Shown here in pieces: positions 1 through 64,000 of a stretch of DNA of 64,000 nucleotides. The translations under genes and the position numbers were made by a program. Every line of letters begins with the position of its first letter. The stretch's first letter is position 1. The notes beneath the pieces are model-generated. The model was not told where the DNA came from, made no database searches, and saw only the letters and a program-made list of their open reading frames with translations. Origin of the DNA: Brachybacterium paraconglomeratum (lineage in GTDB: Bacteria; Actinomycetota; Actinomycetes; Actinomycetales; Dermabacteraceae); contig NZ_ML133851.1 in the NCBI RefSeq assembly GCF_003994255.1, forward strand, positions 806,001 to 870,000. Direction: 5' to 3'.

Positions 1-601
1 CGCCGGGCACGTGGCCGGCGCGCGGGTCGATCGGCTCGACCTCGCCGCGATAGCGCTCGGGGGCGCGGGCGTCGATCACGACGGCCTCCTCGGAGGCGGC
101 GAGCTCCGCGACCTCGTCGGCGCTCGCGATCCGGTCCGCAGGCCAGTCCCGCACCGGCACGTCCCCGGGCTCCGGGGTGACGGGCCCGCTCTCGAGCGGT
201 CCGTTCCAGGCGTGCAGGCCGCCGCTGAGCACGGAGGCCTCGTGGCCGAGGGCGCGCAGCATCCACACCAGGCGGGCGGCGGGGCCGCCGTCGGTGTCGT
301 CGTAGGCGACGATGCGGGAGCCCTCGGTGACGCCGAGACGGCGCAGGGTCGCGGCGAAGTCCGCGGGGTCGGGCAGCGGGTGACGGCCCGCCTCGGGGCG
401 CGCCGGGGCCGCGAGCTCGGTGCCGAGGTCGACGTAGACCGCGCCGGGGAGATGCCCGGCGAGGTGGTCGTGCTCGCCCTTGCTGCCGTCGAGCGCCCAG
501 CGCACGTCGAGCAGGACCAGGGGGCGACCCTCCTGCCCGATCTCGTCGATCAGCGCGTGCAGCGCGGCGACGTCGAGGAGCGGGGCGGAGGTCGGGCTCA
601 C
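1..601 (-). CDS. Thiosulfate/3-mercaptopyruvate sulfurtransferase (rhodanese), 3' end outside window
   Basis: Tandem-rhodanese sulfurtransferase that would move sulfane sulfur from thiosulfate or mercaptopyruvate to an acceptor. From the GTG at 601 the frame is open to the window edge (200 codons). It shows LLDVRW at the start of the first domain, the YDDTDGGPAARLVWMLRALG stretch typical of the family, and the second-domain opening VVIDARAPERYRGEVEPIDP. The persulfide-forming Cys belongs to the missing C-terminal part. The GTG overlaps the TGA of the upstream EEP-family gene by 4 bp, so the two are probably co-transcribed. The family call is firm; the substrate is not known. Confidence 0.88.
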   Translation of the reverse strand, partial: MSPTSAPLLDVAALHALIDEIGQEGRPLVLLDVRWALDGSKGEHDHLAGHLPGAVYVDLGTELAAPARPEAGRHPLPDPADFAATLRRLGVTEGSRIVAYDDTDGGPAARLVWMLRALGHEASVLSGGLHAWNGPLESGPVTPEPGDVPVRDWPADRIASADEVAELAASEEAVVIDARAPERYRGEVEPIDPRAGHVPG

Positions 602-1818
602 GCCTTCACCTGCAGGTCCACCCGCACCAGGCGGTGATCGGAGGTGGGGAAGGGGTGGCTGCCGGTCAGCTCGCTGCCCGGCTCGCCCCGGCGCGGCCAG
701 TACACGGCCGAGGAGGCGATCTGCAGCCCGCGGGCGGGCAGCACGTAGTCGACGCGGAGGTTCCCCGGGGTGGGCTCGGCGAAGTCGGCGGTGTCGTACC
801 GCGCCTCGCCTCCGTGCTCGGCGTTCGCGCCGCCCTGCGTCTCGGCCGCCTCCACGGCGCCGTCGCTGCTGGGCTTCGGGTCCTGGACGCGGGGATGGCG
901 CAGGAGCTGCTCGATCGCGCCGGGCCAGGAGTCGCCGTCGGCCGGATCGGAGTTCAAGTCGCCGAGGATCACGAAGGGGGCGCTGGGCTCCAGGCCGCCG
1001 CGCGTCCCGGCGTCGTCGACGATCCACTGCGAGCGACGGCCGGGCTGGAGGTAGTCCACCCACAGCCGGATCTCGTCGTGGTTGCGTCGCTGGTTGCGCT
1101 TCTCGGGGCCGTCGAAGCTCGGCGGGGTGGGGTGGGCGGCGAGGACATGGAGGACGTCCGTGCCGATCTGCACCGGCACGTCCCAGTGCGACTTCGAGCT
1201 CAGCCGCAGCTGCGGGGAGATCTCCGGCCCGTAGAACTCGGTGGGCAGCAGGTTGTGCGGCATGTCCGCCCAGCGCAGGTTCTGGAAGGTGCGCACCTGA
1301 TCGGCGAGGATCGGGTAGCGGGAGAGGACCACCATCCCGTACTGGCCGGGGAACTGGCCGAACCCCCAGGCGTCGTCCGGGCCGCCGACGGTGCCGTCGC
1401 GGTTCAGGTCCAGGCCGGAGGGCACGCCCGTGTTCACGGGGGCGGTGAAGGCGTAGGGGTAGAAGGCGGGGCTCTGCCCGTTCTGCGGCACCTCGAGGTA
1501 CTTCTCGCGGAAGAGGTCCACGCCGCGTCCCTCGTCGTCGTGGTCGAACTCGTTGAGCAGCAGGATGTCGGGGCTGTTGATCTGGATGACCTCGGCGACC
1601 GCCCGGATCTGGGCGTCCTTCCCGGTGGCGAGGTCCTCGAGCAGCTGCCCCTCCCGGCCGCGGTTCAGGGAGGCGTTGAAGGTCGCGGCGCGCAGCGACT
1701 GGAACGGACCGCCCCGACGCGCGGGCTCCGCGGCGGTGGCGGTGGCGGCGGCGGGCAGTCCGAGCCCGGCAGCGGCGGCGGCGACGAGCGCCCGGCGACG
1801 GGAGAGGCGAGGAGTCAT
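598..1818 (-). CDS. Secreted endonuclease/exonuclease/phosphatase (EEP) family protein
   Basis: A 406-aa exported metal-dependent hydrolase of the EEP fold (DNase I / sphingomyelinase / phosphodiesterase superfamily). The N-terminus has a Tat-like signal (SRRRAL, then an Ala/Gly-rich hydrophobic stretch ending ATATAA). Family residues seen are LLLNEFD (metal-binding Glu), HPTPP, ILGDLNSDP and the C-terminal SDHRLV. An ATG at 1827 is possible, but a -10-like CACAAT (reverse complement of 1826-1831) lies 7 nt before the ATG at 1818, which fits a leaderless start there. Substrate (DNA, phospholipid or sugar phosphate) cannot be assigned. Confidence 0.85.
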   Translation of the reverse strand: MTPRLSRRRALVAAAAAGLGLPAAATATAAEPARRGGPFQSLRAATFNASLNRGREGQLLEDLATGKDAQIRAVAEVIQINSPDILLLNEFDHDDEGRGVDLFREKYLEVPQNGQSPAFYPYAFTAPVNTGVPSGLDLNRDGTVGGPDDAWGFGQFPGQYGMVVLSRYPILADQVRTFQNLRWADMPHNLLPTEFYGPEISPQLRLSSKSHWDVPVQIGTDVLHVLAAHPTPPSFDGPEKRNQRRNHDEIRLWVDYLQPGRRSQWIVDDAGTRGGLEPSAPFVILGDLNSDPADGDSWPGAIEQLLRHPRVQDPKPSSDGAVEAAETQGGANAEHGGEARYDTADFAEPTPGNLRVDYVLPARGLQIASSAVYWPRRGEPGSELTGSHPFPTSDHRLVRVDLQVKA

Positions 1819-1889
1819 GACTTCCATTGTGCACGTTCCCGGGGCCGGACGACAGGCCGCTGTGGACGGCCCAGTGGCACACTGGCGGC

Positions 1890-2771
1890 ATGAGAATCGC
1901 GTTCCTGGGCACCGGCCGCATGGGCACCGAGCTGGCCCTGCATCTGCTCCCCGACCACGAGCTCACCGTCTGGAACCGCACCGCCTCCCGCACGCAGCGC
2001 CTCGCCGAGGCGGGCGCCGCGGTCGCCTCCACCGCCGCCGAGGCCGTCGCGGACGCCGAGCTGGTCGTCACCTCGCTGTTCGGCCCCGACGCGGTGCGGG
2101 AGACGGTGATCGCCCCGTCCCTGATCCCGGCCGGCGTGACCTGGGTGGACACCACCACCGTCTCCCCCGCCGACGCCGAGGAGTTCGCCGACGCCGTCCC
2201 CTCCTACGTGGGCGCGCCCGTGGTCGGCACCCTGGGCCCGGCCCGCAGCGGCACGCTCGGCGTCTACGTCGGCACCCCCGACGACGGGCGGCGCGAGCAG
2301 GTCCTCGACCTCGTCGCCCCCTGGGCCGATCCGGAGCGCCTGCGCGGCGTCGGCTCCGGCCGCGAGGCCGCCGTCGGGAAGCTGCTGGCGAACCTGGCCC
2401 TGGCCGTCTCCGCGCAGGGCCTGCGGGAGGCGCTCGCCCTCGGAGAGGCGACCGGCACCTCCGCGGAGGCGACCCTGGACATGCTCGGCGCCACCGGGCT
2501 CGCGTTCATCGCGGGGATGAAGGGGCCGTTCGTGCGCGGGGAGCGCTCGACCGAGGGAGGGGACTTCACTGCGGACGCCATCGCGAAGGACGCCCGGCTG
2601 ATGATCGACACCGTCGACGGCGCTGCGTCCGACGGCTCGTCTCGCCCCGGCAGCGACCTGCCCGCGCTGCGCGGCGCCCTGGCCTCGCTCGACGCGGAGA
2701 TCGCCGCCGGCCACGGCGAGGACGACTTCTCGACGATCCTGCTGGAGGGTGCCGAGCGCACCGGGGAGTGA
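1890..2771 (+). CDS. NAD(P)-dependent beta-hydroxyacid dehydrogenase / imine-reductase-like protein
   Basis: A 293-aa member of the 3-hydroxyisobutyrate dehydrogenase / 6-phosphogluconate dehydrogenase superfamily. The dinucleotide fold is at the extreme N-terminus (FLGTGRMGTEL), followed by WNRTASRT, which suggests NADP preference. A GKLLANL segment near residue 165 carries the conserved Lys, and an all-helical C-terminal domain follows. The start was chosen at MRIAFLG rather than an earlier in-frame GTG because the glycine-rich loop must be N-terminal and CACACT ends 6 nt before this ATG, matching a leaderless start. Divergent from the EEP-family gene. Substrate unknown. Confidence 0.88.
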   Translation: MRIAFLGTGRMGTELALHLLPDHELTVWNRTASRTQRLAEAGAAVASTAAEAVADAELVVTSLFGPDAVRETVIAPSLIPAGVTWVDTTTVSPADAEEFADAVPSYVGAPVVGTLGPARSGTLGVYVGTPDDGRREQVLDLVAPWADPERLRGVGSGREAAVGKLLANLALAVSAQGLREALALGEATGTSAEATLDMLGATGLAFIAGMKGPFVRGERSTEGGDFTADAIAKDARLMIDTVDGAASDGSSRPGSDLPALRGALASLDAEIAAGHGEDDFSTILLEGAERTGE

Positions 2772-2827
2772 GGCCTCGGGTCAGACCGAAGGGGCGTCGC
2801 GCGGCTGATCTCCACGGCCTGAGCCGC

Positions 2828-3157
2828 TCATCCGTCAGCAGACCCCGCTGCACGGCCGCGCCAGTATCCCGGTCGCTGATGGTCATGGACATACGCCAGG
2901 ATGACGATCTCGGCGCGATGGTGGATGTAGACGACGCTGTAGGGGAAGGCCCGTACAGATCTGCGCCGTGCGACGACCCCGCCGCCGGCGTCGGCGACCG
3001 GCGGCCAGCTCTCGGGTCCAGCACCGATGCTCCGCACCGCTTCGGCGACCCTGATCATGAACTCGTGTCCGAGGCCTGGCACCAGGCCTTCGTAGTACTC
3101 AGCGGCGGCGAGGAGCTCTGATCCTGCGGACGGGTGCTCGCGGACCGGGTCCGTCAT
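2828..3157 (-). CDS. ParE/RelE-superfamily toxin
   Basis: A 109-aa toxin-like protein. The N-terminal helix pair includes AAEYYEGLVPGLGHEF, typical of ParE/RelE, and the core ends in the strand pair AFPYSVVYIHH and EIVILAYVHDHQRPGYW. The terminal H..R.P.YW pattern is common in the plasmid-stabilisation (ParE) branch. Its ATG overlaps the stop of the preceding antitoxin gene by 4 bp, so the pair is translationally coupled. The target (gyrase versus ribosome-bound mRNA) cannot be read from sequence. Length is normal for the family, with no sign of truncation. Confidence 0.85.
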   Translation of the reverse strand: MTDPVREHPSAGSELLAAAEYYEGLVPGLGHEFMIRVAEAVRSIGAGPESWPPVADAGGGVVARRRSVRAFPYSVVYIHHRAEIVILAYVHDHQRPGYWRGRAAGSADG

Positions 3158-3408
3158 TGCGCGGTACGGGGATGACGACGCTCGAACTCTGCCTTCGTGG
3201 CGGCGAATGTCCCCAGCTCCACACGGCCTTCGACGACGTCGTCGGCACGGCGCTTCAGCTCATCGCGCCACTCGTCGGCGGCGACCGTTCCCTCCGGAGC
3301 TGCGTACCCCTCGTCAAGGCTCCGCAGACCCCGCCGGATGACCTCGGCGCGCGCTTCGGGGTCGAGCGCCAACAGCGCTCGTTCCACCTCCGCGATCTCC
3401 AGTCCCAT
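3154..3408 (-). CDS. Putative addiction-module antitoxin
   Basis: An 84-aa acidic protein resembling the 'addiction module component' family that pairs with ParE-like toxins. It has an N-terminal helix (EVERALLALDPEARAEVIRRGLRSL), a central EGTVAADEWRDELKRRADD segment and a C-terminal ERRHPR tail. It is first in a two-gene operon and overlaps the toxin start by 4 bp. A -10-like TAGACT (reverse complement of 3415-3420) ends 6 nt before the ATG, indicating a leaderless transcript. The antitoxin role rests on position and family resemblance. Confidence 0.78.
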   Translation of the reverse strand: MGLEIAEVERALLALDPEARAEVIRRGLRSLDEGYAAPEGTVAADEWRDELKRRADDVVEGRVELGTFAATKAEFERRHPRTAQ

Positions 3409-3473
3409 ACCTCGAGTCTACGAAGCTCGTTCACCCTGTACCAGTGCGCGGACCTTCTTGTGGACAGTGCGCT

Positions 3474-5147
3474 TCAGCGCAGGTCCGCGAGGATCCCCTG
3501 CCCGGCCTGCCGGCCGGAGAACAGGCAGCCGCCGAGGAAGGTGCCCTCGAGCGCGTTGTGGCCGTGGATGCCGCCGCCCCCGAAGCCGCTCGCCTCGCCG
3601 GCCGCGTAGAGGCCGGGCAGCGACCCGCCGCCGGGGACGCCCTCGCGCTGCACGCGACCGCCGAGATCCGTCTCGAGACCGCCGAGGGTCTTGCGCAGCA
3701 GCACGTGCAGGCGCACCGCGATCAGCGGACCCGCCGAGGGATCGAGCAGCCGGTGCGGGGAGGCGGTGCGGATCAGGCGGTCGCCGAGATAGCCGCGCGC
3801 GCCGCGCAGAGCGGTGATCTGGGCATCCTTCGAGAAGCGGTTGCCCACCTCGGCGTCCCGGGCACGGATCGTGCGCTCGAGCGCACGGGCGTCGATCAGG
3901 TCCTCCCCCACCAGCGCGTTCATCTGGTCGACGAGCCCCTCTACGTCGCGGGCCTGGAGGAAGTCCTCGCCGCGGTCGAGGAAGGCCTGCACCGGGCCGG
4001 GCGCGCCGGGCCGCACCCGTCCGAGCACCTGCTTCCAGTCCTTGCCGGTGAGGTCCGGGTTCTGCTCGCTGCCGGAGAGCGCGAACTCCTTCTCGATGAT
4101 CTTCCGGGTCAGCACGAACCAGGAGTGGTCGTGGCCGGTGGTGCGCAGATGGCGCAGGGTGCCCGTGGTGTCGAAGCCGGGATAGGCGGGGGCGGGCAGG
4201 CGGTGGCCGCACGCGTCGATCCACAGCGAGGACGGTCCGGGCAGGATCCGGATCCCGTGGCCGCGCCAGACGGGGTCCCAGTTGCGGATCCCCTCGGTGT
4301 AGTGCCACATGCGGTCACGGTGGATCCAGCGCGCCCCGGCCCGCTCGGCGGCGAGCATCCCGGAGCCGTCCACGCTCGCCGGCACCCCGTGCACGAAGCC
4401 CTCCGGCATGGTGCCGAGCTCCTCGGGCCACAGCGAGCGCACCAGCTCCTCATTCCCGCCGATCCCGCCGGTCGCGAGGAGCACCGCCGCGGCCCGTTCC
4501 TCGAAGTCGCCGACGACCTCGCGGGTCGAGCCGGCACCGCGTGGGGAGTCGTCGTCCGCGAGCACGCTGCCGCGCACCCCGACCACGCGTCCCTCCTCCA
4601 CCAGCAGGTCCTCCACCGCGTGCCGGGTGCGCAGCGCGATCCGCCCCGCCTCGCGGTGGGCGGCGAGACGCCGGGCGAAGGGCTCGACGAGGCCCGGCCC
4701 CGTCCCCCAGGTGAGGTGGAAGCGGGGCACGGAGTTGCCGTGCCCCTCGGCGCGGCCGTCGCCCCGCTCGGCCCAGCCGACGACGGGGAAGAGCCGGTGC
4801 CCCATCGACCGCAGCCACTCGCGCTTCTCCCCCGCCGCGAACTGCAGGTACGCCTCCGCCCAGCGGCGCGGCCAGTGATCATCGGAGCCGTCGGGCTCCT
4901 CGAAGGAGGCGGAGCCCAGCCAGTCCTGACGGGCGAGCTCGAGGGAGTCGCGGATCCCGAGGCGGCGCTGCTCGGGGCTGTCCACGAGGAACAGCCCTCC
5001 GAAGCTCCACCAGGCCTGCGCGCCGAGGTCCTGCTCCCCCTCGCGCTCGAGCAGCAGCACGCGCCCTCCGCCGTCGGCGATCTCGGTCGCGGCGACCAGG
5101 CCCGACAGCCCGGCGCCGACGACGATCACCTCGGCCTCCATGGTCAC
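3474..5147 (-). CDS. FAD-binding dehydrogenase (fumarate reductase/KstD-like flavoprotein)
   Basis: A 557-aa flavoprotein. The N-terminus has the FAD dinucleotide motif VVGAGLSGLVAATEIADGGG followed by LLLERE. A second nucleotide-binding segment, VLLATGGIGGNEELV, lies near residue 220, and a family-typical C-terminal flavin contact reads YAAGEASGFGGGGIHGHNAL. This arrangement matches the succinate dehydrogenase/fumarate reductase and 3-ketosteroid dehydrogenase-like group often named 'FAD-binding dehydrogenase'. The ATG overlaps the stop of the small membrane-protein gene upstream (5144-5464). No substrate can be inferred; no steroid genes are nearby. Confidence 0.85.
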   Translation of the reverse strand: MTMEAEVIVVGAGLSGLVAATEIADGGGRVLLLEREGEQDLGAQAWWSFGGLFLVDSPEQRRLGIRDSLELARQDWLGSASFEEPDGSDDHWPRRWAEAYLQFAAGEKREWLRSMGHRLFPVVGWAERGDGRAEGHGNSVPRFHLTWGTGPGLVEPFARRLAAHREAGRIALRTRHAVEDLLVEEGRVVGVRGSVLADDDSPRGAGSTREVVGDFEERAAAVLLATGGIGGNEELVRSLWPEELGTMPEGFVHGVPASVDGSGMLAAERAGARWIHRDRMWHYTEGIRNWDPVWRGHGIRILPGPSSLWIDACGHRLPAPAYPGFDTTGTLRHLRTTGHDHSWFVLTRKIIEKEFALSGSEQNPDLTGKDWKQVLGRVRPGAPGPVQAFLDRGEDFLQARDVEGLVDQMNALVGEDLIDARALERTIRARDAEVGNRFSKDAQITALRGARGYLGDRLIRTASPHRLLDPSAGPLIAVRLHVLLRKTLGGLETDLGGRVQREGVPGGGSLPGLYAAGEASGFGGGGIHGHNALEGTFLGGCLFSGRQAGQGILADLR

Positions 5148-5464
5148 TCCACCCTGATCCGTCGGACCCGCTCGAGATGGTCGCGGCTGTTGACGCCGGA
5201 CATGGTGCGGCTCTTCTGCCGGTTGTTGCTGCCGACGCGCCGGTCGCCGGTGCGGAGGTTGCCCACTGCGACGTCGGTCTTCTTCTCGAACTCGTGCCGC
5301 TTGTCCCGGTTGCGGTAGTAGCGGTAGATGCCGATGTAGGTCCCCAGGAACACGGCCGGTCCCAGCAGGAAGGGGAAGGCGATCCCGGCGGCGCCGTCCC
5401 CGGAGTCGGCCAGCAGCATCGCGGCGGTCGGGTCCGCGGCGATCTCAGCGAGCAGCGGGTGCAT
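5144..5464 (-). CDS. Small membrane protein of unknown function
   Basis: 106 aa with one hydrophobic segment (GIAFPFLLGPAVFLGTYIGIY, about residues 27-48) followed by a basic, polar tail (RYYRNRDKRHEFEKKT). Topology is probably N-out/C-in. I do not recognise a family. It sits between the zinc-ribbon membrane protein and the flavoprotein on the same strand and overlaps the latter by 4 bp, so co-expression is likely. Codon use is like its neighbours. Confidence 0.65.
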   Translation of the reverse strand: MHPLLAEIAADPTAAMLLADSGDGAAGIAFPFLLGPAVFLGTYIGIYRYYRNRDKRHEFEKKTDVAVGNLRTGDRRVGSNNRQKSRTMSGVNSRDHLERVRRIRVE

Positions 5465-5506
5465 GCGGGCCTCCTCGGGGGTGGTCGGTCGTGGTCGGCG
5501 TGCTCA

Positions 5507-6859
5507 TCAGAAGAACATGTAGGCGAGGCCGGCGAGCGCGCCGACCACGGCGGCGACGGCGCCCGCGGCGCAGGAGGCGGCGAAGATCTTCGGATGGGAG
5601 ACGGGCACGGAGCCCATCGTGGTGCCGGTGCGGCCGTTGACCGCGATGTAGTGGGTGAGCGCGCCCTCGCCCTTGGCGGAGTCGGCGTAGCTGTACAGCC
5701 ACACCGGAACGTAGATCGACACCCAGCGGGTGCCGTGCACGGCCACGCCCTCCTCCTTCCAGCGCACCCCGCGGTCGTAGCGGGAGATGGTGGGCGTGGC
5801 CTTCGCCCGGGCGATCGCGAGGAACTTGTCCTCCACCTCGGCGTCGACGTCCCGGACGTTCAGGTCGCGCCGCTCGGAGGTGAAGCCCTTGAGGTAGTTC
5901 GAGTTGTAGGTGACCGCGTTCTCGGTGTCGTAGGGCTGGACGGCGTTGAGGATGTTGTTGGTCGCCTCCTCGTTCTCGTCCGCGTCGAAGCGGCTCGCGG
6001 ACTCGACGGTGAGGTCGTCGACCAGCAGGTCGAAGGCGCGCTGGACGGCGTAGACGTCCGCGTCGTAGTAGGTCTCGGTGACGTAGTTGTCCTTGCCCAC
6101 GCGGCGCCGCACCGTGTACTCGCGGGTGGTGACCTCGCCGGTGCCGCGCAGCACGGCGTGCATGTTCCCGTCGACCACGAGATACGGGATGTACACGCCC
6201 ATCACGTTCTCGGGCACGAACTCCTGCGTGAAGCGGCCCAGCGCGAAGGTCTTGCGCTTCCCGGCGAAGGCGTCGATCCGCTCGACCGCCTCCTCGCGGG
6301 TGAGCAGGAAGGGCAGCACCGCGTCCGGCACCGCGCCGTTGGGGATCTGCGAGTTGATCGAGAGGGTCTGGCGGCACCAGTGGCAGCGGGCCTGCATCTG
6401 CTGGTCGACGTTGAGGACGATCTCCGCGCCGCAGCCCTGGCACTTCAGGGTCACGGTGGTGAGGTCCTCCCGCACGTCCGCGGTGCCGGAGGCCATGGTG
6501 TGGCCGCGCAGCTCCGCGATCGAGGAGTCGAGCCCGAAGCGCTGCTCGGCGATGTCCTCGTTCCAGCTGTGGCGGCAGTACGAGCACACCAGCGCCTTCG
6601 CGGTCAGCGAGTACTGGATCTCGGTGCTGCCGCAGCGGGGGCACTTGTTCAGCCCGTCGTCACGGCCGGAGCTCGTGTCGATGATCCGCTCGGAGCTGTG
6701 GCCGGCGGCGGCCTCGGCGGCGCGCGCGACGGCCTCGTCCCCGAGCATCGGGGCGTCGGTGCTCGACGACGCCGCGCCTCCGGGCTGCGGGGCCCGGGGC
6801 GGCTGCGGCGGGCGCGCCCACGGCGGGCCCTGCGGATCCTGCGGAGGGGGTGAGGTCAT
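5507..6859 (-). CDS. TFIIB-type zinc-ribbon membrane protein
   Basis: A 450-aa protein. A Pro/Gly/Gln-rich N-terminus is followed by one zinc ribbon (CPRCGSTEIQ then CSYCRHSW, about residues 74-100) and a second (CQGCGAEIV then CRHWCRQTL-like CHWCRQTL, about residues 140-165). A long soluble region and a single C-terminal membrane anchor near residues 425-448 complete it. The first ribbon resembles the TFIIB-type ribbon seen in a bacterial family that is commonly adjacent to SPFH proteins, as here (SPFH gene 31 bp upstream, same strand). Function is unknown; a membrane-associated complex with the SPFH protein is a reasonable inference. Confidence 0.75.
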   Translation of the reverse strand: MTSPPPQDPQGPPWARPPQPPRAPQPGGAASSSTDAPMLGDEAVARAAEAAAGHSSERIIDTSSGRDDGLNKCPRCGSTEIQYSLTAKALVCSYCRHSWNEDIAEQRFGLDSSIAELRGHTMASGTADVREDLTTVTLKCQGCGAEIVLNVDQQMQARCHWCRQTLSINSQIPNGAVPDAVLPFLLTREEAVERIDAFAGKRKTFALGRFTQEFVPENVMGVYIPYLVVDGNMHAVLRGTGEVTTREYTVRRRVGKDNYVTETYYDADVYAVQRAFDLLVDDLTVESASRFDADENEEATNNILNAVQPYDTENAVTYNSNYLKGFTSERRDLNVRDVDAEVEDKFLAIARAKATPTISRYDRGVRWKEEGVAVHGTRWVSIYVPVWLYSYADSAKGEGALTHYIAVNGRTGTTMGSVPVSHPKIFAASCAAGAVAAVVGALAGLAYMFF

Positions 6860-6890
6860 CGAGAGAGTGCTCCGGGAGTGCGGGCGCGGC

Positions 6891-8111
6891 TCAGAGGCCG
6901 AGCGCGGCCTTCTTCGCCGCCTCGTAGTCGTCCTCGCTGATCAGCCCCTGCTCCAGCATCTGCTTGTACTGGGCGAGCTTCGCGACGGGGTCCTCCTGCG
7001 CGGGAGCGGCCTGCTGCTGCGGGGCCTGCTGCCCCTCGGCGGGGGCCTGCTGCTGCGGGGCGCCCTGCTGGCCGGGCGGCGCCCACGGCTGGACGGGGTT
7101 GACCATCCCGCCGGCGGCGCCCATGCCGGCCCCGAACATCGCCAGTCCCGCGCCGCCGCCGTTCTCGCCCGCGGCCTGCACGCCGCGCGCGGCGGCCTGG
7201 TTCATGAAGGACTGCGAGCGGGCGCCGGAGAGCGCGTCGGCCTTCTGCACGTCGGCCAGCAGCTCGCGGGTGCGCTGGTCGTACTCGATCGAGACGATCG
7301 CGGTCTTCACGATCGCGAGCCCGCGGTCGCTGGACCAGCGGTAGCCCTCCTCGACGGCGGCCGAGAGCGACTGGGCGAAGCCGACCGAGTCGCCCTGGAT
7401 GCGGGAGATGCGGTTGCCCTTGTCGGGATCGTTCGTGTAGCGGGAGAACGCCTGGGCGAGGGAGCCGACGACCTCCTGGAACATCTGGTTCCCGGCCGCG
7501 TTGTCAGGGTCGGAGAAGTCGAACACGGGCGCGTTCGCGGAGATGAACGAGGCGGGCACGAAGTTGTGCACGAACAGCAGCGGGTCGATGATCCGCAGCG
7601 TGTAGGAGCCGCGCGTGATCGCGCCGACCTGCGCGTTGAGGTAGGCGTCGTCCCAGTAGATCTCCGACTGGGTGCCGAAGCGGTTGTCGGGGATCTCCTT
7701 GAGGCTCACGTAGAAGGCGAGCTGCTGCGAGGAGGGGCGGCCGCCGTACTTGAAGCGCTCCCAGGAGGTGCCCACGGTCGAGGCGAGCAGGTCGTCGCCC
7801 GCGAAGACGGAGCGGGCGTCCGGGGAGGAGTCGTTGAACTCGTAGCCGCCAGCCTCGGTGATCAGGCCGGTCGCGCGGCCGTCGACCACGGTGATCAGGC
7901 CGTACCCCTGGGGTACGAGGATCTTCGAGCCGTTGGTGATGACGTTCTCGGAGCCGCGGGTGTTCGAGCCGCGGCCGGCGTTGGTGCCCTGCGCGACCGC
8001 CGGGAACAGCGCCGCCGTCTGCGGCAGCCCGTTCGGGACGGTGAGGAAGTCCTTCCACTGATCGGCGAGCATGCCGCCGACCGCGCCCTTGAATGCCTGG
8101 ATGAATCCCAT
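6891..8111 (-). CDS. SPFH/Band-7 protein with C-terminal SHOCT domain
   Basis: A 406-aa protein of the 'virion core protein-like' SPFH group (related to B. subtilis YdjI). The SPFH region covers roughly residues 40-290. A Gln/Pro-rich linker (about 325-375) leads to a SHOCT-type hairpin at the end: KLAQYKQMLEQGLISEDDYE. There is no N-terminal transmembrane helix, so membrane association would be peripheral, consistent with the start MGFIQAFKGAVGG. First gene of the SPFH-zinc-ribbon set. A -10-like TAGCAT (reverse complement of 8151-8156) lies about 40 nt upstream. Likely a scaffold; the client is unknown. Confidence 0.82.
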   Translation of the reverse strand: MGFIQAFKGAVGGMLADQWKDFLTVPNGLPQTAALFPAVAQGTNAGRGSNTRGSENVITNGSKILVPQGYGLITVVDGRATGLITEAGGYEFNDSSPDARSVFAGDDLLASTVGTSWERFKYGGRPSSQQLAFYVSLKEIPDNRFGTQSEIYWDDAYLNAQVGAITRGSYTLRIIDPLLFVHNFVPASFISANAPVFDFSDPDNAAGNQMFQEVVGSLAQAFSRYTNDPDKGNRISRIQGDSVGFAQSLSAAVEEGYRWSSDRGLAIVKTAIVSIEYDQRTRELLADVQKADALSGARSQSFMNQAAARGVQAAGENGGGAGLAMFGAGMGAAGGMVNPVQPWAPPGQQGAPQQQAPAEGQQAPQQQAAPAQEDPVAKLAQYKQMLEQGLISEDDYEAAKKAALGL

Positions 8112-8203
8112 GTGAGCTCCTTCGTCGCCCCCGAAGTTGTGATCGCGGCCATGCTACCGCCCGTCCCCGGGCGTCCGCTGAGGGCCCGGATACAGTTCCC
8201 CGC

Positions 8204-9130
8204 ATGGACCTGCTGCAACTGCTCGAGCGCCTCCAGGTCCCCCTCTATCTCGCCGCGATCGCGGCCGGTGTCCTGATCGGTGCCGCGGCGCCGGGCACCG
8301 CCCCGGCGCTCGAGCTCGCCGTCGAACCCGCGATCGCCGCGCTGCTGCTGGTGACCTTCCACGGCATCCCCCTCACCCGCCTGAGCGCCGCCCTCGCAGG
8401 CCCCCGCTTCCTGCTCGCGCTGCTGGCGGTGAACCTCCTGGTGGTGCCCGTGATCGTCTGGGCCCTGACCCGCCCGCTCGCCGGCTCGCCCGATCTGCTC
8501 CTCGGCGCGCTGCTGGTGCTGCTCGCCCCGTGCATCGACTACGTCGTGGTGTTCACGGCGCTCGCCCGCGGCGCGCACGAGAAGCTCCTGGCCGCCACGC
8601 CCCTGCTGATGCTGGGGCAGATCCTCGCCCTGCCGGTGCTGGTGCCGCTGCTCGGGGGCGGCGCGGCGTCGTCCGCGATCGACCCCGCCCCGTTCGTGCG
8701 GGCGCTCGTGCTGCTGGTGCTCCTGCCGCTGCTGGCCGCCGCGCTGCTGCAGCGCCTGGCCCCCCGCCTCGACCTCGCCCCGGCGATGGTGCCGCTGATG
8801 GTCCTGGTGCTGCTCGCGGTCACCGCCTCGCAGACCCCGCGGGTGCTCGGCGCGGGCGGCGCGCTGCTCGCCCTCGTGCCCGTCTACGCGGCCTTCCTCG
8901 TGCTCGCCGCGGCGGCCGGGCTGCTGATCGCGCGCCTGCTGCGCCTGAACGCCCCCACCGCCACCGCCGTGGCCTTCTCCGGCGCGACCCGCAACTCGCT
9001 CGTGGTGCTGCCGCTGGCGCTCGCGATGCCGACCCCGCTCGCCCCGGCGGCCGTGGTCGCCCAGACCCTCGTCGAGCTGATCGGGATGGTGGTGCTGGTG
9101 CGGGTGCTGCCGCGGCTGCTCAGCCGGTGA
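8204..9130 (+). CDS. BASS-family transporter (bile acid:sodium symporter / Acr3-like), first copy
   Basis: A 308-aa polytopic membrane protein with about 9-10 hydrophobic segments, starting LYLAAIAAGVLIGAAAPG and showing FSGATRNSLVVLPLALA in the second half, the discontinuous-helix region of the BASS fold. Often annotated 'arsenic resistance protein', but I do not see an arsenite-specific signature. TACAGT (8191-8196) ends 7 nt before the ATG, so translation is probably leaderless. Its 3' end overlaps the convergent ABC exporter gene by 11 bp. Substrate unknown; a second BASS gene lies at 11031-11969. Confidence 0.8.
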   Translation: MDLLQLLERLQVPLYLAAIAAGVLIGAAAPGTAPALELAVEPAIAALLLVTFHGIPLTRLSAALAGPRFLLALLAVNLLVVPVIVWALTRPLAGSPDLLLGALLVLLAPCIDYVVVFTALARGAHEKLLAATPLLMLGQILALPVLVPLLGGGAASSAIDPAPFVRALVLLVLLPLLAAALLQRLAPRLDLAPAMVPLMVLVLLAVTASQTPRVLGAGGALLALVPVYAAFLVLAAAAGLLIARLLRLNAPTATAVAFSGATRNSLVVLPLALAMPTPLAPAAVVAQTLVELIGMVVLVRVLPRLLSR

Positions 9131-10934
9131 TGTCGAACCGTGCCAGGCGCTTGCGGTCGCCGCTGTTCTGCAGGTCCAGCAGCTGGGCGTAGATCCCCCC
9201 GGAGGCGGCGAGCTCGGCGGGGGTGCCGATCTCGTCGATCCGCCCGTCCTCGAGCGTGATGATCCGGTCCACGGCCGCGATCGTCGAGAGGCGGTGGGCG
9301 ATGATCAGGGAGGTGCGGCCCTCCATCAGCTCGTCCAGGCCCTTCTGCACCTGCCGCTCCGCCTTCGTGTCCAGGGCCGAGGTCGCCTCGTCGAGCACGA
9401 GCACCGGCGCGTCCTTGAGGATCGCGCGCGCCACCGCGATGCGCTGGCGCTGCCCGCCGGAGAGCTTCAGCCCCCGCTCGCCGATCACCTGCTCGTAGCC
9501 GCCGGGGAAGCGGCGCACGAAGCCGTCGGCGTTCGCGCGGCGGGCCGCGTCGGCGACCTCCTCGTCGCTCGCGCCGGGCCGGCCGTAGGCGATGTTCTCC
9601 CGCAGCGTGCCGGAGAACAGGGAGGCGTCCTGGAAGACGACGCCGATGCGGGAGCGCAGCTCGTCCAGCGGCAGCTCGGTGCTGGTGCGTCCCACCACCT
9701 CGATCTCGCCCGCGCGCGGCTCGTACAGGCCCAGCAGAAGGTTCACGATCGTGGACTTCCCGCCGCCGGACTCGCCGACCAGCGCGATCTTCTCCCCGCG
9801 GGCGACGGAGAAGTCGATCCCGTGCAGCACGTCCTCCCCGTCCTCGTACGCGAAGGACACGTCCCGGAAGCGGACCACCGGGGCGCCGGGCACCGGCTCG
9901 ATCGCCGGCGGCGGCACGTCGTCCTCAGCCCGGGCGAGCATCGCGGCGGTGCGCGGGTCGACCTCGGTCCCCATCACGCGGAAGTAGTCCTTGGACCCGG
10001 CGATGGCGCGCTGGGAGGAGTCGATCACCCAGCTCATCGACTCCACCGGGGCCTTGGCCATGCTCATCAGCTGCACCAGCAGCACCATCTCGCCGAGCGT
10101 GAAGGCGCCCTGGACGGTGCGCACGAAGATGATCACGTAGATGCCGAAGAACACGAGGTTCAGCACCGCGCGTCGGATCACGTCCATGCGGTGCCAGTGC
10201 GTGGACTGGGCGCGGGTGGTGGCGTCGGTGGACCAGAAGCGACGACGGAAGTCCTCGAGCTCCGAGCGCTCGCGCACGAAGGACTTCACGACCCGGATCT
10301 GGCCGACGACCTCGGCGAAGCGGCCGGAGGCGATGTCGACCTGCTCGTTCTTCTCCCCCTCGAGCCGCTGCCACTTCACGGAGGTGAGCGAGGTCAGCCA
10401 CACGTACAGCGGGAACACGATCAGCAGCAGCACGGTCAGCGGCCAGGCGTACCAGGCGCTGATCGCGAGCACCGCGACCGTGGTGATGAGCATCGACGCG
10501 AAGGAGTTCGACATCATCTTCGCGAAGTTGGTGATCTCGGTGATCGAGCGGTTCAGCCGCGCCACGATCGTGCCGGTGATCTCCCCGTCGAACCAGCGCT
10601 GGGGCAGGTGGAGGAGCTTGTCGTAGTAGCGCACCGAGAGGATCGTGCGCATCCGGTTGCTCATCACGTCGCCGTACCAGCCGCCGATGTTCGACACGAC
10701 GGTGTTGAACAGCTCCGCGACCAGCACCGCGGCCGCGATCAGCACCACGGCGCGGACGGCGGTGCCGGTAGGGGTCTGCCCGCCGACGGCCCCAGCGACC
10801 GTGTCGGTCGCATGGCCGATCAGGAAGGGGACGGCGAGGGCCGCCGCCGCGGTGAGCACCGAGCAGAGGATGATCGCGGTGTACAGCGGGGCGAGAGCAC
10901 GGGTGAAGCGCACGATGCGCAGGAGGGATGCCAC
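9120..10934 (-). CDS. ABC exporter, fused membrane and ATPase domains
   Basis: A 604-aa type IV ABC half-transporter. Six transmembrane helices (about residues 15-310) precede a complete ATPase domain: Walker A GESGGGKST, Q-loop VVFQDASLFSGT, signature LSGGQRQRIAVARAIL, Walker B VLVLDEATSALD, and the switch His in IIAHRLSTI. It should work as a homodimer unless a partner is encoded elsewhere. Start is GTG at 10934; TAAGGT (reverse complement of 10943-10948) ends 8 nt upstream. It lies between two BASS transporter genes. Substrate (lipid, drug or peptide) unknown. Confidence 0.9.
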   Translation of the reverse strand: MASLLRIVRFTRALAPLYTAIILCSVLTAAAALAVPFLIGHATDTVAGAVGGQTPTGTAVRAVVLIAAAVLVAELFNTVVSNIGGWYGDVMSNRMRTILSVRYYDKLLHLPQRWFDGEITGTIVARLNRSITEITNFAKMMSNSFASMLITTVAVLAISAWYAWPLTVLLLIVFPLYVWLTSLTSVKWQRLEGEKNEQVDIASGRFAEVVGQIRVVKSFVRERSELEDFRRRFWSTDATTRAQSTHWHRMDVIRRAVLNLVFFGIYVIIFVRTVQGAFTLGEMVLLVQLMSMAKAPVESMSWVIDSSQRAIAGSKDYFRVMGTEVDPRTAAMLARAEDDVPPPAIEPVPGAPVVRFRDVSFAYEDGEDVLHGIDFSVARGEKIALVGESGGGKSTIVNLLLGLYEPRAGEIEVVGRTSTELPLDELRSRIGVVFQDASLFSGTLRENIAYGRPGASDEEVADAARRANADGFVRRFPGGYEQVIGERGLKLSGGQRQRIAVARAILKDAPVLVLDEATSALDTKAERQVQKGLDELMEGRTSLIIAHRLSTIAAVDRIITLEDGRIDEIGTPAELAASGGIYAQLLDLQNSGDRKRLARFDITG

Positions 10935-10984
10935 GTCCCACCACCTTACGGAGGCGGTGCGGCGCGGTCCATGGGCCGCCTCAC

Positions 10985-11015
10985 CCGGGCGCGACGCCCT
11001 GAGCGAAACGCCCGG
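10985..11015. terminator. Possible hairpin terminator after the second BASS gene
   Basis: Perfect 7-bp arms CCGGGCG (10985-10991) and CGCCCGG (11009-11015) enclose a 17-nt loop, just downstream of the stop at 11031 on the minus strand. There is no clear U-tract, so it could equally be a chance GC-rich inverted repeat. Confidence 0.35.
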
Positions 11016-11030
11016 CTCCCTCGTGCCTGC

Positions 11031-11969
11031 TCAGTCGTCCTTCGGTCCGACGATCCCCAGCAGCACCGCGAGCGTGGCCCGCTCCCCCGCGCGGCGTCGA
11101 CGGACGTAGCCGGTGGCGAGCGCATAGGGCACGAGCATCACGAAGCCGACGGCGCTCAGCAGCAGGATCGCGACGACGATCGAGCCGGTCTGCGCGCTGC
11201 CCTCGGCGCCGGTGCGCGCGACCAGCAGCGCGGCGGCGATGTTGCGCTGGCTGGTGAGGATCGCGGGACCGTCGGGGACGGTGAGGGTGTCCCCGGCGAG
11301 GTCGCCGGCGAAGCGGCCCGCCGCGAAGGCGAGGGCGACGAGACCCGCGGCGACGAGGAGCACCGGGGAGAGCAGCAGGTCCAGCACAAGGCCTGAGTTC
11401 GCGCCGAAGCCGGAGAGGAACATCAGCACCGCCGAGACCGCGGCGACGCCGCCCGCGATCCGGGCGAAGAGATCGGCGCGTCCCGGCCAGACCGCGGCGA
11501 TGACGATGCCGGCGATCATCGGGGAGAGCATCGTGCCCAGCAGCAGCTGGGCGACGGACCAGCCGTGCACCTCGACGTCCCGCAGGAGGAAGGGCACCAC
11601 CAGCGGCATGAAGGCGATCGAGCCGAGCAGCAGCACCGCCATCGGCCCCGCGGTCTCGCCGTAGGGGATGCGGGCCATCGCCCCGAGCTGCAGCACGAAC
11701 GGGGCGCCGGCCGCGCACAGCGCGATGACGAACCCCTCCCCCGTGTGGTGGGGCAGCAGGCCGGCGAGCAACCAGATGAGCAGGGTGCCGACGGCCGGGA
11801 CGACGACGAAGTTCGCGCCGAGGACGGCGAGGACGGTGCGGCGGTCCCGCAGCTGGTCGCGGAAGGCGCGCAGCGGGGTGCGCAGCCCCATCGAGAGCAT
11901 GGAGGCGATCGCGAAGGCGGGCACGCTGATGTCGATCAGCGCGCCGAGCAGAGCCTCGATCGCATCCAC
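11031..11969 (-). CDS. BASS-family transporter (bile acid:sodium symporter-like), second copy
   Basis: A 312-aa membrane protein of the same superfamily as the gene at 8204 but clearly diverged. It has 9-10 hydrophobic segments, with DGPAILTSQRNIAAALLVAR in the second half, resembling the conserved region of the arsenite/bile-acid family. The GTG start at 11969 is preceded at 6 nt by TAGTCT (reverse complement of 11976-11981), a leaderless arrangement. It lies upstream of the ABC exporter on the same strand, separated by about 95 bp that contains a hairpin. Substrate unknown. Confidence 0.78.
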   Translation of the reverse strand: MDAIEALLGALIDISVPAFAIASMLSMGLRTPLRAFRDQLRDRRTVLAVLGANFVVVPAVGTLLIWLLAGLLPHHTGEGFVIALCAAGAPFVLQLGAMARIPYGETAGPMAVLLLGSIAFMPLVVPFLLRDVEVHGWSVAQLLLGTMLSPMIAGIVIAAVWPGRADLFARIAGGVAAVSAVLMFLSGFGANSGLVLDLLLSPVLLVAAGLVALAFAAGRFAGDLAGDTLTVPDGPAILTSQRNIAAALLVARTGAEGSAQTGSIVVAILLLSAVGFVMLVPYALATGYVRRRRAGERATLAVLLGIVGPKDD

Positions 11970-12002
11970 CCCGGCAGACTACGCGTCACCGGAGGCAGGG
12001 GC

Positions 12003-12626
12003 TCAGATCCAGCCGTTGTCCGAGGCGGTCCTCACGGCCTCTGCCCGGTTCGCGACCCCCAGCTTCCCGATCGCGGCGGAGACGTGGTTGCGCACCGTCC
12101 CCTCGGAGAGGAACAGCCGCCCGGCGATCGCGGCGGTGGTGCCGCCGACTGCCGCGGCCTGCAGCACCTCGGTCTCCTTCGCGGTCAGGGGGCTCGGGCC
12201 GACGGCGAGGGACTGCGCGGCGAGCTCGGGGTCCACGACCCGCAGCCCCTGGTGGACGCGGCGGATCGCGTCGACGAGCCGTTCGACGGGGGTGTCCTTG
12301 ACCATGAACCCGCCGGCCCCGGCCTCCATCGTGCGCCGCAGGTAGCCGGCCCGGCCGAAGGTGGTCAGCACGATGATCCGCGGGGCGCCGTCGATGCCCT
12401 GCAGCTGCTCGGCCACGCCGATCCCGTCGGCCGGTGCGCCGTCGGCGCCGGCGGGCATCTGGACGTCCAGCAGGAGCACGTCGGGGCGCCGCTCCTCGAC
12501 GAGGTCGAGCGTCCCGGCGCAGGTCGCGGCCTCCCCCACCACCTCGAGGTCGGGCTCCAGGCGCAGCAGGGCGGCGAGGCCGCCGCGGAGGATGGCCTGG
12601 TCGTCGGCGACGGCGACGCGGATCAT
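12003..12626 (-). CDS. NarL/LuxR-type response regulator
   Basis: A 207-aa DNA-binding response regulator. The receiver domain starts IRVAVADDQAILRGGLAALL with the phospho-acceptor Asp in LLLDVQM (about residue 53) and the conserved Lys in FMVKDT. The C-terminal LuxR-type helix-turn-helix reads LTAKETEVLQAAA, then LFLSEGTVRNHVSAAIGKLG. Its ATG overlaps the stop of the histidine kinase by 4 bp (12623-12626), and both follow an ABC-2 transporter operon on the same strand. This layout is typical of DesKR/LiaRS-like systems that control their neighbouring ABC transporter. Start chosen by the overlap and the fold. Confidence 0.92.
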   Translation of the reverse strand: MIRVAVADDQAILRGGLAALLRLEPDLEVVGEAATCAGTLDLVEERRPDVLLLDVQMPAGADGAPADGIGVAEQLQGIDGAPRIIVLTTFGRAGYLRRTMEAGAGGFMVKDTPVERLVDAIRRVHQGLRVVDPELAAQSLAVGPSPLTAKETEVLQAAAVGGTTAAIAGRLFLSEGTVRNHVSAAIGKLGVANRAEAVRTASDNGWI

Positions 12627-13783
12627 GCCGCCCGGTCCATGGTCGCCCTCAGGGTGGTGCCGGTCTCGGAGGTCTCGACCCGGAGCCGTCCCCCGGCGAG
12701 CACGACGCGGGCCTCGAGGCCCTGCAGGCCGCTGCGGGAGGCGCCGTGGGGGATGCCGATGCCGTCGTCGGCGACGGTCACCGCGTCCTCCTCGACGGTG
12801 ATCCGGGCGCGCGTGGCGCGGGAGTGGCGCACGATGTTGGTGACTCCTTCGCGGATGACGTAGCCGAACAGCTCGGCGAGGTCCTCGTGCAGGGGCGGCA
12901 GGGCGGTGGGGACCTCGGCCTGGATCCCGACGGTGCCGAGCACGGTGCGGGCGGAGGCGATCTCGGTCGCGGCGCGCACGGTCTGCATGCCGGAGGCGGT
13001 GGCGCGCACGTCGGCGAGCGCCTGGCGGGTGGTGGTCTCGATGTGCTCGAGCTGGGCACGGGCCGCCTCGGGGTCCTTGTCCAGCAGGCGGCGGGCGAGC
13101 TGGGCGGAGATGGTCAGCGAGGTGAGGGAATGGCCCACGAGGTCGTGCAGGTCCCGGCCGATCCGTTCGCGCTCCGCGGCGACCGCGAGGACGGCGTTGC
13201 GCTGTTGGGCGGCCTCGAGCTCCTCCTGGAGCATTTGCTGGCGCACCCCGTAGCCGATGCCCCAGGCCATCACGGTGCCCATCACCGCCAGGCCCGCGGC
13301 GATCGGCACCCGGAGCACGAAGGCGAGCACCAGCACGGTGAGGCTCATCAGCAGCATCGAGGGCAGCGCCCAGCGCCACGGCAGCAGCAGCACGTGCGTC
13401 ATGGCCTGGAACATCACCATGAACAGCACGTTCGGGCCGAGGAGCGGGATCAGTGCCAGCAGCACCCCGGTGCAGAGCGCGAACCAGATCAGTCGCACCT
13501 TCAGCGGGTACAGGCCGATGCCGCAGGTGGTGACGAACAGCGCCGCGTACAGCAGCAGCATCGCCGTGACCAGCGCAGCGGCGGGACCGGGCGCCTCCTG
13601 CCAGGCGAGCACGATGGGGATCAGCACGAACATCACCGGCGGGAGGGAGAACGCGAGCCCGCCCGAGTCCTTCGCCGCTCGGAGGATCCCGCGCGGGGTG
13701 ACGGGGCGTGCCGCGGCCTCGGCCGGGGTGCCGTGCACCCAGGTCTCCCGGTCCGTCGCCTCCGGCGTCTGCATGAGGGTCAT
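12623..13783 (-). CDS. Sensor histidine kinase, HisKA_3 (NarL-partner) type
   Basis: A 386-aa membrane kinase. After a short cytoplasmic N-terminus there are 5-6 membrane segments (about residues 40-165) and almost no extracellular domain, as in DesK-type intramembrane sensors. The dimerisation/phospho-acceptor helix is ERERIGRDLHDLVGHSLTSL (His near residue 207), followed by an ATPase domain with an N-box (FGYVIREGVTNIVRHS) and G-box (VADDGIGIPHG). Partner of the response regulator it overlaps. It probably senses membrane or cell-envelope perturbation, inferred from architecture only. Confidence 0.9.
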   Translation of the reverse strand: MTLMQTPEATDRETWVHGTPAEAAARPVTPRGILRAAKDSGGLAFSLPPVMFVLIPIVLAWQEAPGPAAALVTAMLLLYAALFVTTCGIGLYPLKVRLIWFALCTGVLLALIPLLGPNVLFMVMFQAMTHVLLLPWRWALPSMLLMSLTVLVLAFVLRVPIAAGLAVMGTVMAWGIGYGVRQQMLQEELEAAQQRNAVLAVAAERERIGRDLHDLVGHSLTSLTISAQLARRLLDKDPEAARAQLEHIETTTRQALADVRATASGMQTVRAATEIASARTVLGTVGIQAEVPTALPPLHEDLAELFGYVIREGVTNIVRHSRATRARITVEEDAVTVADDGIGIPHGASRSGLQGLEARVVLAGGRLRVETSETGTTLRATMDRAA

Positions 13784-13787
13784 TGTG

Positions 13788-14654
13788 TCAGCGCCGGGTC
13801 AGACCCACGGCGCGGCGCAGGCTGACAGCGCACAGCACACCGAGCCCGAGGGTCCAGGCGCCGATCACCAGCAGGCCGGTGACCGGGACCTCGCCGCCCT
13901 GCAGCGACCAGGTGCCCAGCTGCGAGATCCAGTAGGTGGGGATCGCGTGCCCGATCTGCTGCATCCATCCCGGGAACATCTCCAGCGGCATCCACAGCCC
14001 ACCGAAGATCGCCATCGCCATCATGGTGATCACGCCGCCGGCCATCGCGGTGCCGCCCTTGAGCACCATGCCCAGCACGATGCCGATCAGGATGGTGGGC
14101 AGCAGCCCCAGCCAGAGCACCGCGATGGTGGCCAGGAACGTCGCGACGCTCACCTCGACGCCGGAGGCGATCCCGACGACGCCGACGGCGAGCAGGGCCG
14201 GGACGATGACGGCGCTCGCGGCCATCACGGAACCCACCAGGAAGGAGCGCGGCGACAATCCGGCCACGATCAGCTGGCGCAGGAAACCGCTGCGCTGGTC
14301 CTCCTGGATCTGGGTGCCGGCGGTGACGGCGGCGCCGAGCCCGCCGTAGGCGGCCATGTTCACCATGATCATCCCCTGGGCATCACCCCCGCCCTGGTCG
14401 CCGAACATCATCCCGAACAGCAAGTACATGCCCACCGGCATCGCGATGGTGAAGAGCATGAACATCACGTTGGTGACGGTCATCCGCGTGGTGTGCAGCG
14501 CGTAGCGGACGGTGCGGGTCGCGGCCGACGGGGCGGCGGCGGTGCGCGGCCTCGCGGAGCTGAGGGCGGTGGTGGGTGCGGCGGTCATGGCGGCGCTCCT
14601 CGGTCGGGTCGGGGCGGGTGAGGTGGTCGAGGCCGGGTGGGCGTCGGTGCTCAT
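13788..14654 (-). CDS. ABC-2 type transporter permease
   Basis: A 288-aa integral membrane protein with an Ala/Thr-rich N-terminus and six hydrophobic helices, the ABC-2 permease topology. Motifs include MVNMAAYGGLGAAVTAGTQI and a QEDQRSGFLRQL coupling-helix-like segment. It overlaps the ATPase gene upstream by 4 bp and is followed after 4 bp by the histidine kinase. It should form the membrane half of an export or bacitracin/drug-resistance-type transporter with the 14651-15622 product. Substrate unknown. Confidence 0.88.
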   Translation of the reverse strand: MSTDAHPASTTSPAPTRPRSAAMTAAPTTALSSARPRTAAAPSAATRTVRYALHTTRMTVTNVMFMLFTIAMPVGMYLLFGMMFGDQGGGDAQGMIMVNMAAYGGLGAAVTAGTQIQEDQRSGFLRQLIVAGLSPRSFLVGSVMAASAVIVPALLAVGVVGIASGVEVSVATFLATIAVLWLGLLPTILIGIVLGMVLKGGTAMAGGVITMMAMAIFGGLWMPLEMFPGWMQQIGHAIPTYWISQLGTWSLQGGEVPVTGLLVIGAWTLGLGVLCAVSLRRAVGLTRR

Positions 14655-15622
14655 CGCTGCGTCTCCTCGTCGGTGTGGTCGGTGATGCGGAGGAAGGCCT
14701 CCTCGAGGCCGGGCGCGGAGACCAGGACCTCGTGGACGTCGGCGGCGAGCTCCGAGGTGAACAGTGCGGCGAGCGCCCGGTCGGAGTCCGAGCAGTGGGC
14801 CCGCACGCGGCTCGGGTCGGTCTCGTCCACCTCGGCGCCGCGGACGCCGGGCAGCTGCGCGATCCGTGCCGGGGCGACGCCGCGCAGGGTGATCACCCGA
14901 CCGGCGACGAGGGCGCTGATCTCGGTGCCGGTGCCGTCGGCGACCACGCGACCGCGATCCATGACCACGACGCGGGCGGCCTCTCGCTCGGCCTCCTCGA
15001 GGTGGTGGGTGGCGAAGACGACGGTGCGCCCGGTGGCGGCGACGGACCGCATCTGGTCCCAGAAGGCGCGCCGGGCGCCGACGTCCATGCCGACGGTGGG
15101 CTCGTCCAGCAGCAGCACCTGCGGATCGCCGAGCAGGGCGATCGCGAAGCGGACCCGCTGCGCCTGGCCGCCGGAGAGCGCGCCCATCTTCCGCGTGACC
15201 AGGTCGGCGATGTCGGCCTGGGCGATGACCTCGGCCATCGGCATGGGGTGGGCCTGCAGGGAGTGGAGCATCCGCAGCATCGAGCGGACGGACTGGTCAG
15301 GCAGCAGCGCTCCGGCCTGGAGCATGGTGCCGATCAGCCCGGTGCGGGTGGCGGTAGCCGGATCGGTGCCGAGGATGCGCACCCGTCCGGTGTCGGGGCT
15401 CGCCAGGCCCACCATCATCTCCATGGCGGTGGACTTGCCGGCGCCGTTGGGACCCAGCAGGGCGACGATCTCCCCGGCGCGGATCTCGAGGTCGAGGCCG
15501 TCGAGCGCGCGGACGTCGCCGTAGCGCTTGTGCACGCCGGCGAGGCTGATCGCGGTGCCGGTCGCGGGGTCGGCGGTGGTCTCGGGGGTGGGGGTCTCGG
15601 GGGCGCGTCGAGTCGTGGTCAT
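14651..15622 (-). CDS. ABC transporter ATP-binding protein
   Basis: A 323-aa ATPase of the DrrA/CcmA-like drug-export class. Walker A is GPNGAGKST, signature LSGGQAQRVRFAIAL, Walker B VLLLDEPTVGMD and the switch His is in FATHHLEEA. A C-terminal extension (about residues 230-320) is typical of this class. First gene of a four-gene minus-strand operon: ATPase, permease, kinase, regulator. A CATGAC-N4-GTCATG dyad at 15680-15695, 58 bp upstream of the start, is a candidate binding site for the operon's own regulator. Confidence 0.92.
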   Translation of the reverse strand: MTTTRRAPETPTPETTADPATGTAISLAGVHKRYGDVRALDGLDLEIRAGEIVALLGPNGAGKSTAMEMMVGLASPDTGRVRILGTDPATATRTGLIGTMLQAGALLPDQSVRSMLRMLHSLQAHPMPMAEVIAQADIADLVTRKMGALSGGQAQRVRFAIALLGDPQVLLLDEPTVGMDVGARRAFWDQMRSVAATGRTVVFATHHLEEAEREAARVVVMDRGRVVADGTGTEISALVAGRVITLRGVAPARIAQLPGVRGAEVDETDPSRVRAHCSDSDRALAALFTSELAADVHEVLVSAPGLEEAFLRITDHTDEETQR

Positions 15623-15679
15623 GGCTCCAGGCTCCTGGCTGCGGGGCCCTCACCCCAGTCCCCGTGATCACCTCGCGCC

Positions 15680-15695
15680 CATGACAGTCGTCATG
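15680..15695. promoter_or_regulatory. Dyad CATGAC-AGTC-GTCATG, candidate response-regulator operator
   Basis: Perfect 6-bp inverted repeat with a 4-nt spacer in the 102-bp divergent region between the ABC/two-component operon (minus) and the amidohydrolase gene (plus). Sites of this kind suit NarL-family dimers, and autoregulation by the linked regulator (12003-12626) is the simplest reading. Binding is inferred, not shown. Confidence 0.55.
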
Positions 15696-15724
15696 CCCCC
15701 TGGGGCGCGGGCTACTCTGGATCG

Positions 15725-17239
15725 GTGCTGATCAGACAGGTGCGGCCGTTCGACGCCGCCACGGGCGGAGCCCCTGACGCGCCGGTGGACCTGCGGATCC
15801 GCGACGGCGTGATCGCCGAGCTCGCCGCGGGGCTGTCCCCCGCCCCGGGCGAGGAAGTCCTCGACGGGGGCGGGGCGCTCGCGATCCCCGGGCTGTGGGA
15901 CCAGCACGTCCACTCCGGGCAGCTCGCCCAGGCGCATGCCCGGCTGGACACCTCCGGGGCGGGCAGCGTGGGCGTGATCCTCGAGCTGGTGCGGGCCGAG
16001 CTCGCCTCCCGCCGCGAGACCGCCGTCGATCCGGTGCAGGCGCTGATCGGCTTCGGCCACCGCCTGGTGGACTTCGCCGTGCAGCCCACGGTGCCGATGC
16101 TGGACGAGGCGACCGGCTCGGTCCCGACGGTGCTGATCGGCGGGGACGCGCACCATGCCTGGATGAACTCGGCGGCGCTGCGGGCGCTGGGCCTGCCGCC
16201 CCGTGACGGGATCGTCGCGGAGGAGGAGTGGTTCGTGCTGGCCCCGCGCCTGCCGGAGCTGCCGGGGGTCGCCGATGCGGTGGCGACGGGCTCGGCGATG
16301 ATGCAGCGCCAGGCGCTGCAGCGCGGGGTGGTGGGCCTGGTGGACATGGAGTGGGGCCGGCCCTGGGAGGTCTGGCCGCAGCGGTCGCCGCGGATGCGGA
16401 TCCGCACCGCCGTCTACCCCGAGGAGCTCGCCGCCGCGCCCGGCCCCACGGGCACACCGCTCGAGGAGCGGGGCCTGGTGACGATGGGGCCGCTGAAGGT
16501 GATCGTCGACGGGGCGCTCGGCTCGCACTCCGCGTACACCCGCGAGACGTACACCGACGGTCACGGCTACGCGGGCCGGGGCGTGCTGAGCGTGGGCCCG
16601 GAGGCGCTGCGCGACGCGCTCGTGCGGGCGCGGGCGCAGGGCCTCACCGCGGCGGTGCACGCGATCGGGGACGCCGCCGCGCAGGTCGCTCTCGCGGCGA
16701 TCCGTGCCGTCGGCCTCGGTGCGCGGATCGAGCACGCGCAGATGCTCACCGACGACGACATCGCCGCCATGGCCGCCCTCGGCGTGACCGCGTCCGTGCA
16801 GCCCGCACATCTGCTGGACGACCGCGACGCCACCGAGGCGGTCTGGCCCGGCCACGGAGGGCAGGCCTTCCGGCTGCGGGACCTGCTGACGGCGGGGGTG
16901 CCGCTCGCCCTGGGCTCCGACGCCCCGGTCGCGCCCCTGGATCCGTGGCTGGCGATGGCGGCGGCGGTGCACCGCAGCGCCGACGAGCGCCCGGGCTGGC
17001 ACCCCGAGCAGCAGCTCCAGCCGCGCGAGGCGCTCGCCGCCTCGACCGACGGGATCACCTCCCTGCGACCCGGCGGCGTCGGCGACGTGGTGCTGCTGGA
17101 GGGCGACCCCTTCGCCGACGTGCCCCTGGGGGCCGACGGGCTGATGGTCGAGGCCGCGGCCCGGGAGGCCGCGGAACGGCTGCGGGAGACGCACGTGCTC
17201 GAGACCGTCGTGGCCGGCGTCCCGTCCATCGGCCGCTGA
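15725..17239 (+). CDS. YtcJ-like amidohydrolase family protein
   Basis: A 504-aa metal-dependent hydrolase. Residues expected for the YtcJ / N-substituted-formamide-deformylase branch are visible: the N-terminal metal pair in DQHVHSGQ, the bridging Lys in GPLKVIVDGALGS, HAIGDAA, IEHAQMLTDDDI and the C-terminal metal Asp in LGSDAPVAPLDPWLAM. The GTG start is favoured because TACTCT (15713-15718) ends 6 nt before it, giving a leaderless start. Probably cytosolic, as no signal peptide is seen. It would cleave a C-N bond in an amide or cyclic amide; the actual substrate is unknown. Confidence 0.87.
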   Translation: MLIRQVRPFDAATGGAPDAPVDLRIRDGVIAELAAGLSPAPGEEVLDGGGALAIPGLWDQHVHSGQLAQAHARLDTSGAGSVGVILELVRAELASRRETAVDPVQALIGFGHRLVDFAVQPTVPMLDEATGSVPTVLIGGDAHHAWMNSAALRALGLPPRDGIVAEEEWFVLAPRLPELPGVADAVATGSAMMQRQALQRGVVGLVDMEWGRPWEVWPQRSPRMRIRTAVYPEELAAAPGPTGTPLEERGLVTMGPLKVIVDGALGSHSAYTRETYTDGHGYAGRGVLSVGPEALRDALVRARAQGLTAAVHAIGDAAAQVALAAIRAVGLGARIEHAQMLTDDDIAAMAALGVTASVQPAHLLDDRDATEAVWPGHGGQAFRLRDLLTAGVPLALGSDAPVAPLDPWLAMAAAVHRSADERPGWHPEQQLQPREALAASTDGITSLRPGGVGDVVLLEGDPFADVPLGADGLMVEAAAREAAERLRETHVLETVVAGVPSIGR

Positions 17240-17266
17240 CGGCGTGGGCAGCGCCTCCCCCGATCG

Positions 17267-17298
17267 ACTATGCACGGTAGTAATGGATGGGGCATAGT
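17267..17298 (+). promoter_or_regulatory. BlaI-type operator and promoter, plus-strand operon
   Basis: ACTATgcacgGTAGT (17267-17281) is a one-mismatch dyad of the type ACTAT-N5-ATAGT. A further ATAGT half-site (17294-17298) overlaps the likely -10 box CATAGT (17293-17298), which ends 6 nt before the ATG at 17305. The same dyad occurs twice in perfect form upstream of the DsbA-like gene at 22222-22254. The linked BlaI-family repressor (17862-18275) is the natural candidate ligand. A repressor here would cover the promoter core and block transcription. Confidence 0.72.
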
Positions 17299-17304
17299 GG
17301 GGCC

Positions 17305-17865
17305 ATGCCGCAGATCTCTCGATGGCCCCGACGCCTCGGGGAGACGCTCCGCCTCGCCGCCGCCGCGCTGCGCGCCTGGGGGCCCCGGCAGGTGCTCACC
17401 GCCGTGGTCGCCGGGACCGCCGTCGCGGTCGTGATGGGCGTGGCCACGGTGCTGATCCCGAACTCGCTCTTCTCCCGCGACATCCCCACCCTCGCCTGGA
17501 ACTACCCCGTCTGGATTCTCACCTCCGCGCTGATGGGCCTGCTCATCGCCACCTACGTGGCCCCTGCGGAGGGTCGGGGCTCCCGGGAGGCGAGCTCGGT
17601 CGAGGTCGGTGAGCGCCGGGACGCGCGCACCGGCACCGCCGCCGGGATGCTGGCCTGGTTCGCGGTCGGCTGCCCGGTGTGCAACAAGCTCGCGCTGCTC
17701 GCCCTCGGGTACGGCGGGGCGCTGACCTGGTTCGCGCCGGCGCAGCCCTTCCTGGCCGCCCTCGCCCTGGCACTCGCACTGATCGCCGTGGTCTCCCGCC
17801 TGCGGGGCCAGGTCGCCTGCCCGCTGCCCGCCGCGGCCCGTTCCCGCCGGGCGGCCGCCCTGTGA
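17305..17865 (+). CDS. Membrane protein with intramembrane CPVC motif, first gene of BlaI-type operon
   Basis: A 186-aa protein with about 4-5 hydrophobic segments. The notable feature is GCPVCNKLALLALGYGGAL near residues 119-137: a CPxC motif at the membrane edge, suggesting a thiol-redox or metal-handling role. I do not recognise a characterised family. An ATG 18 nt upstream is possible, but the -10 position (17293-17298) favours a leaderless start at 17305. Its TGA overlaps the GTG of the BlaI-like repressor gene. Co-regulation with DsbA- and CcdA-like proteins through shared operators supports an envelope thiol function; this is inference. Confidence 0.68.
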   Translation: MPQISRWPRRLGETLRLAAAALRAWGPRQVLTAVVAGTAVAVVMGVATVLIPNSLFSRDIPTLAWNYPVWILTSALMGLLIATYVAPAEGRGSREASSVEVGERRDARTGTAAGMLAWFAVGCPVCNKLALLALGYGGALTWFAPAQPFLAALALALALIAVVSRLRGQVACPLPAAARSRRAAAL

Positions 17866-18275
17866 GCGGCGCCGAGGGCTCCCACCCCTTCGACCAGGTG
17901 CGGCTGGGGCCGCTGGAGCAGCAGGTGATGGAGCAGCTGTGGGCCCACGACGAGCGGACGATCCGTGAGCTGATCACCGGCCTGGGCGGCCATCACGCCT
18001 ACACCACGATCGCCACGGTGCTCACGAACCTGGAGCGCAAGGACCTGGTGACCGCGAGCCGGAAGGGCCGTTCCGTGCGCTACCGGCCGCGCCATCCGCG
18101 CTCCGAGCACGCGGCACGGCTGATGGAGCAGGCGCTGTCGAGCAGCAACGACCGCGGCGCCTCGATCCTCCACTTCGTCCGCAGCATGGACGAGCGCGAG
18201 ACGGCGCTGCTGCGCCGCTACCTCGACGACATGGACGCCGGCGGCACCCCGGGGTCCGGATCGGCAGCGCCGTGA
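17862..18275 (+). CDS. BlaI/MecI/CopY-family transcriptional repressor
   Basis: A 137-aa winged-helix repressor. The N-terminal domain is LGPLEQQVMEQLWAHDERTI, then YTTIATVLTNLERKDLVTA (recognition helix) and the wing KGRSVRYRPR. A C-terminal dimerisation helix contains SMDERETALLRRYLDD. Family members are inactivated by proteolysis through an M56 protease, which is encoded immediately downstream with a 4-bp overlap. The GTG start is set by overlap with the preceding stop. Candidate operators (ACTAT-N5-ATAGT) lie at 17267 and 22222. Confidence 0.92.
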   Translation: MSGAEGSHPFDQVRLGPLEQQVMEQLWAHDERTIRELITGLGGHHAYTTIATVLTNLERKDLVTASRKGRSVRYRPRHPRSEHAARLMEQALSSSNDRGASILHFVRSMDERETALLRRYLDDMDAGGTPGSGSAAP

Positions 18276-19285
18276 CCGTCGGCCTGTTCGTCCTTTTCGC
18301 GCTCGCGCTCGTCGTCCTCGCGCTGGGCGGTCGCCGTCTGGTGCGCTGGAGCACCCCCGTGCTGGTGCGCGCGCCGCGCCTGGCCTCCGCGCTGCTGCTC
18401 GGCACGCTGGCGGTGTGGTCCGTCGCGGCGGTGGTGCTCAGCGTGGCCCTGGCGGGCCTGGCCCGCGGGCCGCAGCTGCTCGCCGGCGCCGCCGCCGATG
18501 TCTGCCAGCGCTGCCTCTCCGCCGCGAGCCCGTTCTCCACCGGCGGCCCGATCCACCTGCCGGTGCCGATGGCCGTGCTGGTGATGCTCCCGCTGGCCGG
18601 GACGGCGCTGATGGGTGCCCTCGCCGTGCGCGGTCTGCTCCGCCGGGCGGCGTCGAGCCGGTCGGTCCTCGCCCAGGTCCGGACGACGGGTTCGCGCACC
18701 GTCGTCGCCGGGCACCCGGTGCTGCTCGTCCCGGACCGGGCACCGCTCGCGTTCGCGCTGCCGCGCCGCCACGGGGGCATCGTGATCTCCCGCGGCCTGC
18801 TGGACTCGCTTCCGTCGCGCGAGCTCCGCGCGGTCCTCGCGCACGAGCAGGCGCATCTGGCCCAGCACCATCACACGGTGCTCGCCGTGCTGGCCGCGCT
18901 GACGGGCCCGCTGCGGATCATCCCCCTGTTCGACGCGGTCGCGACCACGGTGCCGCATCTGCTGGAGATCGCCGCGGATGACGTCTCGCGCCATCGCAGC
19001 GGCACGCCGGCCCTGGCCAGTGCGCTGCTGCGGCTCGCCGAGGTCGGCGCCGCCGCGCCGTCGGCGCCCCTCGCGACGGCGCCGGGCGCCCTGCTGCACG
19101 CGACCGGACCGGCCGGCAGCGGCCCGGATCGGATCGGGCACCTGGTCTCCCCCGCCGCCGCGCGTTCGGCGCTGGTGCCGGCCACCACCCTCGCCGCCCT
19201 GCTCGCCGTGCTGGCCCTCTCCGCTCTCACCCTCGTCGCGCCGTACGCGGCGCTGCTGCTGGACGGCTGCGCCGTGCCGCTGTGA
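18272..19285 (+). CDS. M56-family membrane metallopeptidase (BlaR1-like, no sensor domain)
   Basis: A 337-aa integral membrane zinc protease with hydrophobic segments near the N-terminus, around residue 100 and at the C-terminus. The catalytic motif is AHEQAHLAQHHH (HExxH, near residue 190), followed by a more distal LEIAADDVSRH that may supply the third zinc ligand. Unlike BlaR1/MecR1 it lacks the extracellular penicillin-binding domain, so it would need another signal or partner. The GTG overlaps the repressor stop by 4 bp. Presumed role: cleave the BlaI-like repressor upon envelope stress. Confidence 0.88.
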   Translation: MTVGLFVLFALALVVLALGGRRLVRWSTPVLVRAPRLASALLLGTLAVWSVAAVVLSVALAGLARGPQLLAGAAADVCQRCLSAASPFSTGGPIHLPVPMAVLVMLPLAGTALMGALAVRGLLRRAASSRSVLAQVRTTGSRTVVAGHPVLLVPDRAPLAFALPRRHGGIVISRGLLDSLPSRELRAVLAHEQAHLAQHHHTVLAVLAALTGPLRIIPLFDAVATTVPHLLEIAADDVSRHRSGTPALASALLRLAEVGAAAPSAPLATAPGALLHATGPAGSGPDRIGHLVSPAAARSALVPATTLAALLAVLALSALTLVAPYAALLLDGCAVPL

Positions 19286-19288
19286 GCA

Positions 19289-19324
19289 TGCGGGGACCGG
19301 GCCGCTCAGCCGGTCATCCCCGCA
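19289..19324. terminator. Hairpin between convergent BlaI-module operons
   Basis: TGCGGGGACCGG (19289-19300) pairs with CCGGT (19310-19314) and CCCCGCA (19318-19324), with a 3-nt bulge and a 9-nt loop. It spans the 28-bp gap between the M56 gene (ends 19285) and the lipoprotein gene (ends 19314) and includes the lipoprotein's stop codon. Likely a bidirectional terminator. Confidence 0.6.
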
Positions 19325-20528
19325 GGCCGTACTCCTCGTCGAACTCGGTGGTGACCAGGAAGTGCCGCTCCTGGACCCGCACGGCGGCCGCGGAGTCCGC
19401 CGAGAACCGCTGGGGCACGGCGAGCGGCCCCTCCTGGTCCACGTCGTAGGGCTGGACCATCACGCCGCGGTTCGTGTCGAGCACCACGAGCGTGCCCTCC
19501 TCGGGGCGGACAGCGTAGGCCAGGCGCTCCCCGGCGCTGAGCAGCTGGAGCGGCTCGGAGTCCTCGTGGGTCCACTTCTCGGTGCCGTCGTCCTCGAGTC
19601 CGCGCACGGTCGTGCCGGAGACGACGACGGTGGTCTCGAGGACGTGATCGCGGGCGACGACGTTCGCGTCACGGGCGATCACGCGCCCGTCGGCGAGGTC
19701 GACGACCGCGCCGTGGGAGTCCTGGTCGGTGACCACGGCGAAGGAGGTGGTGGGGTCGATGTCGCCGAGCAGCCGTGCCCGGGACGGTTCGATGCCGGCG
19801 GGCAGCGGGATGCTCCAGAGCTCCTCGCCGTCGGCGCCGCTCGCCCGCAGCTCGGAGCCCGCCAGGTGCACGACCGTGCCCAGGTGCTCGCCGAGGATGC
19901 GGCCGCCGGCGAGGTCCTCCTCCCGCAGCAGCGGCTCCCCGGTGGCGCCGGACAGCGCCGTGCGCGGGCCTCCCTCGCCCATCGGCTGATCGGTCGGTGC
20001 CGCGTGGACCAGGCCCGGGGCGGCCTGCGGGCCGAGCGCCCCGACCGGTCCCCACAGCGGCTCGGCCGTGCGCAGGTCGTAGCCGGTGAGCGTCGTCGCG
20101 GGGAGCTCGTCCCCGGTGGCCTCGGCGAGGTCGGCGAGCACGGCCACCGGTGCGCCCTGCGGGCCCCGGGTGAGCACGAACCCGGTGCAGCTGAGCGGGC
20201 GGTCCGCCCGCCACAGCACGGTGCCGTCCTGGTCGACGGCGAGGAACCGCAGATGGGCCTCCTCCTCGCGGTAGCCGAGGAAGATGCCGTCCAGCTGGAG
20301 CGGGACGGCGGTCCAGCCGGGATCGACGACGATCATCGGGGTCATCTCGAGCGGGAGCCGCAGCTCGGTGTGCTCGACCACGTCGGCGCGCTCGCCCACC
20401 TGCACGGGTTCGGTGTGCTCGACCGGGGGCGGGGCCGTCGGTGTCTCGGGCCCGCTCTCCTCCGGGCCGCATGCGGCGAGGCCGAGCAGGCCCAGGGGCA
20501 GCGCCGCGAGGACGTCCCGGCGCCTCAT
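19314..20528 (-). CDS. Lipoprotein with PQQ-like beta-propeller repeats
   Basis: A 404-aa exported lipoprotein. The start MRRRDVLAALPLG was chosen because it gives a signal with lipobox LLGLAAC, and its ATG overlaps the CcdA-like stop by 4 bp. The rest is beta-rich with repeated elements such as VDQDGTVLWRADRP, SGADGEELWSIPLP and EDDGTEKWTHEDSE, the pattern of PQQ-type propeller blades (BamB-like). No enzyme signature is visible. As the third gene after DsbA-like and CcdA-like, it may dock substrates or redox partners on the outer face of the membrane. Confidence 0.75.
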   Translation of the reverse strand: MRRRDVLAALPLGLLGLAACGPEESGPETPTAPPPVEHTEPVQVGERADVVEHTELRLPLEMTPMIVVDPGWTAVPLQLDGIFLGYREEEAHLRFLAVDQDGTVLWRADRPLSCTGFVLTRGPQGAPVAVLADLAEATGDELPATTLTGYDLRTAEPLWGPVGALGPQAAPGLVHAAPTDQPMGEGGPRTALSGATGEPLLREEDLAGGRILGEHLGTVVHLAGSELRASGADGEELWSIPLPAGIEPSRARLLGDIDPTTSFAVVTDQDSHGAVVDLADGRVIARDANVVARDHVLETTVVVSGTTVRGLEDDGTEKWTHEDSEPLQLLSAGERLAYAVRPEEGTLVVLDTNRGVMVQPYDVDQEGPLAVPQRFSADSAAAVRVQERHFLVTTEFDEEYGLRG

Positions 20529-21403
20529 GGCCGACGCCCCGGGGTGAGGGTGATGGTGGCAGGGGCGTCCTCCGCCTTCCGTCGACGGCGGTCCCACCGC
20601 CACCACAGCACGAGGGCCAGGATGCCCAGACCGGCGATCACGGCGACCTGCACGAGGGGGTCGTCGAGCCCGGCGCTGCTCGACTGCCAGCGGGCGAGGG
20701 TGCTGGTGGGCACGAGCGACGGCAGGCTGACCAGGCCGTTGGTGGCCCAGAACAGGATGCCGAGCGCGATGATCACGAGCCCCGTGACGAAGGTCGTGGT
20801 GTGCAGGCGCCGCCCCAGCAGCGTGAACTCGCGTCCGCGCAGCCTGCTGCGCCCCCGCTCCCCCAGCCGGTTCCAGACCGCCGCGAGGAGGGTCAGCGGC
20901 ACCACCATGCCGGCGCCGTAGACGGCCAGCAGGATCCCGGCCAGGAACATGCTCCCCTGCCCCATGGCGAGGGTGAGCACGGCGCCGAGGATCGGCCCCG
21001 CGCAGAACCCGGCGATCCCGCCGACGGCTCCGAGCACGAAGCTGCGGGGTAGCCCGGAGCCGCGGGTGGAGCGCCGCTGGAGCCGGTCGAAGCCCGGCAG
21101 CACCCGGCCGAGGTCGAAGCCGAGGCCCAGGGCGTGCAGCGCGCCGAGCAGCACCAGCACCGCGGAGGTGAGCCCGATCAGCAGGGTGCGGTGCCCGGCC
21201 ACGAGCGCACCGAGCGCCCCCACACCGATGCCGAGCGGGACCAGCGTCACCGCGAGGCCGAGGTAGAACACCAGCGCGTGCGGGAGCAGCGCCGCCCGCG
21301 AGGTCACGGTGGAGGCGAAGAATCCCGGCAGCAGGAGCGCCCCGCAGGGGCTGAGCAGTGCGAGCGCCCCGCCGAGGAAGGCGGTGAGCAGTCCGACCTC
21401 CAT
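20525..21403 (-). CDS. CcdA/DsbD-like transmembrane thiol reductant carrier
   Basis: A 292-aa membrane protein with six or more helices. Two Cys-containing family motifs are visible: LLSPCGALLLPGFFAS in the first helix (Cys near residue 19) and GGIAGFCAGPILGAVL in the fourth (Cys near residue 135). These are the CcdA redox pair that shuttles electrons from cytosolic thioredoxin to the envelope. The start at 21403 follows the DsbA-like stop by one base and begins at the first membrane helix; a longer in-frame ORF upstream is Arg/Ser/Pro-rich shadow. The C-terminus has an extra membrane helix and a basic tail. Confidence 0.88.
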   Translation of the reverse strand: MEVGLLTAFLGGALALLSPCGALLLPGFFASTVTSRAALLPHALVFYLGLAVTLVPLGIGVGALGALVAGHRTLLIGLTSAVLVLLGALHALGLGFDLGRVLPGFDRLQRRSTRGSGLPRSFVLGAVGGIAGFCAGPILGAVLTLAMGQGSMFLAGILLAVYGAGMVVPLTLLAAVWNRLGERGRSRLRGREFTLLGRRLHTTTFVTGLVIIALGILFWATNGLVSLPSLVPTSTLARWQSSSAGLDDPLVQVAVIAGLGILALVLWWRWDRRRRKAEDAPATITLTPGRRP

Positions 21404-21404
21404 C

Positions 21405-22184
21405 TCAGCCCTCGCTCTCGGCCAGCGCCTCGTCCACCATCTGAGTGAACACCTCGGTGGGCTGCGCGCCGACGGTCGGTGTGCCGCCGATGATGAAGGC
21501 GGGGGTGGACATCGCGCCGAGCTCGATGCCCTGCTGGGCGTTCTCGGCGATCGTGGTCTCGACCTCCTCGGAGTCCATGTCGGCCTCGAACTGCTCGGCA
21601 TCCAGCCCGAGCTCCTCGGCGAGCGCGACCAGGGACTCGCGGTCGAGCTCGCCGGAGGAGCGGATCTCGCCGTCCTCGAAGAGCCGGGCGTGGTACTCGG
21701 CGTGCTTCCCCTGCATAGCCGCCGCGAGGCTCGCGCGGGCGGCGCGTTCGGAGTCCTCGCCGTAGATGTTCACGTCCCGGTACTCGATCCGCAGCTCGCC
21801 GCGCTCGACGTACTCCCGCAGCTCCGGCAGGGTCTCGTCGGACCACTTCGCGCAGTAGGGGCACTGGTAGTCCGAGAACACCACCAGCACGACCGGGGCG
21901 TCGGCCGGTCCCTCGGCGAGCAGGTCGTCGGGGTCCCTGCCCTCCTCGGAGCTGAGATCGGGAGCGGCCACCGACTCCGGGTGCTCGACGGCCGCCGGAG
22001 CGTCGGCGCTCGGGGTGCCGGTCGCACCGCCCTGAGCGGGCGGCTCCGACGGGTCCTGCTGCATCCAGAACACCCCGATGATCAGGGCGGAGACGGCGAC
22101 CACGATCCCCAGCGGGACCGCCCAGCGACGTAGGACGCCGCCGAGTGCGGACGGCGTCGTTTCGGATCGGTCGGCGCGGGCCAT
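21405..22184 (-). CDS. DsbA-like membrane-anchored thiol:disulfide oxidoreductase
   Basis: A 259-aa protein with a short cytoplasmic N-terminus, one membrane anchor (WAVPLGIVVAVSALIIGVFW) and an extracellular thioredoxin-fold domain. The active site is FSDYQCPYCAKWSD (CPYC, near residue 108) and the cis-Pro loop is MSTPAFIIGG. The fold is the Thioredoxin_4 / DsbA group common in actinobacteria. ATG 22184 has GGAGG four bases upstream; an earlier in-frame GTG at 22223 would lie inside the operator. It heads the minus-strand operon DsbA-like, CcdA-like, lipoprotein, under a tandem BlaI-type operator. Confidence 0.9.
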   Translation of the reverse strand: MARADRSETTPSALGGVLRRWAVPLGIVVAVSALIIGVFWMQQDPSEPPAQGGATGTPSADAPAAVEHPESVAAPDLSSEEGRDPDDLLAEGPADAPVVLVVFSDYQCPYCAKWSDETLPELREYVERGELRIEYRDVNIYGEDSERAARASLAAAMQGKHAEYHARLFEDGEIRSSGELDRESLVALAEELGLDAEQFEADMDSEEVETTIAENAQQGIELGAMSTPAFIIGGTPTVGAQPTEVFTQMVDEALAESEG

Positions 22185-22221
22185 GGTGCCTCCGGTCGGG
22201 TCGGGAGAACGGTCGAGCGCC

Positions 22222-22254
22222 ACTATTCCACATAGTTACTATGGGTGATAGTAA
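22222..22254 (-). promoter_or_regulatory. Tandem perfect BlaI-type dyads upstream of the DsbA-like operon
   Basis: Two perfect dyads lie in tandem: ACTATtccacATAGT (22222-22236) and TTACTATgggtgATAGTAA (22236-22254). Both share the core ACTAT-N5-ATAGT and their centres are 16 bp apart, about one and a half helical turns. They sit just upstream of the DsbA-like start (22184). The same core with one mismatch precedes the BlaI-like operon at 17267. This is strong sequence evidence for one regulator acting at both promoters. Confidence 0.8.
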
Positions 22255-22312
22255 TCAGTGGGGTGATCCGTGCCGCCCCCGCGGAGGTGCGCGGACGCGG
22301 TCAGCGGGCCCG

Positions 22313-23149
22313 TCAGCCCTTCATGCCCGAGTGGGCGAGCCCCTCGATCACGCGGCGCTGCAGCACGATGAACAGGATCATCAGCGGCAGCATCGCCATG
22401 AAGCTCGCCGCCATCATCACCGGGTAGTCGGTGGTGAACTGGCCCTGGAGGCTGGACAGCCCCACCGCGAGGGTGGTGCGGTCGTCGTAGGTCGCGACGA
22501 TCAGCGGCCACATCAGGTCGTTCCAGGAGGCGAGCGCCGTGAGGATCGCGACCGCGCTCAGCGCCGGGCCGGACAGCGGGAACATGATCCGCCAGAAGGT
22601 CTGCCAGGGGCTGGCGCCGTCGAGCCGTGCCGCCTCCTCGAGGGAGCGCGGCATGCCCAGGTAGTGCTGACGCATCAGGAAGGTGCCGAAGGCGCTGAAG
22701 ATGCCCGGTGCCGCGATCCCGGCGACCGTGTTGAGCCAGCCCAGCTCCTGGATGATGTCGTACTGCGGGATGAGGTAGATCTGGTACGGGACCATCAGGA
22801 TCGACAGCACCAGCGCGAACAGCAGGTTCTTCCCCCGGAACTCCATCCGGGCGAAGGCGTATCCGGCCAGCGCGCACAGCAGCAGCTGGCCGATCACGCG
22901 TGCGCCGGTCACCGCCGCCGTGTTCAGGAACTGGTTCCAGAACGGCACCTGCTCGAACACCGCGGGATAGTTCCCCCACTGCGGCTCGGCCGGCAGCCAG
23001 CTCGGCGGGACCGAGGTGACCTCGGCCTGCGTGGACAGCGACATGCTCAGCTGCCACAGGAACGGGAAGACCATCACCAGCCCGCCGAGCAGGAGCACCA
23101 GGTGGGTGCCCCAGCGGGGCCGCGCGGTCCGGGTGCGGCGCTCACTCAT
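22313..23149 (-). CDS. Carbohydrate ABC transporter permease (MalG-like)
   Basis: A 278-aa inner-membrane permease with six helices. The ABC-coupling EAA loop is visible as EEAARLDGASPWQTFWRIMF, and the N-terminus shows the typical first helix LVLLLGGLVMVFPFLWQL. Third gene of a binding protein-permease-permease operon, overlapping the previous permease by 8 bp. No ATPase gene is nearby; actinobacterial sugar importers often share an MsiK-type ATPase, which is the likely arrangement here. Substrate is probably an oligosaccharide but cannot be named. Confidence 0.9.
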   Translation of the reverse strand: MSERRTRTARPRWGTHLVLLLGGLVMVFPFLWQLSMSLSTQAEVTSVPPSWLPAEPQWGNYPAVFEQVPFWNQFLNTAAVTGARVIGQLLLCALAGYAFARMEFRGKNLLFALVLSILMVPYQIYLIPQYDIIQELGWLNTVAGIAAPGIFSAFGTFLMRQHYLGMPRSLEEAARLDGASPWQTFWRIMFPLSGPALSAVAILTALASWNDLMWPLIVATYDDRTTLAVGLSSLQGQFTTDYPVMMAASFMAMLPLMILFIVLQRRVIEGLAHSGMKG

Positions 23150-24053
23150 AGTGGACCCACCTCCTCTGCATCCGGAACTGGGCCAGCGTGAACACCCCGA
23201 TGATCAGCAGGATCAGCAGCGCGATCACCGAGGCGTAGCCCTGGTCGTTCTGTCGGAACGCCTCGGAGTAGAAGAGGTAGACGAGCGACTGCGTGTCGGC
23301 CATCGCGGGGTTGGCCTGCCCCATCATCGCGAACAGCAGGTCGAACAGCTGGAAGCCGTTGATCGCCGTGATGATGGTCAGGAAGAAGATGCTCGGGGTC
23401 AGCAGCGGCACGGTCACGGAGCGGAACTGCCGCAGCGCGCTCGCGCCGTCCAGCTGCGCGGCCTCGTACAGCTCCGACGGGATCCCCTGCAGTCCGGCGG
23501 AGAGGATGATGATCGCCAGCGGCAGGCTCGCCCACAGGCCGACGATCGACACGGCCAGCAGCGCCCACCAGGGCGCCGTGATCCAGTAGGGGCCCTCGAT
23601 CCCGACGAGCGAGAGAGCCCAGTTGACGACCCCGAACTCCTGGTTGAAGATCATCCTCCACACGAGCGCGACCGCGACCGGCATCGACACGGCCGGGAGG
23701 AAGAACAGCACCTGGTAGAAGCGCGTCAGCCGCAGGCCCTTCTGGTTCATGAGCGAGGCGACGCCGACGGCGATCGGGATGCCCAGCAGCACGATCGCGG
23801 TGTAGATCGCGGTGTTCAGCACGGCGCGGGGGACGAAGGTGTCCGACAGCAGCGCGCGGTAGTTCTCCAGCCCGGCGAAGCTGCGGTCGCCGAAGGGGCC
23901 GAAGCTCGAGAAGGAGTTCAGGAACGTGGCCAGGATCGGCCAGAAGTAGAAGACGATCACCCCGATCATCAGCGGGGCGAGGAACACCAGCGGCCACAGG
24001 CCGTCGCGCGAGCGGCGTCGGCGCGAGGTGTCGTGCGAGGTGTCATGACTCAT
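23142..24053 (-). CDS. Carbohydrate ABC transporter permease (MalF-like)
   Basis: A 303-aa permease with six helices and the coupling loop YEAAQLDGASALRQFRSVTV. An Arg-rich cytoplasmic N-terminus (SRRRRSRDGLW) precedes the first helix. The start overlaps the end of the solute-binding-protein gene by 11 bp and its end overlaps the second permease. It forms the heterodimeric membrane channel with the 22313-23149 product. Confidence 0.9.
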   Translation of the reverse strand: MSHDTSHDTSRRRRSRDGLWPLVFLAPLMIGVIVFYFWPILATFLNSFSSFGPFGDRSFAGLENYRALLSDTFVPRAVLNTAIYTAIVLLGIPIAVGVASLMNQKGLRLTRFYQVLFFLPAVSMPVAVALVWRMIFNQEFGVVNWALSLVGIEGPYWITAPWWALLAVSIVGLWASLPLAIIILSAGLQGIPSELYEAAQLDGASALRQFRSVTVPLLTPSIFFLTIITAINGFQLFDLLFAMMGQANPAMADTQSLVYLFYSEAFRQNDQGYASVIALLILLIIGVFTLAQFRMQRRWVHYE

Positions 24054-25323
24054 CGGCGAGCACTCCGTCCATGCGCTCGGCGAGCTCCGCGGCCGTGGCC
24101 TCGAGCCGCCCGTCGCCGCCGAGGATCTTCGGGAACAGCAGCTCCTCGAGCTGCAGCCACGCGCTCGTGTTCTGGCTGGCGGGATAGGCTCGGGCGGTCT
24201 CCGCCGCGTCGACGAACACGTCCAGCGAGAACTCCGGGATCGCCTCGACGTAGGCGTCGTTCGTGCCGAGGAACGCGGGGTTGGCCGCGCCCGCCTCCGC
24301 CTGGATGCGGTGCGCCTCCTCGGAGCCGAGGAACGCCAGGAACGCCGAGGCCGCGGGCTTGTGCCGGCTGCGCGCGGACATGGCGCACCCGATGCCGTGG
24401 ATGACGTTGGCCTCCTCGGCGCCGTGGATGAGCGGCGCGACCCCCAGCTGCTCGCGCACCGGGGAGTCCTGCAGGAGCGCCGCCTCCCAGTTCCCGGACA
24501 GGTACAGCGCCGCGCGGCCGTTCGAGAACAGGTCCTTGGGCTGGTTCTCGGCGGTGTAGCGCACGTCGGGCGCGATCCCGTCGCGGATCATCCCGTCGAG
24601 GAACCGGAACGCCTCGATCGCCGCGGGCTCGCCGTAGCCGGAGCGGGTCTTGTCCTCGGAGAGGACGTATCCGCCCGCCTGCATGATCAGCGGGTAGATC
24701 ATGGCCTGGTTCGCGACCCCGCCCGGGTTGCCCCAGATCTGCTCGCCGCCCAGCGCCCGGGTGACCGCCTCGGAGGCGTCGCGGTACTCGTCCCAGGACC
24801 AGCTGCCGGTCGGCTCGTCCACACCGGACCGGTGCAGCAGGTCCCGGTTGAACCACAGGGCGATGGTGTCGAAGTCCTTCGGCACCGCATAGGGCGTGCC
24901 GTCGTAGGTGTACAGCTCCACGAGGTTCGGCGGGTAGTTCGCCGGGTCGAAGCCCTCGAGCTCGCTGAGGTCCTGCAGCATCCCGTGGGAGGCGTAGAGC
25001 TCGAAGTTCGGGCCGTTGATCCAGAACACGTCCGGCAGGTCGTCGCCCTGCGCCTGGATGCGGAGCCGTTCGAAGTAGGGGCCGAAGGCCGTGGTCGAGA
25101 TGCTCACGCCGATGCCCGGGAAGTGCTCGTGGAAGGCGTCGACGATCTCGAGCATGGCCGGCTCCTGCGCCTTGTCCCAGATCCCGAAGGTGATCTCGTC
25201 CTCGGTGTCGGGGGTCGCCGGCGGGCCGATCGCGGGATCGACCTCGGGGTCCGACGAGCATCCGGCGAGCGCCGCCGCGCCCGCCGCCCCGGCCAGACCG
25301 AGGAAGGTTCGTCTGGAGGTCAC
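24043..25323 (-). CDS. Extracellular solute-binding lipoprotein, sugar ABC importer
   Basis: A 426-aa family-1 solute-binding protein. The signal is Tat-like (SRRTFLGLAGAAGAAALAG) ending in a lipobox Cys, so it is likely exported folded and lipid-anchored. Features typical of the family are ITFGIWDKAQEP, the hinge region with FDTIALWFNRDLL, and AALYLSGNWEA. The GTG start at 25323 has AAAGGAG at 6 nt. First gene of the importer operon. I found no convincing operator; a GTTAAC-containing stretch upstream (about 25360) is too weak to call. Confidence 0.88.
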   Translation of the reverse strand: MTSRRTFLGLAGAAGAAALAGCSSDPEVDPAIGPPATPDTEDEITFGIWDKAQEPAMLEIVDAFHEHFPGIGVSISTTAFGPYFERLRIQAQGDDLPDVFWINGPNFELYASHGMLQDLSELEGFDPANYPPNLVELYTYDGTPYAVPKDFDTIALWFNRDLLHRSGVDEPTGSWSWDEYRDASEAVTRALGGEQIWGNPGGVANQAMIYPLIMQAGGYVLSEDKTRSGYGEPAAIEAFRFLDGMIRDGIAPDVRYTAENQPKDLFSNGRAALYLSGNWEAALLQDSPVREQLGVAPLIHGAEEANVIHGIGCAMSARSRHKPAASAFLAFLGSEEAHRIQAEAGAANPAFLGTNDAYVEAIPEFSLDVFVDAAETARAYPASQNTSAWLQLEELLFPKILGGDGRLEATAAELAERMDGVLADES

Positions 25324-25371
25324 GTGAACTCCTTTGTCCGACAGATCACACGAGCGTCCACGTTAACCCAT

Positions 25372-25743
25372 TCACTCGGCGTTCCGCGCGATGTGGAGGG
25401 CCTGCGCGATGAGCACGCCCTGCAGCGGGAGCCGCCCGTACGCGATCGCCCGACGGCGCGGCCGGGCACGGCGCCAGTCGTACGCCATCTGCACGTTCGC
25501 GGGGAACACCGCGACGAACAGTGCCGCCGCCGCGGCTCCTCCCAGGCGCCTGGTCCTGGGCGCGGCCAGCAGCCCCGCCACGGCGAGCTCGGCGACGCCC
25601 GAGGCATAGGTGTATCCGCGTGCGGGTCCCGGCAGCGCGGGCGGGACGATCGTGTCGAAGGGCTCGGGCCGGAGCATGTGCAGCGTCCCCGCCCCGGCGA
25701 GCAGGGCGCCGAGGAATCCGGCGGTGCGGCGGCCGCGGCTCAT
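25372..25743 (-). CDS. DoxX-like small membrane protein
   Basis: 123 aa with four hydrophobic segments, the DoxX/DoxD-like layout. An N-terminal TAGFLGALLAGAGTLHML leads to YTYASGVAELAVAGLLAA, a typical E..LGL-type helix, and AALFVAVFPANVQMAYDWRR is a sequence commonly seen in this group. Overlaps the stop of the VOC gene by 4 bp. Function of the family is poorly defined. No catalytic residues are evident. Confidence 0.72.
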   Translation of the reverse strand: MSRGRRTAGFLGALLAGAGTLHMLRPEPFDTIVPPALPGPARGYTYASGVAELAVAGLLAAPRTRRLGGAAAAALFVAVFPANVQMAYDWRRARPRRRAIAYGRLPLQGVLIAQALHIARNAE

Positions 25744-26471
25744 GCGCCTGCTCCCACGGCGGGCAACAGGCAGAGCTCGTTCCCGGAGGGGTCGCGGAAC
25801 ACGCGCCAGGGCAGCTCGCCCCAGTCCGGGAAGAACTCCTCACCGCCCCGTGCGGAGATCCCGGCCGCGACGGCGTCCGGGTCGTCCTCCGGCTCGAGCC
25901 GCACGTCGAGGTGGATCGGGTTCTTGGCCCCGGGCTGCTTCGGCGCCGGCTCCGGGCACAGCTCGAGCAGGGGTCCTCGTCCCGAGGGGTGGCGCAGGGT
26001 GCGCGGCGCGACGCCCGGCGCGGGCGTCCAGCCGCTCAGCCAGGCCCAGAACTCCGCATCGCGGGCAGGGTCGGCGGAGTCCAGCGGCAGTGCCGCGATC
26101 GGCCCCGTGCCCACGTATGCTTCACGCTCCTCCATCACGCAGAACGCCCCGCCCTCGGGGTCGGCGAGCACGATCCACGGCACCTCGCCCTGCCCGATGT
26201 CGAGGTCGCTCGCGCCGAGCTCCCGCAGCTTCTGTGCGATCTGCTCCTGCGCGGCGCCGCCGCGGAGGTCGAGATGGAGCCGCTGCGGGGCCACGTTGCG
26301 TGCCGGGACGCGGGCGAAGCACAGGTCGAGGTAGGCGTCGCCGTCGATGCTCAGCCTGGTCTCGAAGATGTCGGGCGCATCGGTGAGGGTGGTGGTGCCG
26401 AGGGCCGCCTCCCAGAAGCGGCCCAGGCGCTGCGGGTCCAGGGCATCGATGCCAAGGTTCTCGAGGAACAT
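25740..26471 (-). CDS. VOC-superfamily (glyoxalase/bleomycin-resistance fold) protein
   Basis: 243 aa comprising two tandem VOC modules. The first (residues about 3-115) includes AGPRLGRFWEAALG-like AQRLGRFWEAALGTT and LDLRGG; the second (about 125-240) includes DPARDAEFWAWLSGW, IHLDVRLEPEDD and the closing VFRDPSGNELCLL. Metal ligands are partly conserved (His in LHLDL and IHLDV, Glu in GNELC). Start ATG has TAGGGT (reverse complement of 26478-26483) at 6 nt, a leaderless layout. Binding or catalytic role unknown. Confidence 0.82.
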   Translation of the reverse strand: MFLENLGIDALDPQRLGRFWEAALGTTTLTDAPDIFETRLSIDGDAYLDLCFARVPARNVAPQRLHLDLRGGAAQEQIAQKLRELGASDLDIGQGEVPWIVLADPEGGAFCVMEEREAYVGTGPIAALPLDSADPARDAEFWAWLSGWTPAPGVAPRTLRHPSGRGPLLELCPEPAPKQPGAKNPIHLDVRLEPEDDPDAVAAGISARGGEEFFPDWGELPWRVFRDPSGNELCLLPAVGAGA

Positions 26472-26530
26472 CCCGCCACCCTATGGCCGCCCCGGCTCAA
26501 GCGGGAAGGACGGTCAGGTCGCGTCGCCCC

Positions 26531-28885
26531 TCACTCGCCCTCCTCGCCGAGGACGTCGGCTCGGGCGCCCCTTATCCAGTACCCATGTGGAACGTCGGGG
26601 TCGTCGAGGATGACCAGCACGTCGTCCCCATCCGCGCGCACGTGAACATCAGGGAAGCGCCCCTCCTGCCCTGGCAGCATCGTCGCCTGCCAGCTCTCGC
26701 CCCCGTCGAGGCTCGCCCACAGGCAGGCCCCGATCCCCGTCTCGCCGGCGTCGTCCTCGCTGCCTGCGGGCACGTCGATCCACCCTCCCGCGAGCAGCGC
26801 CCCCTCCCCCAGGTCCAGCGCCGGGCCCCGCCTGCCGCGGTCGTCGGCGCGGTAGGTCTCCGTGAGGGCGCCGTCCGCCGTCAGGCTCCAGCGCCCCGTA
26901 CGTCCCGCCACGGAGCCATGGACCCCGTCCTCGCCGATCCCTGCGATCGAGTCGCCGCGCACGGCGCCGTCGAGCGGCACGGTCCGCCAGGTCTCCCCGT
27001 CCTGGACGAAGGTCACCGGGCTCCACTCGTCCAGGGCATCGATCACGGACCCCAGGCCGATCAGGACACCATCGACGGAGGTCATCACATCGACATGGGC
27101 GCCGAGCGCGGCCTTCTCCGGCTCCGGATGGTCCGGCACGGGAGGCGGAACGGCCTCCCAGGCGATCCCGTCGGTCGAGCTGTACAGCCTCGGGGTCAGC
27201 ACCGAGGGACCCCCGTCTTCAGGGAAGATCCACTCAGCGACCGGCAGGTAGTGCACGCCGTCGACCGTGCTCGCCTCGCCCACCGCCACGTCGTTTTCGG
27301 ACCGAGGGAGTCCCGTCACGCTCTGCCACGTGCTGTGATCGGTGCTCGCCTCGACGGCGAACCCGGGTTCAGCCAGGGGATCGCCCACCGGTACGACCCC
27401 CGTGCACAGCGTCAGATCCCCGTCGAGCCGATGGATGTGCACGGACCGGGGCTTGGCGGTCCCGAGCAGGGACTCGTTCCGTCGTACGAGCTGGTCGCCC
27501 TCGCCAGCTCCGAAGGCCGTGCCGTAGGTCGGAGACCGCCAGTTGATCTGCTCAGCGCCTCGGTCGATGGTGGAGGTGGTCCAGGTGATCCGTCCGGCGA
27601 GCCCCGTGCCGGTCGCCGCCGAAGCGACCGAGAGTCCCCGCGCCGGATCGACCCGCAGCCCTGCCTCCTCACTGCTTCCCGCCTCCTGGACGTACACCCG
27701 GCCGTTCTCCCGGAAGATCGTCCCGGTCGCATCCCCGACCGCCTCGAGAACATAGGCCGGGACATACTCCTTCGGCTCTCCAGCCGACCAGGTGCCGTCG
27801 GCGTCGCGGCGGAGCATCCGCATGTCATCACCCCACCAGGTCGGGACGCTGATCTCCGATCCGTCCGGCGAGCGCACCGGGCGACCTGCCGAGAGGTCGG
27901 TGAAGTCGATGGGGGTGTCGGGGTCGAGTTCGCCACGGCCGTCGTGCTGATGGAAGTTCTCCAGCCCCCACCGCGGCAAGGGAACCTCTTCGGCGTGCAG
28001 GCCCTCCGCACCGGCACCCGTCCACGCCGCCGCGCGAGAGGTGCGGGTGTGCTCGTCCCAGTCGACCGCCGTTCGCCATGACCCGACGAGCACGAACGCG
28101 CCGTCCTGCGCGAAGATGGCATGCACCGACTTCTGGTCCGCGTCGCCGGGCAGCGGCGTCGGGGCGCTCCACGTCACGCCGCCGTCGGACGAGGAGACGA
28201 CGACGGCCGCTTCCTCCGAGGTCCCCTTCCGATCGATGGCCACGAGGACCGCATCGTCTGCACGACCGACCGCCTGCACGGACCACTTCTGCCCCTCGGG
28301 CACCGGGACCGGGGTGAGGGCAGTCGCCGCCCCATCGTCCGAGACGTCCCAGACCTGCAGCTCACCGTCCCGCTGCGAGGTCGCGACGAGTCCGTCGCCC
28401 GCTGCGACGAGGGCGGCGCCGATCCCGCCGTCCACGTCCACGCTCCCCCATTCCACCAAGTCCGTCGACGTGTGCATGACCGTGCGCCGCGCGGCATCCA
28501 CGACGCGGCTCGCGTAGACCCGCACCGTCTTCCCGTGCCCGTCGATGACGAGGCCCGTGGTGAGCGGATCGATCGGGACGGCGACACCCTCCGGCTCCTC
28601 GAGCGTCACCGCCCGCAGATCGGCCTCGAGCGCTCTCTCACGATGCACGAGCATCGCCATCGGCCGTTCCGAGCTGGGAGAGATCCCCCAGTCCTCGCGG
28701 TAGACAGGCATCTCGGGCTGCAGCTCAGCGGCGGTGGTCATCGGCGCCAGCGTCACCGTGGCACGGGGCGTGCTCCACGGCAGGCTCACTCCGTCGCACC
28801 CCGCGAGCCCGAGCGTGCCGAGCAGCGCCCCGGACAGCAGCAGCGAACGACGGGACGGACGGAGCACGGGACACGCAGCAGTCAT
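26531..28885 (-). CDS. Large exported lipoprotein with sialidase/BNR-like repeats
   Basis: A 784-aa protein. The start MTAACPVLRPSRRS was chosen because it yields a signal peptide with lipobox LGLAGC; the upstream in-frame extension is not protein-like. The mature part shows repeated Asp-box-like segments such as SSSDGGVTWSAP, STDGIAWEAVPP and SLDGGESWQATM, as in BNR/sortilin-type beta-propellers. No sialidase catalytic Arg triad could be identified. Probably surface-anchored, binding or sensing, rather than an enzyme. Its codon choice looks slightly less GC-biased than its neighbours, by eye. Confidence 0.75.
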   Translation of the reverse strand: MTAACPVLRPSRRSLLLSGALLGTLGLAGCDGVSLPWSTPRATVTLAPMTTAAELQPEMPVYREDWGISPSSERPMAMLVHRERALEADLRAVTLEEPEGVAVPIDPLTTGLVIDGHGKTVRVYASRVVDAARRTVMHTSTDLVEWGSVDVDGGIGAALVAAGDGLVATSQRDGELQVWDVSDDGAATALTPVPVPEGQKWSVQAVGRADDAVLVAIDRKGTSEEAAVVVSSSDGGVTWSAPTPLPGDADQKSVHAIFAQDGAFVLVGSWRTAVDWDEHTRTSRAAAWTGAGAEGLHAEEVPLPRWGLENFHQHDGRGELDPDTPIDFTDLSAGRPVRSPDGSEISVPTWWGDDMRMLRRDADGTWSAGEPKEYVPAYVLEAVGDATGTIFRENGRVYVQEAGSSEEAGLRVDPARGLSVASAATGTGLAGRITWTTSTIDRGAEQINWRSPTYGTAFGAGEGDQLVRRNESLLGTAKPRSVHIHRLDGDLTLCTGVVPVGDPLAEPGFAVEASTDHSTWQSVTGLPRSENDVAVGEASTVDGVHYLPVAEWIFPEDGGPSVLTPRLYSSTDGIAWEAVPPPVPDHPEPEKAALGAHVDVMTSVDGVLIGLGSVIDALDEWSPVTFVQDGETWRTVPLDGAVRGDSIAGIGEDGVHGSVAGRTGRWSLTADGALTETYRADDRGRRGPALDLGEGALLAGGWIDVPAGSEDDAGETGIGACLWASLDGGESWQATMLPGQEGRFPDVHVRADGDDVLVILDDPDVPHGYWIRGARADVLGEEGE

Positions 28886-29031
28886 GCGCACACCCGACCA
28901 CACTTCCGACAGGGCACCTCGAGTTCTCCACACTCCGCAGGTCAGAGCCTCGAACTCGTCGGCCGGAATTCGCTGGCCCGGCAGCGCCGCCCCGCATAGG
29001 CTCACCCCATCGCCGCGCCTCCCGGGCCGGC

Positions 29032-29126
29032 CCTGAGGGAAGGAGGACCAGATGAGCGTCACCGTGCTGACCCCTGCCGTCCTCCCCTCCCTCGCGCACC
29101 GCTGAGAGCGGGCGCCCTCCCTCAGG
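29032..29126 (+). promoter_or_regulatory. Possible translational control region before RIO kinase
   Basis: CCTGAGGGA (29032-29040) is perfectly complementary to TCCCTCAGG (29118-29126). The left arm abuts the ribosome-binding site of a 17-codon leader ORF, and the right arm overlaps AGGAG, the Shine-Dalgarno of the RIO kinase gene (ATG 29137). Pairing would hide the kinase's ribosome-binding site; a ribosome on the leader would open it. This is a structural inference from sequence. Confidence 0.5.
29052..29105 (+). CDS. 17-aa leader ORF upstream of RIO kinase
   Basis: ATG to TGA encoding MSVTVLTPAVLPSLAHR, preceded by a strong GGAAGGAGG at 29040-29048. It ends 31 nt before the RIO kinase start and is enclosed by complementary segments (29032-29040 and 29118-29126). 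The peptide has no run of a single amino acid that would point to classical attenuation. It may act through translation of the leader itself, or be a fortuitous ORF. Confidence 0.45.
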   Translation: MSVTVLTPAVLPSLAHR

Positions 29127-29136
29127 AGACCCTGAC

Positions 29137-30036
29137 ATGACCACGTCCTTCGACCCGGACGGCTTCTTCGCACGCTCGATGTACTCCCTCTCCCTCGCCG
29201 AGCTCGACGAGGACCAGCGCTGGTCCACCTGGCCCGAGACCGCCCACACCCTCGACCGCGGCCCGCAGCCCTTCCCCGACTGGGTGGTGCAGCACGACGG
29301 CGCGATCGACACCGAGCTCGGCATCCTCAAGACCGGCAAGGAGGCCGACGCCTTCCTCATCGACCGCGCCCTGCCCGCCGAGCAGCTGACCGGCGCACCC
29401 GGCGAGGCGTCGCTCCTGGTCGCCAAGCGCTACCGCGACCCCGACCAGGTCACCTTCCACCGCTCGAGCGCCTACGCCGAAGGACGCCGCGGAAAGGACT
29501 CCCGCGAGGCCCGTGCGATCGCGAAGGGCACCGCCTTCGGCAAGCAGGTCGCGGCCGGCCAGTGGGCACGCGCCGAGTTCGACGTGCTCGGCCGGCTGTG
29601 GGAGGCCGGGCTGCCGGTCCCCTATCCGGTGCAGATCCTCGGCACCGAGCTGCTGATGGAGTTCATCGGCACCGACGACGAGCACGGCGCGGTCGCCGCG
29701 CCCCGTCTCCAGGAGACCTCCCCCGATCCCGCGACCGCCGAGCGCTGGGCGCGCCTGATGCGGGAGGCGGTGATCGACCTGGCCGCCCTGGGCCTCGTCC
29801 ACGGCGACCTCTCGCCCTACAACGTACTGGCCGACTCGCGCCTGGCGGATCCGGATCCGGTGATCATCGACGTCCCGCAGACCATCGACCTGATCGCGAA
29901 CCCGCACGGCACCGAGTTCCTGCGCCGCGACTGCCGCACCATGTGCACCTGGCTGCGCTCGCAGGGCGCCCCGCCGTCGGCCGCCGATCCCGAGGAGTGG
30001 GTCGCCGCGGCCTGGCGCGGGTGGGAGGTGCGCTGA
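29137..30036 (+). CDS. RIO-family serine protein kinase
   Basis: A 299-aa atypical kinase of the RIO1-like bacterial group. Conserved features in order are GILKTGKEADAFLIDR (flexible loop), LVAKRYRD (ATP-contacting Lys), RLWEAGLPVPYPV and ELLMEFIG (hinge), LVHGDLSPYNVL (catalytic Asp) and VIIDVPQTIDL (metal Asp). All catalytic positions look intact. Bacterial RIO kinases have no well-defined cellular role. Start ATG has AGGAG 8 nt upstream, and that site overlaps a possible stem with the leader region at 29032-29126. Confidence 0.9.
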   Translation: MTTSFDPDGFFARSMYSLSLAELDEDQRWSTWPETAHTLDRGPQPFPDWVVQHDGAIDTELGILKTGKEADAFLIDRALPAEQLTGAPGEASLLVAKRYRDPDQVTFHRSSAYAEGRRGKDSREARAIAKGTAFGKQVAAGQWARAEFDVLGRLWEAGLPVPYPVQILGTELLMEFIGTDDEHGAVAAPRLQETSPDPATAERWARLMREAVIDLAALGLVHGDLSPYNVLADSRLADPDPVIIDVPQTIDLIANPHGTEFLRRDCRTMCTWLRSQGAPPSAADPEEWVAAAWRGWEVR

Positions 30037-30040
30037 CCGC

Positions 30041-30526
30041 TCACCCCCGTCGGCCGAAGGGCCACCACCGCCGGCGCCGGGCCGGCGGCGCGGCACCCGG
30101 CGGGGAGGGGGCCGCCGGCACGGCGGGACCCGCTGCCCGCACCTCCTGCCAGCGCGCGACCGCGTCGTCCCCGTCCCACGCCGGCGCGAGCATCTTCTGG
30201 AAGGGGTTCGCGCGCCGGTCCTCGTGGACGCGCTCGGTGAAGTCCGCGGCGTACTCTCGCACGGCCTTCTCGTCAGGCAGCGCGGCGAGGGTCTCGTCGC
30301 GGCGCTCGTACTCCTTGCGCAGCAGCACCACGACGGGCAGCAGCGCCTCGGAGTCGATGTCGCCGCTGGCGATGCGCTGGTTCACCCACCAGTCGGGGTC
30401 ATCGGTGACCGGCAGGTCCAGCGGCTTCCCGGCGCCGGGCAGGTCGTCGAAGTCACCGCGCCGCGCGGCCGCCTCGATCGCCGACTCGACCCTGGCGACG
30501 TCCGGGTCCCTCCACGGCGTGCTCAC
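30041..30526 (-). CDS. DUF1992 (DnaJ-homologue C-terminal-like) protein
   Basis: 161 aa. The conserved DUF1992 core is N-terminal: VESAIEAAARRGDFDDLPGA, GKPLDL, WVNQRIASGD and LRKEYERRDE. The C-terminal third is Pro/Ala-rich and ends in a basic RRRRWWPFGRRG tail that may bind membrane or nucleic acid. The GTG start overlaps the SRPBCC gene's stop by 4 bp. Function of the family is unknown, although eukaryotic relatives are DnaJ subfamily C member 28. Converges with the RIO kinase gene, 4 bp apart. Confidence 0.82.
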   Translation of the reverse strand: MSTPWRDPDVARVESAIEAAARRGDFDDLPGAGKPLDLPVTDDPDWWVNQRIASGDIDSEALLPVVVLLRKEYERRDETLAALPDEKAVREYAADFTERVHEDRRANPFQKMLAPAWDGDDAVARWQEVRAAGPAVPAAPSPPGAAPPARRRRWWPFGRRG

Positions 30527-30975
30527 GAGCCCTCGGCGAGCTCCGCGAGGCGGTCGATCGAGGCCATGAGCTTCTCCGGCGTCATCTGCCGCGCCTTCGC
30601 GAGACGCGCCTCCTGCGAGGCGGGCAGGTCGGAGAAGTCGTAGACGTGGGTGACCAGGGTGCGTCCGTCCTCGAGCGGCTCGAGGACCCAGCCCCACTGG
30701 TGGCCCGCCGGCTGCTCCCCGTGGGGCGCGGGGCGCCAGGCGATCTCGCGACCCTCGACGAAGGCGACGACGTGGTTGTCGCGCACCCCGCCGCCCTGGT
30801 TGGTCATGACGAACACGTCGCCGACTGCGCGGACCCGCTGGCCGGCCTCGGCGCCTGCGAGGTTGTCGTTGCCGTCCCAGCGCGGCTGCTCGGCCGGGTC
30901 GGCGATGAGGTCGAAGAGGGCGGCGGCGGGGGCGGCGATCTCGCGGGAGGCCGTCACGACGGCGTGGGCGTTCAT
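30523..30975 (-). CDS. SRPBCC-superfamily (START/Bet v1-like) protein
   Basis: 150 aa of the polyketide-cyclase/START-like fold: ASREIAAPAAALFDLIADPAEQPRWDGN at the N-terminus, IAWRPAPHG and WGWVLEPLEDGRTLVTHVYDF strands, and a long C-terminal helix with KLMASIDRLAELAE. The fold encloses a hydrophobic ligand cavity; the ligand is unknown. ATG overlaps the beta-propeller gene's stop by 4 bp and the 3' end overlaps the DUF1992 start, so three genes form a tight operon. Confidence 0.82.
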   Translation of the reverse strand: MNAHAVVTASREIAAPAAALFDLIADPAEQPRWDGNDNLAGAEAGQRVRAVGDVFVMTNQGGGVRDNHVVAFVEGREIAWRPAPHGEQPAGHQWGWVLEPLEDGRTLVTHVYDFSDLPASQEARLAKARQMTPEKLMASIDRLAELAEGS

Positions 30976-32192
30976 GGCTCCATCGTGCCATCACGCGGGG
31001 CGGTGTCGTCGAAGACGTCGATCGACCCGGCATAGTTCGCGACCCACACCCGGCCGTGGGTGGGCTCGTAGGTGATGCCGATCGGGTTCTGGCCCACCTC
31101 GACCGTCTGGATCTCCTCGAGCGTCTCGGCATCGAACTTCGTCACCGTGTTCGCGTAGTAGTTCACGACGTACAGGGCGAGCCCGTCGGGCGAGATCGCC
31201 ATGGTGCGCGGCTCCCGGCCGGTGGCGACCTCGCGCAGCACCTCGCCGGTGGCGGTGTCGAGCTCGAGCAGCCGATCGTTCCCGGACTCGGTGAGGTACA
31301 TGCGGGACGCGTCCGGGGAGAGCACCAGGTGGCGGGGCTTGCGGCCGGTCTCGAGCACGAGCTCGCTCTCGCCGGTCTCGAGGTCCACGCGATACAGCTC
31401 GTCGGCGTACATCGCCGTGACATAGGCGGTGCGGTTGTCGGGCAGCACCACGGAGCCGCGCGGCGCGGAGTCGACGGGGATCTGCCGGATCTCCTCGCCC
31501 TTGTCGAGGTCGACGACGGAGACGCTCGAGTCGCACCAGTTCGAGACCAGCGCGACGGAGCCGTCGGACGAGAGGGAGATGAACTTCGGGACCCGCCCCA
31601 CCTCGATGACCTGGTCCCATTCCTTCGTCTCGAGGTCGAGGCGGTAGACGGCGCTGTTCCCGATCGCGTCGCCGGCGGCGCAGTCGTCGGTCGCGGTCTC
31701 CCCCGCCCCGGGTCCCTTGAGCGAGTACTGGGAGACGTAGGCGAACCTCCCGTCGGGCGAGAACACCGCCTCGACCGGCGCGCCCGTCGTCTCCCCGGCT
31801 CTGTCCGGGAACCCGAACTCGGCGAGGTCCACGGTGTCGGGGACCGTCGCGGCGAGCTCGAGGCTGCTCGCGTCGTACAGCGTCGAGGTGTGGTTGTACA
31901 TCATGTTGTTCGCGATGACGTCCCCGGCCGGGCTCGCGACCACGGACTTCGGCGAGATGTCCCCGGTGATCCGGTCGCGGTGCACGAGACGGGTCGTGTT
32001 CGAGGGGTCGCCGATCGGATCGTGCACGGCCGCCTCGGCGGGAGAGGCGGCGTCATCGGGACGCAGCATCGAGGTGCCGAGCCCCGTGACGGCCCCGCCG
32101 GCGAGCACGAGCGAGAGGATCGCCATCGCCACGGTGAACTGGTGCGAGCTGCGGCCGCGGCTCGGCGGCTTCCTGCGATGCTTCGCCTCCAC
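30972..32192 (-). CDS. Exported YVTN-type beta-propeller protein
   Basis: A 406-aa protein with an N-terminal membrane anchor (VAMAILSLVLAGGAVTGLG, about residues 23-42) after a basic stretch. Propeller blades then follow with repeated motifs: LSSDGSVALVSNWCDSSVSV, LPDNRTAYVTAMYADELYRV, LSPDASRMYLTESGNDRLLEL and ISPDGLALYVVNYYANTVTK. This is the YncE/YVTN pattern. Probably faces outside and mediates binding; no enzymatic residues are evident. First gene of the operon with SRPBCC and DUF1992 proteins. Confidence 0.8.
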   Translation of the reverse strand: MEAKHRRKPPSRGRSSHQFTVAMAILSLVLAGGAVTGLGTSMLRPDDAASPAEAAVHDPIGDPSNTTRLVHRDRITGDISPKSVVASPAGDVIANNMMYNHTSTLYDASSLELAATVPDTVDLAEFGFPDRAGETTGAPVEAVFSPDGRFAYVSQYSLKGPGAGETATDDCAAGDAIGNSAVYRLDLETKEWDQVIEVGRVPKFISLSSDGSVALVSNWCDSSVSVVDLDKGEEIRQIPVDSAPRGSVVLPDNRTAYVTAMYADELYRVDLETGESELVLETGRKPRHLVLSPDASRMYLTESGNDRLLELDTATGEVLREVATGREPRTMAISPDGLALYVVNYYANTVTKFDAETLEEIQTVEVGQNPIGITYEPTHGRVWVANYAGSIDVFDDTAPRDGTMEP

Positions 32193-32285
32193 GGCTCCCC
32201 CTGACCGCTCTGCCCGATTCCTCAGGCATGAACCTACGGGGCGGAGCAGGGCGATGGGGTCAGGCGCGCTCGGCAGGCGTGTCGC

Positions 32286-33326
32286 TCAGCCCGTCCGCCT
32301 GCCCTGCATCACGACCTCGTGGAAGAGCAGCTCGTACCCGAGCTTCTCGTTGACCTGGATCATCCACGGGTTCACGTGCGAGTTCCAGGTGACCAGCGAG
32401 CGCAGCTGCGGGGCGCGCTCGGCGAGCTGGCGGTGGGTGGCGACCTTGAGCCCGAGGCCCAGCCGGTGCCCGCGGTGCTCGGGCATGACCAGGGTGTTCT
32501 CCTGATAGCCGAGGGTGCTGCCGGGCGCCTCGTGCACGTGCACCTCGGAGTTGCCGACGAACTCGCCGTCCGGCGCGACAGCCACCGCGACGATCCGGAT
32601 CGTGCCCGCCTCGCGCATCCGCCGCTCGCTCACGCGGATCCGCTCGGGGGTGTACTCGGCGGGCTCGTGCTCGACCTCCTCGTCGGGCTCGTCGATCTCG
32701 AGCTGGGTGAGCAGGCGGCCGTAGGCGCTCAGGTGCTCCTCGGGGATCTCCCCGACCCACTGCTCGATCCGGTACTCGCCGCGCTTCCGGACCGACTCGG
32801 CCTCGAGCGCATCGAGCCGGTCGGGGTCCAGCGGCAGCCGCAGCGCCCGGCACACGGCGAGGTTCTTGCGGGTCACGCCCAGCCGGGCGGCGATCCGGTG
32901 CACGGGATGGGCGGGATCCTCCGGGTCGACGCCCGCCTCGATCTCGCCGTACGCCTCGACGAGCGTGCGGCCGGACTGCGCGATCGCGGGCAGCAGCGCC
33001 TCCTCGACCAGCGCGGTCGCGATGCCCTGACCCCGGTGCGCGGGATGCACGGCGACGCCGACGGAGATCGACTCGAGGTTCTCCTGCTGCGGCGTGAAGG
33101 TCATCGCGCGGCCGACGAGCATCTCCCCGCCCTCGAGCGTCTCGGCGAGGGCGATCCAGCGCCGCACCGACCAGTACGGGGTGTCCTCGAGGCCGGCGCG
33201 CAGCTGCGCGAGGCTCTCCTCCTGATGACCGCCGTAGACATGGTCGTCGAGCGCCTGCTCGAGGGCGCGGTACTGCTCGAGCTCCACGTCGGAGGAGGCG
33301 TCCAGGGGACGGATCGTCAGCTGCAT
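32286..33326 (-). CDS. GNAT-family N-acetyltransferase, double domain
   Basis: 346 aa with two GNAT modules. The first (about residues 5-170) has the acetyl-CoA loop VHPAHRGQGIATALVEEAL; the second (about 200-345) has MPEHRGHRLGLGLKVATHRQL. Double-domain GNATs of this type often act on small molecules or tRNA-linked amino acids, but I cannot assign a substrate. Start MQLTIRPLD was chosen over a longer in-frame extension, which is Arg/Ser-rich shadow. Divergent from the MerR-PP2C gene. Confidence 0.85.
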   Translation of the reverse strand: MQLTIRPLDASSDVELEQYRALEQALDDHVYGGHQEESLAQLRAGLEDTPYWSVRRWIALAETLEGGEMLVGRAMTFTPQQENLESISVGVAVHPAHRGQGIATALVEEALLPAIAQSGRTLVEAYGEIEAGVDPEDPAHPVHRIAARLGVTRKNLAVCRALRLPLDPDRLDALEAESVRKRGEYRIEQWVGEIPEEHLSAYGRLLTQLEIDEPDEEVEHEPAEYTPERIRVSERRMREAGTIRIVAVAVAPDGEFVGNSEVHVHEAPGSTLGYQENTLVMPEHRGHRLGLGLKVATHRQLAERAPQLRSLVTWNSHVNPWMIQVNEKLGYELLFHEVVMQGRRTG

Positions 33327-33382
33327 GCGCGCAGTCCACCACGGCGCGGGACCACCGGTCGACGGAATATCCTCGTGCCTCC

Positions 33383-33413
33383 TTGACCCTCCCCTCGGGG
33401 CAGGGCCCAGCGT
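33383..33413 (+). promoter_or_regulatory. MerR-type promoter with 19-bp spacer dyad
   Basis: -35-like TTGACC (33383-33388) and -10-like CAGCGT (33408-33413) are 19 bp apart, longer than the usual 17 bp. The interval carries the dyad CCCTCCCCTCGGGGCAGGG (33387-33405). Over-long spacers containing the operator are the hallmark of MerR-activated promoters. It lies 59 nt before the MerR-PP2C start and so suggests autoregulation. Confidence 0.6.
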
Positions 33414-33471
33414 GGTCCGCGCCGGGACGGACCCGGTGCCCGAGACCGGGCGAGGCACGACGGAGGAACGC

Positions 33472-34530
33472 ATGGACGAGAGCCTGCTGAGCATCGGGGA
33501 GCTGGCCGCACGCAACGGCCTGAGCCCCAAGGCGCTGCGGCTGTACGACGAGTCGGGGCTGCTGGTGCCCCGCCGCGTCGACCCCTCGACCGGCTATCGC
33601 TCCTACGGGACCGACCAGGTGGGCCGGGCCCGCCTGATCGCCGCCCTGCGGGGGCTCGGGATGGGGCTCGCCCGGATCCGGGTGCTGTGCGACCTGGACG
33701 GCGTGGCCGCCGCGACGGAGCTGCGCTCCTGGTGGCGGCAGGAGGAGGCCGACGCCCTCTCCCGCGCCGTCGCCGTCGGCGACCTCGCCTCGTCGCTCGG
33801 GCAGCACCCCACGGAGGACGCCGTGACCACCACGACCACCCCTGCTCGCAGCGCCTCGGCGCTGCACATCGGCCTCGAGCGCACCGCCCAGGAGGACGCG
33901 GTGCTGGTCCGGGCCCTGCCCGGCCGCCGCACCCTGCTCGCGGCGGCCGACGGATTCCATGACGCCGACGACCTCGCCGCACGGATGCTCTCGGCGTTCG
34001 CCGACGCCCTGGTCGAGACCCCGTCGGCCGACGTGCTGACCGCCCTCGAGACCGCCTGGACCGCCGCCGAGGCGCTGGTGCCGACGGACGGCGGCGCCGG
34101 CTCGACCCTCACCGCTGCGGTGCTCGACGGGGATCGCCTGCACATCGCCCACCTCGGCGACACGCGCGCGATACTCGTGCGCGCCGGCCGGCTCGAGCAC
34201 GTCACGCAGGACCACACGCAGGTGCGCTCCCTGCTCGAGGCGGGCCGGCTCTCCCCCGAGGAGGCCGCCTCCCATCCGGATCGGCGGGTGCTGAACCGGG
34301 CCCTCGCCGCAGGTGCGCCGTCGGCCCCGGACCTGCTGGTGCGGCAGCTGGAGCCCGGCGATCTGGTGCTCGTCACGTCCGACGGGCTGCACGCCGTGGT
34401 CGACCCGTCGGCCCTCGCCGAGGCGCTCACCGGCGAGGAGGAGCCCGAGGCGCTCGCGCAGCATCTGATCGACCTCGCCCTCGACGCCGGCGGCCCGGAC
34501 AACGTGGCCGTGGCACTGGCCCGGGCGTGA
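33472..34530 (+). CDS. MerR-family regulator fused to a PP2C-type phosphatase domain
   Basis: A 352-aa fusion. Residues about 4-75 are a MerR winged helix (LLSIGELAARNGLSPKALRL, VDPSTGYRSYG), then a short helical linker, then a PP2C domain from about residue 120. PP2C motifs kept are AQEDAV and AAADGF (metal Asps), GSTLTAAVL, IAHLGDTRAILVR, VTQDHTQV, DLVLVTSDGLH and GGPDNVAVAL; the usual DGMGGH loop is altered (ADGFHD). So the phosphatase may be active. The DNA-binding and phosphatase parts together suggest a sensor that reads a phosphorylated partner. ATG has GGAGG upstream. Confidence 0.88.
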   Translation: MDESLLSIGELAARNGLSPKALRLYDESGLLVPRRVDPSTGYRSYGTDQVGRARLIAALRGLGMGLARIRVLCDLDGVAAATELRSWWRQEEADALSRAVAVGDLASSLGQHPTEDAVTTTTTPARSASALHIGLERTAQEDAVLVRALPGRRTLLAAADGFHDADDLAARMLSAFADALVETPSADVLTALETAWTAAEALVPTDGGAGSTLTAAVLDGDRLHIAHLGDTRAILVRAGRLEHVTQDHTQVRSLLEAGRLSPEEAASHPDRRVLNRALAAGAPSAPDLLVRQLEPGDLVLVTSDGLHAVVDPSALAEALTGEEEPEALAQHLIDLALDAGGPDNVAVALARA

Positions 34531-34537
34531 ACCGGGC

Positions 34538-35038
34538 TCAGCGGGCGGCGCGCACCATGCGCACGATCGCCAGGATCGACGCGCCGATCAGCCCGACGAT
34601 CCCGAGCACGAGCAGCGGCCCACCGCCGCCGAGCACCACCGACCAGCCGATCCCGAGGTAGACGACCTGCAGGAACAGCAGCGTCCAGACCATCAGCCGC
34701 TCCCCCTCGCGGTACATGGTCTGGGCGTTGCTCTCGGTGACCTCGACGGGATAGTTGAATGCCCGCGGATGGGCGGAGATCGCCGCGAGCGGGAGCGACA
34801 GCAGCAGCATCACCCCGGCGACGACCAGCAGCGACCACTTCGGACCCCAGTCATCGGCCTCGCCGCCGGGGCCGAAGTGGGTCACGACGGTCTCCGGAAG
34901 GGTCGGGTAGACGGTCAGCAGCCAGGCGGTGACCGCGACCATCGCCAGCACGGCGACCCACCGCAGCACCCGTGTTGCCGGTCCGGTGCGGTAGGTCCGG
35001 GCGGGCCGGTCGGCCTTCGTCGTGGGGGTGCCCGTCAT
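34538..35038 (-). CDS. DUF1648 membrane protein
   Basis: 166 aa with four hydrophobic segments. The DUF1648 signature is near the first two helices: LPETVVTHFGPGGEADDWGPK (residues about 47-67), followed by SLLVVAGVMLLLSLPLAAIS. The family includes the N-terminal part of SdpI immunity proteins, but the SdpI C-terminal part is absent. It overlaps the AAA ATPase gene upstream by 4 bp. Function unknown. Confidence 0.75.
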   Translation of the reverse strand: MTGTPTTKADRPARTYRTGPATRVLRWVAVLAMVAVTAWLLTVYPTLPETVVTHFGPGGEADDWGPKWSLLVVAGVMLLLSLPLAAISAHPRAFNYPVEVTESNAQTMYREGERLMVWTLLFLQVVYLGIGWSVVLGGGGPLLVLGIVGLIGASILAIVRMVRAAR

Positions 35039-36201
35039 GCGCGCCTCCCGCGATGGGACCGTCGGACGCCGCGATCGGGTTCGACGTCGGCCCCTACCCC
35101 CTCGCGCTCCTCGTGACGCAGCGCCTCGTCGAGATAGGGCAGCGCGTACTCGACGAAGCCGCGCCCGGCGGGGCGGATCAGGTCGTCCTCGATGAGCCGC
35201 TCGCGGTAGGTGGACTGGTTGCGCGGGTCGATGCCCATGCGTCGGGCGATGTCGCCGACGGCGCTCGGCCCCTCGTCCTCGAGCATCGCCCTCAGGTACT
35301 CGCGCTTGCGGGCGCTGAGGCCGCGCAGCGCCGGGCCGTGGACGTTCTTGATCATCGCCGCGACGACGGCGTCCCGCGCACCGCGGACGTCCTCGACCTC
35401 GATCACCTCGGCGTCACCGCTGTTCTGCCAGGCCTTGGAGCCGATGAGCTGGATCAGGTAGGGGTAGCCGCGGGAGATCTCGCCGGCGAGCACCGCGGCC
35501 TCCGGGGTGATCGACTTCGCGGTGTCGGCGACGGTCATCCGGATCGCCTCGGCGGCGGTGCCGACGTCGACGCTCCCCACCTCGAGCCGGTGCGCACGGC
35601 GCAGGAAGGTGGTGCGCTCGTGGTCCAGCAGCGCATCGACCCCGGTGCGCACCCCGGCGGCGAGGAAGGCGACGGCGTGGCCGGAGCCGATGAGGTCCTG
35701 CACGTGCTGGGTGAGGGCATGGAGCTGGTCGCGATCCACGGACTGCAGCTCGTCGAGCGTGATCAACAGCCCGCCGCCCTCGGCCTCGGCGAGCTCGGCC
35801 AGGCGGTCGAGCACGACGGCGAGCGGCTCCCCCTCCCCCTCGTAGCGCTGGACGATGTCGCGCTGGGCGGAGACGTTCATGACGCGCGCGGAGGTGAGGC
35901 GGGAGGTCTCCGCCTCGGGATCGATCTCGCGCAGCCGGGAGATGGCCTGGCCGCGCAGCTCCTCGAGCAGCGAGGTCGAGGAGGTGTGCATCCTGAGATC
36001 GGTCCAGCCCGCCTCGAGGGCGAGCTCGCGGAACTCGGTGAGCAGCACGGTCTTGCCGGCGCCGCGCTGGCCGGAGATGAGGATCGCCCGCGCCTCGGGC
36101 ACGGTGCCGGCGAGCGCCGCGGCGAACTCGTCGATCGCGATGTCGCGGCCCGCGAGGATGATCGGCGTGAGGCCGAAGCCCGGGGTGAAGGGATTCGTCA
36201 T
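35035..36201 (-). CDS. AAA-family ATPase with C-terminal winged helix
   Basis: A 388-aa P-loop ATPase of the ORC/Cdc6-like 'ATP-binding protein' group (AAA_16 type). Walker A is SGQRGAGKTVLL (residues about 40-51), Walker B-like LLITLDELQSVD (about 150) and a sensor-like FLAAGVRTG. A C-terminal winged helix carries GDIARRMGIDPRNQSTYRERL and AGRGFVEYALPYLDEAL. Such orphan ATPases occur near toxin or surface genes but have no fixed role. Start MTNPFTPGFG was chosen because the fold begins there. Divergent from the HNH gene across an unusual intergenic region. Confidence 0.78.
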   Translation of the reverse strand: MTNPFTPGFGLTPIILAGRDIAIDEFAAALAGTVPEARAILISGQRGAGKTVLLTEFRELALEAGWTDLRMHTSSTSLLEELRGQAISRLREIDPEAETSRLTSARVMNVSAQRDIVQRYEGEGEPLAVVLDRLAELAEAEGGGLLITLDELQSVDRDQLHALTQHVQDLIGSGHAVAFLAAGVRTGVDALLDHERTTFLRRAHRLEVGSVDVGTAAEAIRMTVADTAKSITPEAAVLAGEISRGYPYLIQLIGSKAWQNSGDAEVIEVEDVRGARDAVVAAMIKNVHGPALRGLSARKREYLRAMLEDEGPSAVGDIARRMGIDPRNQSTYRERLIEDDLIRPAGRGFVEYALPYLDEALRHEEREGVGADVEPDRGVRRSHRGRRA

Positions 36202-36333
36202 GGAGCCATCGTGCCGTGTGTGTCGGTGTATGTACAGGGCGGCGCGGGGACGGGGCAGTGCGGACCCGCTCGGCAGCGCCCGGCTCGACGAGGCGGCCGA
36301 CGGGGGCCGACGGAGCACTCCCCCACATTCACA

Positions 36334-36347
36334 GAAATGGCCATTTC
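36334..36347. promoter_or_regulatory. 14-bp perfect palindrome GAAATGGCCATTTC
   Basis: Perfect dyad with no spacer, lying in the AT-richer part of the divergent region, 133 bp upstream of the AAA ATPase start. Could be an operator for either gene. No linked regulator is obvious. Confidence 0.5.
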
Positions 36348-36555
36348 GCAATAGTCACTCCATCGAATCCCGAAAAGCACCCATGGCAACGCTCCTCGAT
36401 CCATTTTCACCCCACCCTCACCAGGCCGCCACCGGTCCGCTCGTCCGCCGCCCCAACAGCCCCACCCACAACTCCACGCAACACCCGAGCACCCGCGCCA
36501 CCTGCAGACACGCCCTACCAGACAGGTCCGACAGTCGACCCCGCCCATCCACACA

Positions 36556-36581
36556 CCCACCCCTCCCACCCCTATCTCCCC
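36556..36581 (-). other. G-quadruplex-forming motif (minus strand)
   Basis: On the minus strand the sequence holds five G-runs of 3-4 separated by 1, 1, 1 and 5 nt, meeting the canonical G3+N1-7 rule. It lies inside a 49-nt C-free stretch of the minus strand (36544-36592) and 15 nt from a DnaA box. Formation in vivo is not established. Confidence 0.6.
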
Positions 36582-36595
36582 TCCACACACCTGGG

Positions 36596-36604
36596 TTATC
36601 CACA
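36596..36604 (+). promoter_or_regulatory. Single perfect DnaA box (TTATCCACA)
   Basis: Exact match to the DnaA-box consensus TTATNCACA. I found only this one copy and none of the replication genes that flank oriC, so it is not an origin. It could be a DnaA-titration or regulatory site, or chance. Confidence 0.5.
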
Positions 36605-36720
36605 GATCCATCCCCATTGCGCCCCAGGCCTTCCCTGGTGGCGCCCTCACGAATATCCTGGAGGCGTTACGCGATGGAGCGATCCGGCATTCTCCCGGGC
36701 AGAGGAAGGAGGGGGGCACG

Positions 36721-38430
36721 ATGGGCGAGTTCGACCAGCCAGGTGACTGCGCGGCACAGCTGTCCGAGCACGGTGCGGCGCCGTCAGCACAGCGGGCTGC
36801 CGCCGCGTCCTCCGTCGGCCCCGCCTCGATCTCGACGTCGGCCCCGACGTCGCGCTCCGGCACCCTCCTCCCGCCCGTGACGGTCCCGGAGCTGCCCGCA
36901 TGGCGCGCCCGCGCCCGTCGGCCGCTGACCACGGAGCGCATCCTCGAGGAGGTCGGCGAGGGGACCGTCGAGTCCGGGCGGGTGATGGCGCTGCACCGCA
37001 CCGCGCTGACCCGTGCCCGGCTGTACGCCCATCACCTGCGGCTGCTGGAGACCTTCTTCCGTGAGGACCCGGAGGTGCAGGGCCGTCCCGAGGACGCGGA
37101 CATGACGGCGCTGAAGGTCGCGGCCGGACTTCGCTGCACCTACAACCAGGCCTGGAGCCAGGTGCTCGATGCGCACCGGGCGGTCGAGATCATGCCGCTC
37201 ACCTTCGAGTACCTGCGCCGCGGCGATCTCACCGAGGCGATGCATCAGATGCTCCTGCGTCGGGTGCGGCGACTGACCGACGAGCAGGCCTCGCAGGTCG
37301 ACGCCCACATGGCGACGATCGAGCTGCCGTCCGTCTCGCTCGACACCTTCTCCCGGCACCTCCGTCTCGCCGTCGAGCTCGCGAGCGCCGGCGCCCTGCC
37401 GGCCCCGCCCTCGCAGAGCCGCGACGTGGAGATCGTCGACGTCGACTCCACCACCGGCACCGCCTCGCTGCTGGTCACCGGCCCGATCCTCGAGATCAAG
37501 GGGCTCGCCCACCGGCTCGACGTCGCCGCCCGCGACGTGCAGCGAGCCCAGCGCGCCGCCCTCTCGGACGGGACCGAGGGGCCGCTGCCCTTCGACCTCG
37601 ACGGGAACCTCGCCGAGCGCGGCGCACCGCTCTCGCTGCGCACCCTGCGCTACGCGATCCTCGCCCACACCGTGCTGGACACCGCCCCGGTGCAGGAGAC
37701 GGCCTCGCCGTACAAGCTCCTGGTCACGGTGCCGGTGATGACGCTGCTCGGACAGGACGACGCACCCGCCATGCTCGAGGGCACCACCCCTATCCCCGCC
37801 GAGCTCGCCCGGGACCTCGCGGCCGGGGAGAGCGTCTGGACCCGGATCCTCACCGATGCAGTCCGCGGCACGCATCTTCCCGTGCTGCCCGAGACCTACC
37901 GGCCCAGCGCCGCGATGCGGCTGCAGCTCCGATTGCGCCACCCCGTCTGCGCAGCGCCCGGCTGCACCCGCCCGACCGCGACCGCCGCGGAGGACGACCA
38001 CATCCTCGAGTACGACCACGAGCATCCGGAGCGCGGCGGCCCGACCTCCCTGGCGAACCTCCATCGACTGTGCTGGCAGCACCACCAGATGAAGACCGCC
38101 GGCCTGATCGACCCGACCCGCGAGCCGGTCGACGACAGCGCGCCCGCCCGGCCGCTCACCACGCACTGGACCCTGGGCGAGGACCTGCGCACCACCACCG
38201 AGGAGGCCACCGACCTGCTCACGCCGCACACGGTCAGGCTCCTCGAGCATGCCGCGGCCGAGCACGAGCGCCGAGCCGCCGAGGCCCGCAGCCTCCACGC
38301 CGAGGAACAGGCCCGACCCCGCGCGGAACGCGTCGCCGAGGACCGGCGGGCCGCCCTCGCGAAGGCCGCCGGCCGGAAGATCATCCCTCCCGGGAACCCG
38401 CCGCCGGATCTCGGCGATCCGCCGTTCTGA
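36721..38430 (+). CDS. DUF222-HNH endonuclease family protein
   Basis: A 569-aa protein of the multi-copy actinobacterial '13E12-like' family: a long DUF222 helical domain (residues about 60-390) and an HNH nuclease motif near residues 411-460. The HNH zinc/active-site region reads HPVCAAPGCTRPTATAAEDD, HILEYDHEHPERGG and LANLHRLCWQHHQ, with conserved Cys, His and Asn intact. Usually these genes occur in several diverged copies per genome and may be mobile or recombination-related. ATG has AGGAGGGGGG upstream. Overlaps the convergent nicotinamidase gene by 50 bp. Confidence 0.86.
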   Translation: MGEFDQPGDCAAQLSEHGAAPSAQRAAAASSVGPASISTSAPTSRSGTLLPPVTVPELPAWRARARRPLTTERILEEVGEGTVESGRVMALHRTALTRARLYAHHLRLLETFFREDPEVQGRPEDADMTALKVAAGLRCTYNQAWSQVLDAHRAVEIMPLTFEYLRRGDLTEAMHQMLLRRVRRLTDEQASQVDAHMATIELPSVSLDTFSRHLRLAVELASAGALPAPPSQSRDVEIVDVDSTTGTASLLVTGPILEIKGLAHRLDVAARDVQRAQRAALSDGTEGPLPFDLDGNLAERGAPLSLRTLRYAILAHTVLDTAPVQETASPYKLLVTVPVMTLLGQDDAPAMLEGTTPIPAELARDLAAGESVWTRILTDAVRGTHLPVLPETYRPSAAMRLQLRLRHPVCAAPGCTRPTATAAEDDHILEYDHEHPERGGPTSLANLHRLCWQHHQMKTAGLIDPTREPVDDSAPARPLTTHWTLGEDLRTTTEEATDLLTPHTVRLLEHAAAEHERRAAEARSLHAEEQARPRAERVAEDRRAALAKAAGRKIIPPGNPPPDLGDPPF

Positions 38431-39001
38431 CCACCTCGACACCCGCCGCGGCCAGCTCCTCCTCGAGCTCCGCGACGCCCGAGGGGTGCACAGCGGCCGT
38501 CATCTCCCGCAGCACCCGCACCGACGCGCCGGCCTCGCGCGAACCGAGGGCCGTGGCGCGCACGCAGAAGTCGTAGGCGAGGCCCACCACGTCGATCTCG
38601 CAGCCGGGGACCAGCGCCTGCACCGACTCGCCCGTGCCGATCACGATCCCCTCGAGCACGCTGTACGAGGGGACGCCGTGCCCCTTGTGCACGACCTCCC
38701 CCCGGTCCTCCACCGCTGCGATCGCCGGATGCAGCGCCGCGCCCTCCGTGTCCGCGACGCAGTGCACGGGCCAGGTGTCCACGAAGTCCGGCGCGGCCGG
38801 CGGCACCGCGAAGTGCCCGCCGTTGTCGGTGTCCCCGCGGTGCCAATCCTGGCTGACGAGGATCCGGTCGTAGTCCCCGCCGTGCTCGCGCACGAACTCG
38901 GCGATCCGCTCCGCGACCGCGCCGCCGCCGTCGACGCCGAGCGCACCGCCCTCGCAGAAGTCGTTCTGGACATCGACGATGATCAGCAGGCGCGTCGTCA
39001 T
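38381..39001 (-). CDS. pncA: Nicotinamidase / isochorismatase-family hydrolase
   Basis: A 206-aa hydrolase that converts nicotinamide to nicotinate in NAD salvage. Catalytic triad residues are visible: Asp in IVDVQNDFCEGG, Lys in VVHKGHG and Cys in LAYDFCVRATALG. Metal-site residues include QDWHRGD and GGHF. The closing FCVRATAL with a Cys nucleophile fits PncA rather than plain isochorismatase. The C-terminus overlaps the HNH gene. ATG at 39001 has GAGGAG 7 nt upstream. Confidence 0.87.
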   Translation of the reverse strand: MTTRLLIIVDVQNDFCEGGALGVDGGGAVAERIAEFVREHGGDYDRILVSQDWHRGDTDNGGHFAVPPAAPDFVDTWPVHCVADTEGAALHPAIAAVEDRGEVVHKGHGVPSYSVLEGIVIGTGESVQALVPGCEIDVVGLAYDFCVRATALGSREAGASVRVLREMTAAVHPSGVAELEEELAAAGVEVVRTADRRDPAAGSREG

Positions 39002-39072
39002 CGGGGGCTCCTCGCAGCAGTGTGGGACCGGTCCGTTCCAGCGTACGCAGGCGAGCTGGCAGAATCGCGGGC

Positions 39073-41130
39073 ATGTCTTCTCCTCAGCACTCCGCCGCAG
39101 CGTCGCGGTACCGATCCCTGCTCTCCCCGCTCGACCTCGGCCCCTTCGAGGTCCGCAACCGGATCGTCATGGGGTCGATGCACACGGGACTCGAGGACGA
39201 CCCGTCGGACGCGAAGAAGCTCGCCGCCTATCTCGGCGAGCGCGCCCGCGGCGGCGTGGGGCTGATCGTCACCGGCGGCTTCTCCCCCGACCGCAGCGGC
39301 CGCCTCACCCCGCGCGGCTCCCAGGCCGACGCCCGCACCCTGCGCGCCCACGAGCTGATCACCCGCGAGGTCCACGAGGCCGACGGACGGATCGTCCTAC
39401 AGCTCCTCCACGCCGGCCGCTACGCCTTCCACCCGCTGTCCGCCTCGCCGAGCGGCGGGAAGTCGCCGCTGTCCCCGTTCCGCAGCCGACGCCTCACCCG
39501 GGGCGGGGTGCAGCGCACTATCGACCACTTCGCCGAGGCGGCCCGCCGCGCCGTCGACGCAGGCTACGACGGCGTCGAGATCATGGGCAGCGAGGGCTAT
39601 CTGCTCAACCAGTTCCTCGCCCCGGCCACGAACCATCGCCGGGACCGCTGGGGCCGCACCTCCGAGGGCCGGCGCGCGGTGCCGCTCGCGATCGCCGCCG
39701 CGGTGCGGGACGCGATCGGGGACGACGCACTGCTGAGCTACCGCATCTCCCTGCTGGACCTGGTGCCCGAGGGGCAGACCTGGACCGAGACCACCGCGCT
39801 CGCGCAGTCCCTGGTCCGCGCCGGGGTGGACGTGCTCTCCACGGGGATCGGCTGGCACGAGGCCCGAGTGCCCACCATCGTCACCTCCGTGCCGCGCGCC
39901 GCCTTCGCCGAGCAGACCCAGCACCTGCGCGAGCTGGTCGGCGTGCCCGTGGTCGCCTCGAACCGGATCCACGACCCTGACGTCGCCGAGCAGGTGCTCG
40001 CCTCCGGGCAGGCGGACCTGATCTCGATGGCGCGCCCGCTGCTGGCCGATCCGCAGCTGCCGAACAAGCTCGCGGACGGCCGCGCCGGACAGGTCCTCGC
40101 CTGCATCTCCTGCAACCAGGCCTGCCTGGACAAGGTGTTCGACGGGAAGCGGGCGAGCTGCCTGGTGAACCCGCGCGCCGCCCACGAGACCGAGCTGGTG
40201 CTGACGCCGGTGATCGAACGCCGCATCCGGAAGGTCGCCGTCGTCGGCGCGGGCCCGGCGGGGCTCGAGGCGGCGCTGGCCGCCGCCGAGCGCGGCCACA
40301 TCGTCACCCTCTACGAGGCGACCGACGAGATCGGCGGGCAGCTGCGGCTCGCGGCACGGATCCCGGGCAAGGAGGACTACGCGCAGGCGCTGCAGTCCTG
40401 GCGGATGCGGCTGGCCGCGGCGGGCGTCGGGATCCGGCTCGGGATGCGGCCGACGGCGACCGAGCTGCAGGGCTTCCACGACGTCATCGTCGCCACCGGC
40501 GTCGCGCCGCGGGAGATCGCTCTGGAACGGAGCGGCGGGCCGGAGGTGATCAGCTACGCCGATCTGCTCGAGGGCCGTGCCGAGGCCGGCGAGAAGGTCG
40601 CGATCATCGGCGCGGGCGGGATCGGCGTGGACGTCGCCGAGTACCTCACCGCGCCGCGCCCCTCCCCCACCCTGGACGTCGGGCGCTGGCGGGAGCACTG
40701 GGGCGTGGTCGACGCCGACTCGACGCGCGGCGGCGTGATCACCCGCCCCCGCGAGGAGGCGCGGCGCGAGGTCCACCTGCTGCAGCGCAAGGAGACGCGG
40801 ATCGGCGCAGGGCTCGGCCGGACGACGGGCTGGGTGCACCGGGCGGAGCTGCGCCATGCCGGCGTGATCCAGCACCGCGGCGTGACCTACGAGCGGATCG
40901 ACGAGGCGGGCCTGCACATCACCGAGGACGGCGAGGCGCGGGTGCTGGATGTCGACACGGTCGTGGTGTGCGCGGGGCAGGTCAGCGTGAACGCGCTGGC
41001 CGACGAGGTGATCGCCGAGCGGCGCGGCCGGGCGCCGCGGGTGCACGTGATCGGCGGGGCCGACGTCGCCGCGGAGCTCGACGCGGAGCGGGCGATCCGC
41101 CAGGCCGTGCAGGTCGCGGCGGGGCTGTAG
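39073..41130 (+). CDS. fadH: NADPH-dependent 2,4-dienoyl-CoA reductase-like flavoenzyme (FadH family)
   Basis: A 685-aa iron-sulfur flavoenzyme that reduces 2,4-dienoyl-CoA intermediates in unsaturated fatty-acid degradation. The N-terminal Old-Yellow-Enzyme barrel (residues about 10-350) includes LLHAGRYAF and GSEGYLLNQFLAP. The 4Fe-4S ligands are in CISCNQACLDKVFDG and SCLVNP. The second half has FAD and NAD(P) motifs (VVGAGPAGLEAALAAAERG, AIIGAGGIGVDVAEYL). Start MSSPQHS is favoured by CAGAAT (39060-39065), which ends 7 nt before it. Related enzymes reduce other enones, so the substrate is moderately certain. Confidence 0.85.
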   Translation: MSSPQHSAAASRYRSLLSPLDLGPFEVRNRIVMGSMHTGLEDDPSDAKKLAAYLGERARGGVGLIVTGGFSPDRSGRLTPRGSQADARTLRAHELITREVHEADGRIVLQLLHAGRYAFHPLSASPSGGKSPLSPFRSRRLTRGGVQRTIDHFAEAARRAVDAGYDGVEIMGSEGYLLNQFLAPATNHRRDRWGRTSEGRRAVPLAIAAAVRDAIGDDALLSYRISLLDLVPEGQTWTETTALAQSLVRAGVDVLSTGIGWHEARVPTIVTSVPRAAFAEQTQHLRELVGVPVVASNRIHDPDVAEQVLASGQADLISMARPLLADPQLPNKLADGRAGQVLACISCNQACLDKVFDGKRASCLVNPRAAHETELVLTPVIERRIRKVAVVGAGPAGLEAALAAAERGHIVTLYEATDEIGGQLRLAARIPGKEDYAQALQSWRMRLAAAGVGIRLGMRPTATELQGFHDVIVATGVAPREIALERSGGPEVISYADLLEGRAEAGEKVAIIGAGGIGVDVAEYLTAPRPSPTLDVGRWREHWGVVDADSTRGGVITRPREEARREVHLLQRKETRIGAGLGRTTGWVHRAELRHAGVIQHRGVTYERIDEAGLHITEDGEARVLDVDTVVVCAGQVSVNALADEVIAERRGRAPRVHVIGGADVAAELDAERAIRQAVQVAAGL

Positions 41131-41162
41131 TCTCGGCGGTCCCGGCCCCGAGGAGGCCAGCG

Positions 41163-41639
41163 ATGGACCATCCCGATCCCACCGAGACCCTGCAGCGCAC
41201 GATCGCCCTGGCCACCGCCAACGTCGCCGACGGCGGCGGTCCGTTCGGCGCCGTGGTGCGCCTGACGAGCGGGGAGCTGGTCGAGGGCGTGAACCGGGTG
41301 ACCGCCACGAATGATCCCACCGCCCACGCCGAGGTCGCCGCGATCCGGGAGGCCTGTGCGCGCAGCGGATCGCCGGAGCTGCGTGGCGCGGTGCTGTACT
41401 CGAGCTGCGAGCCGTGCCCGATGTGCATGGCGGCCGCGCTCTGGGCGCGGCTGGACCTCGTGGTGTTCGCCGCAGGCCGCGGGGACGCCGCTCGGGCCGG
41501 CTTCGACGACTCCGCCTTCTACGACTACTTCGCCCGGCCGGGCCGCCACGCCGTGCTCCCCGTCGAGCAGCACCGGCACGCGGACGCGGTCGCCCCGTTC
41601 GACGCGTGGCTCGCCCACGAGGGGCGCACCGCCTACTGA
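41163..41639 (+). CDS. Nucleoside/guanine deaminase-like protein
   Basis: A 158-aa zinc-dependent deaminase of the cytidine-deaminase-like fold. Zinc and catalytic residues are in TAHAEVAAIREAC (His-Ala-Glu) and SCEPCPMCMAA (PCxxC). Length and the N-terminal GGGPFGAVV fit the guanine-deaminase (GuaD) / tRNA-adenosine-deaminase side of the family. It follows fadH after 32 bp; TAGTCT (41128-41133) could be its own -10, with a GAGGAGG site before the ATG. The 3' end overlaps the convergent PBP gene by 7 bp. Confidence 0.83.
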   Translation: MDHPDPTETLQRTIALATANVADGGGPFGAVVRLTSGELVEGVNRVTATNDPTAHAEVAAIREACARSGSPELRGAVLYSSCEPCPMCMAAALWARLDLVVFAAGRGDAARAGFDDSAFYDYFARPGRHAVLPVEQHRHADAVAPFDAWLAHEGRTAY

Positions 41640-43507
41640 CCCGCGAGCACCTCCCGGGCGATCGGACCAGCGGTGACTGAGCCGTAGCTGCCGTCCTCGA
41701 CGAAGGCGGCGACGACCAGGTCGCCCTGGGCGACGATCACCCAGGAGTGCAGGGCGAGCTCGCCCTCCTCGTTCGTGTACTCCGCGGTGCCGGTCTTGCC
41801 GATCACCGGTTCCCCGGGCAGGTCCGCGAAGTCGTCGAGGCTGCCGTCGGTGACCACGCCGCGCAGCATCTCCTGCATCTGCGCGGCCTCCTCCTCGGTG
41901 AGCGGGGTCGGGATCTCGGGGGCGGCCGGCTCGGAGTCGGCGAGGATCCGGGGCGTGACCGTGGAGCCGTTCTGGACCGAGGCGAGCACGGTCGCCATGG
42001 CGAGCGGGGAGGTGAGCACGCGGCCCTGGCCCATCATCGCCGCGGCGTGCTCGACGCCCTCGTCGGCCGGGTCGATCGAGCCCATGAAGGCGTCGAGCCC
42101 GGCCGGGGCCTCCTGGCCGATGCCGAGGGTGGTCGCGGCGTCGGCGAGCTCGGCCTGGGAGACGGTCTCGTGCTGCAGCAGCAGCGCGGTGTTGCAGGAG
42201 TGCGCGATCACGGAGCGCAGCGGCATGGTGCCGAACAGGGAGGGGTCCATGGAGTCGGCGTTCTTGAAGGAGCGTCCGGCGACCGAGGCGGTCTCGGGGC
42301 ACTGCAGCTCGGTGTCGGGCGTGACGCCGGCGCGCAGCAGCGACAGCGCGGTGACGGTCTTGAAGGTCGAGCCGGGCGCGTACTGGCCCACGAGGCCGAC
42401 GGGATATGACTGGCCCGTCGGCCCGAGCGCCGCGGCGAGCACGTCGCCGGTGGAGGCGCTGAGCGCGATGACGGCCGACGGGGAGTCCTCGTCGGCGATC
42501 GCGGCGGTGGCGCGGCGCTGCAGGTCGTCGTCGAGGGTGGTGCGCACCGTGGTGCCGGCGACGGGATCGACCTCGTGGAGCGGGCGCTCCTGCTCGCCGC
42601 CGGTGGCGACGATCTCGAGGCCGGAGGTGCCGAGGATCGCGTCCTGCTCCGCGGCGAGGACGCCGCCGGTCGCGACCTGGTCGCCGGCCTGGATCTCGCC
42701 GCCGGAGCTCTCGACGTCCTCGGCGGTCGCCTCGCGCAGGGAGCCGAGCACGCCGGGGGCGTAGTCCCGTTCGACGGCGAGGGGGCGCTGCTCCTCGAGG
42801 GCGTGGAAGCCGGGGACCTGGCCGGCCCTGGCGAGGTCGTACTCCCCCTCGTCGCTGACGCGGATGGTGAGGGCGGGGACGAAGGCCTCCTCGCCGGCAC
42901 CGGCGACGGACTCGGCGTAGCGGTCCGCGTCGGTGCCGAGCGCGGCGGCGAGGTCGCGGGCGGAGGAGTCGAGCTGGTCGGCGGCCAGCTGGGACTTGTC
43001 CAGGCCGAGGACCTTCACGTCGCGGGGGCCGTAGAGCTGGGTGCCGTCACGGTCGGTGATGGTGCCGAGCTCGGGGTCGACGGCGCGCACGGCGAGCATC
43101 TCGCCGTCCTCGAGCTCGGGGCCGAGGGCCGCGGGGGTGAGCTGCGGCGCCCAGCCGTCCTCACCTTTCGTCAGGGTGGCGGTGGTGGTGTACTCCCAGG
43201 TCCCGGCGTCGTCCGGGAGGGTCCAGGTCCAGTCGTAGGTCGCGGTGCGCGTGCCGTCCTCGGCGTCACCGGCATCGGCCAGGGCGACCTCGGCGGTCGC
43301 TCCCGCGTCGCGGAGGGCGCCGAGCACCTCGGCATCGAGGTCGGAGCCGCCCTCGGCGAGGGTGCCGGCGAGCTGCTCGGCGGCGTCCGTGCCGTCGTCG
43401 GCGGTGGAGCGCCAGAAGGCGATGCCGCCGACCACGAGGGCGATGACCGCCAGGGCGGCGATCACGATGACGACGGGGGTGCGGCGGCGGGCGGAAGTGG
43501 GGGCCAT
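41633..43507 (-). CDS. Class B penicillin-binding protein (transpeptidase)
   Basis: A 624-aa peptidoglycan transpeptidase. A short cytoplasmic basic N-terminus and one membrane anchor (VVIVIAALAVIALVVGGIAF) precede an NTF2-like/MecA-N-type region (about 40-150), a dimerisation domain and the transpeptidase domain. Active-site motifs are STFK (about residue 379), SCN (about 436) and KTGTAEY (about 569). The MecA-N-like region is shared by low-affinity PBP2a-type enzymes but is also common in actinobacterial PBPs. Divergent from the PfkB gene by 29 bp. Likely involved in wall growth; no resistance is implied. Confidence 0.9.
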   Translation of the reverse strand: MAPTSARRRTPVVIVIAALAVIALVVGGIAFWRSTADDGTDAAEQLAGTLAEGGSDLDAEVLGALRDAGATAEVALADAGDAEDGTRTATYDWTWTLPDDAGTWEYTTTATLTKGEDGWAPQLTPAALGPELEDGEMLAVRAVDPELGTITDRDGTQLYGPRDVKVLGLDKSQLAADQLDSSARDLAAALGTDADRYAESVAGAGEEAFVPALTIRVSDEGEYDLARAGQVPGFHALEEQRPLAVERDYAPGVLGSLREATAEDVESSGGEIQAGDQVATGGVLAAEQDAILGTSGLEIVATGGEQERPLHEVDPVAGTTVRTTLDDDLQRRATAAIADEDSPSAVIALSASTGDVLAAALGPTGQSYPVGLVGQYAPGSTFKTVTALSLLRAGVTPDTELQCPETASVAGRSFKNADSMDPSLFGTMPLRSVIAHSCNTALLLQHETVSQAELADAATTLGIGQEAPAGLDAFMGSIDPADEGVEHAAAMMGQGRVLTSPLAMATVLASVQNGSTVTPRILADSEPAAPEIPTPLTEEEAAQMQEMLRGVVTDGSLDDFADLPGEPVIGKTGTAEYTNEEGELALHSWVIVAQGDLVVAAFVEDGSYGSVTAGPIAREVLAGQ

Positions 43508-43536
43508 CGGGCCATGCTCCCACCTACACTCAGCCC
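43508..43536. promoter_or_regulatory. 29-bp bidirectional promoter between PBP and PfkB genes
   Basis: TACACT (43525-43530) ends 6 nt before the ATG at 43537, and on the other strand GAGCAT (reverse complement of 43514-43519) ends 6 nt before the ATG at 43507. The two -10 elements lie within 29 bp, so both transcripts are probably leaderless and their -35 regions must fall inside the opposite gene. Confidence 0.55.
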
Positions 43537-44448
43537 ATGTCCCGTGTGCTCCACACCGCCCAGGCCCTCGTCGACGTGATTCTGGAGGTCGACGCGCTGC
43601 CCGCGCGCGGCGGGAACACCAACGCCCGCACCGAGCGGCGCTACGCCGGCGGGGCCGTGACCACGCTGCTCGCCGCGGCGCGCACCGGGGCGGAGGCCGT
43701 CCACGGCGGCGCGCACGGCACCGGCCCGAACGGGGACCTGATCCGCGAGGTGCTGGGGGCCGACGGGGTCGCGGTCTCGGACGTCCCGCGCGAGGACGCC
43801 GACACCGGGTACTGCGTGGTGCTGCTGGAGCCGTCGGCCGAGCGGACCTTCCTCACCGTGTACGGGGCTGAGCGGGACGTGGACTCGGAGTCGTTCGCGC
43901 GGATGGCGCCCCGTCCCGGGGACCTCGTGTGCGTCTCCGGATACAGCCTGTTCGAGCCGACCCGGGAGCCGCTGCTGGAGTTCCTCGAGGGGCTCGAGGG
44001 GGGCGTCGACGTGGTGCTGGACCCGGGCGACCCCTTCGCCACGTTCCCGCGCGCGCTGCAGGACCGGATGCTCGCCCTCACCACCGTGTGGACCTCCAAC
44101 GCGGACGAGGCGCGGGCGCTGACCGACCTCGACCACCTCGAGGACACCCCGCAGGCGATCCGGCGGCGGCTGCGGCCGGGCGCCGTCGTCGTGGTGCGCG
44201 ACGGGGAGCGGGGATGCCACGTCTTCCATCACGGGCGCGGCACCGAGATCCCCGCCTTCCCGCAGACGCCGGTGGACACCAACGGCGCCGGCGACACCCA
44301 CACCGGGGTGCTGCTCGCGGAGCGCGCGCTCGGCGCGGACTGGGAGTCCGCGGCGACCCGCGCCAACGCCGCCGCGGCGATCGCGGTGACGCGGCGCGGG
44401 CCGCAGAGCGCCCCCTCGCGCGCAGAGGTGGACGAGTTCCTCTCCTGA
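43537..44448 (+). CDS. PfkB-family carbohydrate kinase
   Basis: A 303-aa ribokinase-like sugar kinase. The N-terminal GG motif is seen in RGGNTNARTERRYAGGAVTT, and the catalytic signature is PVDTNGAGDTHTGVLL (Asp base in NGAGD). Three other conserved segments, NGDLIREVLG, GYCVVLLE and VSGYSLFE, fit the family. Substrate (ribose, adenosine or another sugar/nucleoside) cannot be read. The start has a -10 box at 6 nt, indicating a leaderless message. Confidence 0.88.
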   Translation: MSRVLHTAQALVDVILEVDALPARGGNTNARTERRYAGGAVTTLLAAARTGAEAVHGGAHGTGPNGDLIREVLGADGVAVSDVPREDADTGYCVVLLEPSAERTFLTVYGAERDVDSESFARMAPRPGDLVCVSGYSLFEPTREPLLEFLEGLEGGVDVVLDPGDPFATFPRALQDRMLALTTVWTSNADEARALTDLDHLEDTPQAIRRRLRPGAVVVVRDGERGCHVFHHGRGTEIPAFPQTPVDTNGAGDTHTGVLLAERALGADWESAATRANAAAAIAVTRRGPQSAPSRAEVDEFLS

Positions 44449-44485
44449 CCTACGATGGCGCAAGGACGGCCTCGGGAAGGAGACC

Positions 44486-44974
44486 ATGGACGACCGCACC
44501 TTCCACGACTTCTCGGCGACGAGCATCGACGGCGAGCCGGTGGACCTCGGTGCCTACCGCGGCCGCCCGGTGCTGGTGGTCAACACCGCCACCCAGTGCG
44601 CCTTCACCCCGCAGCTGCGGGGCCTGCAGGAGCTGCACGAGCGCTTCTCCGCGCTGGGCTTCAGCGTGCTGGGGTTCCCCTCGGACCAGTTCCACCAGGA
44701 CCCCGGCAGCGACGAGGACACCCGGGAGACCTGCACCTCCCAGTTCTCGGTGACCTTCCCGCTGTTCGCGAAGACCGACGTGAACGGGCCGGACGCCCCG
44801 CCGATGTGGCGCTGGCTGTGCGCGCAGAGGCCGGGGGTGATGGGCGGGCGGATCGCCTGGAACTTCACCAAGTTCCTCGTCTCCGCCGACGGGCACGTGG
44901 TCCGCCGCTTCGCCCCGCCGGTGCCGCCGACCCGCATCGCCCGCAGGATCGAGGCGGAGCTGGCCCTCCGGTGA
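44486..44974 (+). CDS. Glutathione peroxidase family (thioredoxin-dependent peroxidase)
   Basis: A 162-aa peroxidase of the GPx fold. The peroxidatic Cys is in VVNTATQCAFTPQLRGLQEL (Cys near residue 38), followed by GFPSDQFHQDPGSDED and the WNFTKFLVSADG motif with the catalytic Trp/Asn. Actinobacteria lack glutathione, so thioredoxin or mycothiol is the likely reductant. TACGAT (44451-44456) precedes a leader with GGAAGGAG before the ATG. The PfkB gene ends 37 bp upstream on the same strand. Confidence 0.88.
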   Translation: MDDRTFHDFSATSIDGEPVDLGAYRGRPVLVVNTATQCAFTPQLRGLQELHERFSALGFSVLGFPSDQFHQDPGSDEDTRETCTSQFSVTFPLFAKTDVNGPDAPPMWRWLCAQRPGVMGGRIAWNFTKFLVSADGHVVRRFAPPVPPTRIARRIEAELALR

Positions 44975-45020
44975 GTTGGTAGCGTGTCTCACACGTTCCT
45001 CCCACTCGAAAGGGGTCCCT

Positions 45021-46166
45021 GTGGAAGGCCTCATCATCACCATCGTCGTGCTCGTCGTGATACTCGTCGTGCTCGCGATCCTCGCCGCGCTGCTGTTCGG
45101 GGGTCTGCGCACCTCTCTGATGTTCACGGTGCACACGCAGGAGGCGATCATCGTCGAGCGCTTCGGCAAGTTCCGCCGCGTCGCGCACGCCGGTCTGAAC
45201 TTCAAGACGCCGTTCATCGACAGCACCACCAAGCCGGTCTCGCTGCGCGTCCAGCAGCTCGAGGTCAACATCGAGTCCAAGACCAAGGACAACGTCTTCG
45301 TGACGGTGCCCGTCGCGGTGCAGTACCGCATCCGCGAGGAGCAGGTCGTGGACGCGTACTACAAGCTGTCCAACCCCGAGGCGCAGATCCGTTCCTACGT
45401 CTTCGACACCGTCCGCTCGGCGCTGTCGGGCCTCGAGCTCGACCAGGCCTTCGAGTCGAAGGACGACATCGCCCGCAGCGTCGAGAACACGCTCTCGACC
45501 CGGATGCAGGAGTTCGGCTTCAACATCATCAACACCCTGGTCCAGGACATCTCCCCGGACTCGCGGGTGCGCGACTCGATGAACTCCATCAACGCCGCCC
45601 AGCGCGACCGGGTCGCCGCCCAGTCCCTCGCCGAGGCGGACAAGATCAAGCGCGTCACCCAGGCGGAGGCCGAGGCCGAGTCCAAGCGCCTTCAGGGCGA
45701 GGGCGTCGCCGCGCAGCGCAAGGCGATCGCGCTCGGCATCGCGGAGCAGTACGAGATGCTGCGCAAGGTCGGCATCGAGAACTCCGCCGAGCAGCTGCTG
45801 CTGATGACGCAGTACTTCGACACTATGCAGGACGTGGCCCGCAACGGCCGCTCCAACGTGCTCTACCTCCCCAGCAACCCCGGCTCCGTCGGCTCGATGG
45901 GCGAGGAGATCCGCTCGGCGATGCTGCAGTCGCAGGCCGCGGCCGAGGCGAGCCAGAATGCTGACGCTGCGGATTCCGTTCAGCGCCAGCGCGCCTCCGC
46001 CGAGCAGCGGCGCCAGCGCGAGGAGGCCCGCGCCCAGCGGGCCCGCCAGGAGGCCGAGCAGAAGGCGCGCGAGGCGCAGCGGCAGGCCCAGCAGCAGGTG
46101 CCGGACGGCTACCCCGGCGGCGACGTGCCGCCGTGGGCGCACCCCGGCAGCGCGAACCAGGGCTGA
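45021..46166 (+). CDS. SPFH/Band-7 membrane protein (stomatin/HflK-like)
   Basis: A 381-aa protein with an N-terminal membrane helix (residues about 2-28: LIITIVVLVVILVVLAILAA), an SPFH domain (ATTIDE-like FTVHTQEAIIVERFGKF, NVFVTVPVAVQYRI) and a long charged, Ala/Glu/Arg/Gln-rich coiled-coil tail with EEARAQRARQEAEQKAREAQ. GTG 45021 was chosen because it sits after AAAGGGG and right before the membrane helix; a TAGCGT -10 lies at 44979-44984. Likely a membrane-scaffold protein. A distinct SPFH gene lies at 6891. Confidence 0.87.
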   Translation: MEGLIITIVVLVVILVVLAILAALLFGGLRTSLMFTVHTQEAIIVERFGKFRRVAHAGLNFKTPFIDSTTKPVSLRVQQLEVNIESKTKDNVFVTVPVAVQYRIREEQVVDAYYKLSNPEAQIRSYVFDTVRSALSGLELDQAFESKDDIARSVENTLSTRMQEFGFNIINTLVQDISPDSRVRDSMNSINAAQRDRVAAQSLAEADKIKRVTQAEAEAESKRLQGEGVAAQRKAIALGIAEQYEMLRKVGIENSAEQLLLMTQYFDTMQDVARNGRSNVLYLPSNPGSVGSMGEEIRSAMLQSQAAAEASQNADAADSVQRQRASAEQRRQREEARAQRARQEAEQKAREAQRQAQQQVPDGYPGGDVPPWAHPGSANQG

Positions 46167-46181
46167 CGCCCCTCTCCCGGC

Positions 46182-46685
46182 GTGGATCGCCCTGCCGTGA
46201 GCGATCCGCGCCGGTCGGCGCAGCTCGCCGTGCTCGACGCGCTGCTCGCCCTGGTCGTCCTCGGCCTGGCGCTCGCCGTCGCGGCGATGACGGCGTTCGC
46301 CGCGGCGATCAGCATCGGCGAGATCTTCACACCCACCCCAGACGGGGTCGAGACCATGCGGCGGGCCGAGGCCAGGACCGCATGGCTCGGCCGCCTCGCC
46401 GTGGCCGCCGGGATCCTCCTGCTCCTAGTCGATGCGCTGGTCGTCGTGCTGTCGCTGCGCCGCCTGTGCTCCGGCGACCCCGCCCGTCCCACGGCGATCC
46501 TCTCCCTCGTCGCGATCGCGACCGGATCCGTGCTCCCGCTGCTGGTGCTGCTCACGAGCGCAGACGGCGTGCTGGCGCTCCTCACGCTCGTCATCGCCCT
46601 GCCGCCGGTGCGTCTCGCACAGCTGATCGCAGGAGCGACGGCGACATCCGCCCAAGGTCGTAGCGGAGTCGAGACCGCCGGGTGA
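46182..46685 (+). CDS. Four-helix membrane protein, unknown function
   Basis: 167 aa with four hydrophobic segments, including AVLDALLALVVLGLALAVAA at the N-terminus and VLALLTLVIALPPVRLAQLI near the end. I recognise no family. The GTG at 46182 or the GTG at 46197 could be the start and neither has a clear ribosome site. It sits 15 bp after the SPFH gene, so it may be co-transcribed and work with it; this is only positional. Confidence 0.55.
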   Translation: MDRPAVSDPRRSAQLAVLDALLALVVLGLALAVAAMTAFAAAISIGEIFTPTPDGVETMRRAEARTAWLGRLAVAAGILLLLVDALVVVLSLRRLCSGDPARPTAILSLVAIATGSVLPLLVLLTSADGVLALLTLVIALPPVRLAQLIAGATATSAQGRSGVETAG

Positions 46686-46719
46686 TCAGCGCAGCCGCCC
46701 GCGATGATGGGCTGGGGGC

Positions 46720-47787
46720 ATGGCCACCACCGATGAGATCGAAGACCACGCGCCCGCCCCCGCCGACTACTCCACCGAGAAGCGCCTGGCCCGCACCGCC
46801 GGGGTGACGCTCGCATGGTGGGCGCACGGCGGGGTGCGGCTCGCCCTCGCGCTGGTGCTGATGTACTACGGCGCCGCGAAGCTCGTTTTCGGCCAGTTCG
46901 GGTTCTCCGATGCGGGAGACGCCCTGATCGCCCACGGGGAGATGAGCCCGATGGGGCTGCTGTGGCGGATGGTCGCCTTCTCCCCCGTCTTCCAGTTCCT
47001 CTCCGGCCTCGCCGAGTTCGGGGCCGGGCTCGCGCTGCTGTGGCGGCGCACGGTCGTGCTCGGCGCGCTGATCGGCGCGGCCTCGATGAGCTTCGTGCTG
47101 GTGCTGAACATCGGCTACGACGTGATGGTCAAGACCCCGTCGGCCGTGTACATCGCGATGTCGCTGCTGGTGCTCATCCCGTGGATGCCGCGCCTGTGGC
47201 GCGCGGTGCTGGGACGCGGGGAGATCGGCGAGGCGCCGCGGCCGCGTCTGGTGCCGTGGCGGCCGGCGGAGCGGGTCGGGGCCGTGGCCGGGCCTGTCGC
47301 CGCCGCGGTGATCGCGGGCCTGGTGCTGTGGGGCGTGACGACGATGTACCCGCCGCGGAGCGTGGACGAGTCGGCGCCGGCCGGGGTGTGGGCCGTCGCC
47401 GAGGACACCGCCGCCCCCACCGACCAGCTCTCCGAGGACGTGCGCTGGAGCCGTCTCGCGCTCGGCTCGATCTCCTACGGCGGGGCCGCGAAGGCGCAGC
47501 TGCGCACGGCCGACGGGACGCTGCGCGCCGGCTCCTGGACCCGCGGCGAGGACGGCACGATCGAGTTGACGCTGAAGGACCTGCGAGAGGAGGGGCAGCC
47601 CGTGCAGGAGTACCTCGAGGACGAGGGCGAGACGCTCACACTGACCGTCGAGCAGCAGGCCGATGGGACGCTGCACGTCACCGGCGAGGGGCAGGACCTG
47701 ATGCTCGCGCCCGATCCCTCCGGCGAGGTGCTCCACGAGCGTGGCTTCTCCTGGGGGATCCGGCCGGACGATCCGTTCAACCGGTGA
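46720..47787 (+). CDS. DoxX-family membrane protein with C-terminal extracytoplasmic domain
   Basis: A 355-aa protein. The N-terminal half is a DoxX-type four-helix bundle with ALVLMYYGAAKLVFGQFGFS, FLSGLAEFGAGLALLWRR and SFVLVLNIGYDVMVK. A fifth helix near residue 190 leads to an exported beta-rich domain (about 215-350) with a KDLREEGQPVQEYLEDEGET segment. The DoxX core is linked to redox/membrane quinone functions in some relatives; the specific role here is unknown. Start ATG gives the expected core. Confidence 0.72.
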   Translation: MATTDEIEDHAPAPADYSTEKRLARTAGVTLAWWAHGGVRLALALVLMYYGAAKLVFGQFGFSDAGDALIAHGEMSPMGLLWRMVAFSPVFQFLSGLAEFGAGLALLWRRTVVLGALIGAASMSFVLVLNIGYDVMVKTPSAVYIAMSLLVLIPWMPRLWRAVLGRGEIGEAPRPRLVPWRPAERVGAVAGPVAAAVIAGLVLWGVTTMYPPRSVDESAPAGVWAVAEDTAAPTDQLSEDVRWSRLALGSISYGGAAKAQLRTADGTLRAGSWTRGEDGTIELTLKDLREEGQPVQEYLEDEGETLTLTVEQQADGTLHVTGEGQDLMLAPDPSGEVLHERGFSWGIRPDDPFNR

Positions 47788-47812
47788 GCGGCCGCCGCCC
47801 TACAGTGGCCCC

Positions 47813-50488
47813 ATGCGTATCGAGTTCGGCTGGTCCCTGGACGGTGCGGCCTGGGCCGACGGCGGCGGGGCCGCGGGCATCGCGCGGCTCGGCCCGCGCG
47901 GCCTGGTGCAGCTGCTGCAGGGACGGCTGGGGCTGACCCGGCCCGCGGTCGAGCCGGCGGTGCGGGTGGCGCAGTACCTGCGGCTGCTCGAGGAGCACCC
48001 CCAGCCCTGGCCCGCGCGGTCCTTCGCGGTGGATCCGTGGAGCACCGCCGCGCAGCTGCTGCGCTGGCGGGATGCCGCGATCGAGACCGGGTGGAGGCCG
48101 GGCCGCAGCGAGGGGCCGCTGCCGGAGCGGCTCGCGACGCTGCGGGAGCTGGAGCGGGTCGCGGAGGTCGGGGTGGCCGGGACGCTCGCCCCGTCGGGCG
48201 CCGACGACCTGGCCGAGGTCATCGAGCTGCTCGAGGAGGCGGGCGGCGCCTGACCGCTCGGGATCGAGGAGATCGTCCTCGCGGAGGAGCCGGAGGCGCT
48301 GCCGGGGATGTGGCCGCGCCTGCTGGGGCTGCTGGAGGCGGCGGGGGTGCGGCTGGTGGCGGTTGCCGCCGCGCGCGAGGGGACGCCGCGGGTGAGTGTC
48401 GTCGAGGCGCTGGACGAGTGGACGGCGGCGGATGCCGCCGCACGGTTCCTCGCCGCGGATCCCGCCGCCGCGGTGCTCGCCTCGGCGGACACCGACGTGC
48501 TCGACCGCGCGCTGCACCGGCGGGGCATGCCCGCGATCGGCGCCGTCGGCCCCTCCCGCGACCGGGCCCACCACCAGGTGCTCGGCCTGTTCCTGGACGT
48601 CGCGACCGCGCCCGTGGACGTGCACCAGCTCGCGGCGCTGCTGGACCTGCGGGTGCTGCCCGGCGCCGAGGCGGAGGCGGAGCCCGTCGGCCTCGTGCCC
48701 GCGCTCGCCCGGCGCGAGCTGCTGCGCGCCCTCGGCGCCGAGCCCGGCGTCGGCGGACCGGCCTGGCGCTCGGCGCTCGCACGGATCGCGGAGGGCGACA
48801 ACGAGCGTGCTCTCGAGGCCGCGCGGGTCATCGATCGGCTCGTCTCCGACCCCCTGCCCGCGGACGCGCTGCGGCCTCGCGCGATCGCGCAGCGGCTCGA
48901 CTGGCTCGCGGAGCGGCTGCGCGCCGTCGGGCGCGGGGACGGGGATCTCCTGGCGAGTCTCACCCAGGTGCAGGTGCTGCAGCGGGTGCTCGGCATGCTC
49001 GCCCCCGAGGCGCCCCTCACCCGGCGCACGCTGCAGCAGGTCATCGACAGCTGCGGCGGCTCCGGTCCCTCGCCGCGCGCGGTGCGGGAGGTGTCGGAGC
49101 GGCAGGTCACGACCTCTCCCGCCCAGGTGCGCGGCGGCGCCGTGCTGTGGTGGGGGCCGAGCTCCGACGATGCCCCGCGCACGCAGCGCTGGGACCCGGC
49201 CGAGGTCGACGCGCTCGCAGCGGGCGGGGGGCGCGTGCTCTCCCCCGCGCAGCATGCGGCCCTGCAGGTCGATGCCGCGCTGCGGGGTCTGCGGCGGGCC
49301 GAGGAGATCGTCGTCGTGCTGCCCGGGAGGCGGCTCGAGGAGGTGCCGGGGCCGAGCGGCCTGCTCGCGCATCTCGGCGCGGGTGACCGGCTGCGGCCCG
49401 AGGAGCTGATCGAGGACGGACGGTGGACGCTCGCGGGGAGGTCGCTGGAGGTCGTGGCGCCTCCGCAGGAGGAGGAGCCCGCCGCGCCGCCGACGGAGCA
49501 CCGGATCGCGCCGGCCCCGCACCTGCTGCCGCGGAAGCTGTCGTTCACCCAGGTCTCCTCGCTGCTCGCCTGCCCGCACCACTGGGCGCTCGAGTACGCG
49601 CTGGACGTGCGGCCCGCCGACGTCGCGGTGCTGCCGACGGGTGCGCGGATGATCGGCACCCTCGTCCACGCCGTGGTCGAGACGCTGGTCGAGAAGCGCT
49701 ACGACCCGGGCCTCGGCGGCACCCCGCTCGACTCCCCGTCGGCCGAGGAGATCGGCGAGGTGCTGGACCGCCTGGTGCCCCAGCTCGCCTCCGAGCTCGA
49801 CCTGCCCGGACGCGCGGCCGCGCGGGAGGACGTGCGCGACCGGGCCGTGCGCTCGGTCGGGGCGCTGTTCTCCGGGGCCGCCGCCGCAGGACTGCGGATC
49901 ACCGGGACCGAGACCCGCTTCGAGCTCCCGCTGACGCTGATGCTGGCCTCCGGCGAGCGGACCGTGCCCTTCGTGGGCAGCCGCGACGTCGACGCGATCG
50001 CGGCCGACGGGCGGCGCACCGTGCTGGACCTGAAGTGGTCCCGCAGCCGCAGCCGCTACGGCGACCTCTTCGACACCTCCGAGGCGATCCAGCTCGCCTC
50101 CTACGCCTGGGCACTCGCGCAGGAGCACCCCGGCGAGCAGCCCGCCGACGTCGGCTACTTCCTGCTGCGCAGCGGCGAGTTCGTCTCCGCCGATCCGGCG
50201 CTGGACCCCCACGACCGCGCCCCGATGGACACCGGCGAGGCCTGGCGGCGCATGCTCGCCGCCGTCACCGCACGGCTCGACGAGGTCGCCGACGGACGGA
50301 TCCGCTGCGGCTGCCGGGAGCTGCAGGAGCGGACGGGTCTGGACGCCTCGGCGAGCTGGTCGGCGAGGTCGAGCGCGCTCGCGAAGGCGCGCGCGGCCGA
50401 GCGGGAGGCCGGCGGGCTCCTCGTCGAGGAGCACTGCGGGACCAGCGAGCACGCACAGCTGTGCGGGACGACGGGAGCGATCCGATGA
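47813..50488 (+). pseudogene. AddB-like nuclease subunit with in-frame TGA
   Basis: 892 codons of an AddB-like PD-(D/E)XK nuclease, partner of the adjacent AddA-like helicase-nuclease. The frame is continuous from the leaderless ATG at 47813 (TACAGT at 47801-47806, 6 nt before) except for one TGA at 48251-48253, then continues GLGIEEIVL-like PLGIEEIVLAEEPEALPG to the stop. The nuclease core is intact: GTLVHAVVE, VGSRDVDAI, VLDLKW and QLASYAW. Product could be two pieces (146 aa; 726 aa from ATG 48308), a readthrough form, or nothing. Sequencing error cannot be excluded. Confidence 0.75.
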
Positions 50489-53400
50489 CCTCGACCTTCA
50501 CTCTGATCAACGCCTCGGCCGGCTCCGGGAAGACCCACACCCTCACCCACCAGATCGCCGACCGGATCGCCCGCGGGCTCGACCCCTCGCAGCTCATCGC
50601 GACGACCTTCACCACCAAGGCCGCCGCCGAGCTGCGCGACCGTGTGCGCCGCACCCTGCTCGAGACCGGGCAGGTCGACGCCGCCCGCGCCGTGGACAGC
50701 GCCCTGATCAGCACCGTCAACTCCGTCTCCGGGGAGCTGCTGCGGGAGTTCGCGCTCGACGCCGGCATCTCGCCCGACGTGCAGGTGCTCGACGAGGACC
50801 GGCAGAAGGCCGCCTTCCGCGCCGCGATCGACGAGACCGCCGCGGAGGCCGGGGCCCGGGCCGCGGACCTCCTGGCCCGCACCGAGCACGACGGCGAGGA
50901 GGAGCCCGAGATCCCCTGGGGCGCCTCCCCCTCGTGGCGGGGCCATGTGCGGGACCTCGCCGGTCGGGCCCGGACGAACCTGCTCGATGCGGAGGCGCTG
51001 CGCCGCGCAGCGGAGGCGTCGTTCGAGGAGTACCGGGCGGCGGCGCTGCCGGAGGCCGCGGAGGCGGATCGGCGCGAGGCGTGGCGGTCCGAGCTCGCCG
51101 CCGCGGTGCGGGGGCTGTGGGCGCAGGTGCGCAGCTCCGAGGCCGGGGACGGGCCGTTCACGGAGAAGGGCGCGGGCACCGTGCGCAAGCGCCTCAAGAC
51201 CCTCGACGGCCTGCTGCGGGACGTGGCGCGGCTCGAGCGGGCGCCGTGGAGCGTGTGGGCCAAGGTCGCCAAGGTCGCGGAAGGCAAGGCCGGGGACCCC
51301 GATGCGAAGGGGTACGTGTACAGCAAGGACGTCGATCTCGCCCTGGTCGGGGTCGCGTCGACGATCGCCGAGGAGCTGCTGGCGAACCCGGCGCTGCAGG
51401 AGGACGTGCGCGCCCTGATCGCGCTGGTCATGGACACCGCCGCCGAGTCCCTCGAGGCGTACCAGCGCTTCAAGGACGAGCTGGGGCTGATCGACTTCAT
51501 CGACCAGGAGGTGCGCACCCTCGAGCTGGTGCGCAGCAGCGGACGGGCCCGCGAGGTGATCCGCGACCGCTTCCACCTCCTGGCCGTCGACGAGTTCCAG
51601 GACACCTCCCCCGTGCAGCTCGCCCTGTTCCTCGAGCTGTCCCAGCTGATCGACGACAAGATCTGGGTGGGCGACCCGAAGCAGGCGATCTACGGCTTCC
51701 GCGACGCGGACCCCTCCCTCATGCTCGGGATCATCGAGCGTATCGAGGCGGGCACCGCCGGGCTCGGGGACGCGGAGGTGCTGGACCTCAAGCATTCCTG
51801 GCGCTCGCAGGAGCCGGTGCTCGACCTCGTCACCGCGGTGTTCCCGCAGGTGTTCCCCGAGCTGCCGCGCGAGCGGGTGGTGACCACCGCGGCCCCGGAG
51901 GCGGTGGCGCGCCGGAGCGAGACGGGGCACCGTCCCGGGCGGCTCGAGGCCTGGGTGCCGGAGGTGCCGAAGAAGCTCACCTACCCGCAGCACGCGACCG
52001 CAATCGCCGACGGGGTGCTGGAGCTGCTGCGCGAACCGGGCACCTCCCCCGCCGACGTCGCCGTGCTGGTCCGCTCGAACCGTCGGGCCCAGGACGTCAT
52101 CGCCGCGCTCACCGAGCGGGGCATCCCCGCCTCCGGCGAGGGCCGGCCGATCCTCGCCACCCGCGAGGGACGCCTCGTCCGCGCCGCGCTCGCGGTCACC
52201 CTCGACCTCAGCGACACCCTCGCCCTCACCGAGCTGGTGGACCTGCTCCCGGACCACGCCGCGCACGGGACCTGGTTCGCGGACCTCGCCGCCCGGCCCG
52301 GCCGGGAGGCGCGGCGGGAGCTGTTCGACCAGTGGTGGCGTGACCCGGTGCTGGACGGGCTCCGCGACCTGCGCGAGCAGTGCATCTCCCTCTCCCCCGT
52401 CGAGATGATCACGGCGCTCGTCGACGCGCTCGACCTGCCCGAGCGGATCCGTGCCTGGCCCGCCCCCGACCAGCGCCTGCGCACCCTCGACGCGCTGCGC
52501 GCCGTGGCCGGTCAGTACGCGGACCGGGCCCGCGCGGACTCCGCCCCGGTCACGCTGACCGGGCTGCGGATCGCGGTGGACGCGGTCGACCGCGGCCCCG
52601 ACCTCACCGGCACCCCGGACACGGTGTGGGTGGGCACGATCCACGGCGCGAAGGGCCTGGAGTGGCCGCACGTCGTGGTCATGCTCGACCACGACCCGAG
52701 CGAGCGCTCGCAGACCTCGGGCGCCTTCGTGGTGCCGGCCGCTGAGCTAGATGTCGCCGCGCCGCTCGCGGGCCGGGTCCCGCGCTACTGGCCCGCGCTG
52801 CTGACCTCGCAGGCCGCGCTGCAGGAGGGGCTCTCCGCCTCCGCGCATGCGCTGCGGCGCACGGACCGGGAGCGGGAGGAGTCCGGGCGCCTGCAGTACG
52901 TCGCCCTCACCCGCGCCGCCGACGTCACCGTGCTGAGCGGCGACGGCTCGGCGCCGGTGCTGGACATGCTCGTGCCCGCGGCGCACGAGGATGCCTCGCC
53001 CCTGCTGTCCTGGAGCGTCGGCGGGGAGGGGATCGCGGTGCGGGGCGGCGGGGTGCTGCCCGCCGTGGTGCGGGCCCCCGCCGGGATTCTCGCCGAGGGC
53101 GCGGAGCGCTTCGATGCGCGGCGAAGTGCGCTCGCGGCGAGCGATCTCGTCGGCCCGCGACCGCGAGAGGCGCATGTCGCCGCTCGCTTCCAGGCTTCCG
53201 GGGTGGGGTCCGAGGGGGTCGCCGGCGCGGTCTCGGAGCCGAGACGGATCGGGCGGCGCCTCGTCACCGGCGGCGGCCCGCAGTGGGAGCGGGTGGGCGA
53301 GGCGATCCATGCCTATCTCGCGATGCCGCTCGCGCACCTCGAAGACGCGCAGCGCCGGGCGGCCGCGGCGCGGCTCGTCGAGCGGTGGGCGGTCGCCCGG

Positions 53401-53781
53401 GCCGTCGAGCCGTCGGTGCTGATCGAGGCGGGCGAGGCCTGGGCAGGGTTCCTCGCCGCGGAGCTGCCCGGCGCCGAGGAGCTCACCGAGCAGCCGATCA
53501 CCTGGTGGAACGAGGACGACCAGGTGATGGAGGGCTGGATCGACACGCTGCTGCGCCTGCCGGACGGGCAGGTGGTGCTGGTGGACCACAAGAGCTACCC
53601 CGGGGACCACCCGGTGGAGCACGTGCGGGAGAAGTACCTGGGGCAGATGGCGACGTACTCGCAGGCCCTCGCGGCGGCCGGGCTCGCGCCCTCGCGGGTG
53701 CTGATCCATCTGCCGCTGCGCGGGGAGGTGGTCGAGGTGGAGCTCGGAGCAGCCGAAGGGGCGCCGGTCGATGCCCACTGA
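50485..53781 (+). CDS. AddA-like UvrD-type helicase with C-terminal nuclease domain
   Basis: A 1098-aa DNA helicase-nuclease for double-strand-break end processing. SF1 motifs in order: I NASAGSGKTHTLTHQI, Ia ATTFTTKAAAELR, II LAVDEFQDTSPVQL, III WVGDPKQAIYGFRDAD, IV LKHSWRS, V TIHGAKGLEWPHVVV and VI LQYVALTRAADVTVL. The C-terminal RecB-type nuclease has GWIDTLLR, VLVDHKSYPG and GQMATYSQ. ATG 50485 overlaps the addB-like stop by 4 bp. Chi recognition needs an AddB/RecC-like partner, so the interrupted upstream gene matters. Confidence 0.92.
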   Translation: MTSTFTLINASAGSGKTHTLTHQIADRIARGLDPSQLIATTFTTKAAAELRDRVRRTLLETGQVDAARAVDSALISTVNSVSGELLREFALDAGISPDVQVLDEDRQKAAFRAAIDETAAEAGARAADLLARTEHDGEEEPEIPWGASPSWRGHVRDLAGRARTNLLDAEALRRAAEASFEEYRAAALPEAAEADRREAWRSELAAAVRGLWAQVRSSEAGDGPFTEKGAGTVRKRLKTLDGLLRDVARLERAPWSVWAKVAKVAEGKAGDPDAKGYVYSKDVDLALVGVASTIAEELLANPALQEDVRALIALVMDTAAESLEAYQRFKDELGLIDFIDQEVRTLELVRSSGRAREVIRDRFHLLAVDEFQDTSPVQLALFLELSQLIDDKIWVGDPKQAIYGFRDADPSLMLGIIERIEAGTAGLGDAEVLDLKHSWRSQEPVLDLVTAVFPQVFPELPRERVVTTAAPEAVARRSETGHRPGRLEAWVPEVPKKLTYPQHATAIADGVLELLREPGTSPADVAVLVRSNRRAQDVIAALTERGIPASGEGRPILATREGRLVRAALAVTLDLSDTLALTELVDLLPDHAAHGTWFADLAARPGREARRELFDQWWRDPVLDGLRDLREQCISLSPVEMITALVDALDLPERIRAWPAPDQRLRTLDALRAVAGQYADRARADSAPVTLTGLRIAVDAVDRGPDLTGTPDTVWVGTIHGAKGLEWPHVVVMLDHDPSERSQTSGAFVVPAAELDVAAPLAGRVPRYWPALLTSQAALQEGLSASAHALRRTDREREESGRLQYVALTRAADVTVLSGDGSAPVLDMLVPAAHEDASPLLSWSVGGEGIAVRGGGVLPAVVRAPAGILAEGAERFDARRSALAASDLVGPRPREAHVAARFQASGVGSEGVAGAVSEPRRIGRRLVTGGGPQWERVGEAIHAYLAMPLAHLEDAQRRAAAARLVERWAVARAVEPSVLIEAGEAWAGFLAAELPGAEELTEQPITWWNEDDQVMEGWIDTLLRLPDGQVVLVDHKSYPGDHPVEHVREKYLGQMATYSQALAAAGLAPSRVLIHLPLRGEVVEVELGAAEGAPVDAH

Positions 53782-54424
53782 GCTGAGCGCCGAGCGGGCG
53801 GTCGACGCGGCGCGGACCCTGCTGGACGAGGCGCTGCGCAGCGGGAGCCGACGGATGCTGGGCATCGCCGGGGCGCCCGGGGCGGGGAAGTCCACCCTCG
53901 CCGAGCGGCTCGCCGAGCAGCTCGGCACGCAGGCGGTGCTGGTGCCGATGGACGGCTTCCACCTCGCCGACGTCGCCCTCGCGCGCCTGGGGCGGCTCGC
54001 GCGGAAGGGCGCGCCGGACACCTTCGACGCCGGCGGCTACGTGGCGCTGCTGCAGCGCCTGCGCACCGCCCGGCCGCAGGATGCGCCGGTGTGGGCGCCG
54101 ATGTTCGAGCGGGAGCTCGAGCAGCCGCTCGCCGGGGCGATCGAGGTGCGGGCCGAGGTGCCGCTGGTGATCACCGAGGGGAATTACCTGCTGCTCGAGG
54201 ACGGGCCGTTCGCGCAGGTCCGGACGATGCTGGATGCCTGCTGGTTCGTCGAGGTGCCGGAGGAGCTGCGGCGCGAGCGGCTGATCGCCCGGCACGAGCG
54301 CTTCGGGAAGCCGCCGCGGGCGGCACGTGACTGGGCGCTCGGGCCGGACGAGGACAACGCCCGCCTGGTCGCGGCGACCCGCGACCGGGCGGACGTCGTG
54401 GTGGGGGTCAGCTCCGCTCGATGA
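53771..54424 (+). CDS. P-loop nucleoside/small-molecule kinase
   Basis: A 217-aa kinase of the uridine-kinase/pantothenate-kinase-like group. Walker A is GIAGAPGAGKSTLAERLAEQ, followed by VLVPMDGFHLAD, a lid-like RKGAPDTFDAGG and FEVE-like VPLVITEGNYLLL. The pattern MDGFH is typical of the group that phosphorylates ribonucleosides or hydroxylated metabolites. It overlaps the AddA-like stop by 11 bp and converges with the FBP gene by 17 bp. Substrate unknown. Confidence 0.82.
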   Translation: MPTELSAERAVDAARTLLDEALRSGSRRMLGIAGAPGAGKSTLAERLAEQLGTQAVLVPMDGFHLADVALARLGRLARKGAPDTFDAGGYVALLQRLRTARPQDAPVWAPMFERELEQPLAGAIEVRAEVPLVITEGNYLLLEDGPFAQVRTMLDACWFVEVPEELRRERLIARHERFGKPPRAARDWALGPDEDNARLVAATRDRADVVVGVSSAR

Positions 54425-54908
54425 CCGTGCGCACGAAGGCGGTCGAGCGCTCCTGGAGTCCGGCGATCCTCTGCTCGCGGTGATACGCCAGCAGCGCCGG
54501 ATCCTCGGAGCGGACCTCGAAGGAGCTCGGCTCGCGACGCACGTTGCGCGAGCAGCGGAAGTCCGCGCAGATCGCGGTGCCGACGGTGTTGCCGCGTCGG
54601 CCGGACGCGCCGGCGAGCGGCGCGACGAAGCTCGCCGCGTGCACGCCGTCGACGATGTCCTCGCACCACGCGCACAGCATCTTCTTCGCCGGCGGGTTCT
54701 CCGGGCCGCGCAGCAGCAGCACCGCCACCTCCCCGTCGAGCTCGAGGGCGACGTAGTGATGGCGCGGCTTCTTCGCGTCCTGCCATCCGAGGTAGTCGAG
54801 GCGGGAGAAGTCGACCTGGTCGAGGTCGGGGATCATCGCGCGCTTCGCTTCGCCCTTGGAGGCGTTGACGAAGGCGTCGCGGAGCTGGGATTCGGTGAGG
54901 GTGTTCAT
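54408..54908 (-). CDS. FBP domain (FusB-like C-terminal zinc finger) protein
   Basis: A 166-aa protein with the FBP_C domain found in the EF-G-binding FusB/FusC proteins. Zinc ligands are in KKMLCAWCEDIVDG and GTAICADFRCSRN, with a VVLLRGP-like AVLLLRGPENPP strand between them and the N-terminal helices. Unlike FusB, the helical N-terminal half is short. It may bind the ribosome or EF-G, by family analogy only. GAGGACAC lies before the ATG. Its own promoter was not clear. Confidence 0.8.
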   Translation of the reverse strand: MNTLTESQLRDAFVNASKGEAKRAMIPDLDQVDFSRLDYLGWQDAKKPRHHYVALELDGEVAVLLLRGPENPPAKKMLCAWCEDIVDGVHAASFVAPLAGASGRRGNTVGTAICADFRCSRNVRREPSSFEVRSEDPALLAYHREQRIAGLQERSTAFVRTVIERS

Positions 54909-55064
54909 TGGGTGTCCTCGCGGAGGGCACGCTCGCGCTGCGGGGGGTGTGCTGGGGTCGGGGGTGGTCGTCGCGGCGCGCTCGAGGGCGCGCGGGCTCA
55001 GACCGAGCAGGCCGCTCGGGCCGCCTCGCTCCCTGCATGCGTGGCGGGCATGCCGACTCCTCTC

Positions 55065-55090
55065 CGTACGTGGACGGAGGCCACGGTACG
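55065..55090. other. Hairpin in the FBP-DUF2945 intergenic region
   Basis: CGTAC-GTGG (55065-55073) and CCAC-GTACG (55081-55090, with one extra G) can pair around a 7-nt loop, ACGGAGG. The 234-bp stretch 54909-55142 otherwise holds no credible gene. The hairpin could be a terminator, an RNA element or a chance palindrome (CGTACG). Confidence 0.35.
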
Positions 55091-55142
55091 CTCACCGCCG
55101 TCCGGACGCGAGGTGATATCCCTCAGGTCACCCGGCGACCCT

Positions 55143-55266
55143 CAGGCGATGATGCGGTCGAGCTCGGCGCGCTCCTCGTCGGACAGCTCGAGGGTGAGCG
55201 CTTCGGCGGAGTCGGTGATCGAGAGTTCGCCCGGGGAGCGAGTGATGCCGCCCTTCGTGGCGGTCA
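55143..55266 (-). other. Unassigned coding-like segment, no start codon
   Basis: Downstream of the DUF2945 stop the minus strand stays open for about 40 codons and ends at a TGA at 55143-55145, reading ELTATKGGITRSPGE..., then LSDEERAELDRIIA. Codon third positions are GC-rich as in real genes, but no ATG, GTG or TTG opens it in this frame. It may be a gene remnant or the C-terminus of a frameshifted neighbour. Confidence 0.4.
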
Positions 55267-55479
55267 GCTCTCGACCTTCCTCAGCGCCGAGCCCTTGTGC
55301 GCGGCGACATGGTCGGTGCGGTCGCTCTCGATCTCGTACTGCGGCTCGTCCTGGCTCGCGCGGCGTCGATGCCCCTTGTAGTCGAAATCTGCGGTGTGGA
55401 CCTTCGTGATCGTGCCGCTCACACGGCCGGCCTCGGAGTTCCAGCTGACGTGGTCGCCGACGGCGAACTCGGTGCTCAT
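55264..55479 (-). CDS. DUF2945 (TUDOR-like) small protein
   Basis: 71 aa matching DUF2945: EFAVGDHVSWNSEAGRVSG, a TITKVHTADFDYKGHRRRAS strand, EPQYEIESDRTDHVAAHKG and the KGSALRKV end. The fold is a small SH3/Tudor-like barrel ('hypervirulence-associated protein' family in some databases); the function is unknown. ATG overlaps the DUF488 stop by 4 bp. The downstream segment (55143-55266) is described separately. Confidence 0.8.
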   Translation of the reverse strand: MSTEFAVGDHVSWNSEAGRVSGTITKVHTADFDYKGHRRRASQDEPQYEIESDRTDHVAAHKGSALRKVES

Positions 55480-56033
55480 GCTTCCTCCTGTGCTTCCGGT
55501 GGATAGATCACGGTGCCGTCCTCGCGGACGACGGGACGGGCGCCCCAGGCCCCCAGCTCGTGCTCGACGAGGGCGGCGCCGGCGCGCAGGTGCACGACCT
55601 CCCAGCCGCGTGCGACGAGGGTGTTCGAGATCAGCAGCCGGTGGCAGCGCCAGGGCATCGGCTCACCGCACATCACTGCCACGTGATGCTCCGCGGCGAG
55701 CGCGGTGAGCTGCGCGATCCCGGCCTCGTACTCCTCGCCGAGGGTGTGGTCGGCGTAGTTGCGGAAGCTCGTGTTCTGCCAGCCCGCATTCAGCTCCGGG
55801 TCCACGTCCCGCTGTTTCGGACGGCGCCCGGTGAGCTCGGCCAGGCGCCGGTAGCCGATGCCCGCCTCACCCAGCCAGCGGGTCATCTCCTCGGCGTCGA
55901 ACTGTGGGCTGCGGCGGGAGCCGGGGAGGCGGCGCACGTCGACCAGCTCGTCGATCCCGGCGCCGCCGAGGGTCTCGAGCACGACCTCCTCGGGGCAGGT
56001 CCAATGCCCGATCGTCCAGATCGTGCCGGCCAT
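55476..56033 (-). CDS. DUF488 domain protein
   Basis: 185 aa of the DUF488 family. Signature segments are IWTIGHWTCPEEVVLETL, ELVDVRRLPGSRRSPQF, YRRLAELTGRR, VAVMCGEPMPWRCHRLLIS and the C-terminal ARGWEVVHL. These features recall a small enzymatic fold with a conserved Cys (MCGE) and His, but no activity is established. Start MAGTIWTIG was chosen because the longer upstream frame is Arg/Ala-rich shadow. It heads a two-gene set with DUF2945. Confidence 0.83.
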   Translation of the reverse strand: MAGTIWTIGHWTCPEEVVLETLGGAGIDELVDVRRLPGSRRSPQFDAEEMTRWLGEAGIGYRRLAELTGRRPKQRDVDPELNAGWQNTSFRNYADHTLGEEYEAGIAQLTALAAEHHVAVMCGEPMPWRCHRLLISNTLVARGWEVVHLRAGAALVEHELGAWGARPVVREDGTVIYPPEAQEEA

Positions 56034-56131
56034 CGCGCCTCCTTTCGTCTGCCCTCCATCATGCCTCGGCGCGGATCCCCAGCGGGCGGATCGTGAGCCC
56101 TCCCCTGCCCCAGCCGCCGCCGGTGATCGGC

Positions 56132-56701
56132 TCAGCCCCGCCCGGGCCGCGGCAGCAGCGCGACGGAGAAGAACACGGCCGCCTGCGCGTCGCGGGCGCG
56201 GTAGCGGTAGGGGCCCGGGGAGGCGATCCGGGCGGACCCGCCCGCCTCGATCACCTGCAGCCCGTCGGCGTCGTCGATCTCGAGGGCGCCCTCGATGACG
56301 TGGTGCATGATCCCGGGCAGGGCGATGCCGGAGCCGCCCTCGTAGCAGTCCTCCCCCACCAGCTTCCACTTCCAGGTCTCGACCGACAGCGCGTCGGTGT
56401 CCACGGCGCCCAGCAGCACCGCCCAGCTGCCCGAGTCGGTGGACCAGATCTCCACGCCGTCGGGAGCATCGTCGGCGCCGACGCCCATCAGCGCGGCGAA
56501 GGTGGTGCCGAGCCCGGCGGCGATGCGGTCGAGGATCGCGACGGAGGGATTCGCCTGGCCGAGCTCGATCTGGGTGAGCATGCGGCGGGAGACCTCGCTG
56601 GCCTCCGCGAGCGCGCCGACGGAGAGGTCCAGCTCCTGGCGGGCGGCGCGGATCCGCTCGCCGAGCCGCTCGACCACGGCCGGGCGCATCCCACCGCTCA
56701 T
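56132..56701 (-). CDS. XRE-family regulator with cupin domain
   Basis: A 189-aa regulator. The N-terminal helix-turn-helix is LGERIRAARQELDLSVGALA, EVSRRMLTQIELGQANPS, VAILDRIAAGLG; a cupin beta-barrel (about residues 75-185) follows with GIALPGIMHHVIEGALEI and a PGPYRYRA end. The cupin probably binds a small ligand. Start MSGGMRP has CAGGAGG upstream. It is divergent from the MFS gene and shares with it a promoter region with three TTGCGCA copies. Confidence 0.85.
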   Translation of the reverse strand: MSGGMRPAVVERLGERIRAARQELDLSVGALAEASEVSRRMLTQIELGQANPSVAILDRIAAGLGTTFAALMGVGADDAPDGVEIWSTDSGSWAVLLGAVDTDALSVETWKWKLVGEDCYEGGSGIALPGIMHHVIEGALEIDDADGLQVIEAGGSARIASPGPYRYRARDAQAAVFFSVALLPRPGRG

Positions 56702-56765
56702 CGGGGCCTCCTGGTCGCTCGGGCGTTCCGTGCCCGGAAGCCTATCGCCGACCGGGGTGACGGGA

Positions 56766-56806
56766 ACTATATTGCGCACCCTCGGCATTGCGCACTATGT
56801 TGCGCA
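56766..56806. promoter_or_regulatory. Divergent promoter with three TTGCGCA repeats
   Basis: TTGCGCA occurs at 56772, 56788 and 56800. The outer two are part of a direct repeat ACTAT[A/G]TTGCGCA. The minus-strand -10 TATAGT (reverse complement of 56766-56771) and the plus-strand -10 TATGTT (56796-56801) abut or overlap these copies. The XRE-cupin protein is the likely binder and would control itself and the MFS gene; inferred. Confidence 0.65.
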
Positions 56807-56863
56807 GGAGCGGCCGGTGCGCCCAGCCGCCCCCTCTCCCCTGCGCCCCGAAGGAGGTTCCCC

Positions 56864-58138
56864 ATGACCGCGCCCGCCCCCGCGCCCGCGACCCCCGCGA
56901 CCGCCCGGCCCGAGGCCCGTCTGCTGCGCTGGTTCGGCTCGTACGGGACCTTCGCGGTGCCGCAGGCCGCCGCGCCCATCGCCTTCTCCCTGATCGCCCT
57001 GCCGCTGACCGGCAGCGCCTCCGCCGGTGCCGCGATGATGCTCGCGATGACGATCGCGCAGGTCCTCGGCGCGGTCCCGCTCTCCCGGCTCGGCCGACGC
57101 TTCGCCCCGGTCCCCTTCGTCCGCGCGCTCATCGGCCTGCGCACGCTCGCGCTGATCGCGATCGCGGTGCTCGCCGGGATCGGCGCCCCCTTCGCCCTGG
57201 TCGTCGCGGGTGCGGCGCTCGCGGGACTCGTCAACGGCGCGGCCTACGGCACGCTGCGCTCGGTGCTCAACCACCTCGTGCCCGCCAGCCGCCTGCCCCG
57301 CGCCCTCGGCATCGCGGCCACGCTGAACGAGGTCACCTTCGTGGCCTCGCCGGTGATCGCCGCGGCCCTCGGCGGGATCTCCCCGCAGCTCGCCGCCTGG
57401 GCGATGGTGCTGCTGGGCGCGGCGCCGCTGCTCCTGCTGCCGTCGATCCCCTCGGCCACTGCACCGGGCCCCGAGCAGCGCGGCAGCGCGCTGCGCCTGA
57501 GCCCGATGATCGTGCTGTGGCTGGTGTGCGGCGGGGCGAGCGCCGCCTCGATCGCCGCGATCGAGATCGGTGCGGTCTCCCTCGCGGTCTCCTTCGGCAT
57601 GCCGGCCGCCTGGGGTGCACTGTTCCCCGTCGCGATCTGCGTGACCTCGGTCGCCGGCGGCGTGTGGGTGAGCATCCACAACCGCGAGCCGCGCCGCCGC
57701 ACCGTGCTGGTGTGGCTGGGCGTGACCGCGCTCGGCGTCGCGATCGTCGGCTTCGGCCACTCGGTCGCCGCGACCATCATCGGCGCGCTGCTGGTCGGCG
57801 CGGTGCTCGCACCGCTGGCGACCTACTACTCCCTGGTGCTGGACCGCCTCGTCGCCCCCGAGCACCGCGCCGAGGTGTTCGCCCTGCTCCGCACCGCGAA
57901 CGCGCTCGGGATCATCACCTCCTCGGCGCTGATCTCGCTGGTCTCCCTGCAGGCGACCTTCACCGTGGTGATCGCGGTGATGGCCGTGGTGCTGGCGGTG
58001 ACCGGGGCGGTGTTCACCTCCGGCTGGGTGAAGGCCCGCCGCCGGCGCCTGGCCCGCGAGGCCGCCGAGGCGCGGGCGCACGGCGAGGCCGCGGACACGA
58101 TGGATCAACAGAAGGGGGCCTCCAGCGGCACGCGCTGA
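56864..58138 (+). CDS. MFS transporter (exporter-type)
   Basis: A 424-aa major facilitator with 12 predicted helices. The first half has PLSRLGRRFAPVPFVRALIG and the second half VWVSIHNREPRRRTVLVWLG, the typical intracellular-loop patterns. AARPEARLLRWFGSYGTF-like residues open the protein. Length and topology are typical of a drug or metabolite exporter; substrate unknown. ATG has AAGGAGG. Its last residues and stop are encoded inside a 75-bp palindromic repeat (58106-58180). Confidence 0.88.
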   Translation: MTAPAPAPATPATARPEARLLRWFGSYGTFAVPQAAAPIAFSLIALPLTGSASAGAAMMLAMTIAQVLGAVPLSRLGRRFAPVPFVRALIGLRTLALIAIAVLAGIGAPFALVVAGAALAGLVNGAAYGTLRSVLNHLVPASRLPRALGIAATLNEVTFVASPVIAAALGGISPQLAAWAMVLLGAAPLLLLPSIPSATAPGPEQRGSALRLSPMIVLWLVCGGASAASIAAIEIGAVSLAVSFGMPAAWGALFPVAICVTSVAGGVWVSIHNREPRRRTVLVWLGVTALGVAIVGFGHSVAATIIGALLVGAVLAPLATYYSLVLDRLVAPEHRAEVFALLRTANALGIITSSALISLVSLQATFTVVIAVMAVVLAVTGAVFTSGWVKARRRRLAREAAEARAHGEAADTMDQQKGASSGTR

Positions 58139-58180
58139 GGCTCAGCGCCGCGCCGTGCCGCTGGAGTCCCGATCCTGCAG
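58106..58180. repeat. 75-bp palindromic repeat, copy A
   Basis: Two inverted 35-40-bp units, each carrying CGGCACG and CTGAG next to the centre, meet at about 58140. The right unit (58141-58180) matches the right unit of copy B (63380-63419) at 32 of 40 positions. It includes the stop and last codons of the MFS gene and could act as a bidirectional terminator before the convergent NagZ gene. Confidence 0.7.
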
Positions 58181-58200
58181 AAGGAGGGCCGAGGGCCGGC

Positions 58201-59946
58201 TCAGCCGAGCCCGTGGCCGAGCGGGAAGGCCTCCCCCGTCCCGTCGGCCGTGGGGATCGCGACCGGCAGCTTCCCCCGCGTCTTCACCTCGCCCGCGAGC
58301 ACGCCGGCGAGCGCGCGCAGGGAGGCGTCGGCGTTGCCGTAGGCCGCGAGCGAGGCGGCCACCTCCCCCACGTGCACCACGTCGTAGGGATTGCGCAGGG
58401 AGGCGTGCACGACGGACGTGCCGGTCGCGGCGAGCGCCCGCACCAGGGAGACCTGCGCGGCGGGGGTGGTGAAGCCGGAGGACGAGGTGAGCACGAGGAC
58501 CGCGTCGACCGCGGCGGCGGCCTCGGCGGCCTGCTCGGGCGTCGCGCCGGCGAGCGCTGTCGCGGCATGGCCCAGCGAGGTCAGCGCGTCGACCACCACC
58601 TCGAGCTTCGCCGCCGTGGCGGAGCCGGTGACCAGCACCGTCGCCCCGTCCGCGAGCGGGAGCGCGCCGTCCTGGGCGGTGATCAGGGTGATCGAGTCCT
58701 CGGCGATGCGCTCCGCGGTCGAGAGCGCGCGGGAGGTGCCGATCGCGCCCTCGGCCCGGGAGGCGTCCACGTGCACGTCGTCGAACAGGCCGCGGCGCAG
58801 CTTCTGGGCCAGGATGCGCCGCACCGACTGATCCAGCCGCTCCTCGGTGATCTCCCCGCTCGCGACCGCGTCGCGCACCCCGCCGATCGCGACGACGAGG
58901 TCCGGCGGCATGAGCATCTGGTCGGCGCCGGCGAGGATCGCCTCGACCGGGACTCGGTCGTCGCCGAACAGGGTGCGCACGCCCTCCATCGCGAGGGAGT
59001 CCGTGACGATCACGCCCTCGAAGCCGAGCTCCTCGCGCAGCAGCCCGGTGAGGATCGGGCGGGAGAGCGTGGCGGGGACGCCGGAGTCGTCGAGCACGGG
59101 CACGACGATGTGCGCGGTCATGATCGAGTCGATGCCCTCGTCGATCGCGGCGACGAAGGGCGGCAGGTCGAGGGTGTCGAGCTCCTCGCGGGTGTGGTCG
59201 ATGACAGGCAGGCCCAGGTGCGAGTCGGTCGCGGTGTCGCCGTGGCCGGGGAAGTGCTTGGCGGCGGCGGAGCAGCCTGCCCCCTGCAAGCCCTTGATCT
59301 GGGCGGCGGCGAGGCGGGAGACCGCGCGGGGGTCGGCGCCGAGGGAGCGCACCCCGATCACCGGGTTCTGCGCCTCGACGTTGACGTCGACCACCGGGGA
59401 GAAGGCCTGGTGGAGGCCGGCGGCGCGCATCTCGGCGCCGACGATCTCCCCCGCCTTGCGGGCATGGGCGCGGGAGCCCGTCGCCCCCAGCGCCATCTGA
59501 CCCGGCAGCGGGGTCGCGGGGGCCGGCAGGCGGTAGACGACGCCGCGCTCCTCGTCGGCGCTGATGATCAGCGGGATCCCACCGCTCTCGAGCGCCGCGT
59601 CCTGCGCGTCGTTGGAGAGCGTCGCGACCTGCTCGATGCTCTGGAGGTTCTCGCTCCACACGAAGTAGATCAGCCCGCCCACGTGGTGGGTGCGGACGAT
59701 CTCCGCGATCGTGTCCACGCCGGTGGTGGAGGTGTTCGAGGCATGAGGCTGGTCGGCGCGGGAGCCGTAGCCGACGGCGACGAAGAGCTGGCCGATCTTC
59801 TGCTCGACGCTCATGCCGGCGAGGATCTCCTCGATCCGGTCGGCATGCCCCTTCGAGGGCGCGGCATGGGCGGCGACGGGCAGGGCGACAGCGGCGCCGG
59901 TGCCGGCGAGGGCCGCGGTGAAGGCGCGGCGGGAGGGGGATGACAT
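58201..59946 (-). CDS. nagZ: Exported beta-N-acetylglucosaminidase, glycoside hydrolase family 3 (NagZ)
   Basis: A 581-aa exported enzyme cutting terminal GlcNAc from peptidoglycan fragments. A Tat-like signal (SSPSRRAFTAALAGTGAAVA) precedes the GH3 barrel. The NagZ catalytic loop is AAKHFPGHGDTATDSHLG (His near residue 231, catalytic His-Asp pair) and the nucleophile region VIVTDSLAMEGV. An additional C-terminal domain (about 400-575) is common in secreted actinobacterial NagZ. ATG 59946 has CAGGAG; the gene follows NamZ after 35 bp. Peptidoglycan salvage outside the membrane is the likely role. Confidence 0.88.
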   Translation of the reverse strand: MSSPSRRAFTAALAGTGAAVALPVAAHAAPSKGHADRIEEILAGMSVEQKIGQLFVAVGYGSRADQPHASNTSTTGVDTIAEIVRTHHVGGLIYFVWSENLQSIEQVATLSNDAQDAALESGGIPLIISADEERGVVYRLPAPATPLPGQMALGATGSRAHARKAGEIVGAEMRAAGLHQAFSPVVDVNVEAQNPVIGVRSLGADPRAVSRLAAAQIKGLQGAGCSAAAKHFPGHGDTATDSHLGLPVIDHTREELDTLDLPPFVAAIDEGIDSIMTAHIVVPVLDDSGVPATLSRPILTGLLREELGFEGVIVTDSLAMEGVRTLFGDDRVPVEAILAGADQMLMPPDLVVAIGGVRDAVASGEITEERLDQSVRRILAQKLRRGLFDDVHVDASRAEGAIGTSRALSTAERIAEDSITLITAQDGALPLADGATVLVTGSATAAKLEVVVDALTSLGHAATALAGATPEQAAEAAAAVDAVLVLTSSSGFTTPAAQVSLVRALAATGTSVVHASLRNPYDVVHVGEVAASLAAYGNADASLRALAGVLAGEVKTRGKLPVAIPTADGTGEAFPLGHGLG

Positions 59947-59981
59947 GGGGATCTCCTGGGGTTCTCGGGACGTCGGCGTGC

Positions 59982-61319
59982 TCAGTACAGGCGGTAGCGC
60001 TTGGTGGTGACCTCGAAGCGCCTCGCCTCGCGGCGCCAGGCCGCGACGATCGCCTCGGGGGATTCGCCGTCCTCGAGCATCGCCCGGGTGCGCTTGGTGC
60101 CGGTGAGCTTGTCGATCCAGCACACGTGGTCCTCGGTGCGGCAGTCATCGCCCTCGCGCCAGTCGACCTCCTCCACCGTGCGCAGCAGCGCGGCGATCAC
60201 GTGGATGCCGGTGCGGACGGGCTCGTAGGCGGCGGCATCGGTGACGTGCAGCTGCAGGCCGCCGCAGAAGACGCCCGCGTGCTTGGAGGTGGTGGGGGTG
60301 GCGAACATCGGCCGGTAGAGCACGCCGGGCAGCTCGGCGGCGCGGAGGGTCTCGAGGAGCTGGTCGACCTGGGCCTCGGTGATGAAGGGGGCGCCGAACC
60401 AGAGGAAGGGTGTGGTGGTGCCGCGGCCCTCGGAGATGTTCAGCGACTCGATCAGTCCCGTGCCGGCGTAGACCACGGCGGTGTCCGGGGTGGGGATGTT
60501 CGGGGAGGGCAGCACCCAGGGCAGCTCCTGGACGGGCGGCTCCTCGGGGTCGTAGCCGCTCATCTCGACCACCTCGAGGGTGACCTCGCCGTTCAGGAAC
60601 TCGCCGTTGAACAGGCGGGCGAGCTCCCCGACGGTGAGGCCGTGGGTCTGGGGGATCTCGCGCAGCCCCACGAAGGAGGACAGCTCCGGCTCGAGCACGA
60701 ATCCCTCGATGTCGGTGCCCAGCGGGTTCGGCCGGTCCAGCACCACGAACCGCTTGTCGTTCTCGCCCGCGGCCTGCATCGCGTAGTAGAGGGTCCAGAT
60801 ATAGGTGTAGAAGCGGGCGCCGATGTCCTGGATGTCGAAGACGAGCACGTCGACGTCGGCGAGCATCTCCGGGGTGGGCTTCTGGGTCGCGCCGTACAGG
60901 GAGCGGACCGGCAGTCCGGTCTTCTCGTCGATGTAGTCGCCGACGGCGCCTCCGGCGGGCTCCGCGCCGCGCACCCCGTGCTCGGGCCCGAACAAGGCGG
61001 TCATGGTGAAGCCGCCGGTCCCCTGCGCCTCGACCAGGAGGTCGATCGTGGAGCGCAGCGCGCGGTCCGCGCCGGTGGGATTCGTGATCAGGCCGACGCG
61101 CTGGTCGCGCAGGGTCTCGAGGGCTGCGGGATCGAGGAGGTTCTCGACGCCCAGGCGGAAGTCCCCGTCGACCCTCTTCCCCCGGGAGGGGGCGGCCTGG
61201 GCGGAGGCGGCGCCGGCGAGGACGGCGCCGGCGGGGAGCGCGCCGAGGGAGGCGAGCACGCGGCGTCGCCCCGGTCGGGCCGACTGCGCGGCGGGATGTG
61301 GCGAGGGTGCAGGGTTCAC
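59982..61319 (-). CDS. namZ: Exported exo-beta-N-acetylmuramidase (DUF1343 / NamZ)
   Basis: A 445-aa exported enzyme of the DUF1343 family, whose B. subtilis member NamZ removes non-reducing MurNAc. A Tat-like signal (PGRRRVLASLGALPAGAVLA) precedes DUF1343 features: VGLITNPTGADRALRSTIDL, LFGPEHGVRGAEPAG, SLYGATQKPTPEMLADVD, VFDIQDIGARFYTYIWT and RPNPLGTDIEGF. The GTG start has GGAGG. Adjacent NagZ removes GlcNAc, so the two would degrade wall chains alternately from the non-reducing end. A -35 TTGTGA / -10 TAGCGT promoter lies at 61371-61399. Confidence 0.88.
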   Translation of the reverse strand: MNPAPSPHPAAQSARPGRRRVLASLGALPAGAVLAGAASAQAAPSRGKRVDGDFRLGVENLLDPAALETLRDQRVGLITNPTGADRALRSTIDLLVEAQGTGGFTMTALFGPEHGVRGAEPAGGAVGDYIDEKTGLPVRSLYGATQKPTPEMLADVDVLVFDIQDIGARFYTYIWTLYYAMQAAGENDKRFVVLDRPNPLGTDIEGFVLEPELSSFVGLREIPQTHGLTVGELARLFNGEFLNGEVTLEVVEMSGYDPEEPPVQELPWVLPSPNIPTPDTAVVYAGTGLIESLNISEGRGTTTPFLWFGAPFITEAQVDQLLETLRAAELPGVLYRPMFATPTTSKHAGVFCGGLQLHVTDAAAYEPVRTGIHVIAALLRTVEEVDWREGDDCRTEDHVCWIDKLTGTKRTRAMLEDGESPEAIVAAWRREARRFEVTTKRYRLY

Positions 61320-61367
61320 GGGGGACCTCCGTCGTCGTCGTCGGATCGTGGCGCACAGGCGCGATCA

Positions 61368-61399
61368 ACCACGCTACCGGGGCGTGGTGCGGGTCACAA
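61368..61399 (-). promoter_or_regulatory. namZ-nagZ promoter with inverted repeat
   Basis: On the minus strand a -35 TTGTGA (61394-61399) and a -10 TAGCGT (61371-61376) are 17 bp apart, a good promoter. ACCACGC-N7-GCGTGGT (61368-61388) covers the -10 and much of the spacer, so it is a candidate operator. It differs from the dyad in front of the TetR gene. Confidence 0.65.
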
Positions 61400-61426
61400 C
61401 CGATTCGGGGAGGTCCGAGGCAGGTG

Positions 61427-62068
61427 TCAGGAGAGCTCGGCGGGGCCCGTCCCCCAGCGGCGTCGGAGCTCCTCGACATAGCGTCCGAGCTCGGCGGGCA
61501 TGTCCACCGAGGGGTCCAGGAGCCACTGCACCTGGAGCCCGTCCATCAGGGAGATGGTGGTGCGGGCGATGTGGCGGGCCGGGGCGTCGGCGGCGATCTC
61601 GCCGGTGCGCTGCCCCTCGCGCACCGCGTCCTCGAGCAGGGCGAGCGAGAGCTCGTAGTGGCGGAGCATCCAGTCGTGGGCCGGATGGTCGGGGCCGACG
61701 GCCTCCCCGATCACGGTGGTGTACAGGGCGACGAGCTGGCGGCGTCCGGCGTTGACGCGGGCCAGCTCGACCAGCCCGTCGAACACCGCCCAGGGCCCGG
61801 CGCCCTCCGCAGCGGGGAGGGTGTCGATGGAGTCGCGATGATCGAGGACTGCGCCCAGCAGCGCGGCCTTCGAGGGGAAGTGGTGGGCGAGGCCGGAGGG
61901 GGAGATCCCGGCGGCCTCGGCGACCTGCGCCATGGAGGTGGCGGCGTAGCCGTGCTCGGCGATGAGGTCGATCGCGGCGCCCAGCGCCGCCTCGCGCACC
62001 ACGGAGGAGTCCTGGCCGCGGGGCCTGCCGGGTCGTCGGCGGCCGGGGCGGGGCTCCGTCGTGCTCAT
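61427..62068 (-). CDS. TetR-family transcriptional regulator
   Basis: A 213-aa repressor-like protein. The N-terminal DNA-binding domain includes ALGAAIDLIAEHGYAATSMA, AGISPSGLAHHFPSKAALL, the canonical TetR helix-turn-helix. The C-terminal region (about residues 75-210) is a helical ligand-binding and dimer domain. It sits between a sugar-type transporter and the NamZ-NagZ pair on one strand, so it probably controls wall-sugar salvage. An 8-bp-arm palindrome lies just upstream (62074-62094). Ligand unknown. Confidence 0.88.
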   Translation of the reverse strand: MSTTEPRPGRRRPGRPRGQDSSVVREAALGAAIDLIAEHGYAATSMAQVAEAAGISPSGLAHHFPSKAALLGAVLDHRDSIDTLPAAEGAGPWAVFDGLVELARVNAGRRQLVALYTTVIGEAVGPDHPAHDWMLRHYELSLALLEDAVREGQRTGEIAADAPARHIARTTISLMDGLQVQWLLDPSVDMPAELGRYVEELRRRWGTGPAELS

Positions 62069-62073
62069 GGCGC

Positions 62074-62094
62074 TCCTTCGAGAGGGTCGAAGGA
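62074..62094. promoter_or_regulatory. TetR-type palindrome TCCTTCGA-N5-TCGAAGGA
   Basis: Perfect 8-bp arms with a 5-nt spacer, positioned directly upstream of the TetR start (62068). The right arm contains the regulator's Shine-Dalgarno (GAAGGAG on the minus strand), so the dyad could act at the DNA or RNA level. Autoregulation is the simplest hypothesis. Confidence 0.62.
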
Positions 62095-62140
62095 CAGTGT
62101 TCCACGAGCCGGGAGGAGCCCCGCCCTCAGAGGCCGGCCG

Positions 62141-63331
62141 TCACTTCACGCCGCGGATGAACATCGTCAGCACGGCACCGATCACTGCGGCGACCAGCGC
62201 GGCGACCAGCAGCGCCGTGAAGTCGGTGCCTCCGCCGAGGTTCGCCAGCAGGAAGCCGCCGAAGGCAGGGGCGAGGGACTGCGGGAGGGCGTTGGCGATG
62301 TTGAACACGCCCATGTCCTTGCCGGCCTGCTCGCGGTCGGGCAGCACCTCGAGGACGAGCGCGAGGTCGACGGCGATGTAGGTGCCGTACGCGAGGCCCA
62401 TGATCGCCTCGACCACGTAGAAGGCGGTGACGGTGTCGGCGTGCAGGAGCAGGTAGGTGGCCAGGCCGAAGATGAGGATCGAGGCCGCGACGAGGATCTT
62501 GCGCCGGCCCAGCACGTCCGAGAGCCAGCCGGCCGCCAGGCTCGCGACCATCGAGGTGACGGTGTAGATGGTCACGCCGGTGGCGACGGCGCGGACGGCG
62601 TCGCCGGGCTCGAGCCCGAGGTGGTTCTCCATGTACAGCACCCGGAAGGTGGTGAACATGAAGGAGGCGAGGATGATCGTGAAGCGGCCGCCCCAGGCGA
62701 GGCCGAAGTCGGGGAACTTCACGGGGTTGCGCCAGAAGGTGAGGACGAGCTCGCGCAGATTGAAGGGCAGGCGGTTCTCGCGCAGCACGGGCTCGGGGAG
62801 CATGAACGTGAAGATCAGCACGAGGACCATGCCGATCAGGCCCGGCACGAGGAACAGGGCGATCATGTTCCCGGTCAGGACGGAGGCGAGCCAGGTCGCG
62901 ATCATGACGGCGAGGTTGCCGGCGATGCCGACGAGGCCGGAGGCGCGGCCGTACTGGGCGGGCGAGAGCTGGTCGGCGATCGAGGCGACGTAGGCGGCGA
63001 GCGCCAGGTTGCCGGCGGCCTGGGCGAGGAACCAGCCCACTGCCATCAGCGCCGCACCGGGCGCCAGGGCGATCAGCGCGAGGCCGACGAGCATGCCGAG
63101 GGCGCCGACGATCAGCCAGGGGCGACGGCGGCCGAAGCGGCTGGTGGAGCGGTCGGAGATGCGGCCGCCGAGAGCATTGAAGATGACCGCGGCCAGCGCC
63201 CCGGGCGCGACGGCGAAGGCGGTGATCGAGGCGGCCTCCGCCGGGCTGCTCGCGAGCTGGCTCGCCTTGATCTGGATCGACACGGTCGCCGGCCCCATCA
63301 GGGCGATGAAGATGCCGAGCTGGCCCAGCAT
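62141..63331 (-). CDS. SLC45/GPH-like MFS sugar transporter, possibly N-terminally shortened
   Basis: A 396-aa MFS protein. The loop SRFGRRRPWLIVGALG is typical of the sucrose/SLC45-like GPH group, and SDVLGRRKILVAAS is its repeat in the second half. About 11-12 helices are predicted. ATG 63331 sits at the start of the first helix (LGQLGIFIALMGPATVSIQI) with no Shine-Dalgarno, and homologues of this group usually have a short cytoplasmic N-terminus first. The 75-bp repeat copy B ends 14 bp upstream. Location beside NagZ/NamZ suggests import of GlcNAc/MurNAc or similar sugars; inferred. Confidence 0.75.
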   Translation of the reverse strand: MLGQLGIFIALMGPATVSIQIKASQLASSPAEAASITAFAVAPGALAAVIFNALGGRISDRSTSRFGRRRPWLIVGALGMLVGLALIALAPGAALMAVGWFLAQAAGNLALAAYVASIADQLSPAQYGRASGLVGIAGNLAVMIATWLASVLTGNMIALFLVPGLIGMVLVLIFTFMLPEPVLRENRLPFNLRELVLTFWRNPVKFPDFGLAWGGRFTIILASFMFTTFRVLYMENHLGLEPGDAVRAVATGVTIYTVTSMVASLAAGWLSDVLGRRKILVAASILIFGLATYLLLHADTVTAFYVVEAIMGLAYGTYIAVDLALVLEVLPDREQAGKDMGVFNIANALPQSLAPAFGGFLLANLGGGTDFTALLVAALVAAVIGAVLTMFIRGVK

Positions 63332-63344
63332 GATCGGGTGACGT

Positions 63345-63419
63345 CTGCAGGAACGGCACTCCTGTGGCACACCGAGGAGCTCAGCGCCGCGGCGTGCCGT
63401 GAGAGTCCCCTTTCTACAG
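63345..63419. repeat. 75-bp palindromic repeat, copy B
   Basis: An imperfect inverted repeat: CTGCAGGAACGGCACTC (63345-63361) pairs with GAGTCCCCTTTCTACAG (63403-63419; 13 of 17 positions complementary) around CTGTGGCACACC and GGCGTGCCGT. The right unit (63380-63419) matches copy A (58141-58180) at 32 of 40 positions; both copies are 75 bp. It supplies the TAG stop (63414-63416) of the neighbouring DUF559-like gene. Confidence 0.7.
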
Positions 63420-64000
63420 GCCGGCCCCGCCGAGGCGCTGCCCACGATGCACGCGCCGCCTGATCAGCGTGTCCAGCGCTCCCCTGGTCTCCTCCCAGCG
63501 GAGCCAGATGTCCTCCCAGGTCAGCCGCAGCACCAGGCAGCCTTCGATCAGGGATGCCCGATCCCTCGACCGGTCCGCGTAGTACCGGGACCGCTCTCCG
63601 TGATGCCGGACGCTGTCGCACTCGATGACGAGGCGATCGCCGACCAGCAGGTCGACCCGCCCTCCCTCGAACACGGCCACCTGCTCCCGCACCCGCACCC
63701 CGCGCCGCTCGAGATACCTGCGCACCCGGGTCTCGGACCCGGAGCCCGCGAGCGCGCTGACCCGACCGATTGCACGCCGTCGACGGGCGGGTGCCTCGGC
63801 GAGCAGGAGGTCGACCTGCGAGGGGACGAGCAGCCGGCGCTCGAGGGCCGATTCGAGGAGCACCGCAGCGGAGTCGGCGTCCAGACAGGAGAGGGCGTGG
63901 GAGAGAGCCGCATCCAGCGGCAGCACCGGCTCGTCATCCGGCCAGCGACGAAGCGCTGGACGGTGCCTCGAGACCACCCCTGCATGCTCCTCGCTCGTGG
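63414..64000 (-). CDS. DUF559-like (Vsr-type) nuclease-fold protein, 5' end outside window
   Basis: Partial gene: the frame runs from beyond the window to a TAG at 63414-63416 inside repeat copy B. The C-terminal half is a Vsr/DUF559-like PD-(D/E)XK module with SETRVRRYLERRG, EQVAVFEGGRVDLLVGDRLV, IECDSVRHHG and LRLTWEDIWL. The N-terminal part resembles the DNA-binding/antitoxin-like extension of this family, but its start is not visible; a GTG at 63977 is possible. Function unknown; such proteins occur widely in actinobacteria. Confidence 0.75.
   Translation of the reverse strand, partial: TSEEHAGVVSRHRPALRRWPDDEPVLPLDAALSHALSCLDADSAAVLLESALERRLLVPSQVDLLLAEAPARRRRAIGRVSALAGSGSETRVRRYLERRGVRVREQVAVFEGGRVDLLVGDRLVIECDSVRHHGERSRYYADRSRDRASLIEGCLVLRLTWEDIWLRWEETRGALDTLIRRRVHRGQRLGGAGL

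Follow-up and report, generated by a model that had tools for sequence, protein, structure and literature searches.

The regulon of BlaI from Mycobacterium tuberculosis is said to have been described by Sala in 2009. Two papers (PMC5473688, PMC8265638) name blaC, ATP synthase, cytochrome bd and sigC among its targets, and the binding motif is given as a figure in PMC12565901. The partner protease, BlaR (Rv1845c), has no beta-lactam sensor domain according to the available text of PMC5473688, in which the question of how it senses is described as open. In Staphylococcus aureus the protease motifs of BlaR1 are H201ExxH and E242xxxD, EL1, an extracellular loop that takes part in signalling, corresponds to residues 56-96, and Phe102 of BlaI is the P1' residue of BlaR1 cleavage (PMC9834060). 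The BlaR1-BlaI system has two operators, as does CopY/CopR, whose repressor belongs to the same superfamily but senses copper through a C-terminal CXC and, in the text available, is triggered by metal and not by a protease (PMC7253601).

The locus described here was found in a 64-kb stretch of a Brachybacterium genome, referred to as the window. Like the S. aureus BlaR1-BlaI and MecR1-MecI systems, it encodes a winged-helix BlaI with a phenylalanine at the known cleavage position, a membrane gluzincin with HExxH and ExxxD motifs, and two operator regions; it differs in that the protease has no penicillin-binding sensor domain and carries a CxxC in the EL1-equivalent stretch, the predicted operator is ACTAT-N5-ATAGT and not TACA/TGTA, and the predicted targets are Dsb genes. 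The absence of a sensor domain is shared with M. tuberculosis BlaR, whereas the predicted target here is dsbA-ccdA. The outer bases YK-AC and GT-MR given for the CopY/CopR operator (PMC7253601) are also present in the extended dyad of this system, although the dyad spacing differs and the CXC is absent from this BlaI. A BlaI/M56-controlled dsbA-ccdA operon was not found described in the open-licence PMC literature, which agrees with the first-pass annotation, whose author was aware of none.

Organisation of the gene block

The block consists of two convergent operons, with the CxxC membrane protein, blaI and the M56-like protease genes on the plus strand and dsbA, ccdA and a propeller lipoprotein gene on the minus strand, and with 28 nt between the end of the protease gene (19285) and the propeller lipoprotein gene (19314). 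The gene calls of the window thus bear out the convergent BlaI-M56-Dsb block first proposed. The features are as follows:

17267-17281, unstranded: operator dyad O1 of the membrane gene-blaI-M56 promoter, ACTATGCACGGTAGT, one mismatch (pattern scan)
17293-17298, plus strand: half-site CATAGT, in register 17 with O1, probable -10 box (comparison)
17305-17865, plus strand: small CxxC membrane protein with invariant CPVC (C123, C126) and C172 (sequence, alignment)
17862-18275, plus strand: BlaI-family repressor, winged helix, no cysteine (PF03965)
18272-19285, plus strand: BlaR1/M56-like membrane metalloprotease without sensor domain (H191ExxH195, E232xxxD236, CxxC 78-81, C333)
19314-20528, minus strand: beta-propeller protein, PQQ_2/BamB-like (PF13360), with a lipobox-like N terminus (by eye in the sequence)
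20525-21403, minus strand: CcdA/DsbD-TM thiol electron conduit, C21 and C135 conserved (PF02683)
21405-22184, minus strand: DsbA-like thioredoxin (PF13462 and PF01323), active site CPYC (C108, C111), with an N-terminal membrane anchor (by eye in the sequence)
22222-22236, unstranded: proximal operator dyad of the dsbA promoter, ACTATTCCACATAGT, perfect (pattern scan)
22238-22252, unstranded: distal operator dyad of the dsbA promoter, ACTATGGGTGATAGT, perfect, in tandem at 16 bp (pattern scan)

The first-pass annotation had left two genes unnamed, that for the CxxC membrane protein, which opens the left operon, and that for the propeller, which closes the right one.

The DsbA and CcdA proteins have the features expected of a thiol pathway, as a thioredoxin-fold CxxC is accompanied by a CcdA with two conserved membrane cysteines. 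The DsbA CxxC is present in 80/80 rows with a residue there, as are C21 (56/56) and C135 (57/57) of CcdA. The CxxC membrane protein of the window matched no Pfam or NCBIfam family and nothing significant among PDB sequences (one row at E 2.5), and its model, which is of modest confidence (pLDDT 76), had no clear structural match.

Operator dyads in the window and genome

Scanning the window with at most one mismatch returned three sites only, at the positions first reported, and no such site was found in 100 shuffles. Across the whole 3.78 Mb genome the only exact dyads are those at 22222 and 22238, and the only site with exactly one mismatch is that at 17267, giving three in total; at this threshold the dyads of the genome are confined to the two outward promoters. 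A further 25 places in the genome have exactly two mismatches, a class which is considered background because the backwards control gives 119 sites with two or fewer. A chance origin of the dyads was rejected on the basis of the shuffles, the genome scan and the control patterns in the named loci described below.

Alignment of 118 distinct relatives gave the extended consensus TYK-ACTAT-S-N3-S-ATAGT-MRA, of which the window sites keep the core and, incompletely, the flanking positions. A repeat finder run on the two promoters reported the tandem dyads upstream of dsbA and nothing else. The classical operator TACA-N2-TGTA was rejected, with no exact copy and a single one-mismatch site (at 60800) in the window, and one exact site across the 80 named loci.

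Distribution within Brachybacterium

Orthologues of dsbA were found in 21 cases within the genus, and a perfect dyad lies within 1.5 kb in 11/11 of those from genomes with a BlaI orthologue, versus 0/10 of those from genomes without one, where the best sites have at least three mismatches. An exact dyad is present in 11 of 38 genus genomes, which are the same 11 that have the BlaI orthologue. The dyad follows this BlaI rather than DsbA. Across ten Brachybacterium loci (L039-L048), the dyad is found at the promoter of the CxxC membrane gene in 9/9 other loci containing it (with one mismatch in G025), and at the dsbA promoter in the 8/8 loci that contain it; for two broken contigs dsbA is located on other contigs, each with its own dyad. 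In G014, where blaI lies 8 kb off and a CxxC membrane gene was not found, the dyad is at dsbA only.

The first-pass annotation had suggested a genome-wide scan as a check, and in the 38 genomes 23 of 24 exact sites are at these two promoters, the exception being elsewhere (G026:C201), so within the genus the dyads are not frequent at unrelated loci. Together with this co-occurrence, the comparison lends support to the suggestion that one regulator, probably BlaI, governs the block as a module of two operons. Genome G016 encodes a BlaI (L049) and a relative of M56 that fall within the clade, yet has no exact dyad genome-wide; its protease frame is without the CxxC, although the N terminus of that frame seems incomplete.

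Distribution in other actinobacteria

In a search of the order, exact dyads were present anywhere in the genome in 26/30 genomes with the best BlaI matches versus 36/366 others, and all 24 BlaI loci recovered from outside the genus had a site with at most one mismatch within 1.5 kb. A set of 80 named actinobacterial BlaI loci contained 140 exact dyads, distributed over 76 loci, whilst no hit was obtained with four control patterns or with eleven other spacers, and a fifth control gave four. The four loci without an exact dyad are L151 and L207, which start at or inside the CxxC membrane gene, L172, which has three sites with one mismatch, and L179, which has two, near dsbA. The peptide patterns used to fetch the 80 loci include AYTTIATVL, and the conservation of those letters is therefore partly due to selection; N56 and F105 of BlaI lie outside the patterns.

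On the BlaI tree, from which eight loci meant as near-copies and the second BlaI of the window genome (L053) were omitted, a well-supported branch (99/99) contains 97 of the 98 dyad-linked rows, defined as those with a site of at most one mismatch within 1.5 kb; this corresponds to 97/104 rows inside the branch versus 1/20 outside. Seven branch rows have no such site. Three have an exact dyad at dsbA, more distant (L140, L182, L201), L179 has more distant one-mismatch sites at dsbA, contig ends truncate L151 and L207, and L049 of G016 is a true exception. Outside the branch, L240 has one site with one mismatch and L243 an exact dyad approximately 3 kb from blaI.

The genes that travel together are those for BlaI, the M56-like protease, the CxxC membrane protein, DsbA, CcdA and often the propeller lipoprotein. 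By inspection, dsbA-ccdA is divergent from the blaI operon in most other named loci, with one operator region in common, and the convergent arrangement in the window is a local variant. When genes around the 80 loci were clustered, the BlaI cluster itself covered only 35 loci as the reading-frame rule skipped genes, and all cluster sizes are therefore lower bounds. On an Arthrobacter plasmid BlaI has no annotated M56 gene alongside.

The BlaI repressor

The repressor matches PF03965 with 85.5 bits (cut-off 22.6) in a profile search, and the closest solved structure by sequence is 2g9w (E 4e-18), which we take to be M. tuberculosis BlaI (Rv1846c). Membership of the CopY/TcrY group was rejected on the equivalog score (28.7 vs 121.95) and because the protein has no cysteine and hence no CXC; the lack of cysteine also makes it unlikely to be the thiol sensor itself. 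In the DNA-binding domain N56 is found in 78 of 80 named loci, where 18 of 22 other BlaI proteins have R; F105 is present in 80/80 and also in 22/22 of the others, and is therefore a family trait (the set of 22 includes L250, which belongs to the module). By profile alignment F105 corresponds to Phe102 of S. aureus BlaI. Overall, it is very probable that BlaI binds the ACTAT-N5-ATAGT dyads.

The M56-like protease

The gluzincin motif residues H191, E192, H195, E232 and D236 are invariant in 54 rows and have the spacing of BlaR1. The window protease falls short of the Pfam M56 cut-off (18 vs 31 bits) and exceeds that of Pfam M48 (40.7 vs 20.3 bits); nonetheless an HtpX (M48) identity was rejected, as the NCBIfam equivalog score is 35.2 vs 369 (best model). 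Of the family members scanned, 47/54 match M56 at E 0.01 or better (best 4.1e-10). With the model of the protease (pLDDT 87), BlaR1 was at the top of the VIA-align list (Z 11.5, 224 residues, rmsd 5.1), a Z score below the approximately 13 advised for helical folds such as this mostly helical protein. Foldseek returned no match at E 0.001 or better, its first row being 3c37 (Zn-dependent peptidase, M48 family) and its second BlaR1. Judged from the model, the protein appears to resemble BlaR1 in its membrane and protease architecture.

The 337 aa protein ends seven residues past the last predicted helix, and no penicillin-binding sensor domain was found in Pfam scans. Instead, the family carries three conserved cysteines: a CxxC (C78, C81) within the EL1-equivalent stretch in 76/76 rows with a residue there, and C333 at the C terminus in 74/74 (77 rows in total for each). 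A CxxC before the HExxH is absent from 20/20 M56 proteins beside other BlaI lineages, drawn from a contrast set of 23 loci, several closely related, that gave 21 M56 frames (none from L052 and L250; L049 excluded from the 20; the L248 frame starts with an unlikely N-terminal stretch). Of the contrast proteases, the three closest to the clade (L240, L243 and L253) have a cysteine in roughly the same stretch without a CxxC, and a cysteine near the C terminus, so the protease cysteines may predate the link with Dsb. The sequence comparison suggests that C78, C81 and C333 probably face the outside of the cell. That the protease cuts BlaI seems likely, and the three cysteines are slightly favoured as the sensor, whilst oxidation rather than metal as the signal is put forward only tentatively.

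A proposed circuit and its alternatives

We propose, with a probability of about 0.68, that the module is a proteolytic switch of the BlaR1/BlaI type which would take the thiol state outside the membrane as its input and induce Dsb genes. A BlaI dimer on the dyads at both promoters would repress its own operon and the dsbA-ccdA-propeller operon. The sensor would be the EL1-equivalent CxxC together with the C-terminal cysteine of the protease, and oxidation of these cysteines, or binding of a thiophilic metal or reactive sulfur species, would release the cytoplasmic active site. The released protease would cleave BlaI before F105 and both operons would be induced, after which DsbA and CcdA would restore the thiol balance and the protease would be switched off. 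Repression, the orientation of the cysteines, the signal and its sign are what we infer from the comparisons, and the direction of signalling is a guess.

The same circuit could respond to metal, with copper or another thiophilic metal bound on the outer side of the cell by the protease through its CxxC and C-terminal cysteine, and Dsb and the CxxC membrane protein protecting or repairing thiols during metal stress. This is unlikely, as the window block is without any metal gene, even though a relative of the CxxC membrane gene on a Rhodococcus plasmid is flanked by two heavy-metal P-type ATPase genes; that stretch has no annotated BlaI. Similarly, the mercuric transporter model MerT picks up 11 of 51 proteins of the CxxC membrane family, but weakly (best E 0.0064) and without a match to the window protein, and the copper-sensing CopY of the same superfamily (PMC7253601) relies on a CXC that this cysteine-free BlaI does not have. 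Reactive sulfur (sulfide or persulfide) is a less probable signal still, the module then being the extracytoplasmic arm of sulfane-sulfur detoxification. On Arthrobacter and Microbacterium plasmids the module adjoins genes for rhodanese, MBL-fold and TauE/SafE proteins, with DsrE also on the former and a thioredoxin and a metal-sensitive regulator on the latter. The rhodanese, MBL-fold, TauE/SafE and DsrE neighbours are presumably sulfane-sulfur handling genes. When genes were grouped into clusters, clusters of this kind covered 6 to 12 of the 80 named loci, several of which look like near-copies, leaving few independent cases, and the window block has no such genes.

That another regulator binds the dyad, with BlaI a mere neighbour, is very improbable. 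The dyad retained at dsbA in G014, with blaI 8 kb distant, would fit this, but the ten genomes without this BlaI have no dyad near dsbA, the dyad also marks the operon of blaI itself, and the next commonest regulator recognised (CsoR-like) occurs in only nine loci (40 largest clusters, 80 loci). Hardly credible is an ordinary beta-lactam resistance circuit as in Staphylococcus: BlaI and M56-like families are present, and M. tuberculosis BlaR, also without the sensor domain, is linked to BlaC control in the text available (PMC5473688), but no block protein belongs to a beta-lactamase or penicillin-binding family (Pfam), the 337 aa protease lacks the sensor domain and the window lacks an exact TACA-N2-TGTA.

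The proposed switch suggests how actinobacteria adjust their disulfide machinery. With somewhat less assurance, there may be a large actinobacterial class of sensorless BlaR1-like proteases in which an extracytoplasmic dithiol loop senses redox (or metal) and signals through the membrane by cutting BlaI. Such a class would provide a direct transcriptional read-out of the extracellular disulfide state, and a one-step proteolytic alternative to two-component envelope redox sensing. In this sensorless BlaR-like class the operator and the target pathway are defined and three cysteines are invariant and probably extracytoplasmic, and point mutations can therefore probe every component, from sensor, protease and repressor to operator and output. 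The extended dyad (up to 21 bp) is a handle for locating the regulon in each genome.

Promoters and half-site

A scan of 17100-22400 found no sigma-70 consensus promoter or terminator, and the -10 assignments therefore come from comparison. In both promoters the site closest to the gene has its right half, ATAGT, at the expected -10 position (GGCATAGTGG and GGAATAGTGG), and ATAGT is probably the -10 box of each, on the dsbA side read from the minus strand of the 22222-22236 dyad. The ATG at 17305 begins 6 nt after the half-site CATAGT, which would give the membrane gene a leaderless start. An in-frame start codon lies 4-8 nt past an ATAGT in 35 of 65 relatives, most commonly at 6, and is without such an ATAGT in the other 30. 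Of 50 pairs of exact dyads lying close together in the 80 named loci, 44 have a spacing of 16 or 17 bp.

Gene block and proposed operator sites

The block is a real, conserved regulatory module, for which the proposed operator is a 15-bp dyad, ACTAT-N5-ATAGT (mismatches are counted against this pattern). The convergent two-operon arrangement described in the first-pass annotation was confirmed, with the left operon on the plus strand and the right operon on the minus strand:

17305-17865, plus strand, small membrane protein; first gene, left operon
17862-18275, plus strand, BlaI (Pfam-supported); second gene, left operon
18272-19285, plus strand, M56-like protease; third gene, left operon
22184-21405, minus strand, DsbA-like protein (Pfam-supported); first gene, right operon
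21403-20525, minus strand, CcdA (Pfam-supported); second gene, right operon
20528-19314, minus strand, beta-propeller protein with a lipobox-like start (Pfam PQQ_2); third gene, right operon

The left-operon genes have a GTGA overlap at each junction. The window BlaI belongs to the BlaI family, and the membrane protein (17305-17865) matched no family in Pfam or NCBIfam.

Scanning of the window bore out the claimed dyads, with one mismatch at 17267-17281 and as a perfect tandem pair at 22222-22236 and 22238-22252; no dyad with up to one mismatch arose in any of 100 shuffles of the window. The genome-wide scan (3.78 Mb) proposed as a check returned exact dyads only at the two dsbA sites, 22222 and 22238, and the one-mismatch class added only 17267. 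The half-site was also located as claimed, as CATAGT at 17293-17298, and since the ATG at 17305 comes 6 nt later, the left-operon mRNA is probably leaderless. Because each of the two promoters has an operator half that may also serve as its -10 box (GGCATAGTGG and GGAATAGTGG), it is plausible that BlaI would repress by occlusion.

The dyad and BlaI in Brachybacterium

Within the genus the dyad tracks BlaI. A BlaI relative (at least 58% identity) is carried by 11 of 38 Brachybacterium genomes, the exact dyad is found in the identical set of 11, and 23 of the 24 exact dyads belong to one of two promoters, those of the CxxC membrane gene and dsbA. A dsbA orthologue (at least 56% identity) is present in 21 of the 38 genomes, which are not 21 independent cases as they are related; in all 11 with BlaI a perfect dyad lies no more than 1.5 kb from dsbA, and in the 10 without BlaI no close dyad was seen near dsbA, the best site having 3 or 4 mismatches. 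The sole exact dyad in the genus outside the module (G026:C201, locus L059, 1293-1307) is 25 nt upstream of a gene for a probable LLM-class flavin oxidoreductase.

One BlaI-M56 pair of Brachybacterium that falls within the dyad clade (L049, genome G016) is on a long branch, with neither Dsb neighbours nor a dyad at its locus, and its M56 seems to have an incomplete N terminus. The window's genome also encodes a further BlaI-M56 pair, from a different lineage (L034, L038, L053; G000:C11:12781-13110), with no dyad in the 16 kb around it, no Dsb matches there, and no CxxC in its M56.

The dyad beyond the genus

In an order-level survey of 396 genomes, the exact dyad was present anywhere in the genome in 26 of the 30 genomes ranked highest by BlaI match (at least 114 bits, a cut-off set post hoc) versus 36 of the 366 others. 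All 24 extra-genus BlaI loci retrieved in this survey had a site with up to one mismatch within 1.5 kb, exact in 20. Scanning of named genomes yielded 115 confirmed relatives, and the best 80 of these loci (1.39 Mb) contained 140 exact dyads in 76 loci. In the same 80 loci no sites were returned for the pattern read backwards, for three other dyads or for spacers of 0-4 and 6-11, and the swapped-order control ATAGT-N5-ACTAT gave four sites in four loci. Dyad-bearing loci include those of Nocardia, Gordonia, Dietzia, Rhodococcus, Microbacterium, Brevibacterium, Isoptericola, Amycolatopsis and Nonomuraea. In most named loci, judged by inspection, the dsbA-ccdA genes and the blaI operon diverge from a common region containing 1-3 dyads; in L182 and L201 the whole gene set is co-directional downstream of the dyad. 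Tandem exact dyads are spaced by 16 or 17 bp in 44 of 50 close pairs, and the majority consensus of 118 distinct sites is TYK-ACTAT-S-N3-S-ATAGT-MRA.

In the BlaI tree (124 rows; a short alignment of 122 columns, with many forks open), a branch of 104 rows with support 99/99 contained 97 with a dyad (up to one mismatch) within 1.5 kb, and 1 of the 20 rows outside it was near a dyad. Asparagine occupies position 56 in 78 of 80 sequences, versus arginine in 18 of 22 others. F105 is invariant in both sets (80/80 and 22/22) and aligns by profile with Phe102 of S. aureus BlaI, the P1' residue of the BlaR1 cut (PMC9834060).

Six loci (L157, L160, L161, L162, L164, L166) from Microbacterium, Haematomicrobium, Cellulosimicrobium, Microlunatus and Thermocrispum have a common layout, near-equal identities and nearly identical dyad letters, and are probably a recently moved island. 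The BlaI segments of Cellulosimicrobium L161 and Nocardia cyriacigeorgica L159 are identical, and some members of the presumed island carry rhodanese, MBL-fold, TauE/SafE and CsoR-like genes.

Outside the core region, further tandem dyads were seen ahead of a small membrane-anchored-looking protein (L161, 14289-14319), near CsoR-like and AraC-like genes (L146, 14053-14084), and ahead of a second dsbA-propeller pair (L205, 13943-13974), all named by eye; these may mark additional regulon members.

The protease and the proposed thiol signal

We found no description of a BlaI/M56 circuit on dsbA-ccdA in the open-licence literature searched. The circuit should work like BlaR1-BlaI. All 54 rows keep the protease motifs H191ExxH195 and E232xxxD236, which match H201ExxH and E242xxxD of BlaR1 (PMC9834060). 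Its AlphaFold model (pLDDT 87, pTM 0.86) had BlaR1 as the top VIA-align match (Z 11.5, rmsd 5.1, 224 residues; model 8-285 onto BlaR1 3-291), with ZMPSTE24 next after the BlaR1 rows (Z 10.5); in Foldseek the leading match was 3c37, an M48-family Zn-dependent peptidase (E 0.025), followed by BlaR1 (E 0.064). Pfam assigns the protein to M48 rather than M56, for which it is below the cut-off, and we therefore call it "M56-like" on the strength of its motifs, its tentative resemblance in fold and its partner.

Although BlaR1-like, the window protease does not have the BlaR1 sensor domain. A mycobacterial BlaR also without this domain has been described, and how it senses is given as unknown (PMC5473688). 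BlaR1 is N-out and C-out, and exclusion of its extracellular loop EL1 (56-96) from the sensor starts signalling (PMC9834060). We infer that the equivalent stretch of the window protease is about 64-98, which contains C78-x-x-C81, conserved in 76/76 rows; C333 at the C terminus is conserved in 74/74. The membrane orientation of these cysteines is a putative assignment by homology. None of 20 M56 proteins adjoining other BlaI lineages has a CxxC ahead of HExxH; among them L240, L243 and L253, the nearest to the dyad clade in the BlaI tree, have one Cys in about the EL1-equivalent stretch and another near the C terminus.

Because the window BlaI contains no cysteine, any thiol signal must originate elsewhere, the strongest candidate being the conserved CxxC in the protease encoded alongside it. 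The neighbour contexts of plasmid relatives disagree: rhodanese, MBL-fold and TauE/SafE genes are by the module in Arthrobacter (where BlaI is present and M56 not annotated) and Microbacterium, and the membrane-protein relative is beside heavy-metal ATPases in Rhodococcus, and beside lipoprotein-processing genes and a CcdA in Streptomyces. BlaI is not annotated in the Rhodococcus and Streptomyces stretches, for which the gene table is incomplete, and only CcdA of these neighbour genes occurs in the window block. We rank extracytoplasmic thiol oxidation first as the signal, with metal close behind and reactive sulfur third.

The cysteines of the CxxC membrane protein are invariant in the alignment (C123 and C126 in 66/66 rows, C172 in 65/65), and this protein could be a sensor partner or a DsbA target. 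Its family is widespread and unnamed, with a GCPVCN motif and a third invariant Cys, and 11 of 51 members have a weak likeness to MerT.
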